Shown here: positions 1 to 38,193 of the stretch, in pieces | Numbering within the stretch: position 1 is the first letter of the stretch | Layout of the letters: the number at the start of each line of letters is the position of its first letter | DNA from: Spirochaetia bacterium | GTDB taxonomy: Bacteria; Spirochaetota; Spirochaetia; DAHUYW01 | Assembly (NCBI GenBank): GCA_030041455.1 | Contig: JASHNV010000063.1 | Location: forward strand, 1 to 38,193 | Direction of reading: 5' to 3' | DNA: 38,193 nt | Notes under the pieces: generated by a model | The model's input: the letters and a program-made list of their open reading frames with translations, nothing else | What the model was told of the DNA's origin: nothing | Database searches by the model: none | Translations under genes and position numbers: made by a program

Positions 1-335
1 TTGAACCCCCGTCCTGAAGTGCAAACCACAAACGTCTACAAGTTTAGTCGATTGTTATGTGTTTACGGACGTCAAGAGAACCGACGCGCTTGAACGTCCG
101 CTATTCCAGAATGTCTCCCCTTCGTCCCCTGGACGCTGGCGAAGGGAAAGCCCCGGTTGTTTCGGGCAGCTCCGGCCTCAGGACGGCGGCCGGGGTGCCC
201 GTTGGTGGACTAAGCCGCCAAAGCGAAATCTGCGTTGTTGTCTTTCGCAGTTATGGTTGTGCCGGTTTTAGGAGTCCGACCCTCCACTTGCAGCCTGTGG
301 ATATACAATCCTCAGTCGAAGCCGTTGCACCCCCC
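1..335 (-). ncRNA. ssrA: tmRNA (transfer-messenger RNA), 3' end cut by the window edge
   Basis: Read on the minus strand, the RNA begins with a G-run and a GGCTTCGACTG element (about 310-335), the usual tmRNA 5' end that pairs with the 3' end to form the tRNA-like domain. About 85 bases in is a short tag reading frame ending in ALAA and a stop. Near position 1 the strand reads GGACGGGGGTTCAA, which is the 5' half of the T stem and the T loop. The last 20 or so bases, including the acceptor strand and CCA end, lie outside the window. The RNA is charged with alanine, enters stalled ribosomes with SmpB, and adds a degradation tag. The neighbouring smpB gene on the same strand supports the call. 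The exact 5' end is uncertain by one or two bases because of the G-run. Confidence 0.93.
210..248 (-). other. tmRNA tag-peptide reading frame
   Basis: From the GCG resume codon (246-248) the minus strand encodes AKDNNADFALAA and then TAG (210-212). The ALAA end is the classic ClpXP/Tsp degron. The bases just before the resume codon (ATAACT) resemble the UAGUC-type element that sets the resume point in E. coli. The complete tag would carry one more alanine donated by the charged tmRNA. Confidence 0.88.
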
Positions 336-345
336 TCTCCAGGTA

Positions 346-374
346 AATATAGTAACGAGCGGTCCCAATATCAA
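346..374 (-). promoter_or_regulatory. sigma-70-type promoter for ssrA
   Basis: On the minus strand a -35 box TTGATA (369-374) and a -10 box TATATT (346-351) are separated by exactly 17 bases. The predicted start lies a few bases before the mature tmRNA 5' end, leaving a very short leader for RNase P to remove. The promoter lies immediately after the smpB stop codon (387-389), so ssrA can be transcribed separately from smpB. Confidence 0.72.
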
Positions 375-386
375 GGTCCGCTCGCG

Positions 387-878
387 CTATCCCGAGAAAC
401 GGCCTCTCATCTCCCGCTGCGTGTCGCGTTGCTGGTCCCGCGCTTTGATGCTTTCCCGTTTGTCGTAGAGCTTCTTTCCCTGGCCAACGCCAAGCTCGAG
501 CTTGACGATCCCGCCCTTGAGGTAGAAGTTGAGGGGAACGAGCGTGAAACCGCGCTCGTCGGTCTTGCGCTTCAACCGCTTGATTTCCTGCTTGTGAACG
601 AGAAGCTTGCGGGGACGGTCAGGATCGTGGTTGAAGACCCCTCCCATGGGATACGGCGTTATGTGAAAGCCGTTCAGCCACAGCTCGTCGTTCTTCACCT
701 GACCGAAGGCGTCCGCGAAGGAGAACCTTCCCGATTTCATCGACTTGACCTCGGTGCCCCGAAGCTCGATCCCGCACTCAATCTTCTCGTCAATCGCGTA
801 GTTGAACCGCGCCCTGCGGTTGTCCGCAAGGAGCTTTCTCCCGGTCTCTTGCTCGTCGTCCGCCTTTTTCGCGGCCAT
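387..878 (-). CDS. smpB: SsrA-binding protein SmpB
   Basis: This 163-residue protein is the tmRNA partner that delivers Ala-tmRNA to stalled ribosomes. Family hallmarks visible are the N-terminal LADNRRARFNY stretch, the GIELRGTEVKSMKSGR segment, the HITPY core and the basic C-terminal tail (KLYDKRESIKARDQQRD) that enters the mRNA channel. The length is normal for the family. The start is placed at the ATG at 878, which follows an AGGA ribosome-binding site about 10 bases upstream. A longer frame to 932 would add 18 residues overlapping the preceding gene and is less likely. The gene follows the PEGA/SUMF1-fold gene by five bases, and its partner RNA lies just downstream on the same strand. 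Confidence 0.95.
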   Translation of the reverse strand: MAAKKADDEQETGRKLLADNRRARFNYAIDEKIECGIELRGTEVKSMKSGRFSFADAFGQVKNDELWLNGFHITPYPMGGVFNHDPDRPRKLLVHKQEIKRLKRKTDERGFTLVPLNFYLKGGIVKLELGVGQGKKLYDKRESIKARDQQRDTQREMRGRFSG

Positions 879-883
879 TCCGG

Positions 884-2494
884 TCAGTTCCTGACGAGCA
901 CCGGCCGAAAGCCCAGGAACGGCGTGCACCACGTCGGCGGCTGGGACCCCCTGGTGACGTAGCTCACGTTAACCCAGCTCGACGCGAACGATCCCCCACG
1001 AACGGAAACCTCCGCCCCGTCTCCGAACGGCTTCGTCTCGTACCGTGCGGCTCCAGTCCACGACGAGAGGACGTAGTCCGCAGGGAAATACCAGTCGGAG
1101 GTCCATTCCCAAACGTTTCCGAGGAGATCATAGATCCCGAGACTGTTGGCCGATCCGCTCCCGACCGGCTGCGCCGAGGAGGCGGTCTCGTGAAAGACCG
1201 ACGTCCGGGGGTCGACGCCCATCCGCGCCGCCATTTCCCACTCGGCTTCGGTCGGAAGGCGTACCTTCCAGCCGGGAAAGGGGAGCTTGGCGGAAAGCCA
1301 GTCACAGTAGGCGCGTGCCGCATAGGAGGAGACGTAGGCGACCGGTTTCGAGCTGTCCTTCTCGACGTCCCAATCCTTCAGGTAGTCGGCCGTCGCGAGC
1401 CCCGCCGCTACGAGCCTTCCGCGCTTCTCTGGAAGCCATTTCGGATTCTCGGAGAGAAAGCGGCCGTACTGGGCATAGGTCACGTCGGTGACTCCCATCG
1501 CAAAGCCGGCGACGCGCTCGCGGTGCGGAAGCGCGAAGCCCATCGCGACGGGAGAGACGGGCGTCACCCCGACCGGAAGACCTTCGATGTAGCTCCCCGA
1601 CGGCACCGGAATGAACCGCACGCCGTCGACGTCGACCCGGGGCGCGGAGGACGGCTCGGTCGAACCAGCTTGTTCCTCGAGAGAGGCGAGGTAACTATTC
1701 TCGAAATCCTGGAACCACGGCTTGAGCGCGACGCTGGTTTGCGCCTCCTTGTCGAGGGAGTCGTACACCCAGAATACTAGGTTGGGGTCCGCGCGCACCG
1801 CGCTTGCAAAACCCGACAGCATCGCGAGGAGGGAGCCTTCGGTCAGCGTTCCTCCGCCCGAGTAGAGATACCCTTCCGCGGAGAGAAAATCGCGGAGGAG
1901 GTAGACGTTGTGCACGTCTCGAGCGGCGCTGTGGAGGAAGCGCACGAGCTCGCCGCCGTCGGTAAAGCCGACGCTCCGCTCCGCGCCGCGGACCGTGTCG
2001 GTGAGGACGGGGGGAAGCTGATAGTTCGGAACTACCGTGTCGACGAGAGCCCACTCGCTCAGCGTCGCGAAGGCCGATTTCAGGAGGCCGTCGAGGTCGC
2101 TCACGGTGAGCGGGAAATCGAGCGTCATCGTTCTCGGGAAGAGCAGGCTTCCGAACAGCCTGCCCTCGACAGCGACTTTCGTGCGGACCGGCGTATAGAA
2201 GGGCTTTTCTATCCGAATGGTCCGCTCACCCTCGCGAACGTACACGCGAAGGGGAGTCGCGCCCACGTACCGGTTGTCCACGTAGACCGCGGCGATGCCG
2301 GGTGAGCTCGTTACCTCGACCGACGATCCGCCGTCGCTTATTCCCGGAAGAAAGAGAACGAGAAAGACGACGATCGCGAGGAGCGCCGCGTACAGGATGG
2401 TGAGGTAGAGGCCCGGCTCCATGCCGAACATGGGCTTCAACCTGACCTGCGTCTTCGAAATATCGCCCGCGTCGCGATCGCGCTTCTTTGCCAT
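884..2494 (-). CDS. Membrane-anchored PEGA-domain protein with a C-terminal SUMF1/FGE-like fold
   Basis: A 536-residue protein with a charged cytoplasmic start, one membrane segment (about 29-51), a PEGA-type beta domain (about 58-110, with a SSPGIAAVYVDNRYVGATP stretch), a middle region without a recognised domain, and a C-terminal formylglycine-generating-enzyme-like fold (about 291-535). The last shows RLPTEAEWE (412-420), LLGNVWEW (457-464), VRGGSF and a final GFRPV. Enzymes of the FGE family use a cysteine pair after the RGGS motif. Here only C397 and C523 exist and none sits at the usual place, so formylglycine formation is unlikely and a binding or structural role is more plausible. 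PEGA domains are often surface or envelope associated. The gene is probably co-transcribed with smpB. Substrate and partner are unknown. Confidence 0.8.
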   Translation of the reverse strand: MAKKRDRDAGDISKTQVRLKPMFGMEPGLYLTILYAALLAIVVFLVLFLPGISDGGSSVEVTSSPGIAAVYVDNRYVGATPLRVYVREGERTIRIEKPFYTPVRTKVAVEGRLFGSLLFPRTMTLDFPLTVSDLDGLLKSAFATLSEWALVDTVVPNYQLPPVLTDTVRGAERSVGFTDGGELVRFLHSAARDVHNVYLLRDFLSAEGYLYSGGGTLTEGSLLAMLSGFASAVRADPNLVFWVYDSLDKEAQTSVALKPWFQDFENSYLASLEEQAGSTEPSSAPRVDVDGVRFIPVPSGSYIEGLPVGVTPVSPVAMGFALPHRERVAGFAMGVTDVTYAQYGRFLSENPKWLPEKRGRLVAAGLATADYLKDWDVEKDSSKPVAYVSSYAARAYCDWLSAKLPFPGWKVRLPTEAEWEMAARMGVDPRTSVFHETASSAQPVGSGSANSLGIYDLLGNVWEWTSDWYFPADYVLSSWTGAARYETKPFGDGAEVSVRGGSFASSWVNVSYVTRGSQPPTWCTPFLGFRPVLVRN

Positions 2495-2504
2495 CGTGCG
2501 GGCA

Positions 2505-2534
2505 AGGATAGCGTCAACGGCTCCGCCATGTCAA
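2505..2534 (-). promoter_or_regulatory. Promoter for the PEGA/SUMF1-fold gene and smpB
   Basis: The minus strand carries a perfect -35 TTGACA (2529-2534), an 18-base spacer and a -10 TATCCT (2505-2510). The annotated ATG at 2494 is only 10 bases beyond the -10 box, so the transcript would be almost leaderless unless translation starts at Met22. Confidence 0.6.
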
Positions 2535-2549
2535 CGATTTGCGGCCGGC

Positions 2550-2579
2550 TTGTCGCGGCCGGTTCATGCATGCTATCGT
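2550..2579 (+). promoter_or_regulatory. Possible promoter for lepB
   Basis: TTGTCG (2550-2555) and TATCGT (2574-2579) are 18 bases apart in the divergent intergenic region. The boxes are imperfect but resemble the TATCCT boxes elsewhere in the window. The lepB start is at 2596 with GGAG at 2587-2590. Confidence 0.35.
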
Positions 2580-2595
2580 CGTCGTCGGAGCCTTC

Positions 2596-3570
2596 ATGGA
2601 TAAATGGTACCCGGCAATTCAGGCGTTCACCGAGGCGCTGCTCACGCGGAGCAAGCGTCGACGACTGCTCAAGCAGGAGCGGCAGAAGCTAAAGAACCCG
2701 ATCGTCGACTGGCTGGAGGCGTTCCTCTGGGCCGCCGGGGTCGTGCTCGTCATCAACCAGTATCTTTTCCAGGCGTATCAAATCCCTTCCGAGTCGATGA
2801 TGAACACGCTCCAGGTGAGCGATCGAATCTTCGTCAACAAGTTCGTCTACGGTCCGGAGCTGCTTCCCGGAATCGGCAAGCTTCCCGGTGTTCGAGTCCC
2901 CGCACGGGACAACGTCATCGTCTTCGAGAATCCCCTCTACCTCTCGCGCGGCCCGATTTTCGACCTCACGCAGCGTATCCTCTACATGCTGACTCTCTCG
3001 ATCGTCGACATCGATCGTGATCAGTACGGCAATCCGCGGGCTCACTTTCTTATCAAGCGCGCCGTCGGCGTAGCCGGCGACAGGATCAGGATCGTCGAAG
3101 GCGAGGTGCAGCTCATGCCGGCGGGTCTCGACAGGTGGCTCTCGGAGCCGGCCTTCAAGCAGCTTTCAGGGGCGACCTACCAAACCCGGCGGCTCATCGG
3201 CCCCCAGGATTATACCGTCATCCACGCGCAGGCGCTCGCCGACGCCTACAAATCGGCGGGGCTCACGGTCGACCAAAGCGTGGCGAGGACGGCGCAGGGG
3301 GAGGTGAACGCCTACGGCGACGAGTACGAGCGCGTCGGGACCCGGTATGAGGCCCTCCACGCGATCTATCCCGAGCAGCGGGACGCCGCGGACAATTGGC
3401 AGCAGTTCAAGCTCGGATGGTACATTCCCGCCGGATGGGTCTTTCCGATGGGAGACAACCGCGACAACTCGAAGGACGCCCGCTATTTCGGGCCCGTCCG
3501 CGTGCGGAACGTCCTCGGCAAGGCCATGTTCATCTACTGGCCGATCGACCGGATCGGGGCAATCAATTAG
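2596..3570 (+). CDS. lepB: Signal peptidase I
   Basis: Signal peptidase I cleaves signal peptides from exported proteins at the outer face of the inner membrane. This 324-residue protein has one N-terminal membrane anchor (about 39-57) and then the family boxes: PSESMMNTL with the catalytic serine S67, LIKRAVGVAGD with the general base K154, and MGDNRDNSKDARYFGP near the C-terminus. Between the Lys box and the GDNR box lies an insertion of roughly 110 residues, longer than in compact SPases. The start ATG at 2596 follows GGAG by six bases. An upstream in-frame ATG at 2539 lacks such a site. A second SPase-like gene follows after two bases, so the two are probably co-transcribed. Confidence 0.93.
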   Translation: MDKWYPAIQAFTEALLTRSKRRRLLKQERQKLKNPIVDWLEAFLWAAGVVLVINQYLFQAYQIPSESMMNTLQVSDRIFVNKFVYGPELLPGIGKLPGVRVPARDNVIVFENPLYLSRGPIFDLTQRILYMLTLSIVDIDRDQYGNPRAHFLIKRAVGVAGDRIRIVEGEVQLMPAGLDRWLSEPAFKQLSGATYQTRRLIGPQDYTVIHAQALADAYKSAGLTVDQSVARTAQGEVNAYGDEYERVGTRYEALHAIYPEQRDAADNWQQFKLGWYIPAGWVFPMGDNRDNSKDARYFGPVRVRNVLGKAMFIYWPIDRIGAIN

Positions 3571-3572
3571 CG

Positions 3573-4331
3573 ATGTCGCCGTTCGAGAACGTCTATTCAT
3601 CCGCGAACGATCTCTACCATTTCAAACATCGCTCTCGAAGGCGGCTGGTGACCCTGATCAAGCTCGTCGTTTCGCTGTTTGTCCTCTACGAGATCGTGAC
3701 GATCGTCTTCGCCACTTCGTTCGAGGTCGGCTCGATCGCGATGAGACCCCTCCTGTACCGGGGCGACCGCCTCATCGCCTCTCCGCTCGCCTACGGAGCT
3801 TGGATCCCGTTCACGAGCGTACGCCTTCCCGGAATCGTCGCGCCGCGCCGCGGAGACATCGTCCTCGCGCACCCCGCCTACTACTCGGCCCCGCCGTGGT
3901 ACCTTGAGGCGGCCGAGCCGATCGTACGCTTCTTTACGCTCCAGAAGGTCGATCTCGCAAACGCCGTCCGGTACCGAACCGCCGACCTTGTCGTCAAGCG
4001 TATCGTCGGGATACCGGGAGACACCGTCGCGATGCGGCACTTCGTGATTTTCGTGAAGCCCCGGGGGGAAACCGACTTCGTGAGGGAGACCGAGCTATCC
4101 CGGGCGAGCTACACCGTCGCGTACGACCACCTTCCCGACGCGTGGCCGGCCGACTTTCCGCTTTCCGGCGACATGGCGCCGGTCACCCTCGGCGCCGACA
4201 GCTACTTCCTCGCCGGGGACAATCGGACCGAGTCGAGCGACTCCGTCCTCTGGGGACCCGCCACGGGAGCCGATATCGTCGCCAAGGTGGTTTTTCGCTA
4301 CTGGCCCCTGAGCGTGATCACCGCGTTCTGA
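3573..4331 (+). CDS. Signal peptidase I paralogue lacking the catalytic serine
   Basis: This 252-residue protein has an N-terminal membrane segment (about 27-46) and recognisable SPase I boxes. VVKRIVGIPGD carries the lysine K142, and FLAGDNRTESSDSVLWGP matches the C-terminal box. In the serine box, however, the sequence is GSIAMRPLL, so the residue just before Met, the nucleophile in SPase I, is Ala56 (GCG at 3738-3740). It may therefore be inactive in signal-peptide cleavage and act as a regulator or chaperone of the upstream LepB. Ser54, two residues earlier, is not in the catalytic position. The start ATG at 3573 lies two bases after the lepB stop. A longer frame from 3396 would overlap lepB heavily and is rejected. 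Confidence 0.85.
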   Translation: MSPFENVYSSANDLYHFKHRSRRRLVTLIKLVVSLFVLYEIVTIVFATSFEVGSIAMRPLLYRGDRLIASPLAYGAWIPFTSVRLPGIVAPRRGDIVLAHPAYYSAPPWYLEAAEPIVRFFTLQKVDLANAVRYRTADLVVKRIVGIPGDTVAMRHFVIFVKPRGETDFVRETELSRASYTVAYDHLPDAWPADFPLSGDMAPVTLGADSYFLAGDNRTESSDSVLWGPATGADIVAKVVFRYWPLSVITAF

Positions 4332-4360
4332 AACGGTCCGGAGCGCCGTCGGCCCGGTCG

Positions 4361-4390
4361 TTGACAGTCGTTTTTGCTCCGTGGTATCCT
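4361..4390 (+). promoter_or_regulatory. Promoter of the yebC-ruvCAB-queA operon
   Basis: A perfect -35 TTGACA (4361-4366) and a -10 TATCCT (4385-4390) are separated by 18 bases. The leader is about 20 bases and contains AAGGAG (4406-4411) ahead of the yebC ATG. Confidence 0.68.
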
Positions 4391-4418
4391 TTCCCCGTAA
4401 TTCCCAAGGAGAACTTTT

Positions 4419-5165
4419 ATGTCCGGTCACAGCAAATGGGCGAGTATTAAGCACAAAAAGGGCGCATTGGACGCGAAGCGCGGTCAGGCTTTCACCAAGG
4501 TCATCAAGGAGATCACGATCGCGTCGCGCCTCGGAGGCGGAGACGAAGAGGCCAACCCCCGCCTTCGCACCGCGATCCTGAAGGCGAAAGCGGCGAATAT
4601 GCCCAAGGATAACATCGAGCGCGCGATCAAGAAAGGCACCGGCGAGCTCGAGGGGGTGAACTACACCGAGATGACCTACGAGGCCTACGGCCCCGGCGGG
4701 GTCGCTCTTCTCGTGAATACCTTGACCGACAACAAGAACCGCACCGCGGCCGACCTCCGGAATCTCCTTACCAAGGGCGGGGGAAATCTCGGCGAGTCCG
4801 GGAGCGTCGCCTACCTGTTCAAGAGGAAGGGAGTTATCGAGTTCGACGCGACCAAGCATTCGGAAGAGGAGATCTTCGAAGTCGCGCTCGACGCGGGCGC
4901 CGAGGATGTCGCGACATCAAGCGGCGTGATCGAGGTCACCACCGGTCCCGACGACTTCCTCAAGGTGCTCGACGCCCTTCAGAAATCCAATTTTGAGCCG
5001 ACGGAGGCGGAAATCAGCATGGTTCCCGAGACCACGGTCTCCCTCGACCGCGAGAAGACCGCGAAGGCGCTCAGGCTCATCGAGCATCTTGACGAGCACG
5101 ACGACGTGCAGTCGGTCGCCTCCAACCTCGACGTCCCGGATGATTTCGAGCTCGATGAGGAATGA
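4419..5165 (+). CDS. yebC: YebC/PmpR family protein
   Basis: A 248-residue member of the YebC family. Members have been described as DNA-binding regulators, and more recently some as translation factors that help ribosomes through proline stretches; the sequence does not show which applies here. The N-terminal signature MSGHSKWASIKHKKGALDAKRG is nearly invariant in the family, followed by FTKVIKEI, NPRLRTAI and PKDNIERAIKKG. The central AYGPGGVALLVNTLTDNKNRT segment and acidic C-terminal half also fit. AAGGAG lies seven bases before the ATG. It is the first gene of an operon with ruvC, ruvA and ruvB, an arrangement common in bacteria, and its TGA overlaps the ruvC ATG. Confidence 0.96.
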   Translation: MSGHSKWASIKHKKGALDAKRGQAFTKVIKEITIASRLGGGDEEANPRLRTAILKAKAANMPKDNIERAIKKGTGELEGVNYTEMTYEAYGPGGVALLVNTLTDNKNRTAADLRNLLTKGGGNLGESGSVAYLFKRKGVIEFDATKHSEEEIFEVALDAGAEDVATSSGVIEVTTGPDDFLKVLDALQKSNFEPTEAEISMVPETTVSLDREKTAKALRLIEHLDEHDDVQSVASNLDVPDDFELDEE

Positions 5166-5668
5166 CCCGAGTCCTCGGACTTGACCCCGGCCTCGCGGAA
5201 ACTGGGTACGGCGTGATCGAGGTCAGGCGGGGGATGTACGTCCACGTCGACCACGGATGCATTAGCACGAGCGCAGAGCTGCCAACGGGGCAGCGTCTGG
5301 AAAAAATCCAACGCGAGATTCTCGAGGTCATTCGACGGTTCAGGCCGTCCTCGGCGGGCGTGGAGAGCCTCTATTTCGCCAAGAACATCTCGAGCGCCAT
5401 TCCGGTTGCGCAGGCTCGCGGCGTGCTCCTGCTCACGCTTGCGCAGACCGGCATTCCGGCCCGGGAGTTCGCGCCGCAGGAGATCAAGATGGCGATCTCC
5501 GGCACCGGACGGGCGAGCAAGTTCCAGGTCCAGGACCTCGTGAGACTGCTCATCGGCCTTCCGGAGCTTCCCACGCCCGATCACGCGGCCGACGCGCTTG
5601 CCGCGGCGATCTGCTGTTACAACACGCGCTCCTCGGAAGCCCTGATCCTCGGAAGCGCCGATGTTTAA
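5162..5668 (+). CDS. ruvC: Holliday junction endonuclease RuvC
   Basis: RuvC cuts Holliday junctions symmetrically during recombinational repair, acting with RuvAB. The 168-residue protein has the RNase H-like active site: D8 in LGLDPGLAETGYG, E68 in GVESLYF, and H141 and D144 in PDHAADALAAAI. The histidine at the third position matches the Thermus-type RuvC rather than the four-acid E. coli form. The ATG overlaps the yebC stop (ATGA), which suggests translational coupling. Confidence 0.96.
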   Translation: MTRVLGLDPGLAETGYGVIEVRRGMYVHVDHGCISTSAELPTGQRLEKIQREILEVIRRFRPSSAGVESLYFAKNISSAIPVAQARGVLLLTLAQTGIPAREFAPQEIKMAISGTGRASKFQVQDLVRLLIGLPELPTPDHAADALAAAICCYNTRSSEALILGSADV

Positions 5669-6245
5669 CAGCATCAGGGGGAAGGTCACCGAGAAACGCG
5701 AGGGAGCCGTCTACCTCGACTGCAACGGAGTCGAATGGGACATCGGGATGTCGGCGCAGTCGCTTTCCGCCCTGCCCGAGGTCGGGCAAACCGCGAGAGT
5801 CTTCACCTACCTTCATCACCGCGACGACCAAATGAGACTCTACGGATTCGCCGAGCCCGCGGAGCGATCGGTTTTTCTCGATCTGCTGAAGGTGGGCGGC
5901 ATCGGGCCGAAGCAGGCGCTGAAGGCGCTCTCAGGCCTCCCGTTCTCCGTGTTCCTGAAGGCCCTCGACGACGGCGACGTCGAGGGCCTGAGCCGTGTGC
6001 CCGGGCTCGGGAAAAAGACCGCGCAGAAGATCGTCCTTGCCTTGCGAGGCCGCCTCAGCTTGAGATCGGAGGAGAGCGGAGGCGCGTACGCGGAGCTCGT
6101 CGACGCCCTCGTGGAGATGGGTTTCGACCGCCGCGAAGCCGCTGAAGCCGTGAGCGCCTCGGCGCAGGACATTTCGTTGCCGCCGGGCGACCCGCAGTTT
6201 GAGAAGGAGCTCATGAGACTCTCGATCGTGCGGTTGAGCGAGTAG
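5661..6245 (+). CDS. ruvA: Holliday junction branch-migration protein RuvA
   Basis: RuvA binds the four-way junction as a tetramer and loads the RuvB motor. This 194-residue protein has the N-terminal OB fold ([12 protein letters not shown], then [16 protein letters not shown]-like positions 54-70), the helix-hairpin-helix region ([16 protein letters not shown] and [16 protein letters not shown]), and a C-terminal domain that contacts RuvB ([20 protein letters not shown]). Its length is typical. It overlaps the end of ruvC by eight bases. Confidence 0.96.
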
Positions 6246-6247
6246 GC

Positions 6248-7288
6248 ATGGCCGAGCGCGGGTTGTTGTCCCCCGATTACGGGGACTCCGAGGATTCGCG
6301 TGAGGCGGGACTGCGCCCTCAATCGTTGAAGGATTTCCAGGGCCAGGACGCGATCAAGCAGAACCTTTCAGTCTTCATCCGCGCGGCGAAGGAGCGAGGC
6401 GACAGCCTCGACCACGTCTTTTTAAGCGGTCCCCCCGGGCTCGGAAAGACGACGCTCGCCGGCATCGTGGCGAACGAGTTGGGAGTCGAGTTCAAGGTAA
6501 CCTCGGCGCCCGCGCTCGAGAAGCCGAAGGACCTCGCGGGGATCCTCACGACGATCAACAAGAACGCGGTCTTCTTCATCGACGAAATCCACCGCCTGAA
6601 GCCGGCGCTCGAGGAGATGCTCTACGTCGCGATGGAGGACTACGCGATCGACTGGGTCATCGGCCAAGGCCCGTCGGCTCGAACGATTCGCATTCCGATC
6701 CCGCCGTTTACCCTGATCGGAGCCACCACGAAGGCCGGGCAGGTGGCGAGCCCCCTCTACAACCGCTTCGGAATCAGCGTGCGCATCAACTTCTACGAGC
6801 ACGCCGAAATCGTCACCATCCTCCGCCGTTCCGCCGAGATCCTCGGAATCAAGATCGGCGAGGACGCCGCGGATCTCCTCGCGCGCTGCTCGCGCGGCAC
6901 GCCTCGAGTCGCGAACCGGCTCCTCCGGAGAATGCGCGACTTCGCCCAGGTCGCGGGCGACGGCCTCGTCACCCCGAAGGTCGTCGAGACCGGCCTCGCG
7001 AGACTTCAGATCGACGAGTTCGGCCTGGAGCGGCAGGACCGCGAGATCCTGCGAGTCATCGTCGAGAACTACGGCGGCGGGCCGGTCGGCGCGGAGACGC
7101 TCGCCATCTCGGTGGGCGAGCCGATCGAATCCCTCGAGGACTTCTACGAGCCCTATCTCATCCAACGGGGCTTTCTCCAGCGTACCCCGAGAGGGCGGGT
7201 CGTTACCGACCTCGCCTTTCGGCTCGTCGGAGTCGCCCGACGGCCGGCCCAGGGAGGCCTCTTCGGATCGAGCGATGAGAACGCGTGA
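6248..7288 (+). CDS. ruvB: Holliday junction branch-migration helicase RuvB
   Basis: RuvB is the AAA+ hexameric motor that drives branch migration. The 346-residue protein carries Walker [10 protein letters not shown] (61-69), Walker B FFIDEIH (109-115), the [24 protein letters not shown] stretch with the sensor and beta-hairpin elements, the [11 protein letters not shown] region and the C-terminal winged helix ([15 protein letters not shown]). It starts two bases after ruvA. Confidence 0.97.
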
Positions 7289-8354
7289 CTTCACCTTCGA
7301 CCTCCCGGAGGAGCTGATCGCGCAGGAGCCTCCCGCGGAGCGGGGAAGCTCCCGCCTCATGGTGGTTCAGCCGCGGCGGGAAGGCGCGCCGGGAATAGAG
7401 CATCGCATGATCCGCGATCTCCCCGCCATCGTCGAGCCCGGCACGGTCGTCGTGGTCAACGACTCGAGGGTTCGCCGCGGCCGGCTCTTCGCGCGATCGC
7501 TCGCGCCTGAGCCGCGGCAAGGGACGGAGGAGGCTCGACCGCTCATCGAGCTCCTCCTCGTCGAGCAGCTCGACCCGCGCACGTGGAAAGCCATGTGCAG
7601 CCACGCGAAGCGCCAGCGGGTCGGCAAGAGGCTCTTTTTCGACGACGGCCTCGTCGGGGAGATCGTCGAGGCGTCGGGCGAGTTTCGCACCGTGCGCTTC
7701 GATCGGCCGGTCGACGACGCGTGGCTCGACCGCTTCGGCCGCCTGCCGCTTCCGCCCTACATCAAGCGGCCGGATACGAGCGCGGACGCCCAGCGCTATC
7801 AGACCGTCTATTCGGGGCGGGTAGGCTCGATCGCCGCGCCGACGGCCGGCCTCCACCTCACGAACGAGATCCTCGATGCGATTCGCCGCCGCGGGGCGGA
7901 GGTCGTGCGCGTGACGCTCGACGTCGGACCCGGCACCTTCCTCCCCATCCGGACCGAGACGGTCGAAGCCCACGTGATGCACGAAGAGCGTTACGAGATC
8001 GGACCCGAGGCCGCCGAGGCGATCACGCGGGCGCGCCGCGAGATGAGGAGGGTGCTTGCCGTCGGGACGACGTCGGTGCGAACCCTCGAGTCGGCGTGGG
8101 ACGAGGGCCGACTGAAGCCCGGCAAAGGGGCGACGCTCCTCTACATCTACCCGGGCTATCGGTTCAAGGTCGTGGACGAGCTCCTCACGAACTTTCACAC
8201 GCCCGCCTCGAGCCTGCTTCTCCTCGTTTCGGCGTTCGCGGGGATCGATGCGATCCGCGCCTCCTATGCGGAGGCGGTTTCGCAGCGCTACCGGTTCTTC
8301 TCCTACGGTGATGCGATGCTCATCCGCTCACGGTATCCGGAATCGCCTCGCTAG
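7275..8354 (+). CDS. queA: S-adenosylmethionine:tRNA ribosyltransferase-isomerase QueA
   Basis: QueA transfers and isomerises the ribosyl group of AdoMet onto preQ1 in tRNA, giving epoxyqueuosine. The 359-residue protein shows the family start ([17 protein letters not shown]), the [13 protein letters not shown] motif, [39 protein letters not shown] and the C-terminal [21 protein letters not shown]. The ATG at 7275 overlaps the ruvB 3' end by 14 bases, so it is the last gene of the yebC-ruvCAB operon. It works in the same pathway as tgt at 31816. Confidence 0.97.
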
Positions 8355-8678
8355 CTCTCGGGTAGCCGCATGGAGGGGCGATGAGGTCGGCGTTCGGCGG
8401 GCTCGCGCCGTGGTCCTCCCGGGCGCACGCGTCGGTCTCCAAGCCCCGGGACCGTCCGGGCTCCGGTAGGGATCCGCGCCTTCGCGCATGCACGAATCTC
8501 TTCGAGATAGAATACCTGAGGCTTCTCCGGCCCGCGCTCGTCACGCGGGGGAGCTCCCACACCGTTCGGCATGAGGTGTGAGCCCGCCTCCGGACGAACG
8601 GGTCGGCCGCGCGGCAGCGGCGGAAGGGGGAACGCCGCGGCTCCGCTACCTCGAGGAAACGGCGCGCGGCAGGGGTGA
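8355..8678. other. Gene-free gap between convergent genes, with two hairpins
   Basis: This 324-base stretch lies between the end of queA and the end of the minus-strand exported-protein gene. I find no credible coding frame, tRNA or promoter. Two inverted repeats lie side by side: CCCGCG with CGCGGG (8531-8549) and CACACC with GGTGTG (about 8553-8583, with a small bulge lower in the stem). Neither has a T-run on either strand, so they are weak candidates for terminators of the converging transcripts. Confidence 0.35.
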
Positions 8679-9287
8679 TCAGTAGGTCTTCGGGCCCATC
8701 CGCTCGAAGACGCTTCTCACGGTCGCAAGACGCGCGAGATCCATGTGAAGGTAACGCCCGTAGTCGAGGTCGCCGGTCTGAATCCGGTAGCTCTCGTCCT
8801 CCCAGTCCTGGATCTCCTCGAGGTGGACGGTCGGAAGGCGGGCGGCGAGCGAAGACCATTTCTCGGCCTCCGGCCAGTACTGGAGCGCGATCGTATAGAG
8901 CTTTTCGGCGGTGTCGAGGCTTTTCAGGTTCGCGGCCTTCCAGGGGTAGTTGTAGAAGTAGGCGACCTGCTTGTCGTACATGCTCGCGAGGAGCCGGTAC
9001 TGCTCGATGAGCTTGAGATTGACGTGCATGGAGAAGAGATATCGGTAGCGCTCCCACTGAACCCGGTTGTGAATCGTCGCGAGGGCGTAGAGCGGATTCG
9101 CGAAGTCGGCCTTCAGCGCCTGCTGGAGATACCAAATGTTCTCCAAGCAATCGTCGGGGTACTGGTAGAGGTGCTCATGGTACAGCTGGTAGTACTGCTC
9201 GGCGTAGAGAAGGTGATAGGCGCTCACGCGAGACGGCGCGAGCGCGAGCGCGAGCACAACGGTCGCGGCCAGAAGAAAGCGTCTCAC
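8679..9287 (-). CDS. Small exported Tyr-rich protein of unknown function
   Basis: I do not recognise a named family. The 202-residue product begins with a clear signal peptide (RRFLLAATVVLALALAP..SRVSA, cleavage expected after about residue 23). The mature protein looks mostly helical and is unusually rich in tyrosine, with seven Tyr in its first 20 residues, spaced as in amphipathic helices. The pattern LDTAEKLYTIALQYWPEA resembles a single TPR-like helix pair, but this is only an impression. The start is set at GTG 9287, whose first bases overlap the tmk stop (GTGA), with GAGAGG just upstream. A longer ATG-started frame would put charged residues before the signal peptide and is less likely. 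Co-transcription with tmk is likely. Confidence 0.72.
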   Translation of the reverse strand: MRRFLLAATVVLALALAPSRVSAYHLLYAEQYYQLYHEHLYQYPDDCLENIWYLQQALKADFANPLYALATIHNRVQWERYRYLFSMHVNLKLIEQYRLLASMYDKQVAYFYNYPWKAANLKSLDTAEKLYTIALQYWPEAEKWSSLAARLPTVHLEEIQDWEDESYRIQTGDLDYGRYLHMDLARLATVRSVFERMGPKTY

Positions 9288-9916
9288 ATCCTCTCTATCG
9301 GAGCGCCTGAGAGGAAGCTCCATATCTTTTCGTGCACCGCCTCGCGGGTACCGGTTCCGTCGACGATCGCCACGTTCATCGGCGAGTCGCGGAAATGGTC
9401 GATCCCCCGTCGGTAGAACGCCACAATGGATTCCTGAAGCTCGATGTGCTCGAACAGATCGACGCCGTCGCGCCCGGCCATGCGCCGCTGGCATTCCGCG
9501 GGCGGGACGTCAAGGAAGATCAGGTGCTCCGGCAGGGGAAAGCCCTCGTTGAGGCCGAGAACGTAATCGAATCCGCTCCCGGCCGATTGATAGGCGAGCG
9601 AGGAGAAGAGGTAGCGGTCGCAGACGACCTTCACCCCCGAGCGGGCAAGGGACAGCATCCCTCGCGAAGGCTCCGCGAGGTGCTCGTTTCGGTCGGCGGC
9701 GAAGAGGAGCGCAAGGGTTCGCGGCTCGACGCGAAGCTGCTTCCTCAACACGCGCCTCGCAAGGCGTCCGATCTCCCCGTCGGAGGGCTCCCATGCCTTC
9801 GCGCAGCGCACCCCGACCCGCGTGAAGCGCTCGACGAGGAGCTCCGTCTGCGTGGTGGTGCCCGAGCCGTCAAGACCTTCCAGGACAATCAGATTGTGCG
9901 CAACGGAGCGCTCCAT
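9284..9916 (-). CDS. tmk: Thymidylate kinase
   Basis: Phosphorylates dTMP to dTDP in dTTP synthesis. The 210-residue protein has the family layout: a P-loop region LEGLDGSGTTTQ (12-23), KAWEPSDGEIG, LLFAADRNEHL, the VVCDRYLFSSLAYQSAG dTMP-binding segment with DRY, and FLDVPPAECQRRMAGRDGVDLFE with the LID region. The P-loop lysine expected at residue 20 (GxxGxGKT) is Thr, encoded ACC. Other motifs are intact, so an active but variant enzyme is plausible. A GAGGTG site lies about 10 bases before the ATG. The downstream exported-protein gene overlaps its stop. Confidence 0.9.
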   Translation of the reverse strand: MERSVAHNLIVLEGLDGSGTTTQTELLVERFTRVGVRCAKAWEPSDGEIGRLARRVLRKQLRVEPRTLALLFAADRNEHLAEPSRGMLSLARSGVKVVCDRYLFSSLAYQSAGSGFDYVLGLNEGFPLPEHLIFLDVPPAECQRRMAGRDGVDLFEHIELQESIVAFYRRGIDHFRDSPMNVAIVDGTGTREAVHEKIWSFLSGAPIERM

Positions 9917-10105
9917 GTCGTGCTTTCACCTCAAGCGGAGAATACACCGATACTCAACCCGGGGAAAGGCGTCGGGGCGGCATTCTTGAGCTCCGTTAGT
10001 GAACAGAACGCCTGAAGGTGATAAACTCGGAACGGTGAAATCGAACATGCTCCGCACGTCGACCCCACGCCTTGGAAAAGCGCGATTGAGGGGAGCTCCC
10101 GCTTC
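9917..10105. promoter_or_regulatory. Divergent intergenic region between tmk and tamB
   Basis: This 189-base region must hold promoters for both directions, but none is clear. On the plus strand GTGAAC and TAAACT near 10000-10028 are 17 bases apart and could serve tamB. On the minus strand a TATTCT near 9943-9948 with a poor -35 could serve tmk. GAGGGGAG at 10088-10095 is the likely ribosome-binding site for the TTG start of tamB. Confidence 0.3.
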
Positions 10106-13100
10106 TTGATCATGCCCACAATCGCGCGAAATCGCCTGTCTCACGGAATCCAGCTTCTCCTGCTTCTTGCCCTCGTCGGCCTCACCGTTTTGGGGCTGCT
10201 GCCGCTCCAGAGCCTCGTCGGGCACCGGCTCGACCTCCTGAAGCGCGACACGTTGGCGCAGCTCGAGCGGGTGACCGGAAGGGAGATCACCTACGACAGC
10301 ATCTCTCCCTCTATTTTTCGGAGTCTAGAGATCCGAGGGCTGAGAATCTACGACACCGATCCCGCGCATTCGGAGCTGTTGTACATTCGCCAGGTGGAGG
10401 TCTCCTACGATATCTTCAGGCTCCTTACCGCCGATCCCCTGCTCGCCCTCGGAAAGATCACCATCGCGAACACGAGCCTCTCGATCAACACCACCACGGA
10501 CAGGGATCTGATCGTGTTCCTTCGCTCCGTAGCGACGGGCTGGGCCGCGGCGCAGACGAACGGCGGGCTTCCCGCGCGTATCGTCGACCACCTCGAGCTT
10601 TCCGGCAAGAATCTCACGCTCTCCGTCACGAGCCCTGTCGGCACGTTCTCGATCGATCGACTCTTCTTCCAGGTCCAGAACGGCGCGCAGGGGCTCGATA
10701 TCGCGGTGAGCGGCGGGCTCCGCGCGCTTCTCGCGGACCGGCCGGCCGGCATTTCCGACATCGACACGCAGGTCGCGGTGTCCGGCATGCTCGACCGAAA
10801 CCTCCAATGGTCGGACATGCGGGTACGCTTTGAGAAGCTCTCCTCGAACGTCGTCACCCTCGTGCGGCCGACCTTTCAGATCAGTCTTCGCGACGGTATC
10901 TGGCAGGTTCGAAAGATTCAGGACAAGGCGCCGATCGACCTCCTTGCGACCTACGACCGGGGCAAGGGGACCGTCAGTCTCTCGTTTTCCGCCGACCACT
11001 TTCGACCGAGCTACTACTTCGCCTTCGGTCCGGCGCTGAGCGCCCTCGATCCCTGGATATCGACCGTCATGAGCGGCACCGGATCGCTCGCGTACTCCCT
11101 GAAGACCGGGAGCCTCACCTACGCGGCGGACGTTCAGCTCGCGCTCAACAACCGCGAGCTTCCGGCGCCGATGAGCATCGAGACGAGCCTTTCGGGGAAT
11201 CTCGAGCGGGCGGATATCTCCTCGCTCGACGTCCGATCGGGGCTCGGGGACGGGCACTATTCCGGATCGGTCGACCTGCGAACGATGCTCCCGAGCGGCG
11301 AGCTCAGCGTGACGGACGTCCAGACGCCGATCGGAGGGCGTCTGAGCGGGAACTTCGCGTTCGCGGAAGCGGGTGGCGCGCTCACGGTGAAAAGCGACGT
11401 CCTGACGATCGGCGCCGCGTCCCTGCGAGACTTCGCGCTGAGCGCGACTCCGGCTCCCGGGACGGTGGGCTTTCACGTGTCGAGCCGATTCGCCGAAGGC
11501 CCCGAAGGGGGAAGCCTGAGCGCGGACGGAAGCTACCAGACCGGCGCGAGCCCCTTCCTCCAGGTCTCGATCACGACCGCCTCGGCGCCGCTTGCGGTGC
11601 TCTACTCGATGCTCTTCCGGGAGCGCTCGGCGCAGATCGAGGACAGTCTCCGGGATCTCACCGTCACCACGCAGGCGTACCTCGCGACCGATCTCGCAAA
11701 GGTCTCCTTCGTGTCGCCTGAGACCACCATCTCGAGCGTCACGAGAGCGGACCGCTCGCTCGCGCTGTCGTTCTCCGGAAACGACCGCAACGTCGACATC
11801 ACGCGCTTTGCGGTCGACTGGGACGGCCACCGGGGCGCGGGAGCGCTTTCCGCGGATTTCTCGGCGAAGGGCAGGGTAGCCCTAGCCGCGAGCCTGAAGG
11901 TGCAGGGAGTCGACTACAAGGCCGAAGGCTTCGTGATCAACGGAGAGAGCTTGGTCGTCACGGGGAGCTACGGCATGAACCTCGTAGCGTTTCGCCAAGC
12001 GAAGCGCTACGTCTTCTGGCTGACGACGAGCCGCTTTCCCGTGCCCTTTCGCAACGTCGAGACCAAGGTTTCCCTCGACGTGAGCGGCTTCTATGCCGAC
12101 CCCGGCGCATGGGAGGTCCTGTCGAGGGGCTCCTCCTTCGCCGACCTTCCCTACGTCGGCACGAAGAATAGCCACCTCACGCTGTCGGCACGCCTGTCCT
12201 CTTCGGCGGGAGACGTCTATTCGATCGTCTACGGCGATTCCGTCTCGACGGTGCGGGGAAACGGACACGCCTCGCTCCGCCGAAGCGGCGGCGTCACCTC
12301 AGGCTCGGGATGGCTCCAGCTCTCGGGCTCAGGCGCCAAGGAGCGATACGACGCGAGGCTCGATTTCGAGGGGGACCGGATACGGAGCGTCGTGAGCTTC
12401 GCCGGCGCGCCGCTTGCGCGGATCGGAGCGCTCCCGTTCACGGGAAGCCTCAACGGCAGCCTCGCGGTGGAGGGTTCCGTCGAGAATCCGCAGGTCACGG
12501 CAAACCTCTCGATTCCGAACGGATTGCTGAACTCCTCCCCGTTCTCGGCGAGCACCACGCTCCGCGTCGAATCCGGTCGACTCGATTACCGATCGCTTGC
12601 CGTGCGCTACCTCACGCACGCGCTGAGCGGGGGGAGAGGCTCCATCGACTTTCGCAAGGGAACGCTCTCCTTAAGCGCGGCCTATCACGGCGTGGTGAAC
12701 GGGGACACCATCGACGCTCACGTCGCGGCGCAATCGGCTACCTCCTCGCCGCCCGTGGGCGCCTTTCCGCTTTCCTTTTTCCGCGGAGAGTTTCGGGCGG
12801 ACGCGAGCGTCACCGACGTCAGGGTCGGCGGCAGGCCGGCCGCGCCATGGACCCTGAACGCTTCTCGGAAGGGCGGAAAGATCGCTTTCGCCGGCGGCCC
12901 CTCCGAGGCGATCGAGGGCTACCTGCTCGATACCGGAACGTTCTCGGTGAGCCTCGCCGATCCCCTTCCGATACGGCTCCAGGCGAACGGGACCCTCTCG
13001 GGCTCCACCGTCGACGCGTCGCTTGACGACGTCGTGCTCAATCTCCACGCCTTCGGAGAGGTGGTGAAGGTCCCGTACTTCGCGATCTCGAAAGGGACCG

Positions 13101-14524
13101 CGCGCGGCCGCCTGAAGATCGAGGGTCCGATCAACGACCCCGACATCGTGGGAAATCTGAGCGCCGACGACGTCTACGGGCGCACGGTGGTCGTCGCCGA
13201 CGAGATAGGCCCCTTCAGCACGAACATCGCGTTTCACGGCAAAAGCTTCGCGATGCCCAACGTCGTCCTTCACAGCGGCAAGAGCACCGTCCTCGGCAAT
13301 CTCAGCTTTACCATCGACCATTGGCTGCCTTCGGCCTTCGACGTGAGCTTCAAGACCGAGAATCCCACGGGGCTCCACGTCAAATCGGGCATTTCCGGCA
13401 TAGACTTCGACGGCTTCGTCGTCGGAAGCGTCTTCATCGTAGGCGATCCGCTCCAGGTCTCGGTATCCGGAAATCTTCTCGTCGATTCCTGCGCCGTGAC
13501 GCTCGGCCACCTCGGCGCCCCGGCGAACGCTCCCGAGGAGGACAATACCAACTACTCGTTCACCCTGACGACCGGCAAGCGAGTCGTCTTCCTGTGGCCG
13601 TCGGGCTCGCTTCCGATCTTCCGAGGCTACGCCGACAACGACCAGACTATCCGGATCCAGTCGAACGGGAGCACGGGAGACTTCAGCATCGTCGGCGACG
13701 TGAACTTCCGGGGCGGCGAGGTCTACTACTTCCGCCAGAGCTTCTACCTCGAGCAGGGCGAGATCTCGTTCAACGAGGACCAGGACAAGGTCGATCCCCT
13801 GCTCAACGCCCGCGCCGAGATTCACGAGGCGGATCAGAGCGGACGAGCCGTCACGATCTACCTCGTCGTCGACAACAAGCCCCTCAGCCAGTTCGCTCCG
13901 AGGCTCGAATCGGACCCTCCCATGAGCAATCCCGACCTCCTCGCCCTCCTCGGACAGAGCATCTACACGCAGTACGGAGGCCAGGAGCTCGATCTCTCCT
14001 CGGCGGTCCTCGCGACGAGCGATATCCTCGGCCAATTCAGCGTCGTGCGGACCTTCGAGCAGAAGGTGCTCGACGTCACGGGGCTCGACCTCTTTTCGTT
14101 CAGGACGGACCTGCTCCAGAACCTCGTTTTGGAGAGGGTTTTCGGCCAGTCGATCGGTCCGTCGGAGACTTCGGCGTCCTACCTCGGGCAATACCTTGAC
14201 AACACAACCATCTATTTGGGAAAGTACGTTGGACCGAACCTGTTTCTGGAGGCGATGATCAACCTGCAGATGAACACGTCATACATCACGCCTCTCGGAA
14301 CGATTCCGAATTATTGGAGCACGTCCACCTATTGGAGATCTCCCAACAACCAGGTTCCAGCCGGCGCTGGAATCGTTCCTAGTCTCCAGCCTGATTACGA
14401 AGTCCTCCTTCAGTGGAGAACACCGCTCTTTCTTGTCGAGCTGTCGTTTCTGCCCGACCCTTCGGACCTCGTCGCCAGCCTGGTCGACACGAGCTTTTCC
14501 CTTTCCTGGGCCCTTTCGTTCTAA
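10106..14524 (+). CDS. tamB: TamB/AsmA-like translocation and assembly module protein
   Basis: A 1472-residue inner-membrane-anchored periplasmic protein. It has one N-terminal membrane segment (about 15-34), then a very long beta-rich region of repeated short strands, and a C-terminal TamB (DUF490) domain. The latter shows the GNLSADDVYGRTV, GDVNFRGGEVYYFRQSFYLEQGEISFNE and NPDLLALLGQS segments typical of the family. TamB proteins form a hydrophobic groove spanning the periplasm and are implicated in outer-membrane protein assembly and phospholipid transport. Placement immediately before bamA and skp supports this role. The frame starts at TTG 10106, 10 bases after GAGGGGAG. ATG 10112 would be 16 bases away. 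Confidence 0.88.
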   Translation: MIMPTIARNRLSHGIQLLLLLALVGLTVLGLLPLQSLVGHRLDLLKRDTLAQLERVTGREITYDSISPSIFRSLEIRGLRIYDTDPAHSELLYIRQVEVSYDIFRLLTADPLLALGKITIANTSLSINTTTDRDLIVFLRSVATGWAAAQTNGGLPARIVDHLELSGKNLTLSVTSPVGTFSIDRLFFQVQNGAQGLDIAVSGGLRALLADRPAGISDIDTQVAVSGMLDRNLQWSDMRVRFEKLSSNVVTLVRPTFQISLRDGIWQVRKIQDKAPIDLLATYDRGKGTVSLSFSADHFRPSYYFAFGPALSALDPWISTVMSGTGSLAYSLKTGSLTYAADVQLALNNRELPAPMSIETSLSGNLERADISSLDVRSGLGDGHYSGSVDLRTMLPSGELSVTDVQTPIGGRLSGNFAFAEAGGALTVKSDVLTIGAASLRDFALSATPAPGTVGFHVSSRFAEGPEGGSLSADGSYQTGASPFLQVSITTASAPLAVLYSMLFRERSAQIEDSLRDLTVTTQAYLATDLAKVSFVSPETTISSVTRADRSLALSFSGNDRNVDITRFAVDWDGHRGAGALSADFSAKGRVALAASLKVQGVDYKAEGFVINGESLVVTGSYGMNLVAFRQAKRYVFWLTTSRFPVPFRNVETKVSLDVSGFYADPGAWEVLSRGSSFADLPYVGTKNSHLTLSARLSSSAGDVYSIVYGDSVSTVRGNGHASLRRSGGVTSGSGWLQLSGSGAKERYDARLDFEGDRIRSVVSFAGAPLARIGALPFTGSLNGSLAVEGSVENPQVTANLSIPNGLLNSSPFSASTTLRVESGRLDYRSLAVRYLTHALSGGRGSIDFRKGTLSLSAAYHGVVNGDTIDAHVAAQSATSSPPVGAFPLSFFRGEFRADASVTDVRVGGRPAAPWTLNASRKGGKIAFAGGPSEAIEGYLLDTGTFSVSLADPLPIRLQANGTLSGSTVDASLDDVVLNLHAFGEVVKVPYFAISKGTARGRLKIEGPINDPDIVGNLSADDVYGRTVVVADEIGPFSTNIAFHGKSFAMPNVVLHSGKSTVLGNLSFTIDHWLPSAFDVSFKTENPTGLHVKSGISGIDFDGFVVGSVFIVGDPLQVSVSGNLLVDSCAVTLGHLGAPANAPEEDNTNYSFTLTTGKRVVFLWPSGSLPIFRGYADNDQTIRIQSNGSTGDFSIVGDVNFRGGEVYYFRQSFYLEQGEISFNEDQDKVDPLLNARAEIHEADQSGRAVTIYLVVDNKPLSQFAPRLESDPPMSNPDLLALLGQSIYTQYGGQELDLSSAVLATSDILGQFSVVRTFEQKVLDVTGLDLFSFRTDLLQNLVLERVFGQSIGPSETSASYLGQYLDNTTIYLGKYVGPNLFLEAMINLQMNTSYITPLGTIPNYWSTSTYWRSPNNQVPAGAGIVPSLQPDYEVLLQWRTPLFLVELSFLPDPSDLVASLVDTSFSLSWALSF

Positions 14525-14539
14525 CGTCTAGGAGAATGT

Positions 14540-17152
14540 ATGCGAAAACCGACGGTACTGTTGCTTCTTCTCCTGGCGCCGCTTTCTCTCGCGTTCGGCC
14601 AGGCCGATTCGCAATGGTATCTGGGTAAGCCCATCAAAAGCATCACGTTCACGGGCCTCAACCACGTTCAGCTGAGCGATCTCACGGGAATAACCAAGGA
14701 CTACATCGGCAAGAACTTTTCCGACACGATTTTTTGGGATCTGCAAAGCAAACTCTACGCGCTCGACTATTTCCAGCAGTTCACGCCGACGGCCTTGCCG
14801 GGCGACGCGAGCAAATCGACGGTCATCATCAACTTCAACGTCATCGAGCGTCCGACCGTGAGCGCCGTCGTCATCCTCGGCAACGGCCACGTGACCAAGA
14901 GCGACGTGAACGGCGTGATCGTCCTCAAGAAGGACGACATCGTCAACAACACCAAGATTCGCACCGACGTGGACGCGATCAAGAATCTCTACCTGGAGCG
15001 GGGCTTCCCGCAGGTCCGCGTGACGAGCGACGTCCAACTCGACAGGAAGACCAATACCGCCGTGGTCCTCTACACGATCAAGGAGGGCGCGCAGACCAAG
15101 GTCAAGCGGGTCCTCTTCGTCGGCAACCGCTTCGCCGCCGAGAGCACGCTTCGAGGGCTCCTGAAGACCAAGGAGCAGTCGCTCTTCTCGAGCGCCGTCT
15201 TCCAGGAGTCGAACCTAGCCGACGACAAGACCGCCATCATCAAGTACTACCAGGACCACGGCTTCGAGGACGTCAAGGTAACCGCCATCACCCGCCAGCA
15301 GGAGATCGATCCGTCCAACGGACAGGTGGACTTGATCCTCACCTACCACATCGAGGAGGGCACCCAGTACACCTACGGCGGCACCACCTTCCAGGGGAAC
15401 ACGCTCTTCTCGACGGCGATGCTCACGAGCATGATCGATCAGAAGCTCGACGCGGTCGTCGACAAAACGAAGCTCGACGCGGACTTCGGAAAGATCAACG
15501 ATCTCTACCTGAACGACGGCTACATCTTCAACACCATCAACCGCCACGAGACCAAGGACCCGCGAACGGGGGTCATCTCCTACCAGGTGACCATTATCGA
15601 GCGAGAGCGGGCGCACATCGAGAACATCATCATCAAGGGCAACACGAAGACCAAGGATTTCGTCATTCGAAGGGAGCTTCCCATCGAGGTCGGCGACGTG
15701 TTCAGCAAGGACAAGATCATCGAGGGGCTGCGCAACCTCTACAATACGCAGTTTTTCTCGTCCGTTACCCCGGAAACCCCGCCGGGCAGCGTCGACGGCC
15801 TCATGGATCTCGTGCTGAACGTCGAGGAGGCGAAGACCACCGACATCAACGTCGGAGCGAGCCTCTCGGGCGCCCAGGCGGGTTTCCCGCTCTTGCTGTT
15901 TCTCAAGTACACGGACCACGACTTTCTCGGCCTGGGCAACGAGTTCGACGTCGGCATCCAGGGCTCGGAGACCGAGCAGGATCTCACCTTCTCCTACAAC
16001 CAGAAATGGCTGTTCGACCAGCGCTGGTCGAACGGCGTCAACCTGACCCTCGACCACACCCTCGTCACCGACGAGCCCGAGGACGATCTTCCTCCGATCT
16101 TCACCGGCCAGACGAACGCGGTCCCCAACCCGTATAACGGGCACTATGTCTTCGCGAACACGACGACCTACAACGGGACTACCTACCAGCCCGGACAGCC
16201 TTTCCCGGGCGTTCCAAACGAGACCCAGATCGCCGAATACGACCTCGAGACCGACTATGCGTACGCGATCTCCCACAACACGACGATTCCCGTCGGCTAC
16301 CTCATGCAGTACGATTCCTACACGATCGCGCTCGGATTTAACACGGCCTACTCGTGGTACCTGCCGGTCGGGCGGCTGACCCTCGGCGCCGGGCTCTCCT
16401 ACGGAGTCACCCTCGCCGTGTACGACTCCGATCTCTACCGGCCGTTCGATCCCATCGTGCGCGATAACCTGGACAACTGGGAGACGATCCCGAAGTTCTC
16501 GCTGACCGCCTCCTTCGACACGCGCGATCTCGTCTACAGCCCCTCGAGCGGATACTACGTGAAGCAGACCGCGACCTACGTAGGAGGCATCCTTCCGTCC
16601 TTCGCGTTCGCCGCGACGGGGCGTGAATACATCGCGACAAACTCCTCGTTCGAGATCTATCAAACGCTGTTTTCCTTCCCGCTCACCGATTCGTTCAACC
16701 TCAAGGCCGTCGCCGACGTCCGCACGTACCTCTCCTACATTTTCCCGCAATTCGGGGAGGCCACGCCTATCGCGACCAGCCAGGACCTCCTCTACATCGA
16801 CGGCATCACGAGCGGGCTCGGCTGGGACCGACGCGAGGACGGCGAATCGCTCTGGGACACCTTCCTCGAGCTTCGGTTCCCGATCGTGGAGAAATACTTC
16901 TGGTGGGACTTCTACTTCGAGGGCACCGACATGGAGCCGGTCCCCTCGATCGAGGATCCGTTCCTGATGAACGGCCTCTCGGACTACCTGTTCAGCACGG
17001 GCGGAGGGATTCGCCTCACCGTGCCGGGGCTGCCGATCGCGGTCTACCTCGCGAAGCGATTCCAGGTGGAGAACGGCCAGATCCAATGGCAGCAGGGCGC
17101 CATTCCCGGCATCAACATGGACTTCGTCTTCTCGTTCTTTTCAAGCTACTGA
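14540..17152 (+). CDS. bamA: Outer-membrane protein assembly factor BamA
   Basis: BamA inserts beta-barrel proteins into the outer membrane. The 870-residue precursor has a signal peptide (about 1-20, ending LAFGQA) and five POTRA domains (roughly 32-103, 104-184, 186-273, 274-354, 357-432). YLERGFPQVRV, YYQDHGFEDVKV and YLNDGYIFNTI are typical POTRA turns. A C-terminal barrel of about 435 residues ends in an aromatic residue (FSFFSSY). The canonical VRGF/Y motif of loop 6 is absent. The nearest match before the LELRFPI strand is ITSGLGW. The ATG follows AGGAG by seven bases, and tamB ends 15 bases upstream. Confidence 0.94.
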   Translation: MRKPTVLLLLLLAPLSLAFGQADSQWYLGKPIKSITFTGLNHVQLSDLTGITKDYIGKNFSDTIFWDLQSKLYALDYFQQFTPTALPGDASKSTVIINFNVIERPTVSAVVILGNGHVTKSDVNGVIVLKKDDIVNNTKIRTDVDAIKNLYLERGFPQVRVTSDVQLDRKTNTAVVLYTIKEGAQTKVKRVLFVGNRFAAESTLRGLLKTKEQSLFSSAVFQESNLADDKTAIIKYYQDHGFEDVKVTAITRQQEIDPSNGQVDLILTYHIEEGTQYTYGGTTFQGNTLFSTAMLTSMIDQKLDAVVDKTKLDADFGKINDLYLNDGYIFNTINRHETKDPRTGVISYQVTIIERERAHIENIIIKGNTKTKDFVIRRELPIEVGDVFSKDKIIEGLRNLYNTQFFSSVTPETPPGSVDGLMDLVLNVEEAKTTDINVGASLSGAQAGFPLLLFLKYTDHDFLGLGNEFDVGIQGSETEQDLTFSYNQKWLFDQRWSNGVNLTLDHTLVTDEPEDDLPPIFTGQTNAVPNPYNGHYVFANTTTYNGTTYQPGQPFPGVPNETQIAEYDLETDYAYAISHNTTIPVGYLMQYDSYTIALGFNTAYSWYLPVGRLTLGAGLSYGVTLAVYDSDLYRPFDPIVRDNLDNWETIPKFSLTASFDTRDLVYSPSSGYYVKQTATYVGGILPSFAFAATGREYIATNSSFEIYQTLFSFPLTDSFNLKAVADVRTYLSYIFPQFGEATPIATSQDLLYIDGITSGLGWDRREDGESLWDTFLELRFPIVEKYFWWDFYFEGTDMEPVPSIEDPFLMNGLSDYLFSTGGGIRLTVPGLPIAVYLAKRFQVENGQIQWQQGAIPGINMDFVFSFFSSY

Positions 17153-17177
17153 CGGATTTAAGGAAGGAGAACCTATC

Positions 17178-17717
17178 GTGAACGGAAAGGTGTTCGTTCT
17201 GGCGGCCGCGCTCCTGTGCTCGGTCGGGAGCGCGCTCGCGCGGGCCGATCAGCTGACGCAAATCGGGATCGTCGACCTATCGAGAATCATCTCGAGCTAT
17301 TTCGAGGCCTCCTATGCTCTCCAAGAGATCAACGACATGACCCAGAAATTCGAAAGCGGCAAAGCCGCGATCGAGGCGAACATTCAGCAACTCGAGCAGC
17401 AGAAGCTCCAGGCGCAAAGCAACGGGGACCAGCAGACCGCGCTCGGCCTCGACGACCAGATCTTCAAGCAGAACAGCTACCTCCAGGAGTTCATTCGCAT
17501 CAAGACCAACGAGATCAAGGAGAAGCGCGATACCCTGATGCAGTCGCCGACCTTTCTGAGCGATCTCGTGAAGGCCATCGCGTACGTCGCGGAAAATCAG
17601 GGCTACTCGATCGTCTTAAAAAGCGACGACCCTTCAATTCTGTACTGGAACCAGGAAGTGGATATCACCGACAAGGTCATCGACCGGCTGAAACAGATCG
17701 CGACTCCGAGCTCCTGA
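17178..17717 (+). CDS. skp: Skp/OmpH-family periplasmic chaperone
   Basis: A 179-residue exported protein with a signal peptide (about 1-23, ending ALARA) and the OmpH/Skp start GIVDLSRIISSYFEA. A long helical coiled-coil region follows, rich in Gln, Glu and Lys (about 50-130), with a C-terminal strand region (GYSIVLKSDDPSILYWNQEVDITDKVI). Skp trimers hold unfolded outer-membrane proteins on their way to BamA, encoded just upstream. The start is GTG at 17178 with a strong AAGGAAGGAG site. The C-terminal IVLxxxxxILYxxxxxDITDxVI pattern is common in the wider OmpH family. Confidence 0.9.
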   Translation: MNGKVFVLAAALLCSVGSALARADQLTQIGIVDLSRIISSYFEASYALQEINDMTQKFESGKAAIEANIQQLEQQKLQAQSNGDQQTALGLDDQIFKQNSYLQEFIRIKTNEIKEKRDTLMQSPTFLSDLVKAIAYVAENQGYSIVLKSDDPSILYWNQEVDITDKVIDRLKQIATPSS

Positions 17718-17768
17718 GATTCGGTCGCGTTTCGCTTCACCCGCGGACCAAGCTCACCGGGGGGCCCC

Positions 17769-20375
17769 ATGACGGCGGATGCGACGCCGATGATGCTTCA
17801 GTACCAACGATTCAAGAAGCGCCACGCCGACGCCGTGCTGTTCTTCCGTCTCGGCGATTTCTACGAGATGTTCGAGCGGGACGCCCGCGAGGTGAGCGCG
17901 CTCCTCGGCCTGACGCTTACCTCGAGGAACGGCGTGCCCATGTGCGGCGTCCCCTATCACGCCGCGCGCGGCTACATCGCGCGGCTCCTGAAGGCGGGCA
18001 AGAAGATCGCCATCTGCGAGCAGCTCGCCCTCGCGAAGGACGGCAAGGGGCTCGCAGACCGCGAGATCGTCGAAATCATTACCCCCGGCACCGTCGTGGA
18101 CCTGGACTATCTCGACGCGGCGTCGAACAACTACCTCGTTTCCCTCGCCCGCTCAGGAGCGCGGGTCTCGCTCTCCTACATCGATCTTTCGACCGGCGAG
18201 TTTCTCGCTACCGAGTTTCCGTGGGACGAGCGCGCCGAGCGCCTCCGCAAGGAGCTTTCCCGTCTCCGACCGCACGAGATCATCGTACAAGAGTCGCTCG
18301 CGAACGACGATCCGACGGTGAGGGACATTCTCGAGACGCTGCCGAGCCTCACGGTCAACCGGTATCCCGACTGGTCCTTCGACCTCGAGGCGAGCAGACA
18401 GACGCTCACGCGCCAGTTCGGGACGGCGTCCCTCAAGGGCTTCGGGATCGGCGAGGAGGACGCGGCGATCCTCTCGGCGGGCGTCGTCATCGACTACGTC
18501 GCCGAGACTTCGAAAAGCCTCCTCCCGCACGTCCGCTCGCTCAAACGCTACGACGATTCCGAGTTTCTCGGCATCGACGACTCCACCCAGCGCAACCTCG
18601 AGATCGTCGCGAACCTCCACGACGGAAGCTCGAGGTATACGCTTGCCGAGGTGCTCGACTACACCAAGACCGCCATGGGCTCGCGGCGGCTGAAAGACTG
18701 GCTCATGCGGCCGCTGCGTTCCGTCGAGGCCATCTCGTCGCGCCTGTCGAAGGTCGAGAGCCTCCATCGGAACCAGACGCTGCTCGCCTCGACGCGCGAG
18801 GGCCTCGCGGGAATCCTCGACCTCGAGCGGCTCGCCGCGCGGGTGGCGATGGACAAGGCGCACGGGAAGGACCTCGTCGCGCTCCGCTCCTCGCTTGCCT
18901 CCTTCGAGCGTCTCGCCGAGCTCCTCGATCCGTGGAGCGAGCTCCGCTTCTGGAGCCAGGAGCAGCGCGGGAGGATCCTCGCGCTCCGGGAGCTTCTCGA
19001 CCGCGCGATCGACGACGAGGCCTCGATCCTCCTCACCGAAGGGCATCTCATCAAGAAGGGCTACGACGGCAAGCTCGACGAGCTACGGTCCCAGAAGGAC
19101 AACAGCCGACAGATTCTCGACGGCTATCTCGCCGAGGTGCGCCGCGCCTCGGGGATCGCCTCCCTGAAGCTCCGCTACAACCGGATCATCGGTCACTACT
19201 TCGAGGTGACGAAGTCGAACCTCGACGCGGTCCCTTCGGACTTCATCCGAAGGCAGTCGCTTCTCGGCGGAGAGCGCTTCACCACGGAGCGCCTCGCGGA
19301 TATCGAGAGCGCGCTCAACAGCGCCACCGAGACCGCGATGGAGGTCGAACGCGCGCTGTTTCTCGAGGTGCGCGACCGGGTCAAACGGGAGGTCGCTCTC
19401 CTCGGCGAGGCGGCCGGAGAGATAGGCGCGCTCGACGCGCTGCAGTCCTTCGCCCAGGCGGCCACGGTGCGGGGCTACGTCCGACCGGCTGTCGAGGATT
19501 CCGGCAGACTCTTCATCGCGGAAGGTCGCCATCCGGTCGTCGAGGCGAGCCTTCCCCCGGGAGATTTTGTCCCGAACGGATGCGCCCTCGACGCGGACGG
19601 AGTCTCCTTCGCGCTCATCACCGGGCCGAACATGGCGGGCAAGTCGACCTTCCTGCGCCAGGTGGCCCTGATCGCGCTCATGGCGCAAGCCGGCTCGTTC
19701 GTCCCGGCTCGAGAGGCGACCGTCGGAGTTCTCGACCGCGTGTTCTGCCGCGTCGGCGCCTCGGACAACCTCGCTCGAGGCGAATCGACCTTCATGGTCG
19801 AGATGACCGAGACCGCGAATATTCTTCGCGGCGCCGGGAGGCGCAGCCTCGTGATCATGGACGAGGTCGGCCGGGGCACCGGCACGAACGACGGCCTCGC
19901 CATCGCCTGGGCGGTCACGGAGTGCCTCGTGCGGGCAATCGGCGCGAAAACGCTCTTCGCGACCCACTACCACGAGCTCACCTCCCTTGCGGATTCGCGG
20001 ATCCGAAACTTCTCGATGGAGGTGAGCGAGCACGACCGGGAAATCGTGTTCCTGCGGCGTATCGTCGAAGGACCTTCCGCGAACTCCTACGGCGTGCACG
20101 TCGCGCGCCTTGCAGGCGTGCCGGATGAGGTCGTCGAACGCGCCTCGGAGGTGCTTGCCTTCCTCATCGAGCGGGAAGGACGGCGAGCCGCCCTCCCCTC
20201 GGCCGCCGCCGGGCGGGAGCGGCGGCCGGCCGACGTCCAGGCCTCGCTCTTCGCTCCGGAGGCGTTGATCGGCGAGGAGCTGCGCTCGCTCTCGGTCGAC
20301 CGGCTGACTCCCCTCGACGCCCTCAACCTCGTCGCGAAATGGAAGCGCGAGGTCGAGGGCGGCCAGGCGTCCTAG
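17769..20375 (+). CDS. mutS: DNA mismatch repair ATPase MutS
   Basis: MutS recognises mismatches and small loops. The 868-residue protein has the mismatch-binding Phe-x-Glu motif (F31, E33 in RLGDFYEMF) and the connector and lever domains. It also has the clamp region (LRYNRIIGHYFEVTKSN), Walker A TGPNMAGKST (about 617-626), Walker B SLVIMDEVGRGT and the FATHYHEL motif. The C-terminal SLSVDRLTPLDALNLVAKWK segment matches the tetramerisation/helix-turn-helix tail seen in full-length MutS. It starts 51 bases after skp and probably shares that transcript; an in-frame ATG eight codons in is an alternative start. Confidence 0.97.
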   Translation: MTADATPMMLQYQRFKKRHADAVLFFRLGDFYEMFERDAREVSALLGLTLTSRNGVPMCGVPYHAARGYIARLLKAGKKIAICEQLALAKDGKGLADREIVEIITPGTVVDLDYLDAASNNYLVSLARSGARVSLSYIDLSTGEFLATEFPWDERAERLRKELSRLRPHEIIVQESLANDDPTVRDILETLPSLTVNRYPDWSFDLEASRQTLTRQFGTASLKGFGIGEEDAAILSAGVVIDYVAETSKSLLPHVRSLKRYDDSEFLGIDDSTQRNLEIVANLHDGSSRYTLAEVLDYTKTAMGSRRLKDWLMRPLRSVEAISSRLSKVESLHRNQTLLASTREGLAGILDLERLAARVAMDKAHGKDLVALRSSLASFERLAELLDPWSELRFWSQEQRGRILALRELLDRAIDDEASILLTEGHLIKKGYDGKLDELRSQKDNSRQILDGYLAEVRRASGIASLKLRYNRIIGHYFEVTKSNLDAVPSDFIRRQSLLGGERFTTERLADIESALNSATETAMEVERALFLEVRDRVKREVALLGEAAGEIGALDALQSFAQAATVRGYVRPAVEDSGRLFIAEGRHPVVEASLPPGDFVPNGCALDADGVSFALITGPNMAGKSTFLRQVALIALMAQAGSFVPAREATVGVLDRVFCRVGASDNLARGESTFMVEMTETANILRGAGRRSLVIMDEVGRGTGTNDGLAIAWAVTECLVRAIGAKTLFATHYHELTSLADSRIRNFSMEVSEHDREIVFLRRIVEGPSANSYGVHVARLAGVPDEVVERASEVLAFLIEREGRRAALPSAAAGRERRPADVQASLFAPEALIGEELRSLSVDRLTPLDALNLVAKWKREVEGGQAS

Positions 20376-20405
20376 CGTTCGCGGGAGCCGTTCCGGCGGC
20401 GAGCC

Positions 20406-20434
20406 TTGACATCGTCTGAGCTTGTTGCTATCCT
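20406..20434 (+). promoter_or_regulatory. Promoter of the rimP-nusA-infB operon
   Basis: A perfect -35 TTGACA (20406-20411), a 17-base spacer and a -10 TATCCT (20429-20434). The -10 box is identical to those at yebC and the PEGA/SUMF1-fold gene. Confidence 0.72.
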
Positions 20435-20465
20435 CTCCATAGTCATCTGAGTTGGGTTCGAGGGG

Positions 20466-20494
20466 AAAAAGAGTCGGAAAGCGACTCTTTTTTT
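20466..20494 (+). terminator. Intrinsic-terminator hairpin in the rimP leader
   Basis: An AAAGAGTCG arm and its exact complement CGACTCTTT flank a five-base loop, followed by an unbroken T-run to 20494. The structure lies after mutS, whose stop is at 20375, and also about 25 bases after the predicted start of the rimP operon transcript. It can therefore end mutS transcripts and act as an attenuator for rimP-nusA-infB. Confidence 0.82.
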
Positions 20495-20510
20495 GTAGGT
20501 GGTGGGCGCC

Positions 20511-20978
20511 GTGGAGCACCGAGCGCGCGCCGACCGGCTTGAGCCGGTCGTGCGGCTTCTCGTCGAGAAGATGGGGTTCGAAATCGTGGAACTGAGATCG
20601 GGCAGTGCCCGGCAGGCGTTGCGCGTGAGCTTGGTCATCCACAAGCCGGGCGGGGTGAGCCTCGAGGACTGCTCGTCGGTCTACCGGAACGTTCTTCCTC
20701 GAATCGAGGTGGCCGAAAACCGGCGGGACGTCCATCTCGAGGTCTCCTCCCCGGGGCTGTCCCGGGAGCTCAGGTCGGCCGAAGAGTTCAAGGTCTTCGC
20801 AGGAAGCGCGGTGAAGGTGCTCTCAGGCGGCCAGGCCGAATGGATCGAAGGGACGATCGCGGGCTCGACCGAAGCGGCGGTCGTTCTCGAAAAGGCCGGC
20901 AAAACCACCGAGCATCTCTACCGCGACATCCTCAAGGCGAGGCTCGATCCGGAGCCGCGAGGGGGGGAGGGGAGGTAA
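20511..20978 (+). CDS. rimP: Ribosome maturation factor RimP
   Basis: RimP assists late assembly of the 30S subunit. The protein (155 residues from the GTG at 20511) has the N-terminal fold with EPVVRLLVEKMGFEIVELR, the conserved GVSLEDCSSVYRNVLPRIE region and the LEVSSPGLSRELR motif that is nearly invariant. The C-terminal SH3-like part follows. The GTG at 20511 has AGGTGG eight bases upstream. In-frame GTG codons at 20499 and 20502 overlap that site and are less likely. nusA begins two bases after its stop. Confidence 0.92.
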   Translation: MEHRARADRLEPVVRLLVEKMGFEIVELRSGSARQALRVSLVIHKPGGVSLEDCSSVYRNVLPRIEVAENRRDVHLEVSSPGLSRELRSAEEFKVFAGSAVKVLSGGQAEWIEGTIAGSTEAAVVLEKAGKTTEHLYRDILKARLDPEPRGGEGR

Positions 20979-20980
20979 CA

Positions 20981-22456
20981 ATGGCAGCAGGGTTGGCCGA
21001 CGCGATCAAAGGGCTCGTGCAAGAGAAAGGGATTTCCGAAGAGCTGGTGATTAAGACCATCGAGGATTTCCTTCTCGCGGCCTACAAGCGAAAGTTCGGC
21101 ACCTCGGACAACGCCGTGGTGAAGTTCAGCGAGGACGGGAGCGACGTCGGCATCTATGCCCGCAAGAGCATCGTCGAGGAGGTCGACGACCCCGTCACGG
21201 AGATCGAGCTCGAGGAAGCGCTTCAATACAACGAGGAGTGCGAGATCGGCGACGAGCTTCTCATCGAGATCAACCCCCAGGAGTTTGACCGGGTCGCGGT
21301 GCAAAGCGCGAAGCAGAAGGCAAAGCAGACCCTCCGCGAGATCCAAAAGGACACGCTGTACTCGGAGTTCAAGGACAAGGTCGGCGAGATGATCATCGGC
21401 TACTACCAGCGCGAGCGCAACGGCAACATCTTCGTCGATCTCGGGAAGACCGAAGGCATCCTGCCGAAGCGCTTCCAGTCTCCGCGCGAGATCTACCGGC
21501 CGAACGACCGCATCAAGGCGCTCATTTACGAGGTCAACAAGAGCCCGTCGGGGCTGCAGATCGTGCTTTCCAGGACGCACACGGATTTCGTGAAGCGCAT
21601 CTTCGAGCTCGAGGTCCCCGAGATCTACGACCGCACGGTCGAGATCTTCAAGATCGTCCGGGAGCCCGGCTATCGGACCAAGATCGCGGTCTATTCCAAC
21701 CGCGAGGACGTGGATCCGGTCGGGGCCTGCGTCGGCATGAAGGGCGTGCGGATCCAGGCGATCGTTCGCGAGCTCGAGGGGGAGAAGATCGACATCCTGA
21801 AGTACGACAGCGACCCGAGGGAGTTCATCAAGAACGCGCTGTCGCCCGCGGACGTGGACACCGTCGTCGTCCTCGACGAAGCGAAGCGGCAATCCCTTGC
21901 GGTGGTAGCCGAGAACCAGCTCTCCCTCGCGATCGGCAAGCAGGGCCTGAACGTGCGCCTCGCGAACCGGCTCGTCGATTGGAGCATCGACGTGAAGACC
22001 GAGGCGCAGTTCGCCGAGATGGACATCACGGTGGAGTCGAAAAAGGCGGTTTCGGCGCTGTTCCACGACTTCGACGAGGAAGAGATCACGAATATCGCGG
22101 AGCTTCCGGGAATCTCGGAGCGGCTCGTCGAGCTCCTCAAGCAGAACGGCATCGAGCTCATCGAGTCCCTCATCGCCATGGACGGCGAGCAGCTCTCCAA
22201 GCTCGAGGGCATGTCGCCCCAGGACGTCCAGACCATTCAGTCGATCATCGCCGACAACGTCGACATCATCGAGGAGGAGCCCGCCCGGACGGAGGCGGCC
22301 GAGGCGACGGCGAAGGACGAGCCGGAAGCCGAATCGTACGAGTGCCCGGAATGCGGCTCGCCGATCACGGTCGACATGACTTCTTGTCCAAATTGCGGCG
22401 TTGGATTAAGCTTCCAGCTTGAGGACGAAGAGGCTCCGGGGGAGCCGAAGAGCTAA
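20981..22456 (+). CDS. nusA: Transcription termination/antitermination factor NusA with a C-terminal zinc ribbon
   Basis: NusA binds RNA polymerase and nascent RNA and tunes pausing, termination and antitermination. The 491-residue protein has the N-terminal polymerase-binding domain, S1 (about 135-200, GNIFVDLGKTEGILPKRFQ), two KH domains (VGACVGMKGVRIQAIVREL and LSLAIGKQGLNVRLANRL) and helix-hairpin-helix repeats (ELPGISERLVELLKQNGI). The unusual part is the end: residues 453-472 contain C455, C458, C469 and C472 in a CxxC-x10-CxxC zinc-ribbon pattern, then an acidic tail. GGAGGT precedes the ATG at 20981. The longer frame reaching back to 20840 runs through rimP and is rejected. Confidence 0.95.
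   Translation: MAAGLADAIKGLVQEKGISEELVIKTIEDFLLAAYKRKFGTSDNAVVKFSEDGSDVGIYARKSIVEEVDDPVTEIELEEALQYNEECEIGDELLIEINPQEFDRVAVQSAKQKAKQTLREIQKDTLYSEFKDKVGEMIIGYYQRERNGNIFVDLGKTEGILPKRFQSPREIYRPNDRIKALIYEVNKSPSGLQIVLSRTHTDFVKRIFELEVPEIYDRTVEIFKIVREPGYRTKIAVYSNREDVDPVGACVGMKGVRIQAIVRELEGEKIDILKYDSDPREFIKNALSPADVDTVVVLDEAKRQSLAVVAENQLSLAIGKQGLNVRLANRLVDWSIDVKTEAQFAEMDITVESKKAVSALFHDFDEEEITNIAELPGISERLVELLKQNGIELIESLIAMDGEQLSKLEGMSPQDVQTIQSIIADNVDIIEEEPARTEAAEATAKDEPEAESYECPECGSPITVDMTSCPNCGVGLSFQLEDEEAPGEPKS
22337..22396 (+). other. Zinc-ribbon segment at the NusA C-terminus
   Basis: Two CxxC pairs (ECPECGS and SCPNCGV) separated by ten residues. This is the classic four-cysteine zinc ribbon, fused in frame after the acidic linker of NusA. 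Confidence 0.8.
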
Positions 22457-22527
22457 AAAACTCAGGCGGGGAGGGGCGTGTGCTTTCCTTTTCGTAACGC
22501 GGCCAGCTGACGAGACAAAGGTGATAT

Positions 22528-25048
<2,521 letters not shown>

Positions 25049-25056
<8 letters not shown>

Positions 25057-25396
25057 GTTTCGCCTGCGCCGGATCGAGCATCAGCTGCGCGACGCGATAA
25101 GCTCCCTCATCATGGGCGACGAGATCAAGGACCCCCGCCTCAGCACCTTCGTGTCCATCACCGACGTCAAGGTGTCGAAGGACCTCGCCCACGCGAAGGT
25201 GTTCCTGTCGAGCTTTCAGGAGCGGCGGCGGCTGGAAAGCTCCGTGGAGGCGCTGAACCACGCCTCAGGCTACATCCGCGGCCGCCTCGGGCGCAAGCTC
25301 GGGCTCCGCGTGACGCCGGCCATGACCTTCGTCGCCGACACCTCCATCGCCGACGGCTTCACGATGACGCGCAAGATGGAGGAGCTCAATCCTTGA
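25049..25396 (+). CDS. rbfA: Ribosome-binding factor A
   Basis: RbfA is a small KH-fold 30S maturation factor that helps 16S rRNA 5'-end processing. The 115-residue protein shows [17 protein letters not shown], the [29 protein letters not shown] core, and [21 protein letters not shown], all family features. It overlaps infB by eight bases, and its TGA overlaps the TTG start of truB. Confidence 0.95.
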
Positions 25397-26262
25397 ACCG
25401 GGACGGCGGCTACGCACTGCTGCGAAAGCCGCCGGGAATCAGTTCCTTCGCCGCCCTCGAGGCGCTAAAGAAGCGCCTCGGCTCCGGGAAAATCGGACAC
25501 ACGGGAACTCTCGACCGCTTCGCCGACGGGCTCCTCGTCGCGCTCTGCGGGCCCCTCACGAGACTCGCTCCCGTCGTCTCGGGGCTCGACAAGTGCTACG
25601 AGGCGGTGATCCGCTTTGGACGCGAGACCGACACGCTCGATCCCGAGGGGAAAACCGTCGCGGAGGCGCCCGCTCCGGAGCTCGACGCCCTCGCGAAGGT
25701 TCTCCCCGAGTTTCGAGGAGTCCTGCGACAGCGTCCTCCGGCGTTCTCGGCGCTCCACGTGAACGGCCGGCGCTCCTACGCGATCGCCCGCTCGGGCGGG
25801 ATCCCGACGATCGCCGAGCGGGAGGTGACCGTTCACCGAATCGAGCTCCTCGCCTACGACCCGCCCGATCTCAGCGTGAGGATCTCCTGCTCGAAGGGAA
25901 CCTATGTCCGCTCGCTCGCGCGCGACATCGGTCTCGCCGCCGGAAGCAGAGCCTACGTAGAGAGGCTGACGCGGACCGCCGTCGGGGGCTTTCTCCTCGA
26001 TCGCGCCGTCGCCCCCGGCGATTTCCTTCCCGCGCGGGATCTCCGCTCCGCGCGGGAGCTGCTTGAGGCGCTCGGCATCGAGTGCGTTGCGGTGGGGGCG
26101 GACGTCGAGCGGGCGGTCCGCTCGGGCGGAAAGCCCCCCGCGCTCGCGCGCCCCGACGCGAGGGAGGAGCGCCTCGTCGCGCTTTTCGACCGCGCGGGGT
26201 CGCTCCTCGCGCTCGTGCGCAGCGGCACGGCGTCGGATCGCTACGAGTTCGTGGTCGCCTGA
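25393..26262 (+). CDS. truB: tRNA pseudouridine-55 synthase TruB
   Basis: TruB makes pseudouridine 55 in the T loop of tRNAs. The 289-residue protein has YALLRKPPGISSF, the catalytic motif GHTGTLDRFADGLL with the nucleophile D41 (the usual form is GTLDPLATGLL), RQRPPAFSALHVNGRRSYAIAR and the CSKGTYVRSLARDIG stretch. The start is the TTG at 25393, overlapping the rbfA stop (TTGA), with GGAGGAG about nine bases upstream. It is the last gene of the rimP operon. A ribF gene, often found next, is not present. Confidence 0.93.
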   Translation: MNRDGGYALLRKPPGISSFAALEALKKRLGSGKIGHTGTLDRFADGLLVALCGPLTRLAPVVSGLDKCYEAVIRFGRETDTLDPEGKTVAEAPAPELDALAKVLPEFRGVLRQRPPAFSALHVNGRRSYAIARSGGIPTIAEREVTVHRIELLAYDPPDLSVRISCSKGTYVRSLARDIGLAAGSRAYVERLTRTAVGGFLLDRAVAPGDFLPARDLRSARELLEALGIECVAVGADVERAVRSGGKPPALARPDAREERLVALFDRAGSLLALVRSGTASDRYEFVVA

Positions 26263-26269
26263 GCGCGCA

Positions 26270-26297
26270 TTGACTTTTCTGCCGCTTTCGGTACACT
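26270..26297 (+). promoter_or_regulatory. Promoter of the rpsO-pnp operon
   Basis: TTGACT (26270-26275) and TACACT (26292-26297) are 16 bases apart, immediately after the truB stop. The site would give a leader of about 170 bases before rpsO. Confidence 0.5.
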
Positions 26298-26476
26298 ATG
26301 GGGCAGAGAGATTTGGTCAGTCAGCTCGTATGAATGGCCTCTTCGCCGTCCACCTGACGAAAGCCGACCCGGATCCGCTTTCACGACAGACAGCACGGGA
26401 ACGAGCATCCTCCGGCGGCGCTTCCGCCTGAGGCGCGCCTCCGCGGCGAAGCACGAAGGAATCGTAAGGAGAACTT
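26298..26476 (+). promoter_or_regulatory. Long structured leader of rpsO
   Basis: The leader holds a GGCGG/CCGCC hairpin (26414-26428) directly followed by the palindrome GAGGCGCGCCTC (26430-26441). The AAGGAG ribosome-binding site follows just before rpsO. In several bacteria S15 represses its own mRNA through leader structures in this position. No known class of S15-binding fold can be assigned by eye. Confidence 0.35.
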
Positions 26477-26746
26477 ATGTCGCTCACGAAGGAGCAGAAG
26501 ACCGCCATCGTGGCCGAATACGGCAAGAACGAGAAGGACAGCGGAAGGACCGAGGTTCAGATCGCGCTGCTCACGAGCCGGATTCAGGAGCTCACGGAGC
26601 ATTTCAAGGTCCACCAGAAGGACCACGCCTCGCGCAGAGGCCTTCTGAAGCTCGTCGGGCAGCGGAGGAAGCTCCTGAAGTACCTGAGCAGGACCGATCT
26701 CGAGAAGTATCGCGATACGATCAAGAAACTCAACCTCCGAAAATAG
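26477..26746 (+). CDS. rpsO: 30S ribosomal protein S15
   Basis: An 89-residue primary binder of the central domain of 16S rRNA. Conserved features are the start ([22 protein letters not shown]), the [45 protein letters not shown] core with its rRNA-contacting HxxDxxxRRGL, and the [15 protein letters not shown] end. Length is exactly as expected. A strong AAGGAG lies seven bases before the ATG. pnp follows after 15 bases, the usual order. Confidence 0.98.
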
Positions 26747-26761
26747 AAGGACGTCATACAC

Positions 26762-28945
26762 ATGGCACATACAGTGAGCCTGAAGGTGGGCCAACTTGAG
26801 CTTCGCCTTGAGGCTGGAAAACTCGCAAAGCAGGCCAACGGGGCGGTCTTTGCCACCTACGGCGGATCGGCGGTTCTCGCGACCGCCTGTTGCTCGGAAA
26901 AAGAGGTGGAGGGGCTCGACTACGTCCCCCTCCAGGTAGAATACAACGAAAAGTACTACGCGGCCGGGAAGATACCCGGAGGCTTTCTGAAGCGCGAGGC
27001 GAGGCCGAAGGACCGCGAGATTCTCGTCTCCCGCCTCATCGACCGGCCCATGCGGCCGCTCTTCGACAAGGGGTTCGGGCGGGAGATTCAAATCGTGCCG
27101 ACCACCGTCTCCACCGACCAGATCAACCCGCCCGACGTCGTGGCGATGATCGCCTCCTCCGCCGCGGTGCTGATCTCCGACATTCCCTTCGCCGGCCCCG
27201 TCGGAGCGGTGCGGGTATGCGCGTTGAACGGCGAGCTCGTCGTGAACCCGACCCTCCAACAGATCGAAGCCTCGCAGCTCGAGATCGTCGTCGCGGGGAG
27301 CGAAGAGGGCGTCACGATGGTCGAAGGCGGCGCGAAGGAGGTGCCCGAGGAGGTGCTCCTCAAGGCGATTTCCGTGGCGCAGCCGGTCATCGCGGATCTC
27401 TGCCGCCTCCAAAAGGAGCTCGCGCGCCTCATCGGCAAGCCGAAGCTCCCCGTCAAGGAGCCCGAGGCCGGCCTCGAGAAGCGCGACGCCATCTGGGCCG
27501 CGGCCTATCCGCTCATGGAGGTCGCGTGCTTCGTCAAGGGGAAGGCGGAGCGGAGCGAAGCGATCAAGAAGGTGAAGCGTTCCGTCGCCGAGCAGTTCGC
27601 CGCGGACATTCCCGAGGACAAGGCGGGCCATTTCGGCGGCCTCATGGACGACCTCGAGTACCAGATCGTGCGAAAATCGATCTTGGATCGGCATATTCGC
27701 ACCGACGGCCGCGGCCTCGAGGACATCCGGCCGATCGCCTGCGAGGTGGACGTCCTTCCGCGCACGCACGGAAGCGCTCTGTTCACGCGCGGGGAGACTC
27801 AATCCCTCTCGGTGACCACCCTCGGAACGGTGAGCGACGAGCAGATGATCGACGACATCGAGGGCGACAAGCGATACCAGAACTTCATGCTCCACTACAA
27901 CTTCCCGCCCTTTTCCGTCGGCGAGGTCGGCCGCCTCGCGACCGGACGCCGGGAGATCGGCCACGGGCACCTCGCGCAGCGCGCCCTTGCGGGAGTCCTC
28001 CCGAAGAAGGAAGCCTTCCCGTATACGATCCGCGTCGTGAGCGAGATCCTCGAGTCGAACGGATCGTCCTCGATGGCGACGGTTTGCGCCGGGACGCTCT
28101 CCCTGCTCAACGCGGGCGTCCCGATCCGAAAGCCGGTCGCCGGAATCGCGATGGGCCTGATCACCGATCCCTCGAGCGGGAAGACCGCGGTGTTGAGCGA
28201 CATCCTCGGCGAGGAAGACCACCTCGGCGATATGGATTTCAAGGTGGCCGGGACCGAGGACGGAATCACCGGCTTTCAGATGGATATCAAGATCTCGGGG
28301 GTCTCGTTCGACATCCTCTCGCGGGCGGTCGAGCAGGCCCACGCCGGAAGAATGCACATCCTCAAGATCATGAATCAGACCCTCGCGGTCCCGCGGAGCA
28401 CGATTTCCGAGTACGCGCCGAAGATCGTCACCTTCAGGATCGACACCGAGAAGATCGGCGCGGTCATCGGCCCCGGCGGAAAGACCATCAAAGGCATGTC
28501 CGAGAAGACCGGCGCCTCGATCAACATCGAGAACGACGGAACCGTCACGGTCTACGGCAAGGACCTGGCCTCGGCGCAGGAGGCCGAAACCATGATTCGC
28601 GGGCTCGTCGAGGAGCCGGAGGTCGGACGGATCTACCAAGGGGTCGTGAAGCGGATCATGGATTTCGGCGCCTTCGTGGAGATTTTCCCCGGGAAGGAAG
28701 GGCTCGTCCATATCTCGAAGCTCTCGAGGAAGCGCATCAATACCGTCGGCGAAGTCCTCAAGATGGATCAGGAGATTCCGGTCAAGCTTACCGAGGTCGA
28801 CCGCATGGGGCGGATGAACCTGAGCTACATCGACGCGATCGACCCGAACGGGACCTCCTCCGACGGCGACTCAGGCGACGGCGGAGGGAAGGCGCCCGCG
28901 CGCTATCCGCGTCGCGGCAGCGGCGATCGGGACCACCGAAGCTGA
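26762..28945 (+). CDS. pnp: Polyribonucleotide nucleotidyltransferase (PNPase)
   Basis: PNPase degrades RNA 3' to 5' by phosphorolysis and can add tails. The 727-residue protein has two RNase PH-like cores. The first has [20 protein letters not shown], and the second has [38 protein letters not shown] and a linker helical domain between. A KH domain ([15 protein letters not shown]) and an S1 domain ([18 protein letters not shown]) end the protein. Length is standard. The tail after S1 is short and Gly/Asp rich. An AAGGAC site lies upstream of the ATG. Confidence 0.97.
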
Positions 28946-28977
28946 AGAGCCGCGAGGCCGAAAGCGGGGGTCTGACC

Positions 28978-29418
28978 GTGCGGACAGTATCGGTGCCGTG
29001 CCACGCCGAGTCGTCGGACTGCGTTCCGATCTACGCCTCCCCTTCGGCCGCCGGCGCGGACTTGCGCGCGCACATCGCGAGCGAGCTCGTCATCGGACCC
29101 GGAAAGCGCTCCCTCGTTCCGACCGGCGTGCGCCTCGCGATCCCTGAGGGCTACGAAGGGCAGGTCCGGCCGAGGTCGGGCCTCGCGCTGCGGGCAGGAG
29201 TGACCCTCCTCAACAGCCCCGGCACCATCGACGCCGATTACCGCGGCGAGATCCAGGTTCTCCTCGTGAATCTCGGCGAGGAGCCCTTCGCGATTCTTCC
29301 GAACGACCGCATCGCCCAGCTCGTCGTCGCGCCGGTCGTCAGGGCGGATTTCGTCCTCGAGCCCGACCTTCCGCCCACGAAGCGGGGAGAGCGGGGATTC
29401 GGCTCTACCGGGAGGTAG
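28978..29418 (+). CDS. dut: dUTP diphosphatase (dUTPase)
   Basis: Hydrolyses dUTP to dUMP, keeping uracil out of DNA and supplying dUMP for thymidylate. The 146-residue protein shows all five motifs of the trimeric dUTPase: [17 protein letters not shown] (64-71), [11 protein letters not shown] with the catalytic D85, DRIAQLVV and the C-terminal [10 protein letters not shown] (137-145). The start is taken as GTG 28978, which follows a run of five G about seven bases upstream. The frame is open further back through pnp but has no better start. It lies 32 bases after pnp. Confidence 0.92.
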
Positions 29419-29432
29419 CTCCGGGCAGCCCG

Positions 29433-30713
29433 ATGAGCAGACGGCACGTCGCCTTGAGCCTCTACATCGCGCGCGAGTACGGGCTCTCCTTTCTCGTGGC
29501 CTTTCTCTTCTTCTTCTTCATCTTCTTCGTCAACCAGCTCCTGCTCCTCGCCGAGGACATCCTCTCGAAGCATGTCGCCTTCACCGACGTCGTCCTTCTC
29601 GTCGTGTACTCGCTGCCCGCGATCATCGCGATCTCCTTTCCTTTCGCCTCCCTCGTCGGCTGTCTCATGGCGATCGGACGGCTCTCGTCGGACAACGAGA
29701 TCCTCGCGCTGCAGGCCTCGGGCGTTTCGCACGGGCGGATCTTCGCGCCGCTTCTCGCCCTCGGTCTCGCGTTTTCCCTGTTCTCGTTCATGATGAACGA
29801 CTACTTCCTTCCCCTCGGAACCATCAACTTCGGCCAGCTCTACATGAAGATCCTGTACTCCAATCCGGAGCTCGAGCTTGAGCCGTACTCCGTCAAGCGC
29901 TTCCAAGACAGCGACCTCGTGACCGGAGACGTGCACGGCGGGAGAATCTCCGATCTCGTGATTCTCGATTCGACGCCCGACAAAGGCAGCCGAGTCATCA
30001 TCGCGAAGAGGGCGACGCTCTCCGAGAACAGCCGCCAGCGCGGCGTGATCTCCCTCGACCTTTCGGGCGTGTTCAGCCAGACCACCGACGCCAAGAACAG
30101 CGACGAGTTCGACTACTCGACGGCGAAACGCATGCGGTACAACATTCTCCTGAGCGACATTAACGTCTCGGTCCGCGCGCCGACCGCGCGGGAGATGAGC
30201 TCGGTCGACGTCTATCGGATGATCCGGCAGAAGAAGCGAGACCTCGCGAAGCTCGAGCGGGCGAAGCTCGAAAGCGTTCGCCTCGCCGAGGTCGACCTTC
30301 GCGAGGCGTATCGCTACGCCTCGACGATCCCGCCCGACGATCCCGCGAGCGCGGGGGCGCTGAAAGCGCTCGAAAGCGCGGCGAGCGACCTAGCGGCCGA
30401 GCGGACGAGGCCCGTCGCGGACACCTCGCTTCGCATCGACCAGATCGAGCTCAATCGCAAGTTCTCGGTTCCGTTCGCCTGTCTTTTGTTCGTGGTCTTC
30501 GCCTTTCCGGTCGGGCTCCTCACGCGGCGGAGCGGGCGCTCCGTCGGCTTCGGCGTCGGGCTGTTCGTGTCGATTCTCTACTGGGGCATGCTCGTCGCGG
30601 GTCAGACGCTCGGCTACCGCATGGAGTACTCTCCCGCCGTCTCGATGTGGCTGCCCAATATCGTCATCCTCGCGCTCGGGCTCGTGTTCTCCGCGCTGAG
30701 GCTCAGGCGATGA
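29433..30713 (+). CDS. lptF: LptF/LptG (YjgP/YjgQ) family permease, first copy
   Basis: A 426-residue inner-membrane protein with three N-terminal membrane segments in the first 135 residues (YGLSFLVAFLFFFFIFFV, VVLLVVYSLPAIIAISFPFAS, IFAPLLALGLAFSLFSFMM) and three near the C-terminus. A periplasmic beta domain lies between them. This is the LptF/G layout of the transporter that extracts lipopolysaccharide or similar lipids toward the outer membrane. It is longer than usual (about 360) because of a charged helical insert at about 254-336. It is annotated lptF by position ahead of lptG. The split between F and G cannot be proved from sequence alone. The ATPase and bridge genes are not in the window. 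Confidence 0.86.
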   Translation: MSRRHVALSLYIAREYGLSFLVAFLFFFFIFFVNQLLLLAEDILSKHVAFTDVVLLVVYSLPAIIAISFPFASLVGCLMAIGRLSSDNEILALQASGVSHGRIFAPLLALGLAFSLFSFMMNDYFLPLGTINFGQLYMKILYSNPELELEPYSVKRFQDSDLVTGDVHGGRISDLVILDSTPDKGSRVIIAKRATLSENSRQRGVISLDLSGVFSQTTDAKNSDEFDYSTAKRMRYNILLSDINVSVRAPTAREMSSVDVYRMIRQKKRDLAKLERAKLESVRLAEVDLREAYRYASTIPPDDPASAGALKALESAASDLAAERTRPVADTSLRIDQIELNRKFSVPFACLLFVVFAFPVGLLTRRSGRSVGFGVGLFVSILYWGMLVAGQTLGYRMEYSPAVSMWLPNIVILALGLVFSALRLRR

Positions 30714-31789
30714 AAACGCTCCATTGGATGATCACCCGGCTCTTCCTCCCGATCTTCCTCCTCGCGGTGCTCTTCTTCGTGCTCGTTCTCGAGCTCGTGG
30801 ATTTTTTCGGCAATCTCTGGGGTTACCTCAGCAACGACGTGAGCTTGCTCATGATAGCCCTCTCGGTGCTCTATTACCTGCCGAAGTGCCTCTCCTACGC
30901 CCTTCCGATCGCGCTCCTCTTCGCCTCCTCCTTCACGCTGGGATCCCTCTACGCGAACAACGAGCTCATCGCGATCTTCGGCTCCGGAGTCCCGCTCGCC
31001 CGCCTCGTGATGCCGCTCCTCCTGATCGGTCTCCTCATGAGCGCCTTCAGCTTCGTTTTCCAGGAAGACGTCGTCATCGACACCTTCAAGCACAAAAACG
31101 AGCTTACCCAGGAGATGCTCCAGCGGAGGGTGTCCTACAGCAATACCAACGTGACGGTCTTAAGCGGATCGCAGCGCGTGATCTACCACGCGGACTTCTT
31201 CAACGACCAGGACCAGAGCCTCTCGGGCCTCATCATCATCGAGCGGGACCCCGACGGCGGCTTCCTCAGGCGCATCGACGCCCGAGCGGCGCAATGGACC
31301 GGCGACCGCTGGCGCTTAAGCGACGTGAGGATCTACTCCTGGGACAAGCGCCACGCCTTCCTCGTCCAATCCCACCGGGACAGCTACGTCGACACGTCGC
31401 TCGACGTCGACCCGGCGACGTTCAGGCGGACGGTCAACAGCGTCGACGAAATGAAGGTCGCCGACGCTCGCGCGTGGATCCAGGGCCTGAAGCGCGCGGG
31501 GCTTCCCTATCGAGCCGACCTCACCGATTTCTACAACCGCTTCGCCTTCGCGCTCACCTGTCTCATCGTAACGTTCCTGTCGACCGCGATCGGAGGACGC
31601 CTTCGGAAGAACATCCTGCTCATGAGCCTCCTGTCGAGTCTCGTCATCTCGGTCCTCTACTATGTGACGCAGATGATGGCGATCCTCCTCGCGAAGCTCG
31701 GCTACATCTCGCCCCTCGCCGGCGCGTGGGGCGCGGTGATCCTCTTCTCCTTCGCGGGCCTCTACCTGTTCAGGGTCGCCCGCTCGTAG
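30710..31789 (+). CDS. lptG: LptF/LptG (YjgP/YjgQ) family permease, second copy
   Basis: A 359-residue inner-membrane protein with the same plan as the gene before it. Three membrane segments lie in the first 130 residues (LFLPIFLLAVLFFVLVLELV and following), with a periplasmic beta domain (NVTVLSGSQRVIYHADFFN, GLIIIERDPDGG). Three segments close the protein (FAFALTCLIVTFLSTAIGG onward). It probably forms a heterodimer with the upstream product in lipid export to the outer membrane. The ATG overlaps the lptF TGA (ATGA), a sign of translational coupling and subunit pairing. The 21-codon upstream extension is rejected. Confidence 0.87.
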   Translation: MKTLHWMITRLFLPIFLLAVLFFVLVLELVDFFGNLWGYLSNDVSLLMIALSVLYYLPKCLSYALPIALLFASSFTLGSLYANNELIAIFGSGVPLARLVMPLLLIGLLMSAFSFVFQEDVVIDTFKHKNELTQEMLQRRVSYSNTNVTVLSGSQRVIYHADFFNDQDQSLSGLIIIERDPDGGFLRRIDARAAQWTGDRWRLSDVRIYSWDKRHAFLVQSHRDSYVDTSLDVDPATFRRTVNSVDEMKVADARAWIQGLKRAGLPYRADLTDFYNRFAFALTCLIVTFLSTAIGGRLRKNILLMSLLSSLVISVLYYVTQMMAILLAKLGYISPLAGAWGAVILFSFAGLYLFRVARS

Positions 31790-31815
31790 GCCGATATCCT
31801 TACGTAGAGAGGCGC

Positions 31816-32955
31816 ATGGTGACGTTTACCGTAGTTGAGCGCGATCCGTCCTGCCGCGCGCGGACGGGAATTCTCGACCTTCCTCACGGCGCCGTGCGAA
31901 CGCCGCAGTTCATGCCCGTGGGAACGAACGGGACGGTAAAAGCGATCGCCCACGCGGATCTCGAGGATATGGGAATCGGGTTGATCCTCGCGAACACCTA
32001 CCATCTCTACCTCAGGCCGGGCGTGGAGGTGATCCGCGCGGCGGGGGGGCTCCACCGCTTCATGAGCTGGACGCGAAACGTCCTCACGGATTCCGGAGGG
32101 TATCAGGTCTTTTCCCTCGCGCCGTTCCGCAAGATCGAGCCCGAGGGCGTCGAGTTCCGTTCCCATATCGACGGCGCCCGCCATTTCCTGACTCCCGAGG
32201 ACGTCGTCGACATTCAGAACGCGCTCGGAAGCGACGTCCTCATGACGCTCGACGTGTGCACGCCCCCCGGCATCGACCGCGACCGGGCGATCGATGCCCT
32301 TCGGACGACGAGCGAGTGGGCGCGGCGAAGCAAGGCGAGGATGAGCGAGGAGCGCTCAAGCGCCTCGGGGAGCCTCTTCGGAATCGTCCAGGGCAATTTT
32401 TTCAAGGACCTCCGGCGCCGGAGCGCCGAGGAGATCGCGTCGCTCGATTTTCCGGGGATCGCGATCGGAGGGCTCTCGGTGGGAGAGTCGTTCGCTCAGT
32501 TCGAGGAGCTCCTCGAGTACACCTCGGGTTTCCTCCCCCCCGACCGGCCCCGCTACCTCATGGGGGTCGGTACCCCCGACTATCTCTTCGCGGCCGTCGA
32601 AAACGGCGTCGATCTGTTCGATTGCGTCTTCCCCACGCGGATCGCGAGGAACGGAGCCGCCTTCACCCGGCGCGGCCTCGTTTCCCTGAAGAAGGAGGCG
32701 CGCCGGCTGGAGTTCGAGCCGCTTGAGAGGAGCTGTCGATGTCCGACGTGCCTGAGATACTCCCGCGCCTACCTGCGGCACCTCTACAAGGCAAAGGAAA
32801 TCCTCGCGCCGATGCTCGCGACGCGCCACAACCTTCACTTCCTGAACGAGCTCGCGCGCGAGATCCGGCTGAGCATCCAAGAGGGGCGATTCGCCTCCTT
32901 CAAGCGCCAGTTCCTCTCGGAGTACTCGGCCGGCGAGGAGGACGGCAATGAGTAG
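31816..32955 (+). CDS. tgt: Queuine/preQ1 tRNA-ribosyltransferase (tRNA-guanine transglycosylase)
   Basis: Tgt swaps guanine 34 for preQ1 in GUN-anticodon tRNAs, the step before QueA. The 379-residue protein has TPQFMPVGTNGTVKA, LANTYHLYLRPG, the LTDSGGYQVFSL general-base motif, MTLDVCTPPG, FGIVQGNF, GIAIGGLSVGE, YLMGVGTPDYL and FDCVFPTRIARNG with the nucleophilic Asp. Near the C-terminus the zinc site CRCPTC followed by His is intact. The ATG at 31816 is close to GAGAGG. A GTG one codon later would have better spacing. It overlaps the next gene by eight bases. Confidence 0.97.
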   Translation: MVTFTVVERDPSCRARTGILDLPHGAVRTPQFMPVGTNGTVKAIAHADLEDMGIGLILANTYHLYLRPGVEVIRAAGGLHRFMSWTRNVLTDSGGYQVFSLAPFRKIEPEGVEFRSHIDGARHFLTPEDVVDIQNALGSDVLMTLDVCTPPGIDRDRAIDALRTTSEWARRSKARMSEERSSASGSLFGIVQGNFFKDLRRRSAEEIASLDFPGIAIGGLSVGESFAQFEELLEYTSGFLPPDRPRYLMGVGTPDYLFAAVENGVDLFDCVFPTRIARNGAAFTRRGLVSLKKEARRLEFEPLERSCRCPTCLRYSRAYLRHLYKAKEILAPMLATRHNLHFLNELAREIRLSIQEGRFASFKRQFLSEYSAGEEDGNE

Positions 32956-34312
32956 GCGAGCTCGAGCGGGCCTGCGGGCGCTCGCGGCGATCGCTCTCTT
33001 CGCTTCCGCGGCGCCCTCTCCGTTCGCGCAGGCCGCTTCGCCGTCGATCCTCGACCAGGAGCGACAGACGCTCCTGTACGGCATCGATTCGCAGGTCCTC
33101 GACCTCCTGAAGACGATCGCCGAGGAGCAGACGAGCGCGCTCGACCCGCAGATCGTCGAGGTCTTCGAGCAGTCGACGAATCCCGACGTGCAGGTGGCGG
33201 CGCTCGGCGACTTGAGCGCGGAGAAGGACTGGTCCGCGGCGGGGCCGGCGCGCTCCGCCCTCCAAAGCTACGCGGCCGGGTCGAGCGTGAACGAGGACCT
33301 CGTGATCGCGGCGATTCGCTACCTTCGCGACTCAGGCGACGCGCAGTCGGTCGCGCTCTTCAGCCAGCTCCTCGGCGACCCCGACGCGTCGATCGCCTCG
33401 GCCGCGATCGACGCGGTCGGAAAGCGCGGAGGAAGCCCGGAGGCGGCGAAGGTCCTCGCCGACCTCGACAGCTCCGACTATCCCTCCGGGCTGAAGCCGC
33501 TCCTCATCCTCGCCCTCGGGGACCTCAAGGCGAGCGGGGCCGTCGCGGACCTCACGAAGATCCTCAAGAACGTCGACGAGGACCCCGTCATGAGGCGCTA
33601 CGCCTGCGACGCACTCGGGAAAATCGCCGATCCCGCGAGCCTTGCCGCGATCATCGGAGCCTTCTCCGACAAGGACAGCTACCTCCGCGCCTACGCGGTC
33701 TCGGCGCTCAGCCGGTACTCCGGGCCGAAGGTGGACGCCATGCTCGCGCAGGGCTTAAAGGACAGCTTCTGGAGGGTGCGCGTCGGCGCCGCGCAAGCGC
33801 TCGGCGACAAGAAGAGCGTCGGCGCGGTGCCGATTTTGGAATACAAGGCGCGCTACGATCCGGAGCCGAACGTCCAAGGCGCGGCGATCGCGGCGCTCGG
33901 GAAGATCGACTCAGGCGGCGCTCCCGACTTCCTGAAAGGGCTGTACGGGAACGACCTCCTCGGCCCCGCGCGGCGGACCGAGGCGCTCGACGCGCTCGTC
34001 GCGAACGACCTGTCAGGCTCGCTCCCCGCCATCACGAAAGTGATCGACGCGCAGTGGGCCAAGGATCCGCAATCCAGCCTTCTCGACTACACCGCGAAAC
34101 AGCTGTCGCAGGCGCGCGATCCCGCTCTCCACGATCTGTACGGCCGGCTCCTCAAGGCGCCGACCGTGAATCTTCGTATCTACGGCATTCGGGGAGCCGC
34201 GCTCAACGGCATGACCGACTTTCGCCCCGAAATCGAGGCGATGAGCCGCGACAAAACCGCCGCCGAGCCGGTCCGCGCGGCCGCCGAGGCGGCGCTTCAG
34301 GTCCTGAAGTAG
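32948..34312 (+). CDS. Exported HEAT-repeat protein
   Basis: A 454-residue precursor with a signal peptide (about 1-29, ending PFAQA) followed by tandem HEAT-like repeats covering most of the mature protein. Typical units are DPVMRRYACDALGKIADPASLAAIIGAF-like, then KDSYLRAYAVSALSRYSG, FWRVRVGAAQALGDKKS and NVQGAAIAALGKIDSGG. HEAT solenoids bind other proteins, so a periplasmic scaffold is likely, but no partner is visible. It begins inside the tgt end (eight-base overlap, GAGGAGG site), so it belongs to the rpsO-to-tgt transcript. The converging gene ends three bases beyond its stop. Confidence 0.85.
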   Translation: MSRRARAGLRALAAIALFASAAPSPFAQAASPSILDQERQTLLYGIDSQVLDLLKTIAEEQTSALDPQIVEVFEQSTNPDVQVAALGDLSAEKDWSAAGPARSALQSYAAGSSVNEDLVIAAIRYLRDSGDAQSVALFSQLLGDPDASIASAAIDAVGKRGGSPEAAKVLADLDSSDYPSGLKPLLILALGDLKASGAVADLTKILKNVDEDPVMRRYACDALGKIADPASLAAIIGAFSDKDSYLRAYAVSALSRYSGPKVDAMLAQGLKDSFWRVRVGAAQALGDKKSVGAVPILEYKARYDPEPNVQGAAIAALGKIDSGGAPDFLKGLYGNDLLGPARRTEALDALVANDLSGSLPAITKVIDAQWAKDPQSSLLDYTAKQLSQARDPALHDLYGRLLKAPTVNLRIYGIRGAALNGMTDFRPEIEAMSRDKTAAEPVRAAAEAALQVLK

Positions 34313-34315
34313 CGC

Positions 34316-35926
34316 CTAGCGGCGGGACGCCGCGCTCACGCCCGGCTTGTCGACGAGGTGCATGATCTGGTTGAGCTCTTCGAGGGGCGAGACGTAGGCC
34401 TTGAAGACGATTCGGAGCTCCCGCTTGTCCTTCGTGCGCACCCTGATCTCCCTTCCGAGGCAGTCGGCAAGGGGTCCCCGGAGGTCGGGGAAGAGCTCCT
34501 CGCGAAGCGGCGTGAAGGTGTAGCGGTCCCCGTCGAAGGAGATCTCCGCGATGCGCGGCGGAAGCGGATAGAGGTAGACGAGGAAGCTCGATCCCCCTCC
34601 GCCCACGGCCTTGCGCGTTCCCGAGCCGATCGCGTGGATGTTCCGGCTTCCGATGTGCGGGTTCTGGCCCGTCACTTTCATCTCGACCGGTCTCAGGGAG
34701 CGGAGCGGGGCGCGGCGCGCGTCGTAGTGGATGTGCTGCGGAATGGCGGAAGGAGCGGGCGGGGCGGTGAGGCTCGCCACGATCCTCCGGATCAGGATGA
34801 GGACGAGGATGGCGCAGGCGATGAGCACGACGACGAACAGGACCACCAGGAGGTAGAACGACGCGCGGCCCGAGCCGAGAATGCCCTTCTTGAGCGTGAA
34901 GCTCAAGTCGCCCCGGTGGGGAAAAATCATCGCGGAATTGGAGAAGACGAGGTCGATCGAAATCGTGTTCGCTCCGGGCTTGAGGGTGACCGGAAGCCTG
35001 AGGCGCGCCCTCAGGATCCCCGACTTTTCGGCCTTGATCGGCACGGCGACCTTGTTCTGGAGAAGGTCGGCGCCGTCGTAGAGCACCTGATCGAGCCCGA
35101 CGAGAATCGGGGAGTCCCCGTAGTTCCGCACGCCGAAGGGCACCGTGACGTCAAAACCGACCGTGCCGAGGTTCCCCGGGAAGACGAGGCCCGGAGCCCC
35201 CGTCGCGACGTGGGAGAGGTCGGCCTTCGGCGTGGTCTGATACTGCTCGATCGGCGAGCCGATCGCCGTCGCGAAGTCGCGGAAGAGCGCGTCTCCGCCG
35301 GCCCCGGCTCGCTCGCCGGCCTTGGATGAGGCCGTCGAGCCGCGTGAGCTCCGCGCGCCGCTCCCGAGCGCCTCGGCGCCGTTCAGGGGAAACTGCAGGA
35401 AATGGACGTCCCAGCCCCTCCGCTTGATCTCCTCGGCGGTGTCCATGATCTGCGCCCTATTGTCGCTGAGGTCCTTGCCGCCGGGTCCTACTTTGATCGG
35501 GAAGCTGCTTCCCGGCGGCGGGTTGTGGATGCCCTCGGTCAGGATGAGGATCTCCTTGTCGCTTCCGAGCGGGAGGTCGATCGTATACTGGTACAGGTAC
35601 TTCACCGCGAGGACGAGATCGGTGTAGCGGCCGAGCGGCTGGAGGAGCAGGATGTGGTTGACGATGTCGTTCACGTCGTCGGGACCCTGAATCTGGCGGG
35701 AGATCTCGACCTCGGGCCGCGCCGAGAAGCTGAGCAGGTGAAAGGTGTCCCCGACCCGCAGCTGCTCGGTGAGGAGGTCCTTCAGCAGGTAGTTCGTCGC
35801 GTCGTTGAAGTACGGGAGCATGCCCTGCGACGTGTCGAGGAGCACCACCATGTCGACCGGGTCGGCCTTCAGACCCGCCACCCCGACGACGAGGGAGGCG
35901 GCAGCGCACAGCAGGAGTTTTTTCAT
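34316..35926 (-). CDS. Membrane-anchored vWA-fold protein
   Basis: A 536-residue precursor with a signal peptide (about 1-21), a von Willebrand A-like domain (about 23-225), a periplasmic beta region, one membrane segment (about 357-379) and a cytoplasmic tail of roughly 155 residues. The vWA metal site is partly kept: DTSQG at 31-35 gives D31 and S33, and T102 fits the third position, but the usual later Asp is in the LTEG region as Glu131. The tail (YTFTPLREELFPDLRG and following) has no family I can name. It starts eight bases after the greA stop with AGGA upstream, so it is likely co-transcribed with greA. A role in envelope organisation or adhesion is a guess. Confidence 0.8.
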   Translation of the reverse strand: MKKLLLCAAASLVVGVAGLKADPVDMVVLLDTSQGMLPYFNDATNYLLKDLLTEQLRVGDTFHLLSFSARPEVEISRQIQGPDDVNDIVNHILLLQPLGRYTDLVLAVKYLYQYTIDLPLGSDKEILILTEGIHNPPPGSSFPIKVGPGGKDLSDNRAQIMDTAEEIKRRGWDVHFLQFPLNGAEALGSGARSSRGSTASSKAGERAGAGGDALFRDFATAIGSPIEQYQTTPKADLSHVATGAPGLVFPGNLGTVGFDVTVPFGVRNYGDSPILVGLDQVLYDGADLLQNKVAVPIKAEKSGILRARLRLPVTLKPGANTISIDLVFSNSAMIFPHRGDLSFTLKKGILGSGRASFYLLVVLFVVVLIACAILVLILIRRIVASLTAPPAPSAIPQHIHYDARRAPLRSLRPVEMKVTGQNPHIGSRNIHAIGSGTRKAVGGGGSSFLVYLYPLPPRIAEISFDGDRYTFTPLREELFPDLRGPLADCLGREIRVRTKDKRELRIVFKAYVSPLEELNQIMHLVDKPGVSAASRR

Positions 35927-35934
35927 GTCGAATC

Positions 35935-38193
35935 CTAAAAGTTCGCCGGGGTGATCTCGTTCACTTTATAGTCGTATTCGCGGTCGTTGATCACAAAGGC
36001 GAGCTCGTCGCCCTTCTTGTGGTTCCAGAGCTTGCTCACGAAAGGCGAGAGATAGGAAACGATGTTCTTCGCGGGATCGGACTCCCAAGGTCCGAGGATC
36101 CGGAACTCCTCTTCTTTGCCGGTCTTCTTGTTGAGGAGCTTCACGACCGTGCCGAAGGAGATCTTCGACGTGTCGACGGCGTTGCGGTCGAAGATCTGCG
36201 CCCGCTCGATCTCCTCCTTCAGCTTCGCGACCGTCGTGTTGAGGAGATCCTGCTTTTCCTTCGCCGCCTTGTATTCCGCGTTTTCCTTCAAGTCGCCGAG
36301 CTGAATCGCGGCGCCGATCTCCTTCGAGTTCGCGGGAACCTCGACGTCGAGAATGTGCTGGAGCTCCCGCTGCTTGCCCTCGTAGGCGCTCGCCGTCACG
36401 TAGAGCCCGCCGCGCACCCGCTCCGCCTCCTTCTCGCCGTAGAACTTGAAGGTCGGGAACTTCTCCATCACCTTGTGCTTGAGCTCGATGACCATGGAGG
36501 GGTCGAGGTCCTTCACGTCCTCCACGAGGGTGTAGATCCTCCCGATCGCCTCCTCGTCGGAACGCATGATGTACTGCTCGATCTTGTCCTCCTTGAACAG
36601 GAGCGACTGAACCTGCTTGTTGATCTTCCGGTTGGCGCTCACGTCCCTGCGGTTGCCGATCTCGCGAAAGCTGATCTCAAGCAGGTGGATGAGCGCGATG
36701 AGAATCTTCTCGTAGTTGAGACCGTACTTCTCGAGCATGCCGGAGTCGAGGTTTTTCGCGAGCCACACGAACGGCTCCCGGTACTCCTTGTACTGGTCGG
36801 TGATCTGGTCGAAAAGCGCCTTCAGCCGCTCGCTTTCCCCGGCCGCCTCGAGCTCGTCGATGATGTAGCGCGACAGGTAGTCCGGAAAGAGCCGAACGAA
36901 CGTCTCGGGCCACGTGTCGACGTAGCGCTTCACGTGTTCGAGAAAATCGCGCTTGAGGTCGGCGTCCTCGATCGCCTTGAACATCTCCTCGACGTCGTGG
37001 CTGCTTCGAAAGAGCTCCTTGAACTCGTAGGTCGTCCCGGGGCTGAGGAACGGAAAGCGCTTCACGATGCGAAGCACGATGAGGTAGCTCGCCATCACGG
37101 TTTCGTTCACGACGTTGAACGACTTCAGAAACCCGGTGAAGTAGGCGAACATCTCCCCGAAGTACTCCGACTCCGGATCCGCGTGCTTGAGGAAGTCCTG
37201 AAGCGTCTGGAAGCGGGCGAAAAAGTCCTTCTCGGCCTTGAACTTGTTGAAGGTCTTCTCCTCGTAGGAGATCGGCTTGTCCCTCACGACGAAGTGGTCG
37301 ATTTTGTCGGGAAGGTTCCCGAAGTTCGAGTCCGTCTTGAGGAGGCGCCTCGCCTCCGAGCTCCACCCGCTCCACTCGCCGGCCGTGAGGACGCTCGGCA
37401 CGAGCTCGGCCTTGATCTGTTTCATGTTGGCGTCGTTGCCGAAGCCCTTGATGATCGTTTTCAGCGCCCACGGGATGTCCGATTTGATCTGGTCGTGGAG
37501 CTTCTCCTTCTTCCAGATCGCCTTCAGGACCCAAATGTGATCGTGGCTGAGCGAGGAGAGCGATCCGACCGCCATCTTCAGGGACATTTTGTGGCCGCGC
37601 TTGCGGGAGAAGTCGATCTCGATCTCGTCGTCCTTGATTGAGTTGATGCGTCCGATGCCCCAGGCGCGGTGGTAGACAAAGTTTCCTGCGTCAAAGGAGA
37701 TGTGTTTTTCGAAGTCGGCGATCGCGTCGTGAACGTTGCGCCAGCTCTGGGTCAGGTTCGACAGCCGCAGATAGTCCTCGAGCTGGCTGTGATAGCTGTA
37801 CTTCGTCCGGAAGCAGGCGGTGATTTCTTTGCGCGCCGTCTCATTCTTCGGATCGTACGCCAGCACCTGCTTGAGAATGTCGATGCTCTTTTCCCAATCA
37901 CCCTTCGCCTTGTAGTGGCCGTAGAGGTCCTCGAGGAGCTGGGCCGCACGGTCGGCGCTGATCGCCTTCTCTACCTTCTTGTCGACGTGGTAGAAGAAGT
38001 CGATCTCGTCGGGGATGTACTCGATCAGCTTGTGCCAGATCTCGCGCACGTTCGAGAACAACCGCTTCGCCACGTAGCGGTGGATGGCTTTCTTGTAGTA
38101 CTCGACGGCCTCCTCGATATTCCCCTCTTTCTCCTTCCGCTCCGCGATCATTCTCACGATATCGGCTTCTTCGTAGTCGACGCGGATGAGCCG
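35935..38193 (-). CDS. greA: Long transcription elongation factor GreA with N-terminal extension, 5' end outside the window
   Basis: GreA rescues backtracked RNA polymerase by stimulating transcript cleavage. The frame is open to the window edge, so the true start lies beyond 38193. Numbered from the GTG at 38157, residues 592-740 are a complete GreA: a coiled coil with GDLKENAEY carrying the catalytic acids D622 and E625, then the C-terminal globular domain. Upstream are TPR-like helices (EGNIEEAVEYYKKAI, DWEKSIDILKQVLAYDP), a compact beta segment at 158-205 (FVYHRAWGIGRI and following) that resembles CarD-type RNA polymerase-binding modules, and about 380 residues of helix. E. coli GreA is only about 158 residues. 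Long GreA forms are known in spirochaetes and chlamydiae. Confidence 0.9.
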   Translation of the reverse strand, partial: RLIRVDYEEADIVRMIAERKEKEGNIEEAVEYYKKAIHRYVAKRLFSNVREIWHKLIEYIPDEIDFFYHVDKKVEKAISADRAAQLLEDLYGHYKAKGDWEKSIDILKQVLAYDPKNETARKEITACFRTKYSYHSQLEDYLRLSNLTQSWRNVHDAIADFEKHISFDAGNFVYHRAWGIGRINSIKDDEIEIDFSRKRGHKMSLKMAVGSLSSLSHDHIWVLKAIWKKEKLHDQIKSDIPWALKTIIKGFGNDANMKQIKAELVPSVLTAGEWSGWSSEARRLLKTDSNFGNLPDKIDHFVVRDKPISYEEKTFNKFKAEKDFFARFQTLQDFLKHADPESEYFGEMFAYFTGFLKSFNVVNETVMASYLIVLRIVKRFPFLSPGTTYEFKELFRSSHDVEEMFKAIEDADLKRDFLEHVKRYVDTWPETFVRLFPDYLSRYIIDELEAAGESERLKALFDQITDQYKEYREPFVWLAKNLDSGMLEKYGLNYEKILIALIHLLEISFREIGNRRDVSANRKINKQVQSLLFKEDKIEQYIMRSDEEAIGRIYTLVEDVKDLDPSMVIELKHKVMEKFPTFKFYGEKEAERVRGGLYVTASAYEGKQRELQHILDVEVPANSKEIGAAIQLGDLKENAEYKAAKEKQDLLNTTVAKLKEEIERAQIFDRNAVDTSKISFGTVVKLLNKKTGKEEEFRILGPWESDPAKNIVSYLSPFVSKLWNHKKGDELAFVINDREYDYKVNEITPANF

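Follow-up and report, generated by a model that had tools for sequence, protein, structure and literature searches.

A terminator-like hairpin close behind the promoter of the spirochaete rimP-nusA-infB operon: a probable attenuator and apparent variant of the rimP-leader

The leader of the rimP-nusA-infB operon, an operon that encodes both NusA and IF-2, has been described in other bacteria. For Naville & Gautheret (2010, PMC2965389), the ‘rimP-leader’ ranked as the most ubiquitous attenuator; they gave its stem as GGGc..gCCC, noted the lack of an antiterminator and proposed NusA as the protein factor. In S. agalactiae, RNA-seq placed termination in the gbs0413-gbs0418 leader 31 nt after the transcription start site, before rimP-nusA, and NusA feedback was suggested (PMC4448216). 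A review reports autoregulation of NusA in B. subtilis through NusA-stimulated intrinsic termination in the leader of its operon (PMC12288461). The Rfam family RF01770 (rimP), with a model of 102 positions, takes its name from the rimP leader.

We analyzed a stretch of 38,193 nt of spirochaete DNA (the window), in which Pfam matches gave the gene order mutS - promoter - leader - hairpin - rimP - nusA - infB - rbfA - truB - rpsO, with pnp next after rpsO by reading frame; nusA (Pfam) is situated downstream of the terminator, within the rimP operon (Table 1). The rimP start is most likely the GTG at 20511, since the nearest relative also has a GTG there, preceded by an identical TTTTTTTGTAGGTGG, and the product matches RimP_N. 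At its C-terminal end NusA carries a helix-hairpin-helix followed by a zinc ribbon (Zn_ribbon_3, E 3.3e-07; window positions 22337-22405). A tmRNA gene (Rfam RF00023, 138.9 bits), unreported by ARAGORN, occupies positions 1-334 of the minus strand and is truncated there by the end of the window.

Table 1. Positions of the leader elements and adjoining genes in the window
Feature	Positions	Strand	Description	Support
mutS	17769..20375	+	Upstream gene; end ~30 bp before the rimP promoter	
rimP operon promoter	20406..20434	+	TTGACA (20406-20411), 17-nt spacer, TATCCT (20429-20434)	Same element at same distance in relatives
Leader before hairpin	20441..20465	+	Very short, untranslated	Start site predicted
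Terminator hairpin	20466..20492	+	5′ arm AAAAAGAGTCG (20466-20476), loop GAAAG (20477-20481), 3′ arm CGACTCTTTTT (20482-20492); core GAGTCG/CGACTC	
T-run	20488..20494	+	Seven T; predicted RNA release region	T-run in nearly all class members
Shine-Dalgarno-like AGGTGG	20497..20502	+	Directly 3′ of the T-run	Identical in nearest relative
rimP	20511..20978	+	GTG start, 155 aa; first operon gene	PF02576 (RimP_N), E 3.6e-12
nusA	20981..22456	+	491 aa; NusA_N, KH, C-terminal HHH and zinc ribbon; proposed feedback factor	
infB (IF-2)	22528..25056	+	Downstream operon gene	Pfam

An earlier note on this DNA had claimed a strong promoter followed after about 25 transcribed bases by a perfect nine-base-pair hairpin, with a T-run just before rimP. 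The promoter is as claimed, a strong one with an extended -10 (TGc ahead of TATCCT), and the start predicted from it, near A20441, falls ~25 nt ahead of the hairpin. The T-run is likewise in place, and the pairing is indeed perfect, though the stem is longer than stated, with 11 Watson-Crick pairs (a 6-bp core plus 5 A-T pairs extending into the T-run). The RNA of positions 20464-20496 was predicted to fold at -15.7 kcal/mol (z -4.65), and 0 of 200 shuffles did as well. On either strand of the 38-kb window this is the sole hairpin with at least 6 bp, at least 3 GC and a run of at least six T; the chance expectation for such hairpins is 0.01 per strand of the window (first-order Markov null). 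A generic terminator scan of the window missed it, probably on account of a stem that extends into the T-run.

Furthermore, considering rimP loci of the same spirochaete class, taken to be Spirochaetia from its named relatives, we saw a hairpin with a T-run before rimP in 57 of 58. From the end of the -10 element to the hairpin the median distance was 28 nt (10-90% range 25-33), promoters scoring at least 9/12 were present in 45 of the 57 class leaders versus 17% of shuffles, and the class leaders measured ~53 nt between the predicted start and the last T of the run. The T-tracts were mostly 6-8 uninterrupted T. In an alignment of 48 class members (Borrelia-like leaders and one odd locus excluded), 95% of stem cells were paired; double changes occurred at 7 of 9 pairs, with 42 double-change cells versus 10.2 in shuffles (a count uncorrected for relatedness), and in slid-partner controls the figures were far lower and the covariation signal was lost. 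The central C-G pair of GAGTCG was invariant. We take the hairpin to be selected both as RNA and as sequence.

The motif GAGTC..GACTC followed by five T had exactly one match in the 3.39-Mb genome, at the rimP leader, and in relatives its matches were mostly at rimP. The same site was the only genome match of model R1 at E<=0.5. The model recovered (E<0.004) the leaders of nine named Spirochaetota loci outside its building set, whose independence is partial, as some may be close to genomes in R1; it found no rimP leader of another phylum at E<1. Of twelve model matches away from rimP in other genomes, most were immediately downstream of a gene or flanked by convergent genes; no evident leader was among them. 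As these resemble ordinary 3′ terminators, a regulon sharing the motif was rejected; genome match and non-rimP matches together indicate that the motif is specific to the rimP leader and is not a general feature of terminators.

For comparison, rimP leaders of other phyla (Bacillota, Acidobacteriota, Deltaproteobacteria, Nitrospirota and others) were gathered by a NusA-guided scan. AGTGGG..CCCRCT was present upstream of rimP in 34 of these 50 loci versus 0 of 488 control segments, and in none of the 57 class leaders; AGTCG..CGRCT, conversely, was present in 33 of the 57 and in none of the 50. No AGTGGG..CCCACT site was found at rimP in 60 class genomes. Where promoters could be predicted in other phyla, the hairpin began at a median of 29 nt after the -10 element; the stems used here were selected by core and so give no evidence for the core itself. 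The terminator score (d'Aubenton-type) had a median near 19.5 in spirochaetes (~19.5 in the window) and near 0 in Bacillota, whose T-tracts are interrupted (TTTC..).

The window element is thus like the rimP-leader of Naville & Gautheret in having, within the 5′-leader of rimP-nusA-infB, a conserved terminator-like hairpin with a T-run, an operon-specific motif and no antiterminator, and unlike it in its core, GAGTCG..CGACTC instead of GGGc..gCCC (PMC2965389). RF01770, searched at a threshold as loose as E<=10, gave no match in the window and so fell short of its gathering cut-off; none of 198 genomes of the phylum scored above that cut-off, and among 14 controls E. coli alone did. Rfam at gathering and permissive thresholds reported nothing in the window relevant to the leader. 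With GGGc..gCCC absent and RF01770 undetected, we classed the element as a spirochaete variant and not as a sequence member; by comparison of sequences it appears to be the spirochaete-specific form of the known leader, with GGG replaced by CG. The published leader is in this way extended to a phylum in which Rfam misses it, with the addition of a promoter-distance constraint, which was measured here and is unmentioned in the available part of the original description (PMC2965389). Neither the GGG to CG change nor the fixed distance was found described in the open-licence literature (supplementary lists aside), and we claim no priority. Most sampled phyla have one core and spirochaetes a different one, which speaks for sequence-specific recognition and against a generic terminator; as the core has been swapped in nature, who recognises the hairpin can readily be tested.

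The earlier note had also suggested a terminator-like attenuator in the short leader of rimP. Strong support for it comes from conservation, a fixed position relative to the promoter, covariation and the persistence of the leader whatever the upstream gene, and terminator-like leaders before rimP are indeed on record in other bacteria (PMC4448216, PMC2965389). Autoregulation by NusA through the spirochaete leader, its further suggestion, is plausible by analogy. The element probably serves the operon as a promoter-proximal intrinsic-terminator attenuator with negative feedback by NusA. RNA polymerase would start near 20441 and some 25 nt later transcribe the sequence-conserved hairpin; at the T-run it would either release an RNA predicted to be ~50-54 nt long or continue into rimP. 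At high NusA, folding of the hairpin and pausing would be stabilised and operon expression would fall; at low NusA, more polymerases would pass the terminator.

Action in the same mode as in other bacteria is the best explanation, as the window element has their anatomy. The S. agalactiae leader, in another phylum, is also very short with an intrinsic terminator, and was likened on the strength of its published description (PMC4448216). For B. subtilis such feedback on NusA is reported (PMC12288461); however, the sampled Bacillota T-tracts are interrupted and the spirochaete ones mostly are not. A seven-T tract with a stable stem could terminate without NusA, so the NusA dependence in spirochaetes may differ. 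The main text of a paper on RNA ends in the spirochaete Borrelia (PMC10319736) names no rimP, infB, bb0799 or bb0800, and nusA only with regard to termination generally.

No consistent alternative fold was found that could act as an antiterminator: p was <0.05 in 5 of 41 leaders and 0.48 in the window, and the mean z of -0.58 over the 41 leaders is a weak, slightly negative tendency. As only ~22-25 nt are available, an antiterminator or a leader peptide was rejected; an AUG was present in 18 of the 41 leaders. With no alternative fold visible and the Shine-Dalgarno-like element downstream of the T-run, a polymerase-bound factor would most likely decide between termination and read-through, above all NusA, which the operon itself encodes.

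One could speculate further on the fixed hairpin position (~20 nt after the start) in several phyla. The terminator would be reached during sigma release or just after it, termination would report how fast NusA joins, and the spirochaete core change from GGG to CG would mark a co-evolving, sequence-specific contact with the transcription machinery. We regard this elaboration of NusA feedback as tentative and rather doubtful.

A simpler reading is a constitutive brake: a fixed fraction of transcripts would be terminated, setting operon output with no feedback from NusA or anything else. The strong T-tract and the lack of a visible switch structure are in line with this; yet a fixed brake leaves the conservation of a near-unique core sequence unexplained, and the feedback reported for the same operon's leader in B. 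subtilis (PMC12288461) also speaks against it. We think it unlikely. Less probable again is that termination is incidental and that the 5′ stem-loop serves to shield the mRNA from decay or to position the ribosome. In the window and in the nearest relative the hairpin does stand close to the 5′-end, immediately ahead of the Shine-Dalgarno-like element; across class loci, however, its distance to the start codon ranges from ~6 to >100 nt, and in nearly all class members a long T-run comes straight after the stem.

The closeness of the mutS end to the promoter, with no other terminator visible before rimP, could suggest that the hairpin is merely the 3′ terminator of mutS without a regulatory role for rimP, a reading we give very little credence. 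The rimP promoter stands between the two. The upstream gene (named from C-terminal sequences) is mutS in the window and at some other loci, comF-like at several, unrelated at others and divergent at two examined loci, and the leader persists. Were the hairpin to serve the upstream gene as its terminator, no constant spacing from a downstream promoter would be expected, and no such hairpin behind a divergent gene, which largely refutes this reading; as the distance is kept whatever the upstream gene, the hairpin is best seen as rimP's own leader. Equally improbable is RimP, or another ribosome-related product, as the feedback factor, with the hairpin mimicking 16S rRNA: GAGTYG is present in spirochaete 16S helix 44 (h44), but h44 has GAGTTTG, GAGCTGG and GAGCCGG in Brevibacillus, Clostridium and Thermobrachium, which have GAGTGGG leaders, genome G025 has GAGTTG in h44 against GAGTCG in its leader, no 16S hairpin of the leader form was found, and mimicry was rejected, as the core of the leader fails to follow h44 from taxon to taxon.

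Across the phylum at large, leaders of the GAGTGG.. form are present alongside those of the GAGTC.. form, and some families are without a recognisable hairpin, so that the hairpin is not indispensable. Loci L069-L071, L073 and L078 (three of them from genomes of family f61) lack it and have a TTGAATAT / TATAAT-like element close before rimP. Three Borrelia-like leaders have a diverged stem. In Treponema leaders L107-L110 a near-inverted core, GGACTCG..CGAGTCC, replaces GAGTCG..CGACTC at the same place, and a Treponema contig (L104) carries a second terminator-like hairpin at ~853-890, ~120 nt upstream of the rimP-leader hairpin.
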